From a virus, in IMG/VR virus record IMGVR_UViG_3300009509_000026, positions 1-51,946 of that record: 51,946 nt of DNA, one strand, 5' to 3'. Positions 1-51,946 of the stretch are shown in pieces. The position numbers and the translations under genes are program-made. The notes under the pieces are model-generated. The model searched no databases and was not told the origin of the DNA. It worked only from the letters and a program-made list of their open reading frames with translations. The first letter of the stretch is position 1, and each line of letters opens with the position of its first letter.

Positions 1-915
1 GCTCCAGCCGTCGTCCCCCACGTGGTGGTCGTGGCAGTGGACCGTGGCGTCGTACTTGTAGCGGTAGGGGAAGACCTCCTCCGCGGTCTTGCCCAGCTTC
101 TGGAGGAAGTCGTCGTCGTCCTGGGCGGTGATCCCGCCGGCCGGCAGGAAGAGGACGGTGCCCCAGTGCTCGCCGCTGTCCTTCTCCCCGATGTCGAGGA
201 TGGCGTAGTACTCGCTCCCGTCCGCGAGGCGGACGCGGCCGTTCACGGCCACGATGCCCGACTCGCCCTTGTCGTGAGGGTAGCGGTCCCTGCCGCCCGC
301 CGTGAAGGTGTGGGTGCGGCCCCGCCCGTAGCGGATCGTGACCTTGTTGCCCATGCTCCTCGCCATGGTGTCGGAGATCGGGTTCCCGTCGGCGGGGGCC
401 ATCCTCTCGCCCTCCACCTCGACCTCGATGCGGTCGGGCTTCGGGACGTTCGACATCCTCAGCACGGCGGGGCTGACGTTCCACCACTGGTCGGAGGACT
501 GGTCGTCCGTCTGGACGCTGACCGTCTTGCGGTTCACCTTCAGGACGCTCCCCACGAGGAGCCGTCCGCCGCGGGCGGTGAACTCCACCCTGTCGCCGGG
601 GCGGAACCGGTTCATCGTGGCGTTGCGCTCGGCCTCGCGGGCCGCCCTCGCCTCGCCCTCCATGTCCATGGCGGCGAGGACGTGGTCGGGGATCGCCTCG
701 GGGGGGACCGCCTCGGTGCGGGTCCCGGGCTTCATCGACCACTGGGTCCCCACGGGGTGGCGCCCGTCGCTCTCCAGCTGGGCGACCTTCAGCCTCGTGC
801 GGCCGTGGCCGACCACCTTCACGTGGACGGTCTTTCCGCGGCTCGCCCTCATCTTCAGGACGTCGCCGACGTTGAAGTCGTAGATCGATTTCCTCTGCTG
901 TGTCGTTGCTGCCAT
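1..915 (-). CDS. Hypothetical protein with two SH3/KOW-like segments (3' end outside window)
   Basis: The reading frame is open from an ATG at 913-915 to the left edge of the window without a stop, giving 305 visible residues that start MAATTQQRKSIYDF. The start follows AAGGAGGGCAATCCG, a strong Shine-Dalgarno leader shared exactly with the gene at 2582. Two segments look like small SH3/KOW-type barrels: one around residues 14-48 with GDVLKMRASRGK, and one around 103-134 with GDRVEFTARGG. The visible C-terminal part has a HCHDHH cluster. It has its own promoter at 947-974. I do not recognise a family; a nucleic-acid or polysaccharide binding role is only suggested by the barrel-like repeats. 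Confidence 0.7.
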   Translation of the reverse strand, partial: MAATTQQRKSIYDFNVGDVLKMRASRGKTVHVKVVGHGRTRLKVAQLESDGRHPVGTQWSMKPGTRTEAVPPEAIPDHVLAAMDMEGEARAAREAERNATMNRFRPGDRVEFTARGGRLLVGSVLKVNRKTVSVQTDDQSSDQWWNVSPAVLRMSNVPKPDRIEVEVEGERMAPADGNPISDTMARSMGNKVTIRYGRGRTHTFTAGGRDRYPHDKGESGIVAVNGRVRLADGSEYYAILDIGEKDSGEHWGTVLFLPAGGITAQDDDDFLQKLGKTAEEVFPYRYKYDATVHCHDHHVGDDGWS

Positions 916-946
916 CGGATTGCCCTCCTTGTTGGCCATCACCCTG

Positions 947-974
947 ACTATAACAAGGGGGGCGTTTTTGTCAA
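947..974 (-). promoter_or_regulatory. Phage promoter of the shared 28-bp family, for the gene starting at 915
   Basis: On the minus strand the -35 TTGACA (969-974) and -10 TATAGT (947-952) are separated by 16 bp. The spacer begins AAAACG and ends TTGT, giving an extended -10 TGTTATAGT. The -35 overlaps the TGA stop of the Vsr gene (971-973). Confidence 0.8.
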
Positions 975-1417
975 GCGGTGGGCTTCGTCTTGGACTTCAC
1001 GATCTCGCGCCACAGGCGGTTGTAGAGGGAGACCTCGTCCTTGAGCTCGCACTCCCACACCACGACGACCCTGAAGCCCCGCTCCTCGAGGGCCAGCCCG
1101 TCGCGCTCGTCCCTGGCCCTGGTGCGCCTGAACTTGGCCTCCCAGGCCCCGTGGTTCTTCGAGGCCGGGACCCTCGCGTGGGGGCACCCCTCGTGGTGGT
1201 GCCAGAAGCACCCGTGGACGAACAGGGCCCACCGGTCCTTCTTGTTGGCCACGTCCGGGGTCCCGGGGAGGGAGAGGACGTGCTTGCGGTAGCGGACGCC
1301 CATCATCCTGAGGAGCTTCCTGACGCGCAGCTCGGGGACCGTGTCCCTGACCTTCACCTTCCTCATCCTCTCGGTGATAGCAGGGTCGTCGGGCGTCTGG
1401 AAGGCCACGGCGCCCAT
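971..1417 (-). CDS. vsr: Very short patch repair (Vsr-type) endonuclease
   Basis: This 148-residue protein matches the Vsr family along its length. It has the N-terminal RDTVPELRVRKLLR helix, PGTPD with the likely catalytic Asp55, the FVHGCFWHHHEGC zinc and catalytic segment (residues 67-78), VPA, the RARDERD motif and the C-terminal VVVWECEL. Family enzymes nick DNA at T:G mismatches created by deamination of 5-methylcytosine. The ATG at 1417 lies 2 nt after the stop of the upstream gene (TGA at 1420-1422), so the two are probably co-transcribed. No cytosine-C5 methyltransferase, the usual partner, is visible in the window. The role here (repair, restriction-like attack or genome editing) is open. 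Confidence 0.88.
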   Translation of the reverse strand: MGAVAFQTPDDPAITERMRKVKVRDTVPELRVRKLLRMMGVRYRKHVLSLPGTPDVANKKDRWALFVHGCFWHHHEGCPHARVPASKNHGAWEAKFRRTRARDERDGLALEERGFRVVVVWECELKDEVSLYNRLWREIVKSKTKPTA

Positions 1418-1419
1418 GG

Positions 1420-2073
1420 TCAGTAGTTGTAGTAGCCGCGGTTGAAGCGGGGGAGCTTCACCTTGGGACCGTACTCGCGGGTCACGTAGTTCGCCCCGCC
1501 GCCGGCCTCGCGGTTTTCCTGGTTGTACTCGTCGTTGCCCACGATCTTGCCGCCCGACCCGCGGGCCCACTTGATCCTGTCGAGGGCCGCGAACAGCCTC
1601 TTGGCGAACCAGTGCTGGTGGGCGTGGTCGCGGGCGTGGTTGTTCTCGTGGACGGTCCACTTCAGGGTGCGCGTCTTGTTGGTGAAGACGATGGTGGCGT
1701 CCTCGATGTGGATGGTCGCGTCCTTGCTGGTGGCGACCGTCTTGAGGTCCTTCTTGCGCGGGGCGTGGAGCTTCATGGTCGGCTCACGCTTCTCGTTGTC
1801 CCACCCGCTGTCGACCAGGAGGTCCCTGACGCGGTCGGCCCTCTCGTAGTCCTCCCTGAAGGTGTGCTCGAGGGACTTGCGGACGGCCTCGGCGCGGGCG
1901 CGGTGGCCCCTCTTGCCCTTGACCGCCGCCTTCACGATGGGGTAGGCCCGCTTCGCGTCCTCGAACAGGGTCTGCTGGTAGCGGTTCCAGTCCTTGAGCA
2001 GCTCGATCCTGAACCTGGCCCACTCCTTGGCGGGGATGACGATCTTGCCGGATTCCCATTCGCTGCACGACAT
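1420..2073 (-). CDS. Hypothetical phage protein with His-rich HENNHARDHAHQHW motif
   Basis: The protein has 217 residues, with ATG at 2073 after AAGGGAGGG. The N-terminal half is charged and helical. The C-terminal half has WTVHENNHARDHAHQHW followed by ALDRIKWARGSGG, IVGNDEYN and GGGANYVTREYG. I recall this run of motifs, approximately, from conserved uncharacterised proteins of other tailed phages. The clustered histidines could bind metal, but no catalytic family is recognised. It sits between the gene at 2582, whose TAG ends 3 nt upstream, and the Vsr gene, in one leftward operon. Confidence 0.75.
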   Translation of the reverse strand: MSCSEWESGKIVIPAKEWARFRIELLKDWNRYQQTLFEDAKRAYPIVKAAVKGKRGHRARAEAVRKSLEHTFREDYERADRVRDLLVDSGWDNEKREPTMKLHAPRKKDLKTVATSKDATIHIEDATIVFTNKTRTLKWTVHENNHARDHAHQHWFAKRLFAALDRIKWARGSGGKIVGNDEYNQENREAGGGANYVTREYGPKVKLPRFNRGYYNY

Positions 2074-2075
2074 GA

Positions 2076-2582
2076 CTAGCCCTCCCTTTCGGCTTCGGCC
2101 TTGAGGATCGCCCTGACGGACTCCTCGCTGATGAACTCGACCTCGACACCGATCACGCGCTCGCCCCAGAACGGGAGCCTCGCCCGCTTCTCCGTGACGG
2201 TGTAGACGCCGTCGCCGAGGCCCGGGGTGATCTCGTACGTGTCGCTGTACCCGTCGAACTCGTCCTCGCTGGGGTCGAAGTCGCCCATGACCCAGCGGCC
2301 GCACTCGACCACGATGTTCTTGGTGTCCTTCTTGATGATCTCCAGGTCGCCCTCGACCGTGATGGGGACCTCGACGTCCCACAGGACCTGCATCGCCTTG
2401 TCGAAGCCGAGGATCGCGGCCTCGAGGGAGGTCATGCACGCCTTGGCCTCCTCCCTCTCGTCCTTGGGCCTCGACTCGTCGTAGTAGATCTCCTCCTGCC
2501 CTCGGAGGCGCTCCTCCATGTCGAGGCGCTTCTCGCCGGCCCTGTGCTCCAGTGCTTGCTTGTACTTCTCGGTGAGTGTCAT
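2076..2582 (-). CDS. Hypothetical protein, first gene of the leftward vsr operon
   Basis: The 168-residue product starts MTLTEKYKQALEHRAG. The N-terminal 65 residues are highly charged and probably helical. The rest is acidic with beta-like segments (VPITVEGDLEIIKK, YEITPGLGDGVYTV). The start follows AAGGAGGGCAATCCG, identical to the leader of the gene at 915. A dedicated promoter lies at 2611-2638. No family is recognised. Confidence 0.72.
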   Translation of the reverse strand: MTLTEKYKQALEHRAGEKRLDMEERLRGQEEIYYDESRPKDEREEAKACMTSLEAAILGFDKAMQVLWDVEVPITVEGDLEIIKKDTKNIVVECGRWVMGDFDPSEDEFDGYSDTYEITPGLGDGVYTVTEKRARLPFWGERVIGVEVEFISEESVRAILKAEAEREG

Positions 2583-2610
2583 CGGATTGCCCTCCTTGAT
2601 GTCTACAACA

Positions 2611-2638
2611 ACTATAACATAGCCGTCGTTTTTGTCAA
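2611..2638 (-). promoter_or_regulatory. Phage promoter of the shared family, for the gene starting at 2582
   Basis: Minus-strand -35 TTGACA at 2633-2638, 16-bp spacer starting AAAACG, and -10 TATAGT at 2611-2616 inside TGTTATAGT. The -35 contains the TGA stop of the possible small ORF at 2635-2751. Confidence 0.8.
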
Positions 2639-2751
2639 GGGGGAAAGTGAGGGCTGGAAGGGGGCCAAAAGGCTGGGGAAAAGCCCGGCCGTCGCTCGCG
2701 ACTCACCCTGCGACGCTCGGCGCCTGCCATGGACCTATCCGCGGTGCCCAT
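2635..2751 (-). CDS. Possible 38-residue small ORF with its own promoter
   Basis: A minus-strand ATG at 2751 opens a 38-codon frame (starts MGTADRSMAGAERRR; Arg- and Pro-rich). It ends at a TGA embedded in the -35 box of the next promoter, the same arrangement seen at the end of the Vsr gene. A strong promoter at 2806-2833 points into it. The ribosome binding site is weak (GAAGG directly before the ATG). If it is not translated, this promoter must make a short untranslated RNA or feed the gene at 2582. Confidence 0.3.
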   Translation of the reverse strand: MGTADRSMAGAERRRVSRERRPGFSPAFWPPSSPHFPP

Positions 2752-2805
2752 GGCCTTCACCACCCCTTGCTTTCCATCGCGATTCTGGGTGGACCGGGCA
2801 CCCGC

Positions 2806-2833
2806 AACATAACAGGTGGATTGTTTTTGTCAA
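2806..2833 (-). promoter_or_regulatory. Phage promoter of the shared family, reading left with no large gene directly behind it
   Basis: Minus-strand -35 TTGACA at 2828-2833, spacer 16 bp starting AAAACA and ending CCTGT, and -10 TATGTT at 2806-2811. It would start RNA near 2799 and read through about 215 bp before the gene at 2582. Confidence 0.7.
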
Positions 2834-2844
2834 GGGCGACAGAG

Positions 2845-2858
2845 TGCAACCGATTGCA
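2845..2858. promoter_or_regulatory. 14-bp palindrome TGCAACCGATTGCA, candidate operator
   Basis: This imperfect inverted repeat lies between the leftward promoters and the start of the rightward morphogenesis operon. The identical 14-mer recurs at 18807-18820, and two related ones occur at 40031 and 45531. It overlaps a possible -35 (TTGCAT) of the rightward operon. Confidence 0.5.
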
Positions 2859-2882
2859 TTGATCTGGACCGCGTGGTACAAG
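2854..2882 (+). promoter_or_regulatory. Weak candidate promoter of the morphogenesis operon
   Basis: TTGCAT at 2854-2859, 17-bp spacer, TACAAG at 2877-2882. The match is poor, but this is the best candidate ahead of the first gene of the long rightward operon, and it overlaps the palindrome at 2845. A late promoter recognised with a phage factor is equally possible. Confidence 0.25.
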
Positions 2883-2909
2883 GGGATCGTGTAGCACCAG
2901 GAGGACAGC

Positions 2910-3494
2910 ATGAACGCGAATCCGCGTCCGAAGTTCAAGCTCAGGCCAGGACTCAGGAAGACCAACGTGGACATCGTCCGCGACGGCAAGACCCTCACCG
3001 AGACGCTCGTGCCCGGGGGGGTCTACGAGGGCGACGAGTACCACAGGTGGGTGCCCAGGATCCTCGTGCCCATCGACTCGACGGTGAAGGTCGAGAACCT
3101 GAAGGTCCCGGAGCCGCCACCGCACCGCAGGGGACTGCGGAGGATGCGGCGCACGCTCGCGCCCGAGCAGAAGCCCGGCATGGCCATGAAGGCCACCATG
3201 GAGAAGAAGCACGTCACGAGGCGCCCGCGGCCAGCGGACGTCGCCCCGAAGCCGCCGCCCAAGAAGGAGGCGCCGAAGCCCGAGGAGAAGAAGGCTGAGG
3301 CTCCCGACCCGAAGGCGGCGGAGAAGGCGCGGCTCGAGGCCATCTACGAGAAGATCGGCGACATGAAGAAGCCCGACCTCGCGGCCCTCATCAAGAAGGA
3401 GGGGTGGGAGGAGCACGTCGGGAGCCGCGACACGGTGCCGACGATCAAGAAGAAGCTCAAGACCCTGATCACGAAGACGATCAAGGCCCTGTAG
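2910..3494 (+). CDS. Hypothetical protein with Pro/Lys/Glu linker and C-terminal SAP/HeH-like domain
   Basis: This 194-residue protein is the first gene of the rightward operon, starting after CAGGAGGACAGC. Residues about 1-70 form a compact beta-like region (VDIVRDGKTLTETLVPGG). A low-complexity linker rich in Pro, Lys and Glu (about 105-140) follows. The end (about 145-194) reads YEKIGDMKKPDLAALIKKEG and resembles the helix-extended-helix/SAP-type domains found in phage head proteins and terminators. Position before the connector genes suggests a virion or head-completion role. This is inference. Confidence 0.65.
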   Translation: MNANPRPKFKLRPGLRKTNVDIVRDGKTLTETLVPGGVYEGDEYHRWVPRILVPIDSTVKVENLKVPEPPPHRRGLRRMRRTLAPEQKPGMAMKATMEKKHVTRRPRPADVAPKPPPKKEAPKPEEKKAEAPDPKAAEKARLEAIYEKIGDMKKPDLAALIKKEGWEEHVGSRDTVPTIKKKLKTLITKTIKAL

Positions 3495-3498
3495 CTCG

Positions 3499-4233
3499 AT
3501 GGGGGCAAACCCCATAGGGTGGAGCAGCTTCGACGAGCTGCTCACCGACGCCCTCGCCATGCTCGGCGAGGGGAGGCTGAAGCTGGCCCTCACCGACGAG
3601 CAGAAGACAGCCATCCTGCGCCGCGTCCTCGCGTGGTACGGGACCTACCTGATGCCGAAGAGGCTCCACTGGCCAGACACGACCGGCAACGGCGTCTACA
3701 TCATGCCGGACGACTGCGACTTCCCCATCGAGCTCATCAGCACGCCGGCCTCGGAGGAGCTGTTCGAGATCTACGGCGGCGGGACCGGCTACTCGATCCT
3801 CTACGACCCGCTCCCCATCGCCGTCTTCAGGGGCGACTACTCGTACGTCCTCCAGATCCTCCAGGACGTGGAGATGGGCAAGCGGATCCTGTCCGCCGAC
3901 GTCTCGTGGGACTACGAGAGGTCCACCAGGAAGCTCAGGGTCTACCCCGCCGGTCGCAACCACCCGTGGAGGATCGCCGTGGTCTACCTCTCGAACGTCC
4001 TCGACTTCAAGGACGTCGACATCCAGGACCAGGACCTCATCTTCAAGAGGATGCAGGCCGAGGCGAAGCTCACCGTCGGTCTGATGCGTCGCAAGTACTC
4101 CGAGTGGCCAGGACCGGGGGATTCTGTTACGATGGACGGTGACGCGCTGGTGAGCGAGGCGGGCGAGGAGAAGCGCGAGCTCGACGAGGAGATCCTGGCC
4201 AAGTCGAGGCCCGCCGGATTCATTGTGGGGTAG
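3499..4233 (+). CDS. Probable neck / head-tail connector protein
   Basis: The 244-residue protein (starts MGANPIGWSSFDELLTDALA) begins 4 nt after the previous stop, with only a weak ribosome binding site, so translation is probably coupled. A helical N-terminus leads to a middle with YIMPDDCDFPIELIS and a tail ending KSRPAGFIVG. The organisation resembles neck proteins of T4-type phages (gp13-like) mainly in size, mixed alpha/beta look and position between head and sheath genes. I cannot name the family with certainty. Alternatives are an adaptor or a head-completion protein. Confidence 0.6.
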   Translation: MGANPIGWSSFDELLTDALAMLGEGRLKLALTDEQKTAILRRVLAWYGTYLMPKRLHWPDTTGNGVYIMPDDCDFPIELISTPASEELFEIYGGGTGYSILYDPLPIAVFRGDYSYVLQILQDVEMGKRILSADVSWDYERSTRKLRVYPAGRNHPWRIAVVYLSNVLDFKDVDIQDQDLIFKRMQAEAKLTVGLMRRKYSEWPGPGDSVTMDGDALVSEAGEEKRELDEEILAKSRPAGFIVG

Positions 4234-4234
4234 C

Positions 4235-4606
4235 ATGAAGTCGCACGTCTGGAACCTCTGGGGCCGCAAGTTCGTGGTGGACGGCACTGCCACCCCGAGC
4301 GGCCGCGGGATCCAGGTCGGGGAGATGGAGTACACCGTTCACCTCCAGGAGGACGGGAAGTGGGTCCCAGTGCGCGATGACCTCGCGGTGGGAGTCCTAC
4401 TGTCCTTCCTCAGGAGGTTCGACCCCAAGGGCAAGGAGAGGCTCCTCGAGGACCGCGTGCCCCAGATCGTGCGCGACGGGATGGCCCGCATGTCGAGCCA
4501 GTTCGGAAGGACCAGGGAGGCGGAGGCCGACTCGTACGCCGTGTGCGCCATGTGCGCCCAGGAAGTCGGGCTCGTCGAGGCCGGCAGCCTGAAGGAGGCG
4601 TCGTGA
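4235..4606 (+). CDS. Hypothetical protein, connector region
   Basis: 123 residues starting MKSHVWNLWGRKFVV. The ATG at 4235 sits one base after the previous TAG and is preferred over an in-frame TTG at 4223 inside the upstream gene. The N-terminal half is beta-like (YTVHLQEDGKWVPV). The C-terminal half is helical and ends with CAMCAQEVG, a CxxC pair. Its stop overlaps the next start (GTGA). It is probably a small head-tail joining or chaperone-type protein; this rests on position only. Confidence 0.65.
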   Translation: MKSHVWNLWGRKFVVDGTATPSGRGIQVGEMEYTVHLQEDGKWVPVRDDLAVGVLLSFLRRFDPKGKERLLEDRVPQIVRDGMARMSSQFGRTREAEADSYAVCAMCAQEVGLVEAGSLKEAS

Positions 4607-5142
4607 GCGGTTCTGGCGGCCAGTCGGGGATGTTCGACGACGCGCTGGAGCTCGAGTACTTCGACTCCGTCGCCGAGGACCTCATCTACGGGGTGGACAT
4701 GCCGGCGCTCCTCTACAAGAAGCGGCTCGGCGCCGACGTGGACCCCATCCACGGGGACTTCAACCGCGAGCTCTACAAGGGCCCGTACGAGATCAAGGCC
4801 AACGCCACCGAGTCGTTCGCCAAGACGCTCACCGTGGACGCGGACGCTGGCCTCGAGGCGACGCGAGAGTCGGAGATCTGGGTGTCCCGGAAGGAGTGCG
4901 AGCGCGTCGGGTTCGGACGCATCGAGACCGGCGACGTCATCGCCTTCCTACTTGAAAGACTCCCGTCGGGGTACTACTTTTTCGTCCAGAACGCCCACGA
5001 CGAGGGGCGCCTCCCTCAGGGGAGGGCCTTCATCATGTGGAGGCTGGAGATACGGTACATCAGCAAGTTCGACCCCGAGGACCTCGTGGACAAGGGGGAG
5101 GACGAGCCGTGCGTCGTGAGGCACGGCAGGAGGATAGACTGA
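4603..5142 (+). CDS. Probable virion structural protein of the connector region
   Basis: 179 residues. The GTG at 4603 is chosen because it follows AAGGAGGCGTC and overlaps the previous TGA as GTGA; an upstream ATG at 4543 would give a long overlap. The sequence reads MSGSGGQSGMFDDALEL, then MPALLYKKRLGADVDPIHGD and a beta-rich C-terminus with GDVIAFLLERLPSGYYFFV. A head-tail joining or neck role is likely by position. No family is assigned. Confidence 0.62.
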   Translation: MSGSGGQSGMFDDALELEYFDSVAEDLIYGVDMPALLYKKRLGADVDPIHGDFNRELYKGPYEIKANATESFAKTLTVDADAGLEATRESEIWVSRKECERVGFGRIETGDVIAFLLERLPSGYYFFVQNAHDEGRLPQGRAFIMWRLEIRYISKFDPEDLVDKGEDEPCVVRHGRRID

Positions 5143-5501
5143 TGAGCGGACTCGACAGGCCGGGGCGCTTCGATCCCCCGAACAACTGGGACGCGATCAC
5201 GTGGCTGTTCAGGGACCTGCTCCCGCAGGCCTACGAGCCGATCATGGCCGAGACGGTGGCGGTCGGTGACCACGTGGCCGTCACGCCCAGGCCCCAGGAG
5301 GGCGCGAGGGCTGGCCGCGAGCAGGACCTCTCGCCGGTGTGCGTGGGCGTCGTCACGGAGGTCAACTTCGCGGAGAAGGGGACCCAGAACCAGGACCAGA
5401 ACAGCTGGACCATCAAGGTCAGGGACCTGAGGCCCGACAACTCCACGGTGGAGAGCGAGTACACCACCGACCGCTACGACTTCTACAAGCTCGAGGAGTG
5501 A
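5142..5501 (+). CDS. Hypothetical beta-rich protein, connector region
   Basis: 119 residues from ATG 5142, sharing one base with the preceding TGA (TGATG). Residues 35-75 (VAVGDHVAVTPRPQEGARAG, CVGVVTEVNF) and 85-115 (SWTIKVRDLRPDN) look like a small beta-barrel. Its compact size and position fit a head-tail joining or stopper protein. No specific family is recognised. Confidence 0.62.
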   Translation: MSGLDRPGRFDPPNNWDAITWLFRDLLPQAYEPIMAETVAVGDHVAVTPRPQEGARAGREQDLSPVCVGVVTEVNFAEKGTQNQDQNSWTIKVRDLRPDNSTVESEYTTDRYDFYKLEE

Positions 5502-5935
5502 TGCCCGACGAGAAGCACATCGCGGACAGGCTCGGCCCCGACTTCGGGGTCGCGACCCGGGCCGCGTCCATCAGCGACAGCATGGTGAAGATGGCACGCG
5601 AGAAGGGTGTCAGCTACATCTGCGCGAACTGCGTCAAGTTCTGGTGGGGGATCGAGCGGGGCCACGCCCAGTGCCAGGCCCTCTTCCAGCGTACGAAGTG
5701 CGGCGGACCCATGTCCGAGCTCGCGTTCCCCGAGTACAGGGGCCTGATCCCACGGGACAAGTTCCCGACCATCTGCTTCGTGTGCGGGGCCGACGCCGAC
5801 TCCGCCGTCCACATCCACGGTGTCGACGAGGTGCTGGGGGTGTGCGACAAGCACGAGGAGTTCACCCGCAACATGCGGCCACGCCGCCCAGACGAGCCAC
5901 TGAAAATCGTGAAGGCCACGGAGGTTCCATCATGA
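5501..5935 (+). CDS. Hypothetical protein with two zinc-ribbon-like Cys clusters
   Basis: 144 residues from ATG 5501 (TGATG junction). Two clusters of cysteines look metal-binding: SYICANC with later AQC and KCGG (about residues 35-68), and ICFVCGAD followed by HIHG and GVCDKH (about 85-120). Zinc-ribbon proteins can bind nucleic acid or serve as structural knobs. The neighbours are all connector-type genes. Its stop overlaps the next ATG (ATGA). Confidence 0.6.
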   Translation: MPDEKHIADRLGPDFGVATRAASISDSMVKMAREKGVSYICANCVKFWWGIERGHAQCQALFQRTKCGGPMSELAFPEYRGLIPRDKFPTICFVCGADADSAVHIHGVDEVLGVCDKHEEFTRNMRPRRPDEPLKIVKATEVPS

Positions 5936-6477
5936 CGGAGAAGACGAAGACCCAAGAGGCGATCGACGCCCTTCGGGGCGAGCTGTCCACGGAGATGGAG
6001 GCGGCGAGGAGTCCGCTCGAGAATCTCACGAGCGAGGAGAAGGACATCGCCGAGGCCATGGCGAAGGCCTACGAGAAGCTGGGGATCCGAGGCCTCGACA
6101 GGCTGATGGCCATGGGGGCCCTCGACAAGGACGAGGTGTTCGTGGCCCCGAAGCAGGTGGCCGTGAACCCCCTCGACCCGTCGGGCCCCGAGTGGGCCTG
6201 GGGGGTGAAGGCGTGGAAGGACGCCCGCGACGAGGTCATCAAGAGGGGCGACGCCTGGGTCACCACCAGGAAGGGCATGGGACCCAACTACGGGGCCATC
6301 TACTCCCTCTGGAAGGACGAGTTCGAGCGCGAGTTCGGCTTCCGCCCGACCAGGACCAAGGAGAAGTCGATGACCAAGGCCATCGAGGACGCCATGCGGA
6401 AGGCCGTGAAGCAGGTCGTCAAGGTCATCGGCACCATCTCCCCCGAGGAGATGGAGAAGGCCCGGGCGGAGAAGTAG
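5932..6477 (+). CDS. Hypothetical helical protein, connector region
   Basis: 181 residues starting MTEKTKTQEAIDALRGEL, with GGAGG 7 nt before the ATG, which overlaps the previous TGA. It is mostly helical and charged, with a central KDEVFVAPKQVAV segment and a Lys-rich C-terminus (EDAMRKAVKQVVKVIG). It may be a scaffold, chaperone or virion protein of the head-tail joint; nothing specific is recognised. Confidence 0.62.
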   Translation: MTEKTKTQEAIDALRGELSTEMEAARSPLENLTSEEKDIAEAMAKAYEKLGIRGLDRLMAMGALDKDEVFVAPKQVAVNPLDPSGPEWAWGVKAWKDARDEVIKRGDAWVTTRKGMGPNYGAIYSLWKDEFEREFGFRPTRTKEKSMTKAIEDAMRKAVKQVVKVIGTISPEEMEKARAEK

Positions 6478-6478
6478 C

Positions 6479-7246
6479 CTGGCCCTCGACCTCAAGATCA
6501 CGCCCGACAAGGCCAACAAGCAGGCCAAGAAGCTCCTCTCCGACATCGAACGCAACGCCCAGCGGGCGGCGAACGTCGTGGCCCACGACACGGCCGAACG
6601 CTACAAGCTGGCCGTCGAGGATGGCCTGAAGGACGCCGGCACGCGCTTCGACGTCATCAGGAAGTCCCTGAGGCTGGTGCGCCACGAGAGGGGCGAGGAG
6701 GACGTGTACGCGGTCCTGGCCGACGTCAGGCGCGTGGACGAGGCCGAGGTGGACAAGGAGCTCACGGTCGTCACCGTGGTCCCCAAGATGGACGAGGAGT
6801 GGCTCCTGCTGCTCGAGGGGACGTCCCCGTGGCCGTTCACGATGCTCCCGGTGAGGCCGGAGAGGTGGCAGGCGGAGCTCGTGGCGAAGAAGGTCCGGGA
6901 GGACGAGATGGAGCGGCTCCGCGAGGAGAAGGCCCCCATTCTCCAAAAGGTCTTGTCCATGCTGAGGTCGTATGGTATAGATCCGACAATAGACACCACA
7001 GAGGTCGAAGTTGAAATAGTAGTCGACACCAACTGGGAAGCCGTCAGAGCAGAGCACGGGTTGGACGGTTTCCGCCGAGTCCCCGTCTGGCAACCCGCTC
7101 TCAGGCATGTGATTAGGGATCGTAGGCGGACCGTCGAGGTCATGGAGAGGGCGTTGCTCAGACCGCCAGCCACACCAACCGACGCCGAGGCGACCACGAG
7201 GCACGTGGCGGCCCTTAGCGACTTCCAAGACAGAATAAAGGTCTAA
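6479..7246 (+). CDS. Probable tail completion / HK97 gp10-type protein; CTG start proposed; AT-richer 3' part
   Basis: The frame is open back to the previous stop. An annotated-style start would be GTG 6578, but the 33 codons before it look coding (ALDLKITPDKANKQAKKL). A CTG at 6479 lies 7 nt after GGAG, so I propose a 255-residue protein with a CTG start. The amphipathic N-terminal helix and size resemble HK97 gp10-type tail completion proteins; this is inference from position. From about 6945 to the end, base composition falls to roughly 50% GC and codons such as ATA, GTA, TTG and GAA appear, unlike the neighbours. This suggests replacement of the 3' part. Confidence 0.6.
   Translation: MALDLKITPDKANKQAKKLLSDIERNAQRAANVVAHDTAERYKLAVEDGLKDAGTRFDVIRKSLRLVRHERGEEDVYAVLADVRRVDEAEVDKELTVVTVVPKMDEEWLLLLEGTSPWPFTMLPVRPERWQAELVAKKVREDEMERLREEKAPILQKVLSMLRSYGIDPTIDTTEVEVEIVVDTNWEAVRAEHGLDGFRRVPVWQPALRHVIRDRRRTVEVMERALLRPPATPTDAEATTRHVAALSDFQDRIKV
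6953..6981 (+). promoter_or_regulatory. Candidate internal sigma70-like promoter
   Basis: TTGTCC (6953-6958), 17-bp spacer, TATAGA (6976-6981), inside the AT-richer 3' part of the gene at 6479. It would boost the gene at 7259 and those after it. Confidence 0.3.
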
Positions 7247-7258
7247 CGGAGGAAGGTC

Positions 7259-7708
7259 ATGGACAGAGGGAAGATCTCCACCATGTTCAACAAGTTCCTT
7301 CTCGGGCTCCTCGCGGACGAGGTGGCCGAGGCGGACGAGATCGCCGAGGACCTGGCGGCGGATCCCCCCGCCTCCGAGCTCATCGAGGAGCCGGAGGACG
7401 GGTGGCCGAACAAGTACGACGAGTACATGTTCGGGATGACCAACGAGGTCATCGACGCCTACGGCCTCGACCAGGAGTCGGCGACGGAGCTCGTGCTGGG
7501 CACCGCATCCGCCCTCGCCGAGAAGAAGTGCCTCCCCGCCCTCCCGAAGGCCGGCGAGGAGGTCAGCGAGGAGGACCTCCAGAAGTGGGTCGCCACCGCC
7601 GAGTCCGTCGGTCTCCAGAGGATCGTCATGACCGTGGCGGACGCGGTCATGAGGGAGGCGGTCGAGGCCGTCGCCAAGGAGCCCGACGAGGACGAGGTCG
7701 AGGAGTAG
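7259..7708 (+). CDS. Hypothetical acidic protein
   Basis: 149 residues starting MDRGKISTMFNKFLLGLL after GGAGGAAGGTC. It is very acidic, with helical stretches (DEVAEADEIAEDLAAD, EAVEAVAKEPDEDEVEE). It lies directly before the putative terminator and sheath genes. Acidic helical proteins here may be assembly chaperones. No family is recognised. Confidence 0.65.
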   Translation: MDRGKISTMFNKFLLGLLADEVAEADEIAEDLAADPPASELIEEPEDGWPNKYDEYMFGMTNEVIDAYGLDQESATELVLGTASALAEKKCLPALPKAGEEVSEEDLQKWVATAESVGLQRIVMTVADAVMREAVEAVAKEPDEDEVEE

Positions 7709-7709
7709 C

Positions 7710-8429
7710 GTGGTCGACGGATCCGTCAGGATCCCGATTGCGCCCATCTACCTCGAGCACTTCGACGAAGGGATCATCCGGGCGCTGGGAGGAGTCCTCG
7801 AGTCGTTCGTTCTGGGCGGCGAGGAGGCGCAGTTCTACGCCGTGGCGATCCCGGGCCTCTGCGGACCGTGGCCCGACGAGTACCTCGGCCGCACGCCCAT
7901 CTTCTTCGGAAAAAGCCCGCTCCACCCCAACGTGATCCCGTCCATCACGATCATCAGGACCGGCATCGAGGACGACCTTCCGAGGGTCGCCCACAAGACG
8001 CTGGACCACATCGTGCCGGCCCACGCCACGAGGCGTGCGACGGTGACGAGGCCGGACGGCCGCACGGCCGAGGGCTTCGAGAAGGTGAACGTGAAGGAGG
8101 CCGCCTGGCCGGTGAACATCTCGTACAACGTCCAGATCAAGGCGAGGACCGAGGTCGACTTCCTCAGGATGTTCCGCTGGGTCACGAGGCACCTGAGGGC
8201 CCAGGATCTGGAGTCCTGGATCACGGTGTGGGACAGCGCGAAGGTCCCGCGGAAGTACGACATCTTCCGCGAGTCGATGTCGGACATCGGCGAGTACGTG
8301 GATGTCAACGACGTGGTGAAGGCCTACGAGTTCTCCTACAGGGTGGAGGGCGAGATCGACATCGACGACCCGCAGGTGGCGCCGACGGTCCGCGACGTGC
8401 GGACGACGACGCAACCGCTGGAGGGATGA
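7710..8429 (+). CDS. Probable tail terminator / sheath-terminator protein
   Basis: 239 residues with a GTG start at 7710, one base after the previous TAG. The middle reads AAWPVNISYNVQIKARTEVD, followed by FLRMFRWVTRHLRA. This beta-strand then helix pattern is typical of myovirus tail-terminator proteins of the T4 gp15/gp3 kind, where local axes of a hexameric ring are set by such strands. Its place just before the sheath gene agrees. Identification is by pattern and context only. Confidence 0.5.
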   Translation: MVDGSVRIPIAPIYLEHFDEGIIRALGGVLESFVLGGEEAQFYAVAIPGLCGPWPDEYLGRTPIFFGKSPLHPNVIPSITIIRTGIEDDLPRVAHKTLDHIVPAHATRRATVTRPDGRTAEGFEKVNVKEAAWPVNISYNVQIKARTEVDFLRMFRWVTRHLRAQDLESWITVWDSAKVPRKYDIFRESMSDIGEYVDVNDVVKAYEFSYRVEGEIDIDDPQVAPTVRDVRTTTQPLEG

Positions 8430-8430
8430 C

Positions 8431-8943
8431 ATGGCCGAGCCGCAGCATGTGTTCTGGTACTACGCGGGCAACCGGTCCGCCTCAGTCGTGATCGACGGCG
8501 AGCCGACGCTCGCGTCTCCCCACAAGTACGTCCTGGCCCCCGCGGGCCAGCCGTGGCCGAAGCCCATCGCGCACCTGTTCCGTCGCAAGACCCCCCCCAG
8601 GGAGATCATGGATGCGTTCGGAGAGGCAGCCAGGAGGACGGCCGAGTACAGAAGGATCCTCGAGGCCGACGCCGCCCGCGCCAAGCGCGAGGCGCAGAAG
8701 GCCGAGAAGGAGAGGATGGCCGCCGCCCGGAAGGGAAAGGTGGCCGGCAAGATGGAGATGGCCCAGGCCATCTCCGAGAAGGGAAAGCAGGACCCTCCCA
8801 AGGAGGGCGAGAAGACCCCAGACGAGCCGAAGCCGGACGAAAGCAGCAATCGACGCCGTGGCCGTGGAAGAGGGCGCAAGTCCAAGGAAGACGAGAATCC
8901 CGAGGGCAAGCCCAGTGAGGAAGAGACCAGCGGGGAGGAGTAG
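8431..8943 (+). CDS. Hypothetical protein with globular N-terminus and charged low-complexity tail
   Basis: 170 residues starting MAEPQHVFWYYAGNRSAS. Residues 1-55 form a compact region (VVIDGEPTLASPHKYVLAPAG). A helix rich in Arg, Lys and Ala follows (about 65-115), then a disordered tail of Lys, Glu, Pro and an RRRGRGRGRK patch. It could be a small virion decoration or assembly factor. Codon use in the tail is slightly less GC-rich than in the neighbours. Confidence 0.62.
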   Translation: MAEPQHVFWYYAGNRSASVVIDGEPTLASPHKYVLAPAGQPWPKPIAHLFRRKTPPREIMDAFGEAARRTAEYRRILEADAARAKREAQKAEKERMAAARKGKVAGKMEMAQAISEKGKQDPPKEGEKTPDEPKPDESSNRRRGRGRGRKSKEDENPEGKPSEEETSGEE

Positions 8944-8974
8944 CACCCCCCGGTAGAGGGACACGGAGGCGACC

Positions 8975-11548
8975 ATGGTGGACTTCAGGTATCCCGGCAT
9001 CTACACCCAGGAGCTCAGCCGCGTCGCTCCCATCCAGGGGGTGAGCACGAGCAACTTCGGCGTGGTCGGCATGGCGGAACGCGGGCCAGAGGACGAGGCG
9101 ACCCTCGTGACCTCCTTCACGCAGTTCCAGGAGCAGTTCGGCGACTTCATCTCCGACTCGCAGCTCGCCATGCAGGTCTACGCCTTCTTCGCCAACGAGG
9201 GGCGACAGGCGTACGTGGTGCGCGTCTGCCGGTCGGACGCGGTGGCGGCGTGCGGCTTCGTCATGAACGACGTGGCCGACGAGGTCGTGGAGAACGACGG
9301 AGCGGGCGGCCTGACCTGCAACTCCGCCGGCTCGGGCCTCCCGGGCCCCACGTCGGCCGACATCGTCAACACGCCGGTCAACCCGGGGAGCGTGAGCTTC
9401 ACGTGGTTCGAGTCGACGACCCAGGGCGCGGTGGCGGCCCAGTTCACGGCCGGTCCGGCCCCCCTGATCGCCTTCAGCTTCCGCCTGAGCGACGGCCTCG
9501 GCGTGAACCGCGAGCGCATCGAGCGCGGCCCGATCCCGGGCTTCCTCACGTGGAACGACTCGGGCGCGGTGCTGAGGAGCGTGGACCTCCTGCCGACGGG
9601 ACCGGCGGACGACGTCATGACGCTCGAGGAGACGGGTGCCCCCGGCGTCGTCATCGGGTACGTGGACGCCGAGACGGGCTGGGTCACCATCAACTGCGCC
9701 CTCTTCACGATCCCGGGCCCCGGCGACATCGGGGCGGGCAACCCCGTGGCGTCGCTGCCCTTCCAGTACGGCGTGGCCAGGACGGTCACGGACGACGGGG
9801 CGGGCGGGCTGACGGGCGACGTCGACCCCGGCGGGACGAACGTCATCGACTACGACGGGACCGGCTTCGCCGGCGTGGCGGGGGCCTACGGGTTCGCCTA
9901 CGGCGACGGCGTCGGACCCCTGAGCCCCCTCCTGGGCGGCCGCGTGCTGGTGGCCTACGAGCAGCAGGACTTCCGCATGTGCGCCTCGAGCAGGGGCGCG
10001 TGGGGGAACGACCTGGAGCTGCGCGTCTTCGGGTCGGACGAGTTCTACAACACGGCCACGGGCCAGTACACGAGGGTGGACCTCGAGATCTGGTACGACG
10101 ACCCCATCGAGGGGACGTGGGTCAACAAGGAGAACTTCCAGGAGATCGTCCTCGACGACCCGACGGACCCCAACTACATCGTCAGCGTCCTGAACGACAC
10201 CTTCAAGGGGTCGGGCCTCCTGAGCTTCGACGCCTCGCAGGCCCAGGACGCCTTCACCCAGGGCGTCAACGGGCGGCTCCGCTCCGGCCTCCCCCTCTCG
10301 TGGGGCGAGGCCATCGGGGGCGGCGACGGGGTTTCGACGCAGTTCGAGGGGGCCGGGGCCCTCTCGACCGCGGACCCCATCATCGAGCGGACCCTCACCA
10401 TCCAGTACTACGACGTCATCGGGACGCTCAGGACCATCACGGACGACGGCGAGGGGAACCTCGTCGGCGACGTGGCCCCGGCCGGGACCAACACGGTCGA
10501 CTACGCCACGGGCGCCCTCGAGTTCACGACGCTCTACATCCCCGAGGCCTCTCCCCCGGGTCCCCCCGTCCCCAACCGCGACGGGCTGCTGAAGGCCCAG
10601 TACTACACGGACCCCCAGTGCGCCACCTACTGCTCCGACACCATGACGGGCGGATCGGACGGCGTGGCGGCCCTCTCCAGGACCGAGGTGAGCTCGCCGG
10701 CGCTCGAGGCCACCAACCGGGGCGTCTACGCCCTGAACGTCCCCGACGAGATGATGACCGTCGGGATCCCGGACTTCGCGGACGACCCCACCATCACCCT
10801 GGACCTCATCGCATGGGCCCAGCGGAGGATGGACAAGTTCATCGTCGCGGCGTGCCCCTACGGGGCGACGCCCACCCAGGCGAAGAACTACAAGCAGCTC
10901 ACGCTGGCGAGCTACTCGTCCTACTGCGCCCTCTACTACCCCTGGCTCGGGGTGGTGGACCCGAAGACCGACCTGGAGACGTTCATGCCGCCCATCGGGT
11001 GGGCCGCGGGGGCCTACGCGAGGACGGACAACAACAAGACCGTCAGCAAGGCCCCGGCCGGAGTCGAGGACGGAGCACTCCAGCTCGCGGTGAGCCTCGA
11101 GAGGAACCTCTCCCTCGAGGAGATCGGGGTCCTCAACAAGGCGGGCGTGAACTGCCTGTACGAGAGCGCGGAGACGGGCCGGGTCATCTGGGGCGCCAGG
11201 ACCCTCTCGAGGGACGACTTCCTCTACATCCAGAGGCGGCGCTTCTTCATGTTCGTGGAGAAGTCGGTCTACAAGAGCACGTGGAACTTCGTGTTCGAGA
11301 CCATCTCCACGGGCCTCTTCGAGCGCGTCAAGACCCTCGTGGAGGGCTTCCTGAACGGACTCCTCAGCCTGGGGTACTTCCCCACGGGGGTCCCGAGCCT
11401 CGCATACCTCGTGGTGTGCGACGAGTCCAACAACCCGCCGAGCCTGACGGAGCAGGGGATCGTGGTGTGCGACATCTGGCTGGCCCCGTCGACGCCCGGC
11501 GAGTTCATCCTGTTCCGGTTCCAGCAGCTCGTCGTGGCCGGGACATAG
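8975..11548 (+). CDS. Tail sheath protein
   Basis: 857 residues, long for the family. The N-terminus VDFRYPGIYTQELSRVAPI is the classic sheath start, continuing VSTSNFGVVGMAERGP. The C-terminus has AVSLERNLSLEEIGVLNKAG, GVNCLYES, RVIWGARTLSRDD and FLYIQRRRFFMFVEKSV, typical of contractile sheaths. The long middle holds three copies of a beta motif (near 9286, 9775 and 10428; residues about 105, 268 and 485) such as TDDGAGGLTGDVDPGGTN. These are probably surface-exposed insert domains. It polymerises around the tube and contracts at infection. The ATG follows GGACACGGAGGCGACC. The tube gene follows after 9 nt. Confidence 0.93.
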   Translation: MVDFRYPGIYTQELSRVAPIQGVSTSNFGVVGMAERGPEDEATLVTSFTQFQEQFGDFISDSQLAMQVYAFFANEGRQAYVVRVCRSDAVAACGFVMNDVADEVVENDGAGGLTCNSAGSGLPGPTSADIVNTPVNPGSVSFTWFESTTQGAVAAQFTAGPAPLIAFSFRLSDGLGVNRERIERGPIPGFLTWNDSGAVLRSVDLLPTGPADDVMTLEETGAPGVVIGYVDAETGWVTINCALFTIPGPGDIGAGNPVASLPFQYGVARTVTDDGAGGLTGDVDPGGTNVIDYDGTGFAGVAGAYGFAYGDGVGPLSPLLGGRVLVAYEQQDFRMCASSRGAWGNDLELRVFGSDEFYNTATGQYTRVDLEIWYDDPIEGTWVNKENFQEIVLDDPTDPNYIVSVLNDTFKGSGLLSFDASQAQDAFTQGVNGRLRSGLPLSWGEAIGGGDGVSTQFEGAGALSTADPIIERTLTIQYYDVIGTLRTITDDGEGNLVGDVAPAGTNTVDYATGALEFTTLYIPEASPPGPPVPNRDGLLKAQYYTDPQCATYCSDTMTGGSDGVAALSRTEVSSPALEATNRGVYALNVPDEMMTVGIPDFADDPTITLDLIAWAQRRMDKFIVAACPYGATPTQAKNYKQLTLASYSSYCALYYPWLGVVDPKTDLETFMPPIGWAAGAYARTDNNKTVSKAPAGVEDGALQLAVSLERNLSLEEIGVLNKAGVNCLYESAETGRVIWGARTLSRDDFLYIQRRRFFMFVEKSVYKSTWNFVFETISTGLFERVKTLVEGFLNGLLSLGYFPTGVPSLAYLVVCDESNNPPSLTEQGIVVCDIWLAPSTPGEFILFRFQQLVVAGT

Positions 11549-11557
11549 GAGGGCGTC

Positions 11558-12106
11558 ATGAGGAGCGCGAACACCGACTACTTCCACAACTTCCGCTTCC
11601 ACGCGAGGGTGGAGGGCCCGGGTGGCATCGACTACCTGGACTCCAACCTCGCGGGGTTCAACACCTGCACCACGCCGGAGCTCACCGTGGAGGCCACGGA
11701 GTACCGCGAGGGCATCTGGGTCTACACGCGGAAGTTCCCCGGCCTCCCGACCGTCAGCGACATCACGCTGGGCCGAGGGGTGACGAGGCGCCAGTCGTCG
11801 TTCTACGACTGGATGATCCGGTGCATCGAGGGTGGCGAGTACCGCGCCACGCTCACGATCTACCACTACCACCGCGTCGGCAAGGAGCCGGACGAGCGGG
11901 CCCTGAGGGACGACCTCGCGTACGCCAAGAAGTACATCTGCGAGGAGTGCCTCCCGATCCGCATGAAGCCGGCAGGCGACCTCGACGCGACGGCCGCGGA
12001 CGTCTCCCTCGCGGAGGTCGACGTGGCCATGGAGAGGTTCAAGATCGAGGAGCCCACGGCGCCGTACCCCATCGGATGGGAGCCCACCGCCTACCTGTCG
12101 CTGTAG
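11558..12106 (+). CDS. Tail tube protein (gp19 / TIGR02241-type)
   Basis: 182 residues, starting MRSANTDYFHNFRFHARVEG. Residues such as NTCTTPELTVEATEYREG, TVSDITLGRGVTR, FYDWM and the C-terminal EECLPIRMKPAGDLDA match the contractile-tail tube family, in which SDITLxRG and LxEC/P turns are typical. It forms the inner tube through which DNA passes. It lies directly after the sheath and is followed by a second tube-like paralogue. Confidence 0.88.
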   Translation: MRSANTDYFHNFRFHARVEGPGGIDYLDSNLAGFNTCTTPELTVEATEYREGIWVYTRKFPGLPTVSDITLGRGVTRRQSSFYDWMIRCIEGGEYRATLTIYHYHRVGKEPDERALRDDLAYAKKYICEECLPIRMKPAGDLDATAADVSLAEVDVAMERFKIEEPTAPYPIGWEPTAYLSL

Positions 12107-12123
12107 CCTGAGGGAGGGCCGAG

Positions 12124-12825
12124 GTGGCTCGCATCAGAGTATTCGACCACCTCCAGGCCTACCCCTTCTGGCTCGTAGACCTGTCCGCAACCCTGTTCAC
12201 CGGCTCGGCCTTCACGCCGATCTTCGGCTTCCAGAACTGCACCAGCCCCGAGATCGCCGTCGAGATGGCCGAGGTGCGCGAGGGCAACTGGTTCTATCCG
12301 CACCACCACATCAAGTCGGCCACCGTGAGCTCCATCACCCTCTCGAGGGGCGTCCAGTTCATCGACTCCGACTTCTACAAGTGGTTCATGAAGGCCCTCC
12401 AGGGCCAGGGCGTCGTGAAGCGGGACATCATGCTCATCCACTACTTCAGCATCTCGCCGGTGACGCTCGCGTCCCAGATCGCGGACGACGGGGCCGGGGT
12501 GCTCCTCGGGGCCCTCCCGGCGGCCGGGGCCGGCGGGGCGATGATGGCCAAGATCCTCAAGGCGATGCCGAAGGCCGCGCTCCCGAGCTTCCTGGCGACC
12601 CAAGTGGCCGGCGCTGCGATGGCCACCGCGAGCCAGTTCGTCCCGGGGCTCAACTCTCCCATCGAGTTCGCCCCCAGGTTCCCCGCGAAGGCGTGGAAGC
12701 TCAAGAAGTGCCTCCCGTCGCGCTGGAAGGCCGGCAGCGACTTCGACGCCACGTCTGGCGAGGTGTCCATCGCCGAGCTGGAGCTCGCGCCGCACAGGAT
12801 CGAGGAGCTCAGTCTCGCTCCTTGA
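12124..12825 (+). CDS. Second tail tube-like protein with alanine-rich hydrophobic insert
   Basis: 233 residues from GTG 12124 after GAGGGAGGGCCGAG. It is paralogous to the tube protein before it: CTSPEIAVEMAEVREGNWFY, VSSITLSRGV, SDFYKWFMKAL and KKCLPSRWKAGSDFDATSGE align with that protein's motifs. An inserted segment of about 70 residues (GVLLGALPAAGAGGAMM and following) is Ala/Gly-rich and hydrophobic. It may be a tail-cap, tube initiator or a specialised distal ring. A plain second major tube subunit is the alternative. Confidence 0.8.
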   Translation: MARIRVFDHLQAYPFWLVDLSATLFTGSAFTPIFGFQNCTSPEIAVEMAEVREGNWFYPHHHIKSATVSSITLSRGVQFIDSDFYKWFMKALQGQGVVKRDIMLIHYFSISPVTLASQIADDGAGVLLGALPAAGAGGAMMAKILKAMPKAALPSFLATQVAGAAMATASQFVPGLNSPIEFAPRFPAKAWKLKKCLPSRWKAGSDFDATSGEVSIAELELAPHRIEELSLAP

Positions 12826-12832
12826 TTTCCTG

Positions 12833-12846
12833 TGCAACCATGTGCA
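12833..12846. promoter_or_regulatory. Near match to the 14-bp palindrome (TGCAACCATGTGCA)
   Basis: This short intergenic sequence differs from the 45531 palindrome TGCAACCAGTTGCA at two central-right positions. It lies between the second tube gene and the gene at 12864. Confidence 0.25.
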
Positions 12847-12863
12847 GTGTAGAGGGTGGGACG

Positions 12864-13694
12864 ATGGTCGGACGAGAGATAATCGAGCACCTCAGGATGC
12901 AGCCGGACCGTGGGACGGTCTGCCGCTCGTGCGAGTCCCACGGAATCCCGATGGCCTCGAGCCTCGCCCCGGACATCGAGATCGGCTGGGTGGCAGCCAC
13001 GGTCCTCCGCGAGCACACCGAGACGGGAGTCCCCGTGGCTCTCCCGGCCCCCCCCGACGGCCACGTGCGCCTCTGGATGAAGAACAGCTGGTTCAACCCG
13101 AGGGCGCTCGAGGTGGAGGTCACGGACCACCTCACCGCCGTCGTGGAGTGGCCCAGGGACTACGTCGACGTGCCCGAGGACGACGTGCTGCTGGCTGGAG
13201 GCAAGCCGGAGGCACTGGACGACCCCGCCGCCGTCCTGAGGCTCGTGGTGGCCCACAGGCTCGCCAGGCGCCCCAGGATGGTCCACCGCAGCTTCGCCGT
13301 GGAGCGGGGTCCCCTCGGGAGGAAGTTCGAGGTCTACGAGGAGTACGGATGCCCCGTGGAGGCCCTCCAGCGGTTCGCCGAGCTGCTCGAGGACCGAAGG
13401 CGCGAGGGGATCGCCACCATGGACGAGCTCTGGCTCTTGCGGGCCAACGGACTCCTCGGGCTCACGTGCAGCAAGCAGGGACAGAGGATCCTCGAGAAGA
13501 TGCGGGAGGCCGTGTCGAAGGATCTCCTGAAGGCCCCCATCCCATACGACGAGTACACGAAGAAGGTCGACGATCCCTTCACGGAGGAGGAGGCCAGCGC
13601 CCTCGTGAACCTCGGAGTCCTGTGCTCGAGGTGTCCGGGAATGACGTGGGGCGAGACCGGATACGAGTACATGAGGGGGATGAGGGGTGCATAG
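12864..13694 (+). CDS. Hypothetical protein between tube and tape-measure genes
   Basis: 276 residues starting MVGREIIEHLRMQPDRGT, with GAGGGTGGG just before the ATG. An upstream in-frame ATG at 12840 has no ribosome binding site and is not preferred. CRSCESHG (about residue 19) and LCSRCPGMTW near the end are CxxC pairs that may bind a metal together. The middle is beta-like (DGHVRLWMKNSWFNPR) and the C-terminal third helical. Position suggests a tail assembly role. No family is recognised. Confidence 0.62.
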   Translation: MVGREIIEHLRMQPDRGTVCRSCESHGIPMASSLAPDIEIGWVAATVLREHTETGVPVALPAPPDGHVRLWMKNSWFNPRALEVEVTDHLTAVVEWPRDYVDVPEDDVLLAGGKPEALDDPAAVLRLVVAHRLARRPRMVHRSFAVERGPLGRKFEVYEEYGCPVEALQRFAELLEDRRREGIATMDELWLLRANGLLGLTCSKQGQRILEKMREAVSKDLLKAPIPYDEYTKKVDDPFTEEEASALVNLGVLCSRCPGMTWGETGYEYMRGMRGA

Positions 13695-13696
13695 AC

Positions 13697-13993
13697 ATGG
13701 AGGATACCCAGTTCCTGCGACTGCTGTTCTACATCCTCATCGGAGGAGCCGGCCTCATCTTGGCGGTGGTCGTCGCGGCCCTCTCGGCGAACAAGACCGT
13801 CACGAGGCTCGTCGACGAGAAGCTCGCGAGGCACTACAAGCACGAGCACGTACTCGAGAAGGACATCACGATCCGCGACAGGCTCGTGGAGTGCCGTCGC
13901 CAGTGCCCGGTCATCAACCCCCCGAAGCCAGACCCTTCGGGACGTGGAGGAGGCCATGAGTCAGGTAGGTATTCCCACCTCGGCAGGAAGTGA
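13697..13993 (+). CDS. Small membrane protein (N-terminal TM helix)
   Basis: 98 residues starting MEDTQFLRLLFYILIGGAG. Residues about 7-30 form one transmembrane helix (LILAVVVAALSA), followed by a positively charged cytoplasm- or periplasm-exposed helix and RQCPVINPPKP. It overlaps the next gene, also a single-TM protein, by 38 nt. A membrane pair inside a tail operon might be for lysis, superinfection exclusion or an inhibitor of host functions. None can be chosen from sequence. Confidence 0.6.
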   Translation: MEDTQFLRLLFYILIGGAGLILAVVVAALSANKTVTRLVDEKLARHYKHEHVLEKDITIRDRLVECRRQCPVINPPKPDPSGRGGGHESGRYSHLGRK

Positions 13994-14213
13994 CCACCTT
14001 CCCGACCTCGAGGACGACACCTCGAAGGTCGTCTACCCCGAGGTCATCGAGGGGGAGAAGGACGAGCAGTACGTCAGGCGGGCGGTGAACGGCCGCTGGA
14101 ACTGGCTGATCCTGCTCATCGTCGCGGCCCTGTGCTTCGGGATCTTCCTGGCCGCCACGGTGTCGGCGGTGGACACGGTCTTCGCTGACGACAAGGAGCA
14201 GACGGACAAGTGA
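13956..14213 (+). CDS. Small membrane protein (C-terminal TM helix)
   Basis: 85 residues. ATG 13956 is preferred (GGAGGAGGCC before it) over GTG 13944. The N-terminal 45 residues are polar and acidic. RWNWLILLIVAALCFGIFLA (about residues 47-66) is a transmembrane helix, with an acidic 15-residue tail. It is translated overlapping the preceding single-TM gene, so the two may act as a pair. Confidence 0.6.
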   Translation: MSQVGIPTSAGSDHLPDLEDDTSKVVYPEVIEGEKDEQYVRRAVNGRWNWLILLIVAALCFGIFLAATVSAVDTVFADDKEQTDK

Positions 14214-14245
14214 GGCGGCTCGCCTTCACGGAAAGGAGGGGTCCA

Positions 14246-14650
14246 GTGGCCCTCGTCTCCCTTCCCCACCCCCCGATGATCGGCTTCAAGGAGAACGAGC
14301 TCCAGGTCCGCAGGTTCCACGCCAACGAGTGGGGCGTGGAGGCCAAGGAGGAGGACGGGAGCCCCGTCGACTTCACCGGCCTCACGACCGTCAGGCTGTC
14401 GGCGTACAAGGAGCGGGAGGTCCGCGGCGACAGGGTCCACTACGTGGACGAGGTCCTCCGCCTCGACCTCGGCACCGGGATCGCCTTCGTGAACCCCCCC
14501 GGCTCCGACGGCCTCCTCACCATCTCCACCGTCAGGTCCAAGACCATCCCCCTCGCCCCCGGACTCTACTGGTACGACCTCTGGTACGAGGACGGCTCAG
14601 GCAACCACATCCTCCTCATCGACAAGGCCGAGTTCCGCGTTCTTGAGTAG
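14246..14650 (+). CDS. Beta-sandwich protein resembling BppU/Ig-like tail domains
   Basis: 134 residues from GTG 14246 after AAGGAGGGGTCCA. The pattern SPVDFTGLTTVRLSAYKE, then GLLTISTVRSKTIPLAPG, LYWYDLWYEDGSGN and a terminal KAEFRVLE resembles the N-terminal beta-sandwich of BppU-type baseplate proteins. It probably binds or caps a tail component. Its TAG abuts the -35 of the leaderless promoter at 14651. Confidence 0.6.
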   Translation: MALVSLPHPPMIGFKENELQVRRFHANEWGVEAKEEDGSPVDFTGLTTVRLSAYKEREVRGDRVHYVDEVLRLDLGTGIAFVNPPGSDGLLTISTVRSKTIPLAPGLYWYDLWYEDGSGNHILLIDKAEFRVLE

Positions 14651-14679
14651 TTGACAACCATACTCAGTTCCCATAATCT
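14651..14679 (+). promoter_or_regulatory. Strong promoter producing a probably leaderless mRNA
   Basis: TTGACA (14651-14656), 17-bp spacer, TAATCT (14674-14679). The expected start of transcription coincides with the ATG at 14687, which has no Shine-Dalgarno sequence. The stretch is markedly AT-richer than its surroundings. Its spacer differs from that of the 28-bp family elsewhere in the window. Confidence 0.65.
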
Positions 14680-14686
14680 ACTCAAC

Positions 14687-15133
14687 ATGGAAGAAGCACC
14701 CCAGCTCCCAGCCGAGACCACTCCAGTCAAGGTCGTGAACATCCCCGCCCCAGAGGTCATCTGGTCGATGGCCGTGAAGTCCCGTGACGGCGACAAGTGC
14801 GTCGTCTGCGAATCCACCGAGGAGCTTACCGTGCGGCTCCTCGATGGGTTCGACGGGATCGCCGACAAGGAGGGGCGCCTCAGGCTCGACGCCGGCGCGA
14901 CGCTGTGCGCCAGGTGCAACCTGAAGGCGACGGCGGACGCCGACTTCAGGGCGAAGCTGCCGAGCTACCTCGTCTACCACAAGACGACGAGGCTCAACGT
15001 GGAGATCGACAGGGACCTGTACGCCAAGTTCCAGGCGGTGTGCAGGTACAGGGGTACGACGGTCAGCAGGGCCGTCCGCGAGTTCGTGGCCGAGCAGATG
15101 AGCGAGGTGGAAGATGGGAAGCAGTCAAGCTGA
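14687..15133 (+). CDS. Putative regulator: degenerate HNH/zinc module plus ribbon-helix-helix domain
   Basis: 148 residues. Residues 35-80 carry KCVVCES and LCARCNLK, two CxxC knuckles in an HNH-like layout, but the catalytic His positions are absent (LTVRLLDG in place of a typical VHH). Residues 101-143 (TRLNVEIDRDLYAKF, GTTVSRAVREFVAEQM) form a ribbon-helix-helix DNA-binding domain. ATG 14687 is preferred over TTG 14651, which is the -35 box. The own promoter and leaderless start suggest separate control inside the tail operon. It may regulate late genes. Its end overlaps the next start by 20 nt. Confidence 0.7.
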   Translation: MEEAPQLPAETTPVKVVNIPAPEVIWSMAVKSRDGDKCVVCESTEELTVRLLDGFDGIADKEGRLRLDAGATLCARCNLKATADADFRAKLPSYLVYHKTTRLNVEIDRDLYAKFQAVCRYRGTTVSRAVREFVAEQMSEVEDGKQSS

Positions 15134-16106
15134 CGTCGATCCGAGTCTGGCCGAGGACGCCTCGGCTCTCGAGAGGACGGAGGAGCCGTTCGTCATCCCT
15201 GGCACGCTGAAGCCGGGGCAGGACATCGGCCTCTTCAACCGCGAGTTCAGGATCCCCCGCGTGGTCGACGCGAAGTCGGCCGTGGGGGTCTTCCTGCTCC
15301 CCGGCGGCGTCCTGTACGAGAACGAGCTCCAGCGCGAGATGGAGGTCATCGAGCTCGACGGCGACGACGAGGACATCCTCGTGTCGGACGCGACCGTCTA
15401 CCCGCTGAGGCTCAACGCCATCCTCTCAAGGAAGATCCAGCGCATCGGACCGATCACCGACAAGGAGATGATCCGCCGCTTGGTCCCCAAGATGAGCGTG
15501 CTCGACAGGGCCACCGTCGTCGTGTGCGTGCGGCGCGTGACCCACGGGGACGTCGTCCCCAACATCGAGTTCAAGTGCAAGGCCTGCGGCAAGGACAACA
15601 CGGCCAGCCCGGACCTCGCCACCATCACCCACATCAGGCCCCTGAAGCCCGAGCAGCTCGAGTGGGACTTCGTCCTCCCGAGGGCGAGCCTGAGGGCCGA
15701 CCGCGAGGTGGTGTGCAAGTGGCACATCTACGACGGGGACCGCGAGCTCAGGCTGGCCAACATCTCGAAGCAGATCGGCGACAAGGACATGCTCACGTGG
15801 CGCATCATGGGCCGAGTGATGTCGATAGACGGCGAGGCCATGAGCATCACCGACGAGCACTTCAACTCCGACGGGACCATCAGGCAGGACCAGAAGCTCG
15901 TGAAGCTGTTCCGGGCGGTCAAGGGCATGAGCCAGGCCGACCGCAACGCCCTGAGGAACGAGTTCCGCCGGGTGGAGGGCGACATCGACCTCTCGGTGAA
16001 GGCGAAGTGCGCCCACACGCTCTGCCCGCGGCCCGAGAACGAGTTCATGGTGGACATCACGGACCGCAATTTTTTCTTCCCGGAGACCGCGGCGCAGAGC
16101 GGCTAG
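15114..16106 (+). CDS. Tail assembly chaperone, unshifted form (T4 gp26/gp51-like, zinc motif)
   Basis: 330 residues starting MGSSQADVDPSLAEDA. A zinc finger is probable from Cys155/158 (FKCKACGK) and Cys299/304 (KCAHTLCP). The layout, with an early VIPGTLKPGQ segment, a middle DKEMIRRLVPKMSVLDRA and a C-terminal zinc-like pair, resembles T4 gp26/gp51-type proteins that act as tail assembly chaperones. It lies immediately before the tape measure. Codons 319-321 (AAT TTT TTC) contain a slippery TTTTTTC, so a fraction of ribosomes should make the longer form described separately. Confidence 0.72.
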   Translation: MGSSQADVDPSLAEDASALERTEEPFVIPGTLKPGQDIGLFNREFRIPRVVDAKSAVGVFLLPGGVLYENELQREMEVIELDGDDEDILVSDATVYPLRLNAILSRKIQRIGPITDKEMIRRLVPKMSVLDRATVVVCVRRVTHGDVVPNIEFKCKACGKDNTASPDLATITHIRPLKPEQLEWDFVLPRASLRADREVVCKWHIYDGDRELRLANISKQIGDKDMLTWRIMGRVMSIDGEAMSITDEHFNSDGTIRQDQKLVKLFRAVKGMSQADRNALRNEFRRVEGDIDLSVKAKCAHTLCPRPENEFMVDITDRNFFFPETAAQSG

Positions 16107-16306
16107 AGAACGAGATCCGCGCCTTCATGGCGTACTACAGGGTCGGCTACCGCGATGCGATGGCCGTCCCAGTTTCGAGGCGGACGCGGTGGATCCTCCT
16201 TGCCGAGGAGGCACGAAAGAAGGCCGAGCACCTAGCCGGGTCGGGCAGCGGGCATCAATCTGGAGGTTTGGGTGGACTGAGCCCACGCGCTGCTGGTAGG
16301 AGATAG
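15114..16306 (+). CDS. Tail assembly chaperone, -1 frameshift fusion (G-T type)
   Basis: Join 15114-16076 to 16076-16306 by a -1 slip, giving about 397 residues. The first 321 are shared with the unshifted chaperone. The added 76 residues begin LPGDRGAERLENEIRAF and continue MAYYRVGYRDAMAVPVS. The extension frame is open up to a TAG at 16304-16306, 3 nt before the tape-measure start. No separate well-placed ribosome binding site opens this frame. Chaperones with such an extension bind the tape measure while the tube polymerises. Alternative: independent translation from ATG 16127. Confidence 0.65.
16070..16076 (+). other. -1 programmed frameshift slippery heptamer TTTTTTC
   Basis: In the zero frame the heptamer reads T TTT TTC (codons AAT TTT TTC), a canonical X XXY YYZ site. 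It is a rare T-run in GC-rich DNA. Zero-frame translation ends at 16106, and the -1 frame continues to 16306. Confidence 0.72.
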
Positions 16307-16309
16307 GGT

Positions 16310-19300
16310 GTGGCCTTCGACTCTGGAGTAGGGTTCGCCTTCACGGGCAAGGACGTCAGCCTTGGCAAGACGGCCAAGGGCGCTGCGTCGTCCATCGACA
16401 TGCTCGGCTCCGCCGTGGACGGCGTGGGCTCCAAGCTGGCCCAGAACGCGGAGAACGTCAAGGCCTTCCTCCAGGAGTTCAGCCAGAAGCAGATCGACAG
16501 GATCTCGTCCGGGCTCGAGTCCATCGCCGACTCCGCGTCCATCAACCAGACGTCGCTCGAGGGCATGGCGGCCGCCGCCGCGAAGACGGCGAAGCCCATC
16601 GTCGCGTCCCTCGGGCTCGTGGGCGACGAGGCCAAGAAGGCCAAGGGCCAGATCGTGGGCCTCTCCATCGGCCTGAACGTCGGGGCGGACGCCGTGGGCA
16701 ACGCCGTGAAGGCGTGGAAGCTCTACGGCAAGGAGCTCCAAGCCATCGGGATCGACTCCGTGAAGACGGCCACCAAGTTCCAGGAGGTGAGCGGGGTCCA
16801 GGTCGACAAGCTCGGCGCCCAAGTCGCCGGCCTCGCCCGCTCGTGGAACCTGACTGAGCAGCAGCTCGGGGACCTCGTGCCGTGGATCCTCGAGGCGGGC
16901 AAGGCCTTCGGCTACGGGGCCCAGGCCATCCAGGGCATGGAGCAGGTGACGGGGGCCCTCGACCAGTCCCTCTCGAAAGTCCTACTCAAGGACGGTCCCG
17001 AGGCCATCATGCGCTTCACGAAGGGCATCTACGGGCTCGCCCTCGTGTCGAGCAAGACCCTCGGCATGGACTTCCCCGACGCGCTGGCCAAGTCGACGGA
17101 CCTGTTCAACAAGCTCGCCGGCGACGTGAACGCCTTCCAGAAGCAGTTCCAGGGCCTCTCGACGGAGTTCGGCCCCCTCGCCGACCAGCTGGGCCTCGCC
17201 CTCGGGGACTGGCACACCGCCTTCGAGCTCGTCCAGAACGACCCCGCCGCCTTCGCCCAGCAGATGGTCCAGTTGGCCAAGCACCTCGACCCCCCGCAGC
17301 TCCAGAGGCTGAAGCTCATCCTGGGCGAGAACAGCGAGATGCTCCGCTTCCTCATCGACAACGCGGACGCCATGGACGCCAACTTCGCGGACCTGGCCGG
17401 GGTGAAGGCCGGGACGGACTCCCTGAAGAACTTCGCCAACGCTGGATTCTCCACCGGCAGGACGATGGCCGAAGTCCTCGACATGATGCGGGAAAGGGCC
17501 AAGCTCCGCTTCATGGCCATCAGCAAGTCCATGTGGAAGCCGTACATGAAGTCCCTCAGGCAGGGGTACTCGGAGTCCGTGGACTGGCTGAAGCAGCTCT
17601 CGTCGGACACGGAGCCGGGCGGAGTGGGCTTCCTCGTGAACGCGGCCGCCATGGGCATGAGGTTCGGCCTCGGCGGCTTCATCAGGGGGATGTTCCCGCC
17701 TGGCGAGGGCGACAGGGCCATGGGCATGATCGACGCCATCGGGGACTCCATCGCCGACATGCTCCCGCACCTCACCGCGCTCGGCGCACTGGGCTTCAGG
17801 CCCTCGATGCTCGCGGCCCCCTTCCAGTACGCGCTGGGGCCCCTCAAGGCCCTGACGTCGCCCCTCGCAGCCTTCAGCGGGGCCCTGGGCGGCATCCCCG
17901 GGATGGCCCTGAAGATCTTCGGCCCCCTCGGGGTCCTCACCCTGGCGGTCGGAGGCTTCACGCTCCTCTCGAGGAAGTGGAAGAAGGACGAGGAGAGCCG
18001 CATCAACGTCTTCTTCAAGAAGGAGCTCCCGATCCTCCTCCTCCGAGGGATCTCCTACGCCCTGACCGGCGAGGACCTCACGACGGCCGCCAGGAAGTCC
18101 CTCGCCAAGAGCCTGGGCGGCAAGGAGCTCTGGGGCGAGGTGGCCAAGCAGGGGGTCGAGCTGTTCGGGAAGGGCCTCGAGGTGGCCATGGAGGCCTTCA
18201 CGGTCGGCACGGAGGTCCTCGGGGACGTCGCCGGCAAGCTGGCCGACGGCATCGCGGCCACCCTCGAGAAGGTCGACTGGGCCAAGTTCGGGGACGCCAT
18301 CACGATGATCATGTTCCACCTCTCGAGCGCGATGGGGAAGATCGTGGCCACGACCCCGAAGATCCTCGTCGGCCTCGTGAAGGGCATCGCCACTGGCCTC
18401 ACGAAGGTGGACTGGGGGGCGGCCTTCAAGGGCCTCAAGGGCGACCTCGGCAAGGGGGCCGAGGAGACCGGCGAGGCCATGCAGGCGGGCTTCGGCTTCG
18501 AGAACCTCCTCGGGGCTGGAGCCCTCGTCGGGATCCCGCTCCTGCTGAGGAAGTTCAAGAAGGTCGGAAAAGAGGGCAAGAGTATGCTCGGGGGCCTCAG
18601 GAAGGAGGCCACGAAGGGGGTGCCGCCTGAGATGGCCGGCCTTCCGAAGTGCATCCCTCCCTGCGGGCAGGCGGGCATGATCACCACGAAGGGCGGCAAG
18701 CAGATCATGGCCCCCACGATGGCCCAGAAGGGGCCGATGCCGCCGCCCCTCCCCGCGGCCGCGAAGGGATACCCGATGGGGGCGATCTCGGGGCCCGGCG
18801 CGGTGATGCAACCGATTGCAAAGGGCCCGGGCCTCTGGACCAAGATGAAGGGCGTCGGGGGGATGCAGCTCGGCCAGAAGGCCATGGGCTGGAGGGGCTT
18901 CGCGGGCATGGGAGCGATGGGCGGCGCGATGGCAGCCATCCCCGCGGCCGCCGCCATCATGGGCGGAGAGGAGCTCGGGGGGGCCGGGGCCCTGGCCACC
19001 TACGGCGGCGCGGCCGCAATGGGAGGCCTCCCGGGCGTCGGGATCGCGGCGGCGATGGTGGGAGCCTCTGGCGCGGTCAAGGAGTTCCAGGACACGTGGG
19101 GCGACGCCATGCAGGAGATCCGCGAGTCCGGGGGGGACACGGCCGACGAGATCGAGGCCACCTTCGGGACCGCGATGGCCAGCATCTCCGCGGGGGTCGA
19201 CGACATGACGGGCGGCGTCACGGCGACCATCCGGGACGCGATGGCGGAGTCGTACGGTCTCAACAAGGTCACCGGGGAGCAGATCTCGACGGTCTGGCAG

Positions 19301-20824
19301 ATGGCCTTCAACCGCGTGCGCTACGTCGTCCAGGGGGCCTTCCAGTTCTTCATGGACAACATCACCAACACGTGGAGTGAGGGCAAGAGGTACATCGGGC
19401 TCATCGGAGAGGCGGCCGCCATCACCTTCAAGGGGGTCACGGACTTCGCCAAGGCCCAGATCGAGGCCTTCTTCACCTACGGTGCCGGAGTCGCCCAGAA
19501 GGGGAAGGCGATCTTCCTGACCCTCTACGACAAGGTCCAGACGGCCGTCGAGCAGATGACGCTGTCCTCGATGACCATGTTCTCGAACGTCCTCAGCCCG
19601 TTCGTGAAGCTGCTCGGGGACATGCCGAAGGCCGCCAAGACCGCCATCGCCGCCGTCTTCCCGGAGTTCACGGCCTTCGACGCCCTCGTGACGGGCCTCG
19701 GGTCCACCATCGACAAGGAGCTCAAGAAGAAGACGATGGAGTACCAGATCGGGGCCCTCCAGCGGCAGCAGGAGATCAACATCGCCACCGCCAAGGGCAA
19801 CGAGCTGATGGACGACGCAGCCTCGATCTCGGCCCAGGGGTTCGAGGGACTCAAGGACGCCGCGGGGGCGCTGAAGCCCAAGCTCGAGGACATGGTCGAC
19901 ACCGGCAAGAAGCTCCAGAAGTCGATGCTCGGGCTGATGGGAGGCACGCCGCTGGCCCTCATCGGGATGTTCCTCCCGGAGAAGGAGAGGGAGGCCTACT
20001 TCGAGTGGTTCGGGGCCAAGGGGACCGCGGAGCTCGGCACGGAGCTCAGGAAGGAGTGGGACAAGCTCGGCGGGAAGCTCCTCCAGCAGCAGCAGGACCA
20101 GACGAAGGTCCTCGCCGACGAGCAGGGCGCGATGTTCGACGCGGCCGCCAAGGAGGCGGAGACGACCCTCGCGGACATGGGCGCGATGCTCGGCGAGATG
20201 GGCGTCAAGAAGAAGGGGCGCCAGAAGAAGCTCATGGGGGTGGCCGAGGACGCCCTCGCGTCGATGGGAGAGGCCACGACCGCCGCCGACGCCAAGGACA
20301 TCATGGCCTCGGCCATCGCGAAGGGGAAGAACGAGGCGGAGAAGCAGGCCATCGGGGCCATGCTCATGACGGCCGGCACGACCCTCTTCCAGCACGGCCT
20401 CCCCGAGGTGTCCAAGCAGGCCAAGACCATGGGGGCCATGAAGAAGCAGGGCCTCCAGATGACCGAGGCGCTCATGGAGGCCCAGCTGGACGCCACCACG
20501 GCCGCCGTGGGGAAGGCGAAGGGGGACAAGAAGAAGGCCCTCGGCAAGCAGAAGAAGGCCCTCGAGCAGCAGCTCGGGATGCTCGGCGAGGCCATCTCCC
20601 CCGTCGGTCCGGCCCCCGTCGCCCCGGGAGCTACCGTGAAGGTCGGCGGGATGGAGTTCGTGGCACCGCCGCCTCCAGGGGCTGGCGGCGGAGGCCCGAC
20701 GGTCCAGCAGTACTACGGCGCCCCGAAGGCCTCCCCGAAGGCCACAGACGTGACGATCTGGGTGAAGCAGGGGATGGGCGAGAAGCCCATGGGCAAGGGC
20801 GAGCTGAAGATGATGCAGGAGTAG
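16310..20824 (+). CDS. Tail tape measure protein
   Basis: 1504 residues from GTG 16310 after AGGAGATAGGGT, the longest gene but one. It is mostly helical, Ala/Lys-rich and repetitive, with hydrophobic Gly/Ala segments typical of tape measures (for example GPLGVLTLAVGGFTLL near residue 545 and a cluster around 860-920 with AAIPAAAAIMGG). It follows the frameshifted chaperone pair and precedes the baseplate genes, which is the standard order. The length sets tail length: at about 1.5 angstrom per residue it predicts a tail of roughly 220 nm. This is a rule of thumb. The Pro/Gly-rich segment near 18750 also contains the palindrome at 18807. No peptidoglycan hydrolase domain is visible. Confidence 0.9.
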   Translation: MAFDSGVGFAFTGKDVSLGKTAKGAASSIDMLGSAVDGVGSKLAQNAENVKAFLQEFSQKQIDRISSGLESIADSASINQTSLEGMAAAAAKTAKPIVASLGLVGDEAKKAKGQIVGLSIGLNVGADAVGNAVKAWKLYGKELQAIGIDSVKTATKFQEVSGVQVDKLGAQVAGLARSWNLTEQQLGDLVPWILEAGKAFGYGAQAIQGMEQVTGALDQSLSKVLLKDGPEAIMRFTKGIYGLALVSSKTLGMDFPDALAKSTDLFNKLAGDVNAFQKQFQGLSTEFGPLADQLGLALGDWHTAFELVQNDPAAFAQQMVQLAKHLDPPQLQRLKLILGENSEMLRFLIDNADAMDANFADLAGVKAGTDSLKNFANAGFSTGRTMAEVLDMMRERAKLRFMAISKSMWKPYMKSLRQGYSESVDWLKQLSSDTEPGGVGFLVNAAAMGMRFGLGGFIRGMFPPGEGDRAMGMIDAIGDSIADMLPHLTALGALGFRPSMLAAPFQYALGPLKALTSPLAAFSGALGGIPGMALKIFGPLGVLTLAVGGFTLLSRKWKKDEESRINVFFKKELPILLLRGISYALTGEDLTTAARKSLAKSLGGKELWGEVAKQGVELFGKGLEVAMEAFTVGTEVLGDVAGKLADGIAATLEKVDWAKFGDAITMIMFHLSSAMGKIVATTPKILVGLVKGIATGLTKVDWGAAFKGLKGDLGKGAEETGEAMQAGFGFENLLGAGALVGIPLLLRKFKKVGKEGKSMLGGLRKEATKGVPPEMAGLPKCIPPCGQAGMITTKGGKQIMAPTMAQKGPMPPPLPAAAKGYPMGAISGPGAVMQPIAKGPGLWTKMKGVGGMQLGQKAMGWRGFAGMGAMGGAMAAIPAAAAIMGGEELGGAGALATYGGAAAMGGLPGVGIAAAMVGASGAVKEFQDTWGDAMQEIRESGGDTADEIEATFGTAMASISAGVDDMTGGVTATIRDAMAESYGLNKVTGEQISTVWQMAFNRVRYVVQGAFQFFMDNITNTWSEGKRYIGLIGEAAAITFKGVTDFAKAQIEAFFTYGAGVAQKGKAIFLTLYDKVQTAVEQMTLSSMTMFSNVLSPFVKLLGDMPKAAKTAIAAVFPEFTAFDALVTGLGSTIDKELKKKTMEYQIGALQRQQEINIATAKGNELMDDAASISAQGFEGLKDAAGALKPKLEDMVDTGKKLQKSMLGLMGGTPLALIGMFLPEKEREAYFEWFGAKGTAELGTELRKEWDKLGGKLLQQQQDQTKVLADEQGAMFDAAAKEAETTLADMGAMLGEMGVKKKGRQKKLMGVAEDALASMGEATTAADAKDIMASAIAKGKNEAEKQAIGAMLMTAGTTLFQHGLPEVSKQAKTMGAMKKQGLQMTEALMEAQLDATTAAVGKAKGDKKKALGKQKKALEQQLGMLGEAISPVGPAPVAPGATVKVGGMEFVAPPPPGAGGGGPTVQQYYGAPKASPKATDVTIWVKQGMGEKPMGKGELKMMQE
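18807..18820. repeat. 14-bp palindrome TGCAACCGATTGCA inside the tape-measure gene
   Basis: Identical to the site at 2845-2858. It encodes parts of residues MQPIAK in the tape measure. Its identity with the intergenic copy suggests a DNA-level function. Confidence 0.45.
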
Positions 20825-20825
20825 C

Positions 20826-21149
20826 ATGGCGAGAAGGACTCTCAACCTCAGGCCGAACAGCAGGGCGAGGATGTCCAAGTTCCACTGGCTGTCGGACTAC
20901 GAGTGGTTCGGGATGCCCGACTACCCGGACTTCCCCCCGGCCGAGGACGACGAGTACATCGAGATGCGCTTCGACACCAAGATCGACAACCTCGCCCAGG
21001 AGAAGTACGGCGACCCCCAGCTGTTCTGGGTCATCCTCATCGCCAACGACATCGACCTCTGGCCGTCCGACGTACCCATCGGGGCCGTCCTCAGGATCCC
21101 GTCCTCCAACCGCGTGGGGAGCATCCTGAAGAGGGCGAGGAGGGGGTAG
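20826..21149 (+). CDS. LysM-like / gp53-type baseplate wedge protein
   Basis: 107 residues from ATG 20826, one base after the tape-measure stop. The core RFDTKIDNLAQEKYGDPQLF, WVILIANDIDLWP and GAVLRIPS is a LysM-like fold of the kind used in T4 gp53 and tail X-type proteins. It would sit in the baseplate wedge or hub. The gene ends one base before the hub gene start, so the two are coupled. Confidence 0.72.
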   Translation: MARRTLNLRPNSRARMSKFHWLSDYEWFGMPDYPDFPPAEDDEYIEMRFDTKIDNLAQEKYGDPQLFWVILIANDIDLWPSDVPIGAVLRIPSSNRVGSILKRARRG

Positions 21150-22790
21150 ATGGCCCCGCGCTTCGGACCCCCCACCCAGCCGTCGGCTCCTGACCTCACC
21201 CAGGAGCTGAACTACCTCCAGCCGGTCCTCATCGACCCGGAATTCAGGGAGCAGTACGCCGGGATCGAGGAGTCGTACGTCCTCAAGTGCAAGATCCTCG
21301 TCAACAGGCCAGACGGCATCGTCGAGGTCCCGCTGTGGCTGAACACGGGACTCGAGGACATGCCGGACCTTCCCATCGTCGAGTCCGTCAACATCGAGTG
21401 GGGGCCGTCGGTCATGGGGCGCATCAACGTCTCCATGAAGACCGACTACTTCACGGGGAAGTGGTTCCTGGACAGCGAGCTGTCGAGGTGGCGCAACGCC
21501 ATCGTCGTGCAGGCCGGCTACCCGAAGTCCAACCTGTGGACCCCGGTCTTCTACGGCTACACCGAGGCCCCCCAGCCGACCCACGACCCGCTGGGATACC
21601 AGATCACGATCTCGGCCAACATCATCGGCCACCGCATCAGCCGGATGAAGTACAACATGGGCAACTTCATCAAGGGCAAGAAGACGAGGCGGGAGGTCGT
21701 CCGCGAGTTCCTGAAGTCCCAGAAGTACGACGTCTACTTCACGCTCGACCCTGTGACGGGGCGCGAGGAGGACAACGCCTGGCTGGACTCGCTGGTGGAG
21801 TCGAAGAACCTCGGGTCGGGCCGCTTCTGGCCCGAGGACCTCTCCCTCGAGGGCTTCATCGAGTGGGTGTGCCTCGAGGCGGGGATGCGCTGCGTGATGT
21901 GGCCCCACCCGGACACGGGCGAGATCTACGCCTTCAGCTTCGTGAACCGCGCCACGATCATGAGCCAGGAGGTGAGGCGCGAGCTGCGACTCTTCTCGGG
22001 GATCGACACGAGCCGTGGGATCTACCCGCTGACCAACTTCCAGTCGAACAGCCCGCAGGTGTTCATGGACGCCCTCGTGATGGGGGCCCAGGCCTCGGAC
22101 ATCGACCCCCTGACCAAGCAGATGGCCAAGTTCCAGGCCAAGGAGTGGGAGATCGTCGGGCCAGCCCTCGAGGAGGAGATCTACGGCATCAGGTTCGACA
22201 AGGACACGAGTGACCCCCTGCTCCACTTCGGCCTCTACACGAAGGAGGAGCTTGAGCAGCAGGAGTCCGTGGGGGACGAGGCACTCTTCGAGAAGCAGCG
22301 CCAGGTCCTCGCCCTCGCCAAGGAGTCCTTCGGGCCGCCCACCCAGCAGTCGTCCATGGCCACGGAGACGGGGCACGAGCTTCCGTGGGACCCGGGCCTC
22401 GAGGACGCGCCAGGGGGCGTCATCTTGGCGTCCCCCGTGGGGCGTGACGGGGACGAGGAGGGGCGCCTGCAGTCCCTCTACGAGGAGTCCCTGATGGTCA
22501 ACGGGGGCCTCCAGGCCACCCTCCAGACGGTCGGGATGCCCGACGCCCACCCGGAGATGAAGGTGCGCGTCAGGCGCGTCGGGGACCGCTTCGACGGGGT
22601 CTACAATGTGCGGAAGGTGAACCACGAGTTCACCAGCATCTGGAACACCACGCTCGAGTCCGTGAAGCACGAGTTCTCGAAGGGATCCGGGCTGCTCCAG
22701 ACGAACAGGCCTCTTCTCCCGCAGAAGGAGTTCGAGAAGCTCTACCCGGCGTACCCGGCCGAGATGGCCGCCGAGGAGGCCGACGGCTGA
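21150..22790 (+). CDS. Baseplate hub protein (gpD / gp27-like)
   Basis: 546 residues starting MAPRFGPPTQPSAPDL. Segments such as VESVNIEWGPSVMGRINVSM, ANIIGHRISRMKYNM, GFIEWVCLEAGMRCVMWP and the C-terminal KVRVRRVGDRFDGVYNVRKV, VNHEFTSIWNTTLES fit a gpD/gp27-type hub, whose C-terminal pattern of VxxVxHxFxxxxWxT is common. It bridges the tube and the spike. The next gene, the spike, overlaps its last base (TGATG). Confidence 0.75.
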   Translation: MAPRFGPPTQPSAPDLTQELNYLQPVLIDPEFREQYAGIEESYVLKCKILVNRPDGIVEVPLWLNTGLEDMPDLPIVESVNIEWGPSVMGRINVSMKTDYFTGKWFLDSELSRWRNAIVVQAGYPKSNLWTPVFYGYTEAPQPTHDPLGYQITISANIIGHRISRMKYNMGNFIKGKKTRREVVREFLKSQKYDVYFTLDPVTGREEDNAWLDSLVESKNLGSGRFWPEDLSLEGFIEWVCLEAGMRCVMWPHPDTGEIYAFSFVNRATIMSQEVRRELRLFSGIDTSRGIYPLTNFQSNSPQVFMDALVMGAQASDIDPLTKQMAKFQAKEWEIVGPALEEEIYGIRFDKDTSDPLLHFGLYTKEELEQQESVGDEALFEKQRQVLALAKESFGPPTQQSSMATETGHELPWDPGLEDAPGGVILASPVGRDGDEEGRLQSLYEESLMVNGGLQATLQTVGMPDAHPEMKVRVRRVGDRFDGVYNVRKVNHEFTSIWNTTLESVKHEFSKGSGLLQTNRPLLPQKEFEKLYPAYPAEMAAEEADG

Positions 22791-23677
22791 TGCCAGACAC
22801 CACGACACCATTCGGGAGGTTCTTCGAGCGGGTCAAGGCGTTCGGGCTGGAGTACTACCGCCTCTTCTACGGCCGGTACAGGGCGAAGGTGGTGGACAAC
22901 GACGACGAGGAGGGCCTCGGGCGCATCAAGGTCCAGATCCCCGCCATCGGCCACCAGGAGGGCGACTGGATCCTGGCCTACCCCAAGTTCCCGACGCCGT
23001 GCGGGAAGGTCGGAGATGACGGCTACTACGGGATGTACGTCCCGCCGCCAGACGTGGACGAGATGGTGTGGGTCGAGTTCGAGGTGGGCCGGACGAAGCA
23101 CGCGATCTACACGGGAGGCTGGTTCGGCAAGGGAGAGATCCCGGCCAAGGTCGCGGACGTGGCCCCGGCGGTCTGGAGCCTCTGGTCGAGGGCCCAGCAC
23201 TACCTGACCTTCATCGACAAGGAGGGCGAGGAGGAGGTCGAGCTCGCCTGGAAGGCCAAGCACAAGATCACGATGGACAAGGACAAGGTGCTCATCACGA
23301 CCGAGGGGGGCGTGAGCGTCGAATTGAAGGTCGACGGCACCTTTGCTATAAAGGACGAGAAGAACAACGAGGTCGTCTCAAGTACCTCTGGGATGGAGGT
23401 CAAGGCCGGGACGGCGAAGGTGGTGCTCGAGGATGGGAAGGCCGAAATCCACGCCAGCCAGTTCACCTGGGCGCCCGGCGGCTCGACCGCGGCGGCGGCC
23501 CCGATCGCACGGGGGGAGGACCTCGTGAGGGTGTGCAACGCCCTCGTCAACGTCCTCCAGAACTTCCGGGTGTCCGGGGCTGCGGGGGCCATGGTCACCG
23601 ACCCGAGCATGAACGCCCAGCTCGCGCCTCTCATCCAGTCGTTCAAGAAGACGCTCGTGCCGACGTTCAAGGTGTAG
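22790..23677 (+). CDS. Tail spike / cell-puncturing protein (gpV / gp5-like)
   Basis: 295 residues from ATG 22790. Residues 30-110 form an OB-fold typical of gp5/gpV (YRAKVVDNDDEEGLGRIKVQ, PPPDVDEMVWVEFEVG). Repeated beta stretches follow (KHKITMDKDKVLITTEGG, SVELKVDGTFAIKDE) and continue as a beta-helical spike. No lysozyme domain is present, so wall degradation must come from another protein. It sits between the hub and the gpW-like wedge gene, the canonical P2/T4 order. Confidence 0.82.
   Translation: MPDTTTPFGRFFERVKAFGLEYYRLFYGRYRAKVVDNDDEEGLGRIKVQIPAIGHQEGDWILAYPKFPTPCGKVGDDGYYGMYVPPPDVDEMVWVEFEVGRTKHAIYTGGWFGKGEIPAKVADVAPAVWSLWSRAQHYLTFIDKEGEEEVELAWKAKHKITMDKDKVLITTEGGVSVELKVDGTFAIKDEKNNEVVSSTSGMEVKAGTAKVVLEDGKAEIHASQFTWAPGGSTAAAAPIARGEDLVRVCNALVNVLQNFRVSGAAGAMVTDPSMNAQLAPLIQSFKKTLVPTFKV
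23324..23352 (+). promoter_or_regulatory. Strong internal promoter candidate within the spike gene
   Basis: TTGAAG (23324-23329), 17-bp spacer, TATAAA (23347-23352) with TGC directly before it (extended -10). TATAAA is very rare in this GC-rich window. It points to the gpW and gpJ genes downstream. Confidence 0.4.
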
Positions 23678-23686
23678 GAGGGAAGG

Positions 23687-24082
23687 ATGCCACAGCCCGG
23701 GGTCTACTACGCGGTCGGCGACCCGATGGTGCTCGGGGTCAAGACCTACCCGGAGCTCGTGGACGTCTACAAGTCCGTCCAGGACTCGGTGCGGGACATC
23801 CTGACCACCCAGGTCGGCACGAGGCGCATGAGGCCGGCGTACGGGTGCAACATCTACTCCTTCCTCTTCGAGACCAACAGCGACGCGCTCGTGGCGAGGG
23901 CGCAGATCGAGGTCAGGCGGGCGCTCGAGCTCAACGAGCCGAGGATCATCGTCGAGAGGGTCCGCGTGGGCATCACGAAGGACGCCGCCGGCGAGCCCAC
24001 CGTCATCCAGCTGGATGTCGAGTACTCCATCAACCGCGAGTACCTGACGCAGACCATCACGTTCAAGAGGGAGGGAGGCTGA
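23687..24082 (+). CDS. Baseplate wedge protein, gpW / gp25 family
   Basis: 131 residues starting MPQPGVYYAVGDPMVLGV. KSVQDSVRDILTTQVGTRRM and RPAYGCNIYSFLFETNSDAL match the GPW_gp25 family (I..IL.T..G.R.m.P.yG), with a C-terminal DVEYSINREYL. Family members link the wedge to the tube and resemble type VI secretion TssE. It lies between the spike and the gpJ-like gene. Confidence 0.9.
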   Translation: MPQPGVYYAVGDPMVLGVKTYPELVDVYKSVQDSVRDILTTQVGTRRMRPAYGCNIYSFLFETNSDALVARAQIEVRRALELNEPRIIVERVRVGITKDAAGEPTVIQLDVEYSINREYLTQTITFKREGG

Positions 24083-24083
24083 C

Positions 24084-26219
24084 ATGTCGTCGAGCCTGAG
24101 CAGCAACCAGGGATCAGCCGCGAACCCACCGCGCCCGAGGTCCTACCCCCTCACGGTCGACCAGCTCAACCGGACGAAGTACTTCGGCCGGGACTTCTTC
24201 ACCTTCTACGACGACATGGTCTACCGCATCCAGACGGTCTTCTTCGAGACCTTCTCGAACTTCATCAACTCCGACCCGGCCATGATGATGGTCGACATGA
24301 CGTGCTGGGCCATGGACCTCCTGAGCTTCTACCTCGACCGGCGGTCCACCGAGGCCTACCTCGCCACCATGCGCGAGCGCAACTCCGTGTCCATCCAGAC
24401 GCGGACGGTCGGCTACAAGATGTACGGCGCGATCCCGGCCACCGTGGACCTCCGGGTGACCCTGGACGAGACGTACGCCTTCGCCGTGACGTACCCGGCC
24501 GGCTTCCAGTGGGAGGACCAGTCGGGCAACATCTGGGAGAGCGTCACGGACCTCACCTTCCTGGCCGGCGAGACCGGCCCGAAGACGGTCACCATCCGCG
24601 AGGGCGAGACCAGGACCGAGACGTTCGTGAGCGACGGGTCCATCAACCAGAGGTTCGAGCTGTCCGTCGCCGAGGACCTGGCCCTGGCGTGGGAGAGCGA
24701 CACGGTCTACGTCGGGGTGACCCTCTGGACGCGCTACGACTTCATCCCGTACGAGAACGCCAACAACTACGAGGCCAACTACAACAGCAAGCCGCCGGCC
24801 ATCGTCTTCGGCGACGGCATCACGGGCAACATCCCGGCGGCGGGCGACACGATCACCGTGTCGTACATCAGGAGCCGGGGGGCGTCCGGCCGCATCCTGG
24901 CCGACAGGATGGACGGGCCGCTGGCCCCCCTCGTCATCGCCGGGACGACCATCAACCAGACGGTCACCAACCTCCTCCCCTCGAGCGGCGGGGACAACGC
25001 GGAGGACCTCAGGAGGGCGAAGGCGCTCGCCCCCACGGTCTACAAGGCGAGGGACGTGAACATCATCCGCGAGGACTACATCGCCAGGGCCACAGCGTAC
25101 GCCTCAAGCGCGTACGGCGCCGTGTCGATGGCCCAGGCCTACTCGCCGAGGAGCGCCGCCGGGGACGTGGAGCTGGCCACGTGCATGGACAAGATCCGCA
25201 ACGGGCTGCTCTACTACACCGGCCTCATCTACACGGAGCTCGTGAAGGCGGTCGGCGACATCCAGCTCGCGGAGTCGTACCTCCTGGGCCTCGACGCCGC
25301 CCTGACGAGCGCCCTCTCGAGCATCACCACGGCCGACGGTGCCTTCACCGACATCTCCACGGAGACCACGGACATCCAGACGGCCGCGAACCTCATGGAG
25401 ACCCACATCCTGGCGCTCGAGGCGGTCCTGGACGCCTCGGTGGCGGCGCTGAACATGACGGCGGGCGAGAGGGCGGCCGCCCAGGCGCAGATCGACCAGA
25501 TCCGCACCAGGAAGTCGGCCATGGAGAGCTCCGCCACGACCATCGACTCCGAGGTGGTGAGCGCGAAGAACGCCCTCTCGTCGGCCACGTCGAGCATCGG
25601 GTCCGCCCAGACGGCTTCGGGGCTGGCCCAGACGAGGATCGGCAACGCCGAGGCCTACATCGTCACTGCCCAGGAGTACGTGACGCACCTGGACGACGAC
25701 GTGAACGAGGGCCTGACGTGCATCTACGACCACGTGGACGACATGCTGGGCGACGACTGCTCGGCGAACCTCGTGGTGGTCCCGATCCTGTCCACGGACG
25801 CGGACGGCTTCTACACGGCTCCCACCCTGAGCCTCATCGACGCGGTCCAGTCCTACCTCGACGGGCGCAAGGAGGTCACGCAGACGGTGAACGTGGTCGA
25901 CGGCAGCTTCTACCTCGTGCCGGCCGACATCACGATCACGCTCGGTGTCCTACGCGGGTACATTGGCGAGGAGATCGTGGCCATCGTCGACAGGAACATC
26001 AGGGCCATCCTGAAGAAGCGCGAGTTCGGCCTCAACCTCTACAAGTCCGAGATCCACGACCAGTGCGACGGGATCGACGGCGTGGACTACTCCAACGTCG
26101 AGATCACGGGGCCGACGACGCACCTGGACTCGAAGGGGAACCTCGTGATCGACGACAAGGAGACGATCACGCTCGGGACGCTGGCCATCGACTACGTGGT
26201 TTCCAACCCCCCGGAGTGA
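24084..26219 (+). CDS. Baseplate wedge protein, gpJ / gp6-like, with large helical insertion
   Basis: 711 residues. The order after gpW and the pattern of YEANYNSKPPAIVFGDGITG, NIPAAGDTITVSYIRSRGAS, then LAPTVYKARDVNIIREDYIA, ending with VNVVDGSFYLVPADITITLG match the gpJ/gp6 wedge family. Between about residues 365 and 560 lies an Ala/Ser/Thr-rich helical insert with heptad character (AALTSALSSITTADGAF, AQAQIDQIRTRKSAMESS), which the family normally lacks. The wedge anchors the fibres. The insert may extend the baseplate arm or bind a fibre. Confidence 0.82.
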   Translation: MSSSLSSNQGSAANPPRPRSYPLTVDQLNRTKYFGRDFFTFYDDMVYRIQTVFFETFSNFINSDPAMMMVDMTCWAMDLLSFYLDRRSTEAYLATMRERNSVSIQTRTVGYKMYGAIPATVDLRVTLDETYAFAVTYPAGFQWEDQSGNIWESVTDLTFLAGETGPKTVTIREGETRTETFVSDGSINQRFELSVAEDLALAWESDTVYVGVTLWTRYDFIPYENANNYEANYNSKPPAIVFGDGITGNIPAAGDTITVSYIRSRGASGRILADRMDGPLAPLVIAGTTINQTVTNLLPSSGGDNAEDLRRAKALAPTVYKARDVNIIREDYIARATAYASSAYGAVSMAQAYSPRSAAGDVELATCMDKIRNGLLYYTGLIYTELVKAVGDIQLAESYLLGLDAALTSALSSITTADGAFTDISTETTDIQTAANLMETHILALEAVLDASVAALNMTAGERAAAQAQIDQIRTRKSAMESSATTIDSEVVSAKNALSSATSSIGSAQTASGLAQTRIGNAEAYIVTAQEYVTHLDDDVNEGLTCIYDHVDDMLGDDCSANLVVVPILSTDADGFYTAPTLSLIDAVQSYLDGRKEVTQTVNVVDGSFYLVPADITITLGVLRGYIGEEIVAIVDRNIRAILKKREFGLNLYKSEIHDQCDGIDGVDYSNVEITGPTTHLDSKGNLVIDDKETITLGTLAIDYVVSNPPE

Positions 26220-26227
26220 GGTAAGAG

Positions 26228-29200
26228 ATGCCCGAAACCCCACGCATGAAGCTCCCCTACCCGAACAAGGACGCCACCGACTGGTTCGACCAGATGGCGA
26301 CCTTCTTCAGGGCCGTGGACTCTCACACCTACGCCCACCGAGAGGACCGGAACACGGTCATGTACTCGACGGCGACCTGGAGCTGGGACGCCGGCACGGG
26401 CCTCCTCTCCTGGGACGACGCCTTCTGGGTCACGGGCGCCCAGACGGGGGGACGCTGGAAGGTGGCGGCCGGCAGCCTCACCATCCAGGACGGCTACATG
26501 ATGGTCGTGGCGATCCCGCGCTACCCCCAGCAGGAGGACGTGGTCACGGACGTCCAGGCGAGGGCCGCGTGCGAGCAGACGGACGAGGGCTTCGTCGTGT
26601 GCGTCAGGAAGGGGGCCAACCTCTACTTCCGCACCGGCGTCATGGTGTCGAGCGGCTCGAGCGTCAACATCTTCAACGTCTTCGGGGGCGGGGCCCCGGC
26701 CGGGAACGTCCAGGAGCACCAACAGCACATGCACGACAACGGGATCGTGCGGTCCAGCACGTCGGGGACGGCCCTCGACGTCTCCGTCACGGACGGCGGA
26801 GGAGCGGCCGACGACACGCTGGACGTCGCGGCGATCCCGGGCGGAGACTACGCCTACGTGAACGGCAAGCAGCGGACGGAGCCGTCGGCCCCGTTCTCGT
26901 ACACCAACCCGACGCCGGCGGCCAACGAGGTGCGCCTCTACCGATCCATCCTGTCGGACATCGGCGACCCCCTCATCCAGCAGAGGGCGTCGTACACGCA
27001 GCCCGCCGCGCTGGACCCGTTCCAGCTGGTGAACTGCTCGAGGGGCATCGGGGCTGGGGCGAGGAACGTCGTCTTCACCACCGTCGTGGCGGGCAGCTCG
27101 TGGGAGGTCAGGTTCGACGGGGGCCCGAGGCTCCTCGTGACCTCGACGGCCACACCGGACGGACCGGTGCGCCTCTGGAGCCAGGACGGGGTCGGCTGGA
27201 TCGACCTCTACTTCGAGGCCGGCTTCGACTGGACCAAGGTGGACATCGGCGGCCCCCACACCGTCATCGTCACCTTCGCCCCTGAGATCGACGAGGGCGA
27301 CGTCCTCGCCCTCGGCACGGCCGTGGTGCGCCTCGTGGGGGGCTGGGTGACCTGGGGGTACGGAACCACCAAGGAGGTCGTGGACGAGCGCCAGTGGGGC
27401 AACCTCGGCCTCCACGGGGTCAAGGACGACCTGCTCGCGTCCATCGCCGAGAGGGCGGCCGTCAACGGGCTCACCGGCGTCGTGTTCGACAGGAAGGCGG
27501 GGTGGTCCGGGCGCACGAGCGGGACCCCCGCGCCCCTGGCGGAGTGGCCAGAGCGGAACTTCGGGCTGACCTACTCGTCGCCCAACATGACCGTCCAGGG
27601 CGGCAAGCTGTTCGTGGCCGGCGAGGTGCTCGAGGTCCAGTCGGCGACGCTGGTCCTGAGCCTCACGATCCCGGGCCAGGACTACTACCTCTGGTGGGAC
27701 AGGTCGGACGGGACCCTCAAGATCACGGCCGAGAGCGCCTTCCCGGCCATGTCGGACGGGACCCAGAACCCCCTCGCGTGGATCCTCGGAGGCACGGACG
27801 AGCTCCAGGACTACGTCCAGACGTGGATCGACAAGCCCACGCGGGGCGTCCCGCTGTACGTCTTCCAGCGGGGCGGCGCGGACACCCAGATCGCCGAGGA
27901 CACCCTCTGCGACCTCAGGCGCAACGTCACCAAGGCCGCCCTGAAGGACCACGTCAGCGTCGGATTCAGGGCCGACTGGATGACGGCGAGCTTCCAGGCC
28001 TTCAGCAACGTGCCCGACATCAACCAGACGGAGGCGGAGTTCGGGTGCCTCGACGCCGCCTTCCGGTACATCAACGCCGTCCCGCACGAGCTCGGCGGGG
28101 GCGACTACCCCGGCTCGGGGAGGCTCGAGGGCCGCGTCGTGTCCGTGTGCGGGTACACGGAGGAGCGGAGGACCCTGGTGGTGCCCGCCGGGACGATCGT
28201 GCAAGGCTCCGGGTTCGCCACCATCGGCTTCGGACCCAACGCCAAGGCGGTGACCTTCTCGCCGACGGGGGGGTCCCCACGCGACAAGGAGGCCATGCTC
28301 TGGGTCGGGGCGACCTCGTCCCTGAGGAACCTCTACGTCGTGTGCGACACGGCCACCACGACGAGGGCCGCGGTCGCGCTCGACGGACAGGGCAACGGGG
28401 CCAGCATCTCAGGGGAGACGCGCCTCGAGGGGTGCTTCATCTACAGCTCGGGGGCCATCGGGGTCATCGGGCAGAGGATCGGAGGAGGCGCGGGGCCCTA
28501 CCGGCCCCACGTCCACATCACGCGCTGCACCATCATCGCCACCGACGAGCACTCCCTCGGGGTCCCGGCGTACGGTCTGTACGGCGTCTACGACCTGGAC
28601 GGCGTCCTCATCAAGGACTCGACCATCTACGGGGACGACGTGGGAATGGACGTCGGCAACGAGCTGACGACCAGTGAGATCTCGCAGAGCCTCGTGTCGG
28701 CCTACAAGATCTTCGGGGGGACCGGAGTCTCGTGGCCGACCGGGACCGGGATCAGGGCGCCCCTGGTGACCAACTTCACCATGAGGGACTCCTGGGTCAG
28801 GACCCAGCACCGGCAGGCGGTGAGCCTCGGCGGGGGTGGCAAGCCAGACGAGAACGTGCTTCTCAAGGGGTGCGTCTTCGTCGGCGACAACCTGAGCGGC
28901 AGTGGCGCGAACAAGGGCACCTTCATAAGTAGCAGGGCGGAGCCAGAGGTGATCCGGGACTGCTGGATCCAGGGCCCCACGCTGGACATCACGGAGTCGC
29001 AGTTCAACCTCGTCGGGATGGGGGGCGCCGGCGAAACCAAGTTCATCGACAACGTCTGCTACGCCCCGGGCGACGCCTTCGCGTGGGACAACGGCCTCTA
29101 CATCAACGCCTCGGACGGAGAGGCCATCGTCAAGGGCAACATCATCGAGGGACCCGCGTACAACCCGGCGAACGGCGGCCTCGGCGTCGGGATCGACATC

Positions 29201-30970
29201 GACGGGAAGCTGGTCGTGCGCGTGGATCACAACACCGTCTACTACTGGGCGGGCATCGGGATCGACGTGGGGACGGCCTTCGGCTACGACGTCGTGGTCG
29301 AGAAGAACCACGTGGACGGCGGGGGCGCGGGCAACGGCATCCGCGCCATCGGCGAAATCCTCGGCAACGTCGTCCAGAACCTGCGGAGCTGGGGGATCGA
29401 CACCTTCTCCAACAGCCACGCCAAGGACAACTTCGTCTGGAACGTCGAGCACTCCGCCCAGAGGATCGAGGGCACCTTCTTCTTCAACGAGTACGGAGCA
29501 TGGGGGATCCGCTACTACGTCCGCGGAATCGAGACCGAGATCTCGGACCTCGACGTGAGCGAGAACCAGATCCGCAACGTCAGGTGCAAGGTGGAGGAGG
29601 CCGCGTCCCCGTGGCCCGACCTCTGCTGCGGGATCGGCCCGCAGAAGGACTTCTCGGACAGCAAGGCCCTCAGCATGAGGTGCCGCTTCGACCAGAACGA
29701 CATCTACGTGGTGGACAGCGACAAGACGGTCATGACGAACATCGAGTGCTACGGCATCTGCCTCTCGCACCCGAGCAAGTCCATCTCCTGCGACGGCAAC
29801 ATCATCGAGTACGTCGGCGGGGGCACCACCTACGTGCCGGCGTGCTACGGCATCGGGGTGCTCCAAGGGCCGAACTTCTTCCTCGTCGAGATGACGTCCT
29901 TCTCGTTCTGCAACAACGAGATCATGGCGGTGACCGCAATCGACACGGCCATCGGCATCTACGCCGGGTCGGGCTCGAAGGTGACCATCAACGAGAACGA
30001 CATCACGGAGGTGCTGGTCGACACGATCCTCGGGACCATGGGTGCCTACATCGCCTACCAGGACAACTCTGGGGGCATGCTGCTCCCCTTCCCCAACGAC
30101 GGCATCCACGTCTGCGACAACGAAATCGGCACCGGCTCAGAGTACGCCTTCGCTGGGCTGGTCATGTACGGCATCTACATCAACCAGACCGACGTCGAGA
30201 TCAACAACATCGAGGTCGTCGGAAACGAGTTCAGCTCCATCGCCAATATGGCGGCCGGGACGGTCATCAGCATCACGTCGGACGGCTCCAACCGCCTCGT
30301 GAAGGACAACCAGATGATGACGGTGGCCCCGAACCTCCCGGCCTACGGGATCAGGGTCGCCGGCTTCCTCGCCAACGGCGGGGCGCCCGTCAATGTGGAG
30401 GTGAGCGAGAACCAGGCCGACGGGGAGTTCACGGACGTCTTCATCTGGGTCTACCAGTCAGCCGTGGTCACCGTGGCGGAGAACCAGCAGGCGGGCTTCA
30501 GCGACGACGTGGCCTACGGCGACGGGATCCTCGTGCAGGAGTGCCAGAGGATCGACGTACACGACAACAACCTCCTCAACGTGACGCCGGCGCAGAACTT
30601 GGCCCTCATCCGCATCAGGGACTGCCTCAGCGGGTCGGTCCACGACAACATCCTGAGGGGACGGCTCCCGGCGGCGGCGAGGATCGACTCGCTCCGCTTC
30701 GAGGACACAGGGGCTGGGCCACTTCCCACGTGCGACGACCTCCACATCCACGACAACAAGATCTTCCCCATCAACGGCGGAGTGGCCGGTCCTCCGTACG
30801 AGATCGGCTTCTACCCGGGGGCCAACCCGGCGGCCTTCGGCACGGACATGACGATCTGGGCCAACGTCTTCGGGGCCGGGGGCGTGGCGGGGACGGAGAA
30901 CTTCACGGGTAGCGCGTGGTACGTGGCCGCGCCGGCGGCCAACAACTGGGACGGAACGATCTTCAAGTAG
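26228..30970 (+). CDS. Giant tailspike / fibre protein with right-handed beta-helix
   Basis: 1580 residues. The N-terminal 600 residues are beta-rich and probably bind the baseplate (start MPETPRMKLPYPNKDATDWF). From about residue 610 to 1560 there are dozens of short beta-coil turns with recurring N-x-I, H-x-N and G-I patterns such as VSENQIRNVRC, INENDITEV and VHDNNLLNV, the signature of a parallel beta-helix as in pectate lyase-like tailspikes. Such proteins bind or cut host surface polysaccharide. Catalytic residues cannot be named from sequence. It is followed by two small genes that may be fibre chaperones. Confidence 0.85.
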   Translation: MPETPRMKLPYPNKDATDWFDQMATFFRAVDSHTYAHREDRNTVMYSTATWSWDAGTGLLSWDDAFWVTGAQTGGRWKVAAGSLTIQDGYMMVVAIPRYPQQEDVVTDVQARAACEQTDEGFVVCVRKGANLYFRTGVMVSSGSSVNIFNVFGGGAPAGNVQEHQQHMHDNGIVRSSTSGTALDVSVTDGGGAADDTLDVAAIPGGDYAYVNGKQRTEPSAPFSYTNPTPAANEVRLYRSILSDIGDPLIQQRASYTQPAALDPFQLVNCSRGIGAGARNVVFTTVVAGSSWEVRFDGGPRLLVTSTATPDGPVRLWSQDGVGWIDLYFEAGFDWTKVDIGGPHTVIVTFAPEIDEGDVLALGTAVVRLVGGWVTWGYGTTKEVVDERQWGNLGLHGVKDDLLASIAERAAVNGLTGVVFDRKAGWSGRTSGTPAPLAEWPERNFGLTYSSPNMTVQGGKLFVAGEVLEVQSATLVLSLTIPGQDYYLWWDRSDGTLKITAESAFPAMSDGTQNPLAWILGGTDELQDYVQTWIDKPTRGVPLYVFQRGGADTQIAEDTLCDLRRNVTKAALKDHVSVGFRADWMTASFQAFSNVPDINQTEAEFGCLDAAFRYINAVPHELGGGDYPGSGRLEGRVVSVCGYTEERRTLVVPAGTIVQGSGFATIGFGPNAKAVTFSPTGGSPRDKEAMLWVGATSSLRNLYVVCDTATTTRAAVALDGQGNGASISGETRLEGCFIYSSGAIGVIGQRIGGGAGPYRPHVHITRCTIIATDEHSLGVPAYGLYGVYDLDGVLIKDSTIYGDDVGMDVGNELTTSEISQSLVSAYKIFGGTGVSWPTGTGIRAPLVTNFTMRDSWVRTQHRQAVSLGGGGKPDENVLLKGCVFVGDNLSGSGANKGTFISSRAEPEVIRDCWIQGPTLDITESQFNLVGMGGAGETKFIDNVCYAPGDAFAWDNGLYINASDGEAIVKGNIIEGPAYNPANGGLGVGIDIDGKLVVRVDHNTVYYWAGIGIDVGTAFGYDVVVEKNHVDGGGAGNGIRAIGEILGNVVQNLRSWGIDTFSNSHAKDNFVWNVEHSAQRIEGTFFFNEYGAWGIRYYVRGIETEISDLDVSENQIRNVRCKVEEAASPWPDLCCGIGPQKDFSDSKALSMRCRFDQNDIYVVDSDKTVMTNIECYGICLSHPSKSISCDGNIIEYVGGGTTYVPACYGIGVLQGPNFFLVEMTSFSFCNNEIMAVTAIDTAIGIYAGSGSKVTINENDITEVLVDTILGTMGAYIAYQDNSGGMLLPFPNDGIHVCDNEIGTGSEYAFAGLVMYGIYINQTDVEINNIEVVGNEFSSIANMAAGTVISITSDGSNRLVKDNQMMTVAPNLPAYGIRVAGFLANGGAPVNVEVSENQADGEFTDVFIWVYQSAVVTVAENQQAGFSDDVAYGDGILVQECQRIDVHDNNLLNVTPAQNLALIRIRDCLSGSVHDNILRGRLPAAARIDSLRFEDTGAGPLPTCDDLHIHDNKIFPINGGVAGPPYEIGFYPGANPAAFGTDMTIWANVFGAGGVAGTENFTGSAWYVAAPAANNWDGTIFK

Positions 30971-30978
30971 GAGTGGCC

Positions 30979-31230
30979 ATGAAGGTGCATGTCAAGAACG
31001 AGGAGAACAGGAAACTGACGCTCCCATGGCCATTCAAGGCTGAGATCGTGAGGGGGGGCTCGAGCATCTTCGAGTTCGAGGACTCTGGGCACCACGTGGC
31101 TCCCCTTCTCTCCATCGTCGCCCTGCTCCAGTCCAAGGGGACGGTTTCGGTGAAGGTCTTCCGGGGGGACCCCCAGAAGGAGTACAAGGTATCTGGAACG
31201 GGGGCCTTCCCGAGGCTCCAGGAGGTGTGA
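30979..31230 (+). CDS. Small hypothetical protein after the tailspike
   Basis: 83 residues from ATG 30979 (GGAGTGGCC before it). The beta-like sequence KVHVKNEENRKLTLPWP and TVSVKVFRGDPQKEYKV suggests a compact beta-domain. It could be a tailspike cap or chaperone by position. An upstream in-frame codon at 30916 would overlap the tailspike gene and is not used. Confidence 0.6.
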   Translation: MKVHVKNEENRKLTLPWPFKAEIVRGGSSIFEFEDSGHHVAPLLSIVALLQSKGTVSVKVFRGDPQKEYKVSGTGAFPRLQEV

Positions 31231-31231
31231 G

Positions 31232-31672
31232 ATGCCGACCGTGGAGAAGGGCGACCTGACCATGCTGGGCGGACGCTACTGCGAGATGCTGGGCCCGTGG
31301 TTCGACTCCAACTTCGGGGAGTCGGCGGACGAGTCGGCCATGGTCCAGAAGGCCGCCGAGGACGGCTACGTGGACGCGGTGGTGGAGTACATCAGGACGG
31401 TCCTGCTCGAGGAGGACACCCCGGGCAGGTGCGTCCTCGCGCTCGCCAGCCTCCCGGCCACCGAGGACGACGCCTGGAAGTCCATCGTCGACGAGGCCAA
31501 CGAGCCGACCCCGGACGTCCAGAAGATCCGCTCCCTGAGCTCAGGGTGGCCCCACGACAACCACTTCGCCAGGCAGGCGGTGAGCATCGCCAAGGTGGCC
31601 ATCGAGACGCAGGAAGAGGCGGCGAGGCCGGGGCACTGGGTCGACTTCATCGAGGCCGCGAGGTCGGCATGA
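31232..31672 (+). CDS. Small hypothetical protein after the tailspike
   Basis: 146 residues starting MPTVEKGDLTMLGGRYCE, one base after the previous stop. It is mostly helical and acidic (DESAMVQKAAEDGYVDAVVE). Its stop overlaps the start of the next gene (ATGA). No family is recognised. A tail-fibre assembly role is possible from position. Confidence 0.6.
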   Translation: MPTVEKGDLTMLGGRYCEMLGPWFDSNFGESADESAMVQKAAEDGYVDAVVEYIRTVLLEEDTPGRCVLALASLPATEDDAWKSIVDEANEPTPDVQKIRSLSSGWPHDNHFARQAVSIAKVAIETQEEAARPGHWVDFIEAARSA

Positions 31673-32160
31673 CCGAGGAAAGGAAGACCATCGTGAACGG
31701 GAAGGTGAGCCTGAAGTCCGTGGCGACCATCGCGAGCCTCGTGGTCATGCTGGGTGGCGTCATCGGCTCGTACTACAAGGGCCAGCTGGACAGGGAGAGA
31801 GACTTCTACGAGTTCCGGCTGGAGCTCCAGAAGGAGCGCGACGAGGAGAGAAGCGTCGCGCAAGAGGAGCGCCTGGCCCTGATGGCCCAGATCGACGTCC
31901 TCAAGCTGTCCCTCGAGCAGCTCCGGGACTGGACGGACGACTCCTTCGGGACGGTCACCTCGGTCATGGACGACCCCGTGCGCGAGCACGAGTACACCTT
32001 CCACCCGAAGACGAAGCCAGGGGTGGGGCCACAGCCGACCACGTTCGAGATCAAGCTCGACAAGCTCCCGGACGCGCCGGAGCAGAAGGTCATGCCCACC
32101 CCAGACGATTTCGGCATGATGATGAAGAAGAAGAAGGAAATGGCCGCCGCGGGCCACTGA
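31669..32160 (+). CDS. Membrane-anchored coiled-coil protein
   Basis: 163 residues. A single transmembrane helix near residues 17-37 (SVATIASLVVMLGGVIGS) is followed by a charged coiled coil (about 40-95; RERDFYEFRLELQKERDEE). The end is Pro- and Lys-rich (MMMKKKKEMAAAGH). The layout resembles inner-membrane spanins or membrane-bound tail factors, but no outer-membrane partner is adjacent. It is translationally coupled to the gene before it. Confidence 0.58.
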   Translation: MTEERKTIVNGKVSLKSVATIASLVVMLGGVIGSYYKGQLDRERDFYEFRLELQKERDEERSVAQEERLALMAQIDVLKLSLEQLRDWTDDSFGTVTSVMDDPVREHEYTFHPKTKPGVGPQPTTFEIKLDKLPDAPEQKVMPTPDDFGMMMKKKKEMAAAGH

Positions 32161-32170
32161 GGAGGACGAT

Positions 32171-34021
32171 ATGGGCTTCCAGACCAACCTGTTCTCGAAC
32201 AACGCTGCGAAGATCCGCTGGGTGGAGACGTACACCTCGGACGGTCTGAACCGAAAGGCCGTCGCCGAGAGCAAGGGCATCGTCCGCGGGTTCGAGCTCG
32301 CGGCCCAGTCGCCCGCGTCCCCGACCCAGTTCCGGCTCCTCGCCGACTCCGCCAGGGGCGACAACGTGGCGGTTCTGGTCAACGCCAACGGCTTCGCCAT
32401 CACGATCATAGTCGACAACGACATCGTGGTGGACATGGGGGCGGCCGGGGCCGCGGTGGGGACGTACTGGATCTGCCTCCACTACGAGTACATCGTGGGA
32501 GGGCCGCAGGACCAGCCGAGGATCGTCGTCCTCACGGCCGCGGACATGGCGGCCGCCCCGTACGTCGGGAACGTGGTCGTGCTCGGGTGGATCAACTACA
32601 ACGGGGCCACCAACCTCGACCCGCACCCGGTGGCCGGGATCCCCAACCTGGGCGTGACCAACTACGGGCTCATCACGGGTGGAAGCCCGGCCTTCATGAG
32701 GGAGATCGCCCGCCAGTTCGAGAGCAAGGGCAGGATCCCGTGGCAGAGCATGATCCGCTTCGGAAGGGCCGACGAGTACATGGGCAAGGTCGCCTCGGGC
32801 TTCGCGGCCACCTTCGACTGGAAGCAGGCGCAGCCCGCGTTCCTCACGGCCGGCAAGGGGTTCATGCTCCTGTCCGAGACGGACCCCTACGAGGGGGACA
32901 CCCACTTCGAGGTGGACATGCAGGGGGACGGCGGGGCCAGCCCGGACGCCTTCCTGTTCCACAAGTCCATCACGAAGGTGAAGGCGGGGGACATCATCAA
33001 GTTCTCCATGCACTACAAGGTCCCGGCAGCCGTCGGAGCCGGCCTCGGCGGCTGGAGCATCGGGATGGGGATCATGTACCTCGACAAGGACGGGAACATG
33101 ATCACGGTGGGGGGGGCGGCCGCCAACCTCCTGGCGTTCGACGCCACCGGGGCCGCGACCCCGAGCTACACGTACATCGAGAACGAGGTCCACGTCATCG
33201 GCAACCGCAACATCGCGTACGCGGTGCCGTTCCTCAGGATCCTCCACTTCGACACGGCTCTCGCCCCGAAGCTGTTCTACTTCGACGACATCAGGTGCGA
33301 GCTGCTCGACGGGGATGGCCCCGAGGTGGACGAGGTCCCGGACGACGAGGAGCACGTGATGCAGCCCGTGAGGTCGTCCGTCCTGACCATCGCGGACTGG
33401 GTCTGGGACTCCATCACGCCGACGCAGGTCATCCCCATCGCGTGGGAGCTGTACGCCGAGGGGGCCACGCCGTACCCGGCGGCGGGGACGGCCGGGAGGG
33501 CGAGGACGCTCGAGATCGTCAGGAGGGCTGGCCCGGCGGGGCCGCCGTGGCCGCTCATCTCGCTGGAGACGTTCTCCGCCTTCAAGTCGGGCCTCGCGCC
33601 CACCGGGTCCGGCTCGAGGCACAGGCACGCCCTCTTCCAGCAGAACACGCCGAGGGCCTGGGCGACGCTCAGGTGGAACGGGGCCAACTTCGCCTACGCG
33701 GACCTCTACGGCTTCGACACGGCCGCCGGCATCGTACACGTGGGGCCCGGGATCTTCCTTCTCCAGTTCGACAACGACGAGGACGCCAACGAGTGGATCC
33801 AGGACGCGAACTACGCCGTGACGTTCGGGGTCCTGACGCCCCCCGCCGTCGTGGGGCCGACGCTGGACTTGATCTTCCCCTCAGCCGTCGTCAAGACGGT
33901 GGGGCCGCCGGCCACGCTGCAGATCAAGACGTGGAGGCTCGCCGCGGGACCCGCCTTCAACGAGGCCGACCCGCTCATCGTCAACACGGAAGTCATGCTT
34001 CAGGTCTTCGCGGCTGACTGA
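32171..34021 (+). CDS. Tail/baseplate structural protein
   Basis: 616 residues starting MGFQTNLFSNNAAKIRWVE. It is beta-rich throughout, with an N-terminal domain (GDNVAVLVNANGFAITIIVD) and a middle resembling a carbohydrate-binding-type beta-sandwich (FLFHKSITKVKAGDIIKFSM, YFDDIRCELLDGDG). It lies between the tailspike set and the gpI-like gene and overlaps the latter by one base (TGATG). It is likely a baseplate or fibre component. No exact family is assigned. Confidence 0.62.
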   Translation: MGFQTNLFSNNAAKIRWVETYTSDGLNRKAVAESKGIVRGFELAAQSPASPTQFRLLADSARGDNVAVLVNANGFAITIIVDNDIVVDMGAAGAAVGTYWICLHYEYIVGGPQDQPRIVVLTAADMAAAPYVGNVVVLGWINYNGATNLDPHPVAGIPNLGVTNYGLITGGSPAFMREIARQFESKGRIPWQSMIRFGRADEYMGKVASGFAATFDWKQAQPAFLTAGKGFMLLSETDPYEGDTHFEVDMQGDGGASPDAFLFHKSITKVKAGDIIKFSMHYKVPAAVGAGLGGWSIGMGIMYLDKDGNMITVGGAAANLLAFDATGAATPSYTYIENEVHVIGNRNIAYAVPFLRILHFDTALAPKLFYFDDIRCELLDGDGPEVDEVPDDEEHVMQPVRSSVLTIADWVWDSITPTQVIPIAWELYAEGATPYPAAGTAGRARTLEIVRRAGPAGPPWPLISLETFSAFKSGLAPTGSGSRHRHALFQQNTPRAWATLRWNGANFAYADLYGFDTAAGIVHVGPGIFLLQFDNDEDANEWIQDANYAVTFGVLTPPAVVGPTLDLIFPSAVVKTVGPPATLQIKTWRLAAGPAFNEADPLIVNTEVMLQVFAAD

Positions 34022-35502
34022 TGCCCGGATTCGGACATGGGCCCTTCGGGTCTGGATACTTCGGCGAGTGGACTTGGGAGGAGGAGGTCCTCTGGAGGGA
34101 CCTTCCCGAGCGCCGAAGGGCCAGGGACGTCGACCAGGGCGAGTCCTTCATGCGGAACTTCGTGGACGTCCTCACCCCGTCGGTGAGGATGCTCCGCGAG
34201 CACATCCGCGACTTCTTCTCCCTGAGGAACCCGTGGACCGTCCGCACGCGGTACAACGACCGCCACGACGTCAAGATCGTGGACATCGAGGAGCACAACG
34301 CCGACTCGACGGACCCCGACGAGAGGTGGCTGTCCATCTACATCGAGGGCGCCCCCATCGAGGAGGCCTCGAGGACGTGGGTGATCGAGTCCCAGGACAC
34401 CGCCTTCAAGCAGTGGGTCGTGGAGAGGGTCTACAAGCTGGACTCCAGCCCGACGGTGACGAACGTGGACAACTGGCGCGTGGTCATCAAGGGCACCGAG
34501 GACCCCCCGACGGTCGGGACCCAGTACTGGTTCCACCCCCAGGAGCAGATCTCGCTGCTCGCGGCCGACTACGGCATCGACCTCGACCAGTACTTCGACG
34601 AGGCGCGGCAGAGGTCGCAGGTCCTGCATCACGACCAGCGGAGGATGTGGCGCGGGACCCAGAACGGCTACGAGCAGGTCGCGAAGCTCTACGGCTTCAT
34701 CGTGACCCTGACGCACCTGTGGAGGGTGCGGTGCGGCTGGGAGACGACGGTGGCGGCGTGGGGGCACCCCGTCTACGAGATCCCGCTCGGCTCCGGGAAG
34801 TACTACACGCCCTACGGACCCCCCCTCAGGCCCCTGTTCGACGAGATCGCCGCCGACGTGATCCCGACCGACATCTTCTGCGACCGCCCGGAGTTCACGT
34901 CGGTCTTCCCGCTCGGACCGTTCCCGATCTCGAGCGCCACGGCCTTCACGAGCCCCTACGCTGGCTGGGAGGTCATCGTCTCCGCGCCGGCGAACGCCTT
35001 CGACGCCGTGGGGTGGCCCGGGCACTGGTACACGGCGGTCCCAGACGGCCTCGGCGGCTACTACAACTACTTCATGGAGTCCCTCCCGCACTACCTCGGG
35101 GCGGGGGCGTGGAAGCTGACGTTCTCCGGGGCCGGCGTGCCGCCCTCGGGAACCCTGTCGCTCGGGTACGACTGCCCGGTGTGGCTGGACTGCTGCTACT
35201 GCGGGACCCACAAGATCTCGGTGGAGCTGGAGTACGACCCGGCCTCCACGCTGACCGACCGAGAGAGGATCTACGTCTTCGAGAGGGTGGTGGACGAGCT
35301 CTACGACTCCAAGCCGGTGCATGTGGAGTTCGCCAGGTTCGCCCTCATCACGGGCATGGAGGCCAGCATGGCCTTCAGGGCCCTCCTCAGGAAGGGCATC
35401 TTCAGGCGCCTCGTGGCGGGCACGGGATACCTGTACGACATCGTCGAGGCCGACGTGGTCCCGACGGACGCCTACGGTCTGACGGCCACGCTGACGAAGT
35501 GA
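34021..35502 (+). CDS. Probable baseplate/tail protein I (gpI-like)
   Basis: 493 residues. The N-terminal FGHGPFGSGYFGE repeat is common at the start of tail proteins in this position. SLLAADYGIDLDQYFDEARQ, RSQVLHHDQRRMWRGTQNG and AKLYGFIVTLTHLWRV, with a C-terminal VFERVVDELYDSKPVHVEF, follow the gpI layout (yGI, arginine-rich, kGT, terminal KPxHv). It is more than twice the usual gpI length because of a central insert, containing DCCYCGTHK. It links wedge and fibres. Assignment is by pattern. Confidence 0.58.
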   Translation: MPGFGHGPFGSGYFGEWTWEEEVLWRDLPERRRARDVDQGESFMRNFVDVLTPSVRMLREHIRDFFSLRNPWTVRTRYNDRHDVKIVDIEEHNADSTDPDERWLSIYIEGAPIEEASRTWVIESQDTAFKQWVVERVYKLDSSPTVTNVDNWRVVIKGTEDPPTVGTQYWFHPQEQISLLAADYGIDLDQYFDEARQRSQVLHHDQRRMWRGTQNGYEQVAKLYGFIVTLTHLWRVRCGWETTVAAWGHPVYEIPLGSGKYYTPYGPPLRPLFDEIAADVIPTDIFCDRPEFTSVFPLGPFPISSATAFTSPYAGWEVIVSAPANAFDAVGWPGHWYTAVPDGLGGYYNYFMESLPHYLGAGAWKLTFSGAGVPPSGTLSLGYDCPVWLDCCYCGTHKISVELEYDPASTLTDRERIYVFERVVDELYDSKPVHVEFARFALITGMEASMAFRALLRKGIFRRLVAGTGYLYDIVEADVVPTDAYGLTATLTK

Positions 35503-35510
35503 GGTGAGAG

Positions 35511-35990
35511 ATGGCGACCGTGATCGGAGTGATGACAGAGGGGTTCGAGGAGGGCCTCTCGAAGTGGCACGCCAACGTGGCGGGGGGCTACGCCGACAGG
35601 ATCGACGGCGGCGGCTTCCGCATCGGCGAGGGAGGCTGGGTCGACATCCCGCCGAAGGTCCCGAAGACGCCCGATCCGACGCTCACGGACCTCGACTGCG
35701 TGGTCAACCCGGGAAGCTATCCCGTGGACTCGCGGTACGTCTTCCCGGGAGTCGGGACGAAGGCGTTCAAGAGCATCACGTGGGTGGCCCCCAACGTCGT
35801 GCGCCTCGAGTGCGAGGTGGACTTCGGGGAGGCCAACGACGACGGCTTCGGCAACCCGCCGGAGTTCTGGGAGCTGGGCGTCTTCGACTCCGCGGGCCAC
35901 ATGGTCGCGTACTTCACCTTCCCGGTGGACACGAAGACCATCCTGAACCAGCTTCTCTACGAGATTGACCTCATCTTCGCGGGCGCGTAG
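35511..35990 (+). CDS. Tail collar fibre-like protein
   Basis: 159 residues. RLECEVDFGEANDDGFGNPP, EFWELGVFDSAGHMVAYFTF and PVDTKTILNQLLYEIDL resemble tail-collar fibre N-terminal modules, where GE, EvGlFd and tK positions recur. It would mount a fibre on the baseplate. It is preceded by a weak GAGGTGAGAG and lies 8 nt after the gpI-like gene. Confidence 0.55.
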   Translation: MATVIGVMTEGFEEGLSKWHANVAGGYADRIDGGGFRIGEGGWVDIPPKVPKTPDPTLTDLDCVVNPGSYPVDSRYVFPGVGTKAFKSITWVAPNVVRLECEVDFGEANDDGFGNPPEFWELGVFDSAGHMVAYFTFPVDTKTILNQLLYEIDLIFAGA

Positions 35991-36005
35991 CCCAGGGAGG
36001 GAGAC

Positions 36006-36497
36006 ATGAGCAACTACGAAGGGCCCCCAGTCATCGTCGAGCAGTCCATCGCCGCCGGCGGCCAGTTCACGGGGGCGCTCCCCACGGCACCCCCGGCGTC
36101 GCCGGACGTGGAGGGCGTGCGGATCTACCCGGAGGAGCCGGGAGCCGGCGGAGGCCGCTTCGCGTGGGGGCCACCGTTCTCGGCGGGCACGCCGGCGGTG
36201 CAGCGGGAGTACGAGTTCGGTCAGCCCAAGAGCTACAACGTCATCGAGAAGATCGTCCTCGAGATGAGCCAGCTCGGGGCTGCCACCTACACGGTGGAGA
36301 TCGTGACGGCTGCCGGGAAGCGGGCCCTGTGGCTCACGGGAGGCGCGTCCACCCTCGTCATCTCCGGCACCAACACGCGGCTCTACCTCGGCCCCGACGA
36401 GCACATCGAGCTCAAGACTTCCGGGGCGTCCACGGGCAAGTGCTGGGCCAGGGTTCAGGCCCGCCGCCTGGGCGTCTACGGGATGAAGACCTCGTAG
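36006..36497 (+). CDS. Hypothetical protein, last gene of the morphogenesis operon
   Basis: 163 residues starting MSNYEGPPVIVEQSIAAG after AGGGAGGGAGAC. The N-terminal third is Pro/Gly-rich. The rest is a beta-sandwich-like run (VIEKIVLEMSQLGAATYTVE, LWLTGGASTLVISGTN). It is probably virion-associated. No transcription terminator is visible behind it; a promoter starts only 10 nt downstream. Confidence 0.6.
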   Translation: MSNYEGPPVIVEQSIAAGGQFTGALPTAPPASPDVEGVRIYPEEPGAGGGRFAWGPPFSAGTPAVQREYEFGQPKSYNVIEKIVLEMSQLGAATYTVEIVTAAGKRALWLTGGASTLVISGTNTRLYLGPDEHIELKTSGASTGKCWARVQARRLGVYGMKTS

Positions 36498-36507
36498 CGC
36501 CGCTTAT

Positions 36508-36535
36508 TTGACAAAAACGCCCCGCCTGTTATAGT
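36508..36535 (+). promoter_or_regulatory. Phage promoter of the shared family, for the glycosyltransferase fusion
   Basis: -35 TTGACA (36508-36513), 16-bp spacer starting AAAACG and ending CCTGT, -10 TATAGT (36530-36535). A leader of about 45 nt with GGGAGG before ATG 36585 follows. Confidence 0.82.
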
Positions 36536-36584
36536 CCTCTGCGACGGCGACGAGCAACTGCCTCCGTTCGGCGTCGGGAGGGTC

Positions 36585-39368
36585 ATGGGAGAACTGAGGG
36601 TAGAGGGGCCGACGCGGAACGCGACGCTGGTGATGGTCGACGGCGACCACATCGGCAACGTCATCGAGCACACCGGCAAGTACTACGAAGAGGACCTTCT
36701 ACTCGCAGTCCGCTCGAGGGGACGGAAGGGGGCGTACGTCGACGTGGGGGCGCACTGCGGCAACCACACCGCCTTCTTCGCCCTCGAGTGCCCATCCACT
36801 GAAGTCGTGGCGATCGAGCCGGGCCCGATGGCCTGGGACTGCCTCCAGAAGACCATCGACGCCAACGACATCAGGGACAAGGTGCTGTCGGTCAGGTGCG
36901 CGGTCCACGACGAGCTCAGGTCCGTGGACTGGGCCTGCGCCGCCCCGGAGAACCTGGGGATGGGGTACGTGACGGAGGGCAAGCAGCTCAACGCCTTCAC
37001 GCTCGACGAGATCCTCAAGGACGCGGCCAACGTGGCCGTCATCAAGATCGACTGCGAGGGCTCGGAGCTTGAGGTCCTGAGATCCGCCGTCGAGACCATC
37101 AAGAAGCACAGGCCGATCCTCGTGGTGGAGACGGCCACCGACGAGGAGAGGGCGGAGGTGCGGAGGTTTCTCCAGCCCCTCGGGTACGAGCACGGGGACC
37201 GCTACTGCGCGACCCCCACCTACATCTGGGAGCCGAGAATGACGGACAAGAAGAAGCTGGCGGTCGTGTGCGACGGAGGCGACACCTTCCTCAGACCCAT
37301 CCTCGAGCTGCTCGAGGACGACTGGGAGATCCGGCGCTACGAGGGCCGGTCCTTCGTGGAGCTCGCCCAGTGGGCGGACGTGGTCTGGTTCGAGTGGTGC
37401 GAGCGCACGCTCGTGAACGCCACCACGATGGACCTCAAGGACATCGAGGCCAAGTTCGTCTGCCGCCTGCACAGCTACGAGGTCTTCGGGGACCTCCCAG
37501 ACAAGGTGAACTGGGAGAAGACCGCCGGCCTCGTGTTCGTCGCCGACCACGTCAAGGACTACTTCCTCCAGAAGTTCGCCCTCTACGGTCGGTACATGCC
37601 GCCCGTCCACGTGGTCCACAACGGGGTGGACATCCAGAAGTTCAAGCCGAGGCCGAGCATGGCCAAGAAGGACCTGGGCGGGAAGCGCGTCGCCAGCGTC
37701 GGGTACATCAACCACAAGAAGAACCCGGGGCTGCTGATGCAGTGCTTCAAGGCCATCCACGACCACGACCCAGCGTACACCTTCCACGTCGCGGGGACGT
37801 TCCAGGACCCGCGGATGGAGGAGTACGTGATGTCCTTCGTCGACCGCCACGAGCTCCCGGTGAGCTTCGACGGGTGGGTCGAGGACATGCCCGCGTGGTA
37901 CGCCGACAAGCAGTTCGTCATCTCGACCTCGTTCTGGGAGTCGTTCCACTACTCCATCGCGGAGGGGATGGCCTGCGGGCTCGTCCCGCTGATTCACGGC
38001 TGGACCGGCGCGAGGGACCTCTACCCCACGGAGTACGTCTACGAGACGCCCGAGGGGTGCGTGGCCATCATCAAGAAGTGGGAGCGGACCAAGGGGGCGC
38101 AGAAGCGCAAGAAGCTGGACGCCCTCAGGAAGCACGTGACGAGCCGCTACACGCTCACCAGGCAGGTCAAGGAGATCAGGAAGGTCCTGAAGGAGGCCTT
38201 CACGGCGGTCCCGGCCATGCTGGACGTCCACCAGGAGGACAAGGCCCCCACCCACGGCCTCGGGATCACCATGACGATGATTGCGAGGAACGAGGAGCTC
38301 GGGGTCGGGAGGGCCATCGACTCGTGCAAGGCCTTCTGCGAGAAGCAGCTCGTCCTCGTGGACGACAAGACCGAGGACCGGACCTTCGACGTCGCGGCGG
38401 ACCACGGCGCCACCGTGGAGCCCTACACGTTCACGGACGACTTCGCGGCGGCCCGCAACCTGGCCCAGTCGATGGCGAAGACGCCGTGGGTCTTCGTGCT
38501 GGACGGCCACGAGTACCTCAAGGGGGACCTCGCCGGCCTCGCCAGGTTCATGCGGATGCACCCCGACGTGGACGGCTACGAGCTGGAGGTGGTCCTCGAG
38601 GACGGCGACCCGCACAAGGACGTGCGCCTCTACAGGAAGGACAAGTGCCGGTGGGAGAACCCCATCCACAACACGCACGAGGTCCAGGGGAAGGTCCTGT
38701 ACTTCGACGGCGTCAAGGTGGTCCACGACAGGGACCACGGCCAGTCTCCCGCGTCGCGGTTCCAGCGGAGCGTCCAGCGCGACAAGCTCGTGACGAAGGT
38801 CCTGTCCAAGAAGGTGCGCGAGAACCCCAAGGACACGAGGAGCATCTTCTACCTCGCGCAGCAGCACCGCGACGCCGGCCGGTGGGACCTCGCGCTCCAC
38901 TGGTACAGGCTCTACACGCTGACCGACAGCCCGAACGTCTGGCCCGAGGAGCTGTTCCAGGCCCACGTGCAGGCGGCCAGGGCGGCGATGGCGATCAGCC
39001 TCCACGAGGAGGCGCTCGAGCACGGCGCGGAGGCCGCCAAGCTGATGCCCGCACGGGCCGAGGGGTGGTGCGTCCAGGGAGACGCCCACTACGCCACGCA
39101 GGACTTCGCCAAGGCCCTGGAGTTCTACCAGAAGGCGGAGTCGTGCGAGATCCCGAAGGACGCGAGGCTGTGGGTCGACAAGGCGATCCACAAGGACGGC
39201 TGGAAGGTCCTCGACGTGATCTCCATGTGCATGTACCACCTCGGGCAGCACGGCCAGGGCATCGAGGTCATCAAGCGGATCCTGGAGCTTCCCGCCCTAC
39301 CTGAGGACCAGCGTGGCCGGATCGCCAAGAACGCGGAGTTCCATCGGAAGAAGTCGTTCGGCTCCTGA
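36585..39368 (+). CDS. FkbM methyltransferase - GT4 - GT2 - TPR fusion protein
   Basis: 927 residues. Residues about 1-215 are an FkbM-type SAM methyltransferase (YVDVGAHCGNHTAFFA at 51-66, VAIEPG, VIKIDCEGSE at 152-161). Residues about 224-545 are a GT-B, GT4-type glycosyltransferase (VHNGVD at 344-349, SVGYINHKKNPGLL, and the E-x7-E motif at Glu452/Glu460). Residues about 560-745 are a GT-A, GT2-type enzyme (TMIARNEE, LVDDKTEDRT, VFVLDGHEY). Residues about 750-920 are TPR-like helices. The set could glycosylate and O-methylate a virion or host surface glycan; the acceptor is unknown. It has its own promoter, independent of the structural operon. Confidence 0.88.
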   Translation: MGELRVEGPTRNATLVMVDGDHIGNVIEHTGKYYEEDLLLAVRSRGRKGAYVDVGAHCGNHTAFFALECPSTEVVAIEPGPMAWDCLQKTIDANDIRDKVLSVRCAVHDELRSVDWACAAPENLGMGYVTEGKQLNAFTLDEILKDAANVAVIKIDCEGSELEVLRSAVETIKKHRPILVVETATDEERAEVRRFLQPLGYEHGDRYCATPTYIWEPRMTDKKKLAVVCDGGDTFLRPILELLEDDWEIRRYEGRSFVELAQWADVVWFEWCERTLVNATTMDLKDIEAKFVCRLHSYEVFGDLPDKVNWEKTAGLVFVADHVKDYFLQKFALYGRYMPPVHVVHNGVDIQKFKPRPSMAKKDLGGKRVASVGYINHKKNPGLLMQCFKAIHDHDPAYTFHVAGTFQDPRMEEYVMSFVDRHELPVSFDGWVEDMPAWYADKQFVISTSFWESFHYSIAEGMACGLVPLIHGWTGARDLYPTEYVYETPEGCVAIIKKWERTKGAQKRKKLDALRKHVTSRYTLTRQVKEIRKVLKEAFTAVPAMLDVHQEDKAPTHGLGITMTMIARNEELGVGRAIDSCKAFCEKQLVLVDDKTEDRTFDVAADHGATVEPYTFTDDFAAARNLAQSMAKTPWVFVLDGHEYLKGDLAGLARFMRMHPDVDGYELEVVLEDGDPHKDVRLYRKDKCRWENPIHNTHEVQGKVLYFDGVKVVHDRDHGQSPASRFQRSVQRDKLVTKVLSKKVRENPKDTRSIFYLAQQHRDAGRWDLALHWYRLYTLTDSPNVWPEELFQAHVQAARAAMAISLHEEALEHGAEAAKLMPARAEGWCVQGDAHYATQDFAKALEFYQKAESCEIPKDARLWVDKAIHKDGWKVLDVISMCMYHLGQHGQGIEVIKRILELPALPEDQRGRIAKNAEFHRKKSFGS

Positions 39369-39370
39369 CC

Positions 39371-39790
39371 ATGGCCAGGCGGTGGTCGGAGGAGGAGGAG
39401 GCCAGGGTCCGCGAGCTACGCGGGAAGATGTCCATCCCGGACGCCGCCGAGATCGTAGGCCGGTCCGAGGAGGCGCTGAAGTCCTACCTGAAGCGCAAGG
39501 GCATCGGCTGGGGGCGGTGGGCCCGGGAGTCGCCGAGGCGCGAGCGCATCGAGATGATCCGCCAGAGGCACGTGGTCGTGAGGGCGGTGGCGTTCCTCGA
39601 GCGCGTCAAGGAGTTCGGGGCGGTGGTGTCGAAGGTGGAGCTCGCCAGGAAGTCGGGGGCGAAAGCCATCATCCAGGGCGGCAGGGTCGTCGCGTGCCCC
39701 GACGAGGTCCTCCTCGACGAGGCCGCCGACAAGGCCGGCTACAGGAGGGGGCGGTCGAAGCAGCACGTCGTCTACAAGCCCAAGGGTTGA
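39371..39790 (+). CDS. SANT/Myb-like DNA-binding protein
   Basis: 139 residues starting MARRWSEEEEARVRELRG, 2 nt after the glycosyltransferase stop. Residues 3-50 (RWSEEEEARVRELRGKMS, PDAAEIVGRSEEALKSYLKR) form a Myb/SANT- or HTH-type three-helix domain with a terminal KGIGWGRW. The rest is basic. It is possibly a regulator. Its TGA stop lies inside the -35 TTGACG of the next promoter. Confidence 0.6.
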   Translation: MARRWSEEEEARVRELRGKMSIPDAAEIVGRSEEALKSYLKRKGIGWGRWARESPRRERIEMIRQRHVVVRAVAFLERVKEFGAVVSKVELARKSGAKAIIQGGRVVACPDEVLLDEAADKAGYRRGRSKQHVVYKPKG

Positions 39791-39814
39791 CGAAAACGAC
39801 GCTCCTGTTATGAT
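39787..39814 (+). promoter_or_regulatory. Phage promoter of the shared family, leaderless type
   Basis: -35 TTGACG (39787-39792), 16-bp spacer starting AAAACG, -10 TATGAT (39809-39814). Six bases, CCGGGC, separate the -10 from ATG 39821, so transcription should start at the start codon. Confidence 0.72.
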
Positions 39815-39820
39815 CCGGGC

Positions 39821-40030
39821 ATGGTGAGCAAGATCCTCTGGAAGGCCTCGAGGGCCATGTCGAAGGGGGCGGCCCTGCTCAGGAAGGGAGCCGGGAGGCT
39901 CCAGGACGCCCAGGCGCAGTACGAGAGGCGCAAGGACATCGCGGCCCTGAAGGGCCTCGACCTGCTCGAGCGCGTGGAGTACTTCCTGACCGGCGAGGTC
40001 ACGGACCCCGACGAGGCGGACGAGGAGTGA
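39821..40030 (+). CDS. Small helical protein, leaderless translation
   Basis: 69 residues starting MVSKILWKASRAMSKGAALL, with no Shine-Dalgarno sequence; the ATG sits 6 nt after the -10. Basic N-terminal half, acidic C-terminal end (TGEVTDPDEADEE). No family is recognised. Its stop is followed directly by the palindrome at 40031. Confidence 0.6.
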   Translation: MVSKILWKASRAMSKGAALLRKGAGRLQDAQAQYERRKDIAALKGLDLLERVEYFLTGEVTDPDEADEE

Positions 40031-40044
40031 TGCAACTGGTTGCA
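40031..40044. promoter_or_regulatory. 14-bp palindrome TGCAACTGGTTGCA between two small genes
   Basis: This is a perfect inverted repeat lying exactly between the TGA of the gene at 39821 (ends 40030) and the ATG at 40047. It is the reverse complement of the site at 45531. Its position would let a bound protein block translation or transcription of the gene behind it. Confidence 0.5.
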
Positions 40045-40046
40045 CC

Positions 40047-40250
40047 ATGAGGAAGATCCAAGCCAAGAGGATCGCGTGCATCATGGCGTCGACGTGGCTG
40101 AGGGGGGACCTGGGCCAAGGGGCCGTCGGGGAGTCCTACTACACGGAGGAGCTGGGCCTGAGCGACGAGGACCAGCGCAAGGTCGAGGACGCCATGGACG
40201 ACCTGATCTACGAGCTCGCCCGCCGCGGGGACAGGTGGGACCCGAGATGA
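40047..40250 (+). CDS. Small hypothetical protein downstream of the palindrome
   Basis: 67 residues starting MRKIQAKRIACIMASTWL. No Shine-Dalgarno sequence is present, because the palindrome occupies the 14 bases ending 2 nt before the ATG. The sequence is helical with an acidic middle. Its stop overlaps the start of the membrane protein gene (ATGA), so it may help to couple that gene. Confidence 0.55.
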   Translation: MRKIQAKRIACIMASTWLRGDLGQGAVGESYYTEELGLSDEDQRKVEDAMDDLIYELARRGDRWDPR

Positions 40251-40561
40251 CCCGCGAGCAGCTCAGGCGGCACGTGACGTGGACGGCCTTCTGGCTCGGC
40301 GTCTGGAACGCCTGGGTGAGCCTGCAGGCGGTCTGCCTCGTGGCGTGGCTCACGGGCCACCCCAGGACCTCCGCGGGCCTCTGGTGGGCGCTGACGCCCA
40401 CGTGGGGGCCCCTGGGCCTCGCGGTCGGGATCGCCGGGCTGCTGGCCCTGTGCTTCTTCCTCGTGGCCCTCGTGGTCTGGCTGTGGCGTAGGCGCCGAGG
40501 CCCCCCCGTCCAGGTCGTCGAGACGGACGACCCGCCCCCGCCAGGGACCACCACGAACTGA
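40247..40561 (+). CDS. Two-transmembrane protein, holin candidate
   Basis: 104 residues with hydrophobic segments at about 13-35 (TAFWLGVWNAWVSLQAV) and 55-80 (GPLGLAVGIAGLLALC), followed by a four-arginine cluster and a Pro-rich acidic tail. Size and two TM helices fit class II holins. The lytic transglycosylase candidate is 8 kb away, so this is position-independent inference. An alternative is a membrane regulator. Confidence 0.5.
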   Translation: MTREQLRRHVTWTAFWLGVWNAWVSLQAVCLVAWLTGHPRTSAGLWWALTPTWGPLGLAVGIAGLLALCFFLVALVVWLWRRRRGPPVQVVETDDPPPPGTTTN

Positions 40562-40562
40562 C

Positions 40563-40590
40563 TTGACAAAAACGCCCAGCCTGTTATATT
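40563..40590 (+). promoter_or_regulatory. Phage promoter of the shared family, for the gene at 40612
   Basis: -35 TTGACA (40563-40568), 16-bp spacer starting AAAACG and ending CCTGT, -10 TATATT (40585-40590). It begins 1 base after the TGA of the gene in front (40559-40561). The leader carries GGAGGGCAATC, as in the genes at 915 and 2582. Confidence 0.8.
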
Positions 40591-40611
40591 AAGGGTAGAC
40601 GGAGGGCAATC

Positions 40612-40800
40612 ATGGGCAAGAAGATCCGCACCTACCCAAGCTGCTGCACCTCGGCGTTCTGCGGCCGCTCGAACTGCGAGGGCTGCCCCAACAAGCCGAT
40701 CCTCGACGAGTTCAAGGCGTGGGTCGAGCGCACCGGCGCCATCCAGCCCGACAAGATCTGGAGCCCCACCATCTGGGAAGCCCAGAAGGAGGAGAAGTAG
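40612..40800 (+). CDS. Small Cys-rich, zinc-knuckle-like protein
   Basis: 62 residues starting MGKKIRTYPSCCTSAFCGRS, with six cysteines in the first 26 residues in a CC-x4-C-x4-C-x2-C arrangement. This suggests a single metal-bound knuckle. The remainder is acidic-helical (EFKAWVERTGAIQPDKIW). It is well expressed by the promoter and GGAGGGCAATC leader. The function is unknown; such early phage proteins often act on host RNA polymerase or nucleases. Confidence 0.65.
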   Translation: MGKKIRTYPSCCTSAFCGRSNCEGCPNKPILDEFKAWVERTGAIQPDKIWSPTIWEAQKEEK

Positions 40801-41031
40801 ATGAGCAACGACACCAAGCACGAGAAGCACGGCCTCTACCCGCGCATCCACGCGAGCGCCGTCGTGATGGTCCTGCGGCGCGAGTACGCCAAGGGCGGCT
40901 TCAGGGGTGCCAAGGAGGCCGCCGACCAGTGCATCAGCGGGCTCACGGACGAGCAGATCCTCAAGGTCGCGTCTGGCGAGGCCACCCTCGAGGGGTGCTC
41001 CCCGGACCCCATCACCTACAGGGAGCTGTAG
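40801..41031 (+). CDS. Small hypothetical protein
   Basis: 76 residues starting MSNDTKHEKHGLYPRIHAS; the ATG follows the TAG of the previous gene directly. The basic N-terminal part is followed by a helical middle (VMVLRREYAKGGFRGAKEAA). No family is recognised. It is part of the small-gene operon under the promoter at 40563. Confidence 0.6.
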   Translation: MSNDTKHEKHGLYPRIHASAVVMVLRREYAKGGFRGAKEAADQCISGLTDEQILKVASGEATLEGCSPDPITYREL

Positions 41032-41033
41032 TC

Positions 41034-41399
41034 ATGGCGAACTGCTGCAAGATCAGGGTCCACGGCTGGGCGCCGTACGACATCGCCCGGAGGATCATGG
41101 ACGGGGACAGCAACCACGCGAAGCACTTCATCGCGGAGCTGTCGGCTCCCGTCTTCGGGTTCAGGATCCACTGGACCGGCGAGGAGAAGAAGATCCCCGT
41201 CCCCGAGACGGGCGGCCAGTACTCCTACCACAAGTTCATCATCACGGGCGTCGAGGCCATGTGGATGCACAACCTCGTGGAGGTCTTCAGGGGCTGGAAG
41301 GCCGCCGGGGCCGAGTTCGAGAAGGCCCTCTTCGACGACATCGAGGCCGGCGAGGTCGGCGAGTACGACGCCCTGGCCGACATCAACAAGGCCGCCTGA
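41034..41399 (+). CDS. Hypothetical protein
   Basis: 121 residues starting MANCCKIRVHGWAPYDIARR, with GGGAG 8 nt before the ATG. Two short beta stretches (CCKIRVHGW, FRIHWTGEEKKIPV) enclose helices; the C-terminus is acidic. The protein sits at the end of the small-gene operon, just before the fibre genes. No family is assigned. Confidence 0.6.
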   Translation: MANCCKIRVHGWAPYDIARRIMDGDSNHAKHFIAELSAPVFGFRIHWTGEEKKIPVPETGGQYSYHKFIITGVEAMWMHNLVEVFRGWKAAGAEFEKALFDDIEAGEVGEYDALADINKAA

Positions 41400-41437
41400 G
41401 GCTTCACATCAGGCCGCACCTTTGGTAGAACTGAGGC

Positions 41438-41860
41438 GTGGCACCCCAGAAGCTGTACGAGCTCAGGCTGTCGAGGTTCGACGTGGCGTGGCCGCCGACG
41501 CAAGGCGGCGCGGGCCGCGTCTGGAGCCGGGACACCCTCATCATCGACGCGAACTGGGACCTGTGGATCTGCGTGACGACCGGCAACCCCGGGACGTGGA
41601 AGAAGCTGTCGGGGACGGGGGGGGCCGCCTCGTACGTTGCCGAGAACCTCACCGCCCAAGTCGATGGGCTGACCAACACCTTCACGACGGGTTCCGCTAG
41701 ACACGCCGGGACCATCCGTGTATACAATAATGGTCAGGACCTGGGAACCCCAGGGGTGATCGCCACCGGAGCGGAAGTCGAGGAAATAGACCCCACCACA
41801 TTCCAGCTGAGTCGAGTCCCCATCGTCGGCGAGAAACTACACGTGAGCTACTTCCTGTAG
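41438..41860 (+). CDS. Fibre-associated protein with C-terminal beta module
   Basis: 140 residues from GTG 41438. The N-terminal half (RFDVAWPPTQGGAGRVWSRD, DLWICVTTGNPGTWKKLSG) resembles fibre tail segments. The C-terminal half (TGSARHAGTIRVYNNGQ, FQLSRVPIVGEKLHVSYFL) resembles the C-terminal module of the next protein, with the shared TG, NGQ and GE-Y spacing. The 3' half is AT-richer than its surroundings. It probably precedes and assembles with the fibre at 41873. Confidence 0.6.
   Translation: MAPQKLYELRLSRFDVAWPPTQGGAGRVWSRDTLIIDANWDLWICVTTGNPGTWKKLSGTGGAASYVAENLTAQVDGLTNTFTTGSARHAGTIRVYNNGQDLGTPGVIATGAEVEEIDPTTFQLSRVPIVGEKLHVSYFL
41698..41726 (+). promoter_or_regulatory. Candidate internal promoter for the fibre gene
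   Basis: TAGACA (41698-41703), 17-bp spacer, TATACA (41721-41726), in an AT-rich island 147 nt before the fibre start at 41873. Confidence 0.3.
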
Positions 41861-41872
41861 GAGGAAAACACC

Positions 41873-43777
41873 ATGGCGATGGAGTTCTACGGACACCAGA
41901 TCAAGGACGGCGAGATCGACCAGCTGCACCTGCAGTCGCCCTTCGCCCTCGTGACACAAGTACAGGCCTCGAACGTGATCAGCGCGGACCTGACGGCGCC
42001 CCCGGGTGGCGAGAGCGACGGGGACACCTACATCCCGGCCGCCACCGCGACGGGCGCGTGGGCGGGCCTGGAGAACCACCTGCTCGAGTACTCGGGTGGA
42101 AGCTGGCTCGACCACGGGACCGTGGTGACGGGATGGGCGATCCGCCTGGCGGTCTCGCCGAGCGGCGCGACCTTCTCCGGGCAGGGGAACAAGATCGCCG
42201 TGAAGACCGCCTCCGGGTGGGACTTCCGCACCCCGAGCACAGGCCTCCAGTGCGTGCAGATCTCCGACCTCGCGGCCGGCGGACTCTTCGACAAGGAGAC
42301 GTACCAGTACGACGGCGTGAACACCACGTGGGTGAGCGTCGGCGAGGTCGTCCAGATCGCCAACACGGACAACGTCCTCCAGATCACGAACGGCCAGCTG
42401 ACCCACTCCGTGTCAGAGGGGACGAGCACCGGCCACGCGGGCCACGTGTGGACGAACCCGAACGCCTACGGCTTCGGGATCGTGGCCGAGGACACGGCGA
42501 CGGAGCCTCCGTCCCCCGTGGCCGGGTACACGTACATCGCCACGGCGGGCGGGACGTGGACCGGCTCCGTGTCGGTCAGCGCGAACGACTACGTGTACTG
42601 GGATGGGAATGGCTGGACCGTCATCGGATCGAGGACCGCGAAGGACCTCGTCGTGGTCGCCCCGTCCGGCGCGGGCGGCTCGTTCACGGGACACGACGGC
42701 GCGTTCGCCAACTGGGACGGCAGCAACTACGACTTCATCGTCCCGAGGGCCGGCGACCAGTTCGTCAACCCCGTGGCCGCCGTTCCCAACGTCTGCAAGT
42801 GGCAGGGCGTCACGTTCGTGGTCCTCGGCACGAGCTCGACGATCTCGGCGCAGGACCCGTCCGACCTCGACGGCGACGGCATCCACTGGAACGACACGAT
42901 CAGGAGGCTCGAGGCCGATCTGAAGGCCAACGCAGGTCTGAACATCGACGGCGGCGAGATCGCGGTCGTGGCAGAGACCTCGGCGGGCATCAACAACCAG
43001 CCGACGGCGACGGACCAGCTGATCACGAAGTCGGCGATGGACGCCTACCTGTCTGGCCTCTCGTGGAAGGAGCCGTCGCTCGTCCTGAAGATGACGGACG
43101 ACACGGCGCAGGCAGGATCTCCTCCCGCTGGCGCGTCGGCAGGCGATGCGTGGGTCGTGGCTGGAAGCTGGGGAGCGGCCAACTACCAGAACATCGCCCA
43201 GCCCCCGGCGGCGGGCGACATCGCGGAGTACGACGGGAACGGCTGGAACCTGATCCTCGCCAACTCCGGCGGCGAGCCGCCGGACGGAACCCGCGTGACC
43301 ATCACGGACGGGACGGCCGGCGGATCCTTCACCGGGCAGGAAGAGGACATGGCCGTGTACGATGCCACGGGCAACTCGTGGAGCTTCGAGACGCCCGCGG
43401 ATGGCGATGCCGAGATCATCTACGGTGACGACAGCGTGTACGCCGACAACGCCTACACGTGGTCTGGAACGGCGTGGGTCCAGTTCTCGAACATCCTCTA
43501 CACGGCGGGCTTCGGTCTCGACCTGTCGGGCAACCAGTTCGCCTTCGACTACGAGAAGGCGAGCGCGACCAAGTCCTCCGGCACCACCTGGGACACCGGC
43601 CTCGGCGCGAACGTCGACGGGGACCAGATGATGATCTTCCGCAACGGCCAGCTCCAGGAGAAGGTGGCCGCGAGCCCCGGCGCGGGCCAGTACACGTGGA
43701 GCGCGGGCACCGCCACCTTCGGGCAGGCCTTCGACGCGCAGGGCGAGTGGTGCTACGCCTTCGGGCCGGGCGTCTAG
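41873..43777 (+). CDS. Modular tail fibre protein with three repeats
   Basis: 634 residues starting MAMEFYGHQIKDGEIDQL, with AGGAGGAAAACACC before the ATG. Three modules of about 80-100 residues share the layout GDTYI/YTYI/DAWVV, then a Y-D/Y-W-D segment, GGSFTG/GATFSG and W-F-x-P (near residues 45-120, 210-290 and 420-520); such modules resemble DUF2793-like fibre repeats. A C-terminal domain (MIFRNGQLQEKV, WCYAFGPGV) matches that of the preceding protein. It likely binds a host receptor. It ends in a TAG shared with the opposing gene. Confidence 0.72.
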   Translation: MAMEFYGHQIKDGEIDQLHLQSPFALVTQVQASNVISADLTAPPGGESDGDTYIPAATATGAWAGLENHLLEYSGGSWLDHGTVVTGWAIRLAVSPSGATFSGQGNKIAVKTASGWDFRTPSTGLQCVQISDLAAGGLFDKETYQYDGVNTTWVSVGEVVQIANTDNVLQITNGQLTHSVSEGTSTGHAGHVWTNPNAYGFGIVAEDTATEPPSPVAGYTYIATAGGTWTGSVSVSANDYVYWDGNGWTVIGSRTAKDLVVVAPSGAGGSFTGHDGAFANWDGSNYDFIVPRAGDQFVNPVAAVPNVCKWQGVTFVVLGTSSTISAQDPSDLDGDGIHWNDTIRRLEADLKANAGLNIDGGEIAVVAETSAGINNQPTATDQLITKSAMDAYLSGLSWKEPSLVLKMTDDTAQAGSPPAGASAGDAWVVAGSWGAANYQNIAQPPAAGDIAEYDGNGWNLILANSGGEPPDGTRVTITDGTAGGSFTGQEEDMAVYDATGNSWSFETPADGDAEIIYGDDSVYADNAYTWSGTAWVQFSNILYTAGFGLDLSGNQFAFDYEKASATKSSGTTWDTGLGANVDGDQMMIFRNGQLQEKVAASPGAGQYTWSAGTATFGQAFDAQGEWCYAFGPGV

Positions 43778-44112
43778 TCTGACGCCTTCACCGGCTCCAT
43801 CATCTTCTTGTCGTGGGCCTTGAGCTTGGCCTTGGGAACCAGCCTCCGCAACATCTCGATCTCCGCCTCGAGCAGCGTCTTCTCGCTCTCGAGCGCCATG
43901 GCCTCCGCCATCGACTCGTCCGTGGTGACGACGACCTTCCCGCGGAGGAAGTCGGCGAGCTCCCCGCAGGAGCGGGCGGCGATGCCCTTGAGGATGTCCG
44001 CGTTTTCGGCGGGCGGCCCCGACTCGGCCGCCAGGTAGGCCTGCAGCCTGACGATGACTTCCTTGACCACGGAGACGGTGAGGAGCTTGTGGGTTCTCTT
44101 CAGATCTGCCAT
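43774..44112 (-). CDS. Small coiled-coil protein, leaderless translation
   Basis: 112 residues starting MADLKRTHKLLTVSVVKEV, read leftward. The middle and end (EAMALESEKTLLEAEIEML) form a coiled coil; the C-terminus is basic. The ATG at 44112 lies 6 nt after the -10 TATCTT (CCTGGC between) and has no Shine-Dalgarno sequence. The stop shares CTAG with the opposing fibre gene stop. No family is recognised; it may be a regulator of the divergent ParB operon. Confidence 0.65.
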   Translation of the reverse strand: MADLKRTHKLLTVSVVKEVIVRLQAYLAAESGPPAENADILKGIAARSCGELADFLRGKVVVTTDESMAEAMALESEKTLLEAEIEMLRRLVPKAKLKAHDKKMMEPVKASD

Positions 44113-44118
44113 GCCAGG

Positions 44119-44146
44119 AAGATAACAGGACCGCCGTCTTCGTCAA
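44119..44146 (-). promoter_or_regulatory. Phage promoter of the shared family, leftward and leaderless
   Basis: Minus strand -35 TTGACG (44141-44146), 16-bp spacer starting AAGACG, -10 TATCTT (44119-44124). It is back to back with the rightward promoter at 44154, 7 bp between the two -35 boxes. Confidence 0.72.
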
Positions 44147-44153
44147 GCCGCAC

Positions 44154-44181
44154 TTGACGAAAACGACCCCCCTGTTATAGT
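44154..44181 (+). promoter_or_regulatory. Phage promoter of the shared family, for the ParB-like operon
   Basis: -35 TTGACG (44154-44159), 16-bp spacer starting AAAACG and ending CCTGT, -10 TATAGT (44176-44181). The leader ends GGGAGGTGTCC before ATG 44218. Confidence 0.82.
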
Positions 44182-44217
44182 GGCCGCAACGGACAGAAGC
44201 CGAACAGGGAGGTGTCC

Positions 44218-45063
44218 ATGCCGAAGACGAAGCAGCCCGTCGCCAAGAGGTCCGACCTGCTCTGGGTCCTCGTGTCGGAGATCGAGGTGGACGACAAGGA
44301 GAACTACACGAGGTCGAGCCGCGGGGACATCGAGGGCCTCGCCATGACCATCGCCAGCGAGGGGATCCAGAACCCCCTCCGGGCCTACAAGGAGGACGGG
44401 ATCTACCACCTCCGCTCGGGCTTCAGGCGCATGGCCGCGGTGCGGTTCATCAACGACGGCGGCCTCGACGGCGCCCCGAAGATCGAGCGCGTGCCGATCA
44501 TGCCGATCCCGAGGCACACCAACGAGGCGGACAGGGACCTGCTCCAGGTGCTCGAGAACGCCCACCGCGTGGACGCGAGCCCCATCGAGGAGGCGAGGGC
44601 CATCCGCAAGCTCATCGACGTCCACGGGCTCACGAGGGCGGAGGTGGCGCAGCGCCTCGGCATGGCCCCGAAGACCGTGCGGGACCGCCTGAACCTCATG
44701 CAGGCCGCCCAGCCCCTCCGCGACGCCATGCGGAAGGGCGACGTGTCGGCCTCGGCCGCCGCCGACATCGCCAGGAAGCACCCCAAGGACCCCGAGGCCC
44801 AGAAGAAGGCCCTCGAGCTGGCCAAGGGCCCGGACGGGAAGGCGACGGCGCGGTCCGCGAGGCGGGCCATCGGCTCGAGCAAGCCGCGCCAGACGACCCG
44901 CGGGGTGGTCGAGGTCAAGGAGGCCCTCGAGGCCACCGGCGCCGCCTTGGAGATGGCCCTGAAGGACGGGCGCACGGGGGCGGCTCGGGTTCTGGAGCAC
45001 ATCAAGCGCACCCTCGAGTGGACCCTCGGAGGCGAGGAGAAGCCATGGGAGCACTCGTCATGA
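44218..45063 (+). CDS. ParB/Spo0J-like DNA-binding protein (orphan)
   Basis: 281 residues. ATG 44218 is chosen because GGGAGG lies 5 nt before it; GTG 44212 overlaps that site. The ParB N-terminal domain has LAMTIASEGIQNPLRAY, the GxxRR-type box SGFRRMAAV (67-75), ENAHRVDASPIEEARAI (113-129) and a helix-turn-helix at about 137-161 (RAEVAQRLGMAPKTVRDRL). Such proteins bind palindromic DNA and CTP. No ParA is in the window, so partition is doubtful; a regulator or genome-organising role is possible. The 14-bp palindromes are candidate targets. Confidence 0.85.
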   Translation: MPKTKQPVAKRSDLLWVLVSEIEVDDKENYTRSSRGDIEGLAMTIASEGIQNPLRAYKEDGIYHLRSGFRRMAAVRFINDGGLDGAPKIERVPIMPIPRHTNEADRDLLQVLENAHRVDASPIEEARAIRKLIDVHGLTRAEVAQRLGMAPKTVRDRLNLMQAAQPLRDAMRKGDVSASAAADIARKHPKDPEAQKKALELAKGPDGKATARSARRAIGSSKPRQTTRGVVEVKEALEATGAALEMALKDGRTGAARVLEHIKRTLEWTLGGEEKPWEHSS

Positions 45064-45683
45064 GCGGCAAGGGGAAGATGACGAACAGGGAGAGGATGCT
45101 CCACCGCGCCCTGGCCCTCGTGGCCCACAAGACGCTCACCATCAGGGACAGCGTGGATCTCACTGGGAATGACGCCCCCGTCTGCACGGACATCGAGTCC
45201 GCCGTCGCAGATCTCCCGCAACGGCGCATCATGTGGCTCGCCAAACTCGTCGTCAAGAGGCGCAAGGAGCGCGAGGAGAACATCGAGAAGCGGGCGGAGG
45301 TCCTCCACGGCCAGGAGACGCTGGCCCTGAAGCTCGTGTGGCTGTGCCTCGGAGGAGGCCGGCGCGACATGCCGCCCGAGAAGCTCCCTGAGGAGATCGA
45401 CGTGTCCTATCCCTTGGACTACATCTACAAGGACACGGCCAAGCTCATCGCGAACATCGTCAGCAGCAGACCTGCCCCCACAGGACCCGTGGGACCCGAG
45501 GGGTTCCAGCCGTCGGGATCTTCCTCATGGTGCAACCAGTTGCAGAAGGAGGTCGAGGAGCTGAGGGCAGAGAACGGGAGGCTACGTGCCCACTTGGGCT
45601 CGGCCCAAGAGGCACGCGAGCACATCATCCGCGACTTCGCCCTCGAGGTCGTCCAGCGCATCGCAGAGGGATCGAGGAAGTGA
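45060..45683 (+). CDS. Hypothetical coiled-coil protein of the ParB operon
   Basis: 207 residues from ATG 45060, overlapping the ParB stop as ATGA; an in-frame ATG at 45045 with GAGGAG before it is an alternative. The N-terminal half has TIRDSVDLTGNDAPVC and a basic helix (LVVKRRKEREENIEKRAE). The C-terminal end (LQKEVEELRAENGRLRAHL) is a clear leucine-heptad coiled coil. The palindrome at 45531 lies inside the gene. It may be a ParB partner. Confidence 0.65.
   Translation: MSGKGKMTNRERMLHRALALVAHKTLTIRDSVDLTGNDAPVCTDIESAVADLPQRRIMWLAKLVVKRRKEREENIEKRAEVLHGQETLALKLVWLCLGGGRRDMPPEKLPEEIDVSYPLDYIYKDTAKLIANIVSSRPAPTGPVGPEGFQPSGSSSWCNQLQKEVEELRAENGRLRAHLGSAQEAREHIIRDFALEVVQRIAEGSRK
45531..45544. 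repeat. 14-bp palindrome TGCAACCAGTTGCA inside the gene at 45060
   Basis: Reverse complement of the intergenic site at 40031-40044. It lies about 470 bp after the end of the ParB-like gene, a distance that allows a local ParB-type binding site. Confidence 0.45.
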
Positions 45684-46012
45684 AGGGCTACAAGGACAAG
45701 GTCCTCCTCGCGGGGTCCATCGCGGACTGGCAGGAGCAGGTGGACGAGATGGCCGCCCGCCAAGACTCACCGGACCTCAAGGTCCAGGAGTCCTTCAGGC
45801 AGGAGTCCTACGACTTCGCCTACCACCACGCGGAGTGGCTCAAGGAGCTCGCGGAGCTCCGCAACAGCGTGCCGCGCCTCAAGGAGCTCAACGACTCGCT
45901 GCAGAGGCGCGTCCAGCAGCTCATCGAGGACAACCAGAAGCTCCGCGACAAGAAGGCGGCGCTGGCCGACGTCATCGCCGACTTGGCGATGGACCTGAAG
46001 GCGAGGGAGTAG
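45680..46012 (+). CDS. Small coiled-coil protein
   Basis: 110 residues from GTG 45680, overlapping the previous TGA (GTGA). Residues about 55-110 (LKELAELRNSVPRLKELND, SLQRRVQQLIEDNQKLRD) form a long heptad coiled coil like the one ending the previous protein. The two may interact. Function unknown. Confidence 0.65.
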   Translation: MKGYKDKVLLAGSIADWQEQVDEMAARQDSPDLKVQESFRQESYDFAYHHAEWLKELAELRNSVPRLKELNDSLQRRVQQLIEDNQKLRDKKAALADVIADLAMDLKARE

Positions 46013-46013
46013 G

Positions 46014-46238
46014 ATGCTCGGGCACGTGGGAAGGACGATCAGGGAGAGGCTCACGGACCTGCGGTTCACGGCCGTGGGCCCCGAGAACGGGAAGTGGCGG
46101 GGCGTCATCAACCTCCACGACGAGAAGGGCCGGTTCGCCTCGCGGCTCTACCTCTCCGACGAGGAGTACGACTCGAAGGCCCAGGCGATCCGGGCCATGT
46201 CGTACTTGGTCAAGCAGGCCAGGAGGAGCAAGCGATGA
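46014..46238 (+). CDS. Small hypothetical protein
   Basis: 74 residues starting MLGHVGRTIRERLTDLRF, one base after the previous stop. The GVINLHDEKGRFASRLYL segment is beta-like and the end is basic (MSYLVKQARRSKR). It overlaps the methyltransferase start by ATGA, so may be a companion or specificity protein. No family is recognised. Confidence 0.6.
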   Translation: MLGHVGRTIRERLTDLRFTAVGPENGKWRGVINLHDEKGRFASRLYLSDEEYDSKAQAIRAMSYLVKQARRSKR

Positions 46239-46933
46239 GCGCGACAGGCCGGCGGGACATCCGCCTGAAGGACGACTTCTACCAGACGCCACCCTGGGCC
46301 TTCGAGTGGTTCGAGGAGATGCTCCAGCACTACGTCCCCACGAACAGAGGGCCGGCGACCATCCTCGAGCCCGGGGCCGGCTCGGGCAACCTCGTGCGGG
46401 AGCTGCACCGAGCCTTCCCCGACGCGACCATCGTGGCCGTCGAGAAGAGGCCCGAGTGCCGAGAGATGCTCTACGAGGCCGGGGCGGAGCACGTCGTCAT
46501 CGGGGACCTCGAGGACCCCGCCGTGCAAGCCAACGTCGGGGGCCTCGGCCCCTACGAGCTCGTCCTGGGCAACCCGCCGTACGGTGGCGCGAAGTGGATC
46601 AGCAAGGGGGTCCAGAACCCGCACTACCAGCTGTGGCTCAGGTTCCTCAGGATCAGCCTGGGGATGACGGAGCCGTGGTCGAGGGTCGCCTTCCTCCTGA
46701 GGACCGGCGTCCTCGAGGGGGCCGACCGCAACGAGTGGATCCGCACCCACGTCCCGGACGTCCACGTGTTCCCGAAGCGGCCGAAGTTCACGGGGACCGG
46801 GTCCGACTCGGCGACCTACGCCTGGATGGTGTGGCGTGACGAGGAGAGCGACAGGGGGACCGTGATGGTCATGAGGCACCTGGGCGACATCAACAAGAAG
46901 ACAGGGAGGACGGTGCGATGCCAGCCAAGATGA
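46235..46933 (+). CDS. DNA N6-adenine methyltransferase
   Basis: 232 residues. The start is marked by CAGGAGGAGCAAGCG before ATG 46235. Residues DDFYQTPPWAFEWFEEM, the SAM-binding motif ILEPGAGSGNLVREL (43-57) and the catalytic NPPY (113-116) are those of phage N6-adenine methyltransferases with motif I before motif IV. It could protect phage DNA from host restriction. It lacks a linked endonuclease. The two following genes overlap. Confidence 0.88.
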   Translation: MSATGRRDIRLKDDFYQTPPWAFEWFEEMLQHYVPTNRGPATILEPGAGSGNLVRELHRAFPDATIVAVEKRPECREMLYEAGAEHVVIGDLEDPAVQANVGGLGPYELVLGNPPYGGAKWISKGVQNPHYQLWLRFLRISLGMTEPWSRVAFLLRTGVLEGADRNEWIRTHVPDVHVFPKRPKFTGTGSDSATYAWMVWRDEESDRGTVMVMRHLGDINKKTGRTVRCQPR

Positions 46934-47142
46934 TGGACCTCGTCCACGTCCGCGACGGGATCTACGACCTGCACAACGAGGAGGTCAGGAAGAACCGCGT
47001 GGTCAACGTCAGCCCGCCGAAGACCCCCGAGGAGGAGCTCAGGGATGCGAAGGACAGGGGCTTCGTCGACGGCTACCTCCAGGGCACGAAGGACGCCGTC
47101 AAGGTGGTCGAGCGCCAGATCGACATGGCGGACAGACGGTGA
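46918..47142 (+). CDS. Small hypothetical protein
   Basis: 74 residues starting MPAKMMDLVHVRDGIYDLHN, with GGGAGG before the ATG; it overlaps the methyltransferase end by 16 nt. The middle (KTPEEELRDAKDRGFVDGYL) and end (KDAVKVVERQIDMADRR) are helical. No family is recognised. Confidence 0.6.
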   Translation: MPAKMMDLVHVRDGIYDLHNEEVRKNRVVNVSPPKTPEEELRDAKDRGFVDGYLQGTKDAVKVVERQIDMADRR

Positions 47143-47939
47143 GCATACCGCGCATCAGGGCCCGCTGGCTCCTGGGCCACGGGATGGGGAACTCGAAGGT
47201 CCACGCCTCAGGCGACGGCCGCACGACCGTCTGCGGCCGCCTCATCCCGGTCAAGATCGCCCGGGTCACGGTGGACGAGCCGGCGATCTCGTGCCGGCGG
47301 TGCGTGGAGCTGCTCGAGAACCGAGAGTACAATCGCAAGACGAAGGAGAAGAGGTTGTCACCCCAGATCAAGTACAAGGGCGGCCACGGGGACTTCATCA
47401 AGCTCTACAACGACATCCAGGGCATCTGCGAGGAGTCCAAGGGCTTCGGGATCACCCCCCACATCATCGAGAAGCTGAAGGCCAAGATCAAGAACAGGCT
47501 GATGGAGGAGGTCGACAAGGACTACATCAGGGAAGGGACGGTGGAGATCGACGTGCGTCAGGACCCCCACGACCCCACCAGGCTCGTGGTGGACTTCCTG
47601 CCGGCCGGCGACGCCCTCGAGGAGACGGTCCCGAACGGCCAGCTCCCGCACTCGTCCGAGGGAGGGAACGGACCGTCGGGAAGGCACTTCGTCTTCAGGA
47701 TCGAGGGGACGGGGGCCCCGGACATCCTCCTCGTGGGCCCCGACGGTCAGGGCGGCACCATCGCCGTCGGCGCGTGGATGACGCAGTCGAAGCCGTTCGT
47801 GCTGTCGCCCGAGGAGGCCGACCAGTACGGCGCCGCCTCGAGGGTCGCCATGGCGGCCTACGCCACGAGCATCGAGGAGACGGACCCGAGGCTCGCCCGC
47901 GAGCTCATGGACTGGCTGAGGGAGATAGGACTGAGGTGA
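47139..47939 (+). CDS. Hypothetical protein with N-terminal zinc-ribbon-like motif
   Basis: 266 residues from GTG 47139 (GTGA overlap). The N-terminus has VCGR and SCRRCVELL (about residues 31-60), which may form a zinc ribbon with nearby His residues. A charged helical part (ICEESKGFGITPHIIEKLKA) and a beta-rich C-terminal half (VVDFLPAGDALEETVPNG) follow, ending in LARELMDWLREIGLR. No enzyme family is visible. It is coupled to the next gene by TGATG. Confidence 0.62.
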   Translation: MSIPRIRARWLLGHGMGNSKVHASGDGRTTVCGRLIPVKIARVTVDEPAISCRRCVELLENREYNRKTKEKRLSPQIKYKGGHGDFIKLYNDIQGICEESKGFGITPHIIEKLKAKIKNRLMEEVDKDYIREGTVEIDVRQDPHDPTRLVVDFLPAGDALEETVPNGQLPHSSEGGNGPSGRHFVFRIEGTGAPDILLVGPDGQGGTIAVGAWMTQSKPFVLSPEEADQYGAASRVAMAAYATSIEETDPRLARELMDWLREIGLR

Positions 47940-48172
47940 TGAGGAAGCTGAGGTACAAGTGGGTGGTGGACGAGCGTGACCCGGTCACGGGGCTGTGGTC
48001 CCAGATCTTCGACGGAAGCCAGCCCGAGATGAACAGGTTCCTGGCCAGGAGGCGGCTCGGGGCCGGCGACAGACCGCTGAGGCAGACCCGCCAGAGGCGC
48101 GTCCTCAAGAGGCGGTTCGTCACGAAGAGGGAGGAGGAGGCCCCGAGGTCTCCCCGCCTGTGGAGGGACTGA
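47939..48172 (+). CDS. Small basic protein
   Basis: 77 residues starting MRKLRYKWVVDERDPVTG, sharing one base with both neighbours (TGATG at each end). It is strongly Arg-rich (RQTRQRRVLKRRFVTKRE). It could bind nucleic acid. No family is recognised. Confidence 0.6.
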   Translation: MRKLRYKWVVDERDPVTGLWSQIFDGSQPEMNRFLARRRLGAGDRPLRQTRQRRVLKRRFVTKREEEAPRSPRLWRD

Positions 48173-49029
48173 TGGGAGCGTGCATCAGGGCGGCCACGGT
48201 CGCTGAGGGGATCGAGTGGGGCGCCAAGGCGGAGGTCGGCGTGAAGGGCGAGGAGAAGATCCTCGAGATCTACGAGCGGTACAAGCCGTGGATCGCCAAG
48301 TACAGGGGCGGGATGCCCGCGCTGAACGTGGCTGCCGGGATCGCCCACGAGAGCGGGGGCGACCCGACGTCCACCAGCGACAAGAGGATCCAGGAGTCGG
48401 GGCTGTGGTCCATCCTCGGGTCCAACGCCGAGGCCGACGACCTCGACCCGTTCGACCCCGAGGCCAACATCATCATGGGCGCCAGGCTGAGGAACAAGCG
48501 CGTCAAGAAGATCCTCTCCGACGAGCGGTACTTCTGGCTGTCCGACGACGACATGGACCCCTGGGAGTACACGAAGCTCGTCTGGACGCTCCCCGGGAGC
48601 CTCGGGATGGGCGGCTGGAGGAGGGTCATGGGGTGGGCTGGACTCGACAGGACCCCCCGGCTCGGGAGCTACAAGCGGAGGCACCCGTACCTGCACCTGA
48701 GGCGGTGGGTCAAGAAGAACGAGGAGCTCCTCCAGGCCAAGATGGACGCCGGCGAGAGGATCGGGCGCATGACCATGGCCTGCGTGGCCTGCCGAGTCGT
48801 GCGGACGTCCACGACGTGCTGGCTGAAGAAGAACAACAGCCTGGCGACGCCGGGGGCCATCAGGGTGCCGAAGATCCCCGAGGGGCTGCCGGAGTTCGAC
48901 CCCGACAAGTTCGCGAAGGTGTGGGCAACGCCGAAGGGGAAGAGGCACGGGCTGTTCCCCGAGTACCTGAGGATCCCGGAGATCGACACGTACGCCGTGC
49001 GGGACGACCCGCCGCCGTACGCCATCTGA
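48172..49029 (+). CDS. Lytic transglycosylase-like lysin candidate
   Basis: 285 residues. The segment GIAHESGGDPTSTSDKRIQE, ESGLWSI and then DPFDPEANIIMGARLRNKR follows the SLT fold, with Glu60 in HESGGD as the likely catalytic acid. ESGLW corresponds to the family E-x-G-L-x-Q-I motif. No signal peptide or TM segment is seen, so export would need a holin. The C-terminal half (KVWATPKGKRHGLFPEYLR) is of unknown role. A structural lysozyme or internal virion enzyme is the alternative. Confidence 0.65.
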   Translation: MGACIRAATVAEGIEWGAKAEVGVKGEEKILEIYERYKPWIAKYRGGMPALNVAAGIAHESGGDPTSTSDKRIQESGLWSILGSNAEADDLDPFDPEANIIMGARLRNKRVKKILSDERYFWLSDDDMDPWEYTKLVWTLPGSLGMGGWRRVMGWAGLDRTPRLGSYKRRHPYLHLRRWVKKNEELLQAKMDAGERIGRMTMACVACRVVRTSTTCWLKKNNSLATPGAIRVPKIPEGLPEFDPDKFAKVWATPKGKRHGLFPEYLRIPEIDTYAVRDDPPPYAI

Positions 49030-49039
49030 GGAGGGAGGC

Positions 49040-49873
49040 GTGGGGAAGACCAACATCCAGTGGACGCACCACAGCTGGAACCCGATGCACGGGTGCTCGC
49101 CGGTCGGCCCGGAGTGCGACCACTGCTACGCGAAGGCCATGGCGGCCAGGCTCAAGGGGTCCAAGGCCAAGGGCTACGAGGCTGGCTTCGGCGTGACGCT
49201 GCGTCCCGACCGCCTCGGGGAGCCGGCGAGCCTCAGGAAGCCGCAGATGGTGTTCCTGTGCTCCATGGGCGACCTCTTCCACGAGAGGGTCCCCTACACG
49301 TTCCAGAGCCTCGTCTTCGACGCCATGATGGAGGCGGACCACCACGTCTACCAAGTCCTCACGAAGAGGCCCTCGAGGATGAAGGAGTTCGTCGAGGAGT
49401 GGGTGGCGGAGCGGTTCTCCGACCAGGCCGACTGGTACAAGGTGCGCCACATCTGGCTCGGGACGAGCGTGGGAACGCGCAACGGCACCATCAGGGCCCT
49501 CGAGCTGTGCGAGGTGCCGGCGAGGTTCAGGATGCTGTCCGTGGAGCCCCTCATCGAGGAGATCGACCTCAGGCCGATCCTGAGGGCCTCGACGCCGCGC
49601 CTCATGGCCCTTCACAACGCCCACGTGGACAAGACGTGGCCCGGCGCGAGGCTCATCGAGTGGGTCATCGTGGGGGGCGAGACGGGCCCGGGGGCGAGGC
49701 CCATGAACAGCCTCTGGGCCAGGAAGATCTGGCACGACTGCAAGGGGGTGTCCGTGGACTTCTTCTTCAAGCACTGGGGGACCGGCGGCGCGGTGATCGA
49801 CATCAACGAGGCCGTCGGCGGCGTCCACGAGACGCCCCAGGACATCATCGAGCACCTGAGGAGGGTGGCATGA
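49040..49873 (+). CDS. Phage Gp37/Gp68 family (DUF5131) three-Cys protein
   Basis: 277 residues from GTG 49040 after GGAGGGAGGC. TNIQWTHHSWNPMHGCSPVG, ECDHCYAKAMAARLKG (Cys in C-x7-C-x2-C spacing), MVFLCSMGDLFHERVP, YQVLTKRPSRM, RFRMLSVEPLIEE, VIVGGETGPGARPM and SVDFFFKHWG match this family end to end. It is related to radical-SAM-like enzymes, but its substrate is unproven. Family members often neighbour a TcmP partner; none is present here. The next gene overlaps by ATGA. Confidence 0.88.
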   Translation: MGKTNIQWTHHSWNPMHGCSPVGPECDHCYAKAMAARLKGSKAKGYEAGFGVTLRPDRLGEPASLRKPQMVFLCSMGDLFHERVPYTFQSLVFDAMMEADHHVYQVLTKRPSRMKEFVEEWVAERFSDQADWYKVRHIWLGTSVGTRNGTIRALELCEVPARFRMLSVEPLIEEIDLRPILRASTPRLMALHNAHVDKTWPGARLIEWVIVGGETGPGARPMNSLWARKIWHDCKGVSVDFFFKHWGTGGAVIDINEAVGGVHETPQDIIEHLRRVA

Positions 49874-50514
49874 ACAGGAAGACGCAGATCGCGACGAGGA
49901 TCGGGGATCTGGTGACGTACGGGCTGCTCGGCGCAGCGGTGGCCCTGTGCGCGGTGGGGGCCTTCTACGCCCACCCGGACGTGGCTCCCATGGTCGTGTC
50001 CGTCCTCGCCGGCGCGGGCTTCCTGGGGCTCCTGGTGGCCCTCATCGTCGTCAGGGCGCGGTTCAGGGCCACGTACAACTACTGGACCGACCCGAAGACC
50101 GGGGGCGTGGGGTTCCGGGGGCGCCCGTGCTGGGACAGGGAGAAGGCGGAGGTGGCGCTCGAGGCGGTCATCCGCTTCTGGGAGACCAAGTACCCGTGGG
50201 ACCAGATCATCAGGGCCATCGAGGGCCTCACCGTGTACGTGAGGCCGGACCCCTGGAGCTACTTGGGAAGGCTCGTGGTCGGGCTGGCGAACCGCTCGTC
50301 CATCGCCGTGAAGTACGAGAAGGACATCACCAAGTCCGCCTTCGCGCACGAGGTGAGCCACGTGATCATCGGGAACATCGACGGCCAGTGGGACGAACAG
50401 CTCTCCCACCGGCTCATGGACAACGCGGGCCTCTCGAGGGACGCCATCGGGGCACTCGCTGAGGAGATCCGCGCAGAAGACCGCCTGGTGGACGAGGTGG
50501 AGGGAAGAGGGTAG
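49870..50514 (+). CDS. Membrane protein with HExxH motif (putative zinc peptidase)
   Basis: 214 residues. Two transmembrane helices at about 15-34 (LVTYGLLGAAVALCAVGAF) and 41-62 (MVVSVLAGAGFLGLLVALI) precede a soluble domain with AHEVSHVIIGN; HEVSH (160-164) is the HExxH zinc-binding signature. The third ligand is not clear, perhaps His180 or a nearby Glu. It could cleave membrane or periplasmic substrates, but a proteolytic role is inferred from the motif only. It is translationally linked to the DUF5131 gene. Confidence 0.65.
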   Translation: MNRKTQIATRIGDLVTYGLLGAAVALCAVGAFYAHPDVAPMVVSVLAGAGFLGLLVALIVVRARFRATYNYWTDPKTGGVGFRGRPCWDREKAEVALEAVIRFWETKYPWDQIIRAIEGLTVYVRPDPWSYLGRLVVGLANRSSIAVKYEKDITKSAFAHEVSHVIIGNIDGQWDEQLSHRLMDNAGLSRDAIGALAEEIRAEDRLVDEVEGRG

Positions 50515-50534
50515 GGCGGTGAAGGAGGACTGAC

Positions 50535-51296
50535 ATGAGGCCCCCGATCCCCAGACCGCCGGAGGACCCCTTCGACGAGAAGCCGAGGCTCAAGATCCGG
50601 TACATCAAGGACGACGGCGGCGCGGGGCCGATCGCCATCGGCGTCGTCGCCGGGCTGCTCGCCCTGGCGGCCCTCTTCAGCATGTGCTCCTGCACCACGA
50701 GCTTCGAGGACACCGACAGGGACACCGAGCTGGACACGACGGCGGAGGCGGAATCGCCCGATCTGGAGGAGGATTCGTCGGAAGACCCCGACATCGTTGA
50801 GGATGACGGCGGAGGCGCTTCGGACGCCGAGGAGGACACAGAGGAGGACACGGAGCCGGTCGATCCGTGCGACTACTACCCCACGTGGTACAGGGACATG
50901 GACATGGACGGGTGGGGCCAGAACGGGGTCACGGCGTGCCTCCCCGAGGCCCCCGAGGGGTACGTCGGGCGCGGCGGCGACTGCTGCGACCAGAGGTCCG
51001 AGGTGAACCCCGGGGCGGACGGGTGGCACGTCGACTCGTACACCTGCCCCGGCGAGTCCTGGGACTGGAACTGCGACGGCCTCGAGGAGCGGAGGTGGCC
51101 GACGGCGAGCCCGGACCCGTGCGACCCCTACTGTGGGGCCACGTGCCACACCTACGAGACCGAGGAGGAGTGCCTGTCCCACGTCTGGTGGCCGGCGGCC
51201 CCGCCGGCGTGCGGGGTGTCCGTGGCCGCCACGTCGTGCCTGTGGGAGGGGGCGTGCGGGGCCATGAGCGGGGCCCCCACCCAGACCTGCCGATGA
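50535..51296 (+). CDS. Membrane-anchored MopE-type metal-binding protein
   Basis: 253 residues. A transmembrane segment at about 31-50 (PIAIGVVAGLLALAALF) ends in MCSC, which resembles but does not match a lipobox. An acidic Asp/Glu-rich linker (about 58-108) follows. The end has WYRDMDMDGWG, ACLPEAPEGYVGRGGDCCD, VNPGADGWH and WDWNCDG, the pattern of the MopE Cu-binding family (YxDxDxDGyG, PpGyV, GDCdD, NPGA). It probably faces the periplasm or outside. MopE-type proteins are typical of myxobacteria and relatives. It is Cys-rich to the end and overlaps the methyltransferase start (ATGA). Confidence 0.72.
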   Translation: MRPPIPRPPEDPFDEKPRLKIRYIKDDGGAGPIAIGVVAGLLALAALFSMCSCTTSFEDTDRDTELDTTAEAESPDLEEDSSEDPDIVEDDGGGASDAEEDTEEDTEPVDPCDYYPTWYRDMDMDGWGQNGVTACLPEAPEGYVGRGGDCCDQRSEVNPGADGWHVDSYTCPGESWDWNCDGLEERRWPTASPDPCDPYCGATCHTYETEEECLSHVWWPAAPPACGVSVAATSCLWEGACGAMSGAPTQTCR

Positions 51297-51946
51297 AGCT
51301 GGGCGAGCTCGAGGCCCCCGGGATCTACCAGGGCGACTGCAGGAGCCTCTTCCACGGGCTGCCGGGCGAGTGCGTCCAGTGCGTCGTGACCAGCCCCCCG
51401 TACTGGGGCCAGAGGTCCTACGAGGGCGACCAGGGCGTGGTGTGGGGGGGAGATCCGAACTGCGAGCACGTCTGGAGGTGGAACGAGCGCAAGACGACCC
51501 CGGGCGGCACCGTCGGGGAGTCGGCCAAGGTCGGGAACACGAGGCGCGGCATCCAGAGGGCGGTCATCAGGGAGGGCTGGTGCGCGTGCGGGGCGTGGCA
51601 CGGCGCCTTCGGGAACGAGCCGTTCGCGGAGCTCTACATCGAGCACACCATGGAGATCCTCGGCCACGTGTGGCGCGTCCTGAGGTCCGACGGCGTCGTC
51701 TTCTGGAACATCGGGGACAGCTCGATGCCCGACAAGAGCCTGGCGCTCATCCCGCACCGTGTGGCCCTCGAGGCCATCGGGCTGGGCTGGAAGGTCCGCT
51801 CAGACATCATCTGGGCCAAGGGCGCGAGCTTCGGGGGGTTCGTCGGCAACGCCATGCCGGAGTCGGTCACGGACAGGCCCACGAGGGCCCACGAGCACGT
51901 CCTCATGCTCACGAAGTCGGGGAAGTACTACTGGGACAAGGATGCG
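51293..51946 (+). CDS. DNA (N4/N6) methyltransferase, 3' end outside window
   Basis: ATG 51293 (ATGA overlap) opens a frame that runs off the right edge; 218 residues are visible. VVTSPPYWGQRSY near residue 33 is the catalytic motif IV (TSPPY). WCACGAWHGAF, ELYIEHTMEILGHVWRVL and DGVVFWNIGDS are typical of beta-class phage methyltransferases, with the SAM-binding motif expected at the missing C-terminus. It is the second methyltransferase in the window. Confidence 0.88.
   Translation, partial: MKLGELEAPGIYQGDCRSLFHGLPGECVQCVVTSPPYWGQRSYEGDQGVVWGGDPNCEHVWRWNERKTTPGGTVGESAKVGNTRRGIQRAVIREGWCACGAWHGAFGNEPFAELYIEHTMEILGHVWRVLRSDGVVFWNIGDSSMPDKSLALIPHRVALEAIGLGWKVRSDIIWAKGASFGGFVGNAMPESVTDRPTRAHEHVLMLTKSGKYYWDKDA

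Follow-up and report, generated by a model that had tools for sequence, protein, structure and literature searches.

A single-chain phage protein with FkbM methyltransferase, GT4, GT2 and TPR-like domains: a candidate enzyme for virion-protein glycosylation

In the present analysis, we describe a phage protein of 927 amino acids, P0001, in which an FkbM-type methyltransferase, two glycosyltransferases and a TPR-like helical repeat follow one another in one chain. We propose, with a probability of a little under 0.6, that P0001 may act in the cytoplasm to glycosylate and methylate a virion protein selected by its TPR part, by analogy with known protein glycosyltransferases. Two lines of evidence favour the virion as target: the viral kin of P0001 are associated with head genes, and glycans have been reported on the capsid and tail tube of mycobacteriophages (Freeman 2023, cited in PMC12619734). 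The gene lies on a viral contig of 51,946 bases, hereafter the window, which carries sheath, tube and baseplate genes and is a fragment, the contigs of sister phages being 88-95 kb long.

Results

P0001 is encoded by an open reading frame of 927 codons at 36585-39368 on the plus strand, with an ATG start and a strong coding score, exactly as the sequence-only reading had placed it, and profile searches matched each of the four domains named in that reading, in the order FkbM, GT4, GT2 and TPR, with every motif it listed present. The FkbM-type SAM methyltransferase (residues 1-215; 36585-37229, plus strand) is recognized by Pfam Methyltransf_21/FkbM over residues 53-202 (1.3e-14, 55.1 bits against a cut-off of 22.7) and by NCBIfam TIGR01444 (4e-22, 79.2 bits against a cut-off of 37.7), and its DVGAHCGNHT and KIDCEGSE motifs are intact (YVDVGAHCGNHT at residues 51-62, VIKIDCEGSE at 152-161). 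The GT4-type glycosyltransferase of GT-B fold (residues 219-545; 37239-38219, plus strand) is matched by Pfam Glyco_trans_1_4 over residues 367-475 (1.9e-12) and carries VHNGVD at 344-349, the E-x7-E pair E452/E460 and the subfamily signature DVVWFEWC / RLHSYE / GYINHKKNP. It is followed by the GT2-type glycosyltransferase of GT-A fold (residues 558-714; 38256-38726, plus strand), which is matched by Pfam Glycos_transf_2 over residues 565-660 (3.9e-9), has DDKTEDRT at 593-600 and reads DGH instead of DAD at the metal site (residues 640-642; motif region 38499-38513). The C-terminal TPR-like repeat (residues 722-923; 38748-39353, plus strand), seen in profiles and in the fold model (TPR_2 over residues 825-851, 32.3 bits against 27), is by analogy a probable binder of a protein substrate. 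A single family, PHROG_13126, covers GT2 and TPR together (residues 561-924).

Structure prediction part by part, as the sequence-only reading had proposed, bore out the two glycosyltransferase folds and left the methyltransferase part unmodelled. In the model of residues 1-548, the GT4 part forms a good GT-B fold (pLDDT mostly 85-98 over residues 220-540) whose best matches are WlaC, BshA, TarM and SenB; most of residues 1-134 have pLDDT <50, and the SAM motifs of this part are present in the sequence. The AlphaFold2 model of residues 555-927 (15 rows, mean pLDDT 79) consists of a GT-A domain and then helices, and its best whole-length PDB matches are ThuS and SunS (E 5e-15, TM-score about 0.5), followed by TPR proteins and by the GT-A enzymes TarS, RmlT and TarP. 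Likewise, the family profile of the GT2-TPR part matched GmaR at 2e-30 and SunS at 7e-28, and also the TPR part of O-GlcNAc transferase. Profiles and model together give P0001 the layout of the GmaR/SunS class, in which a GT-A domain precedes a TPR-like repeat.

The P0001 GT2 domain lacks the DxD metal motif. In its place stands DGH, which 15 of 18 viral rows (the window included) share, and DAD occupies the site in all 23 bacterial rows, a comparison confined to these 41 rows, with GmaR and SunS outside the set. A DxH motif binds metal in GT27 enzymes and, therefore, the GT2 domain of P0001 may be active with DGH. The GT4 domain is assigned by sequence to a distinct subfamily, in which E-x7-E was present in the scanned stretch of 78 of 87 members.

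No whole-length relative of P0001 was found, and no phage or plasmid record covered 80% of the query; the viral and bacterial loci that were found match the GT4 and/or the GT2-TPR part only, and a scan of viral contigs with the methyltransferase part alone gave no match. A 22-row alignment of all fragments against the whole of P0001 was dropped, the GT2 fragments having been misplaced onto the GT4 part. PADLOC returned no match for P0001, leaving a known defence role unsupported.

Sixty viral loci were found in IMG/VR with an alignment of six GT4 rows; they are taken as viral because they belong to that collection and, in most cases, because head genes were seen in them. The viral members of the GT4 subfamily take two main forms, a GT2-TPR-GT4 fusion of about 700-740 aa in one chain and a lone GT4 of about 310 aa. 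A major capsid gene lies 58-1338 bp upstream in 13 of the 14 non-redundant fusion genes; little of the upstream side is visible for the fourteenth (L044), because its start is separated by 739 bases from where the fetched stretch ends. Head or tail genes were present in the stretch in 20 of the 31 other viral GT4 groups. These group counts were made after near copies had been joined, and the capsid, scaffold, portal and head-morphogenesis calls are PHROG profile matches of representatives. The fusion genes that stand directly 3' of major capsid genes include those of L002, L003, L050, L061, L064, L067, L070 and L071. At positions -4 and -3 of the glycosyltransferase gene in L067, L068, L077 and L081, and upstream of the capsid gene, a 3-oxoacyl-ACP synthase III-like gene and a gene for a small acidic ACP-like protein were recognized by eye.

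In 16 loci, a methyltransferase gene stands at +1 or +2 of a free-standing viral GT4 gene, a count taken from the list of neighbour clusters with three representatives confirmed by Pfam; the largest neighbour cluster (34 loci) mixes GT2s and methyltransferases by way of a methyltransferase-GT2 fusion in L039 and was read by hand. The combination of sugar transfer and methylation in one protein, which the sequence-only reading had called rare in phages, was found in no isolated phage in the search in which no record covered 80% of the query, but it does occur in uncultivated viruses, as in the L039 fusion and in a protein of 1335 aa (L033:4579-8586) that joins a methyltransferase, a GT4, a GT2 and a further glycosyltransferase. 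Several viral loci contain likely sugar-making genes (Gfo/Idh, hexapeptide acetyltransferase and DegT aminotransferase), and the L033 fusion gene adjoins likely sugar-biosynthesis genes. We found no phage report of a fusion such as GT2-TPR-GT4 in a literature search that left most subscription papers outside; with the search being incomplete to that extent, the viral family behind capsid genes is apparently undescribed.

Among bacteria, the genome scan gave its best matches in Zixiibacteriota and in genomes of the Rhodothermus group, and the loci whose surroundings were inspected have flagellar genes beside them. The family search detected the GT4 at E <1e-30 in both phyla, with 56 of 134 Zixiibacteriota-phylum genomes and 12 of 297 genomes from the other phylum giving a match. 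Flagellar genes were within the stretch in 29 of the 35 bacterial GT4 loci that were fetched, a figure that is a description rather than an unbiased rate because longer contigs with strong matches supplied most of the loci; at the threshold used, the other six (L155, L157-L161) had no flagellar gene. The usual gene order in loci of the Zixiibacteriota phylum is fliW, TPR-GT4, GT2-TPR, fliC, fliD, fliS, and some bacterial GT4 members are fused to a GT2 or to a methyltransferase. FkbM methyltransferases have been reported in flagellin glycosylation islands of Geobacillus (PMC5109656). The window itself has no flagellar gene that we could find.

In the tree, the window GT4 falls into one group (100/99) with five viral rows and the Zixiibacteriota-phylum GT4s of flagellar loci, and it stands apart from the capsid-linked viral fusions; its identity is up to 48% to the bacterial flagellar enzymes and about 30-33% to the capsid-linked fusions. 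The window GT2 is on a very long branch of unsure placement and has DGH as in most viral rows. P0001 has its domains in the same order as the bacterial gene pair, GT4-GT2-TPR; in the viral fusions the order is reversed. With a GT4 near flagellar kin, a viral-like GT2 motif and the bacterial domain order, P0001 may therefore be a mosaic, the placement of its GT2 being the weak part of that assignment.

Unlike the viral fusions, the P0001 gene has no major capsid gene within about 1.5 kb; upstream are tail and fibre-module genes and downstream are small genes, and no capsid gene was recognized among these neighbours. The gene has its own promoter, an extended -10 sigma70-type site (TTGACA-16-TATAGT, 36508-36535, plus strand) located 49 nt upstream of the ATG. 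Sites of the same class occur at 39787, 40563 and 44154 on the plus strand and at 974 and 2638 on the minus strand, in agreement with the earlier claim of a shared-type promoter, and the class precedes g41, g44 and the ParB-like g50, which speaks against inferring co-regulation from the neighbouring fibre genes. The nearest phages by sheath protein are two nearly alike contigs (L011, L012; 67% identity). These sister phages share synteny with the window for most of g5-g38 and, on the other side, from g40 onwards, and no copy of P0001 was detectable in either; thus, their virions seem able to do without it. The same spot in one sister, L020 (2383-3758, minus strand), holds five tRNA genes and an ARAGORN tmRNA call with a tag peptide ending in PGRG, and in both sister loci, L020 and L022, TTGACA-16-CCTGTTATAGT comes directly after the g38 homologue. 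Taken together, the synteny, the tRNA genes and the shared promoter indicate that the P0001 gene fills a promoter-led cargo slot that ends the tail and fibre genes, outside the structural operon. The sequence-only reading was therefore right that the gene lies beside the fibre genes, but this position says little about function. Elsewhere in the window are a Vsr-like DNA mismatch endonuclease gene (971-1417, minus strand) and genes for a ParB-like protein (44218-45063), a DNA methyltransferase-like protein (46235-46933) and a DUF5131 protein (49040-49873), the last three being PADLOC candidates PDC-M30B/M41B.

Discussion

It is documented that the GT2 domain of GmaR attaches GlcNAc to flagellin, its TPR part being proposed as the flagellin binder (PMC9638930), and that efficient glycosylation by FlmG requires its TPR part, which binds flagellin (PMC7591256). 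By analogy with these two enzymes, the C-terminal repeat of P0001 would bind a protein substrate, most likely a phage virion protein. Like the GT2-TPR enzymes GmaR, SunS and ThuS, the GT2 domain would then start the glycan, drawing on a nucleotide sugar of the host. Extension by one more sugar would fall to the GT4 domain, and O-methylation of the glycan, with SAM, to the FkbM domain; the expected product is a short methyl-capped glycan on the particle. Glycosylation of a virion protein, one of two roles suggested in the sequence-only reading, is favoured both by the capsid and head-gene context of the viral relatives and by the class of acceptor used by GT2-TPR enzymes. Several points count against it. 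The P0001 gene does not follow a capsid gene and lies apart from the structural operon, under its own promoter; two syntenic sister phages have no detectable copy; its GT4 is nearer to bacterial flagellar enzymes than to the capsid-linked fusions; and the GT2 departs from DAD at the metal motif and has a very long branch whose position is unsure.

Some of these points suggest that P0001 might instead modify a host protein during infection, above all flagellin or another surface protein, with effects such as altered motility or the blocking of flagellum- or pilus-dependent phages. A host target such as flagellin is conceivable given the location outside the structural operon, the phage-type promoter of a class that also precedes non-structural genes, and a cargo slot occupied by tRNA genes in one sister, and the nearest GT4 kin are genes of flagellar loci adjoining fliC. 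However, most viral relatives are in head gene clusters, which points to virion targets, and kinship with flagellar enzymes need not mean that the same substrate was kept; we consider a host-protein target unlikely, though host flagellin is the leading alternative. The other role suggested in the sequence-only reading, remodelling of the host envelope, found no support in any relative read. Action on a polysaccharide of the host surface or on a lipid-linked glycan, leading to receptor masking or serotype change, would fit the sub-threshold NCBIfam matches of P0001, which include exopolysaccharide glycosyltransferases, and O-antigen and exopolysaccharide loci, too, commonly encode GT4, GT2 and FkbM domains. 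Yet the GT2-TPR part best matches protein- and peptide-modifying enzymes, no lipid-linked-sugar enzyme was recognized among the window genes scanned, and the loci of the relatives read have no O-antigen setting, which makes this role improbable. As virus-encoded glycosyltransferases are reported to hypermodify DNA (Pyle 2024, cited in PMC12619734), glycosylation of phage DNA with hydroxymethylated bases was considered as well; it is very improbable, since the kin of P0001 are tied to proteins rather than DNA and no hydroxymethylase or thymidylate-synthase-like gene was seen among the genes scanned in the window, itself a fragment.

Returning to a virion target, it is tempting to speculate, at somewhat less than even odds, that phages captured the flagellin-glycosylation pair of GT4 and GT2-TPR more than once for coating their own particles, which might have given rise to the widespread, apparently undescribed family behind capsid genes, P0001 being a condensed one-chain form that would prime, extend and methyl-cap a virion glycan. 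Glycosylation of phage virions is known from few cases, and a capsid-linked family that is spread over many uncultivated viruses and related to genes of flagellar loci offers a testable set of candidates for roles of glycan coats in phages. As a tool, the four-domain chain might provide a compact means of producing proteins with methylated glycans.

P0001 resembles several known systems in part. GmaR, the flagellin GlcNAc transferase of Listeria, likewise has GT2 followed by TPR and a protein acceptor, but it has an antirepressor domain and neither a GT4 nor a methyltransferase; the P0001 GT2 motif is DGH. The peptide glycosyltransferases SunS and ThuS, the closest in whole-length fold to the GT2-TPR part, are without GT4 or FkbM domains, and their substrates are small peptides. 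FlmG of Caulobacter, likened here by description, combines TPR and GT-B parts and acts on flagellin, but it has one glycosyltransferase only and transfers pseudaminic acid (PMC7591256). The flagellar TPR-GT4/GT2-TPR pair of Zixiibacteriota is closest in GT4 sequence and shares the order of GT4 then GT2-TPR, whereas it is split into two genes, has an N-terminal TPR where P0001 has FkbM, and uses DAD in the GT2. The capsid-linked viral fusions share the GT4 subfamily, a mostly DGH-type GT2, the TPR and the single chain, and differ in their opposite domain order, the lack of a methyltransferase domain and their place in the capsid operon. With regard to the proposed product, the nearest parallel, again by description, is the virion glycosylation reported for mycobacteriophages, in which capsid and tail tube are the glycan-bearing parts (Freeman 2023, cited in PMC12619734).
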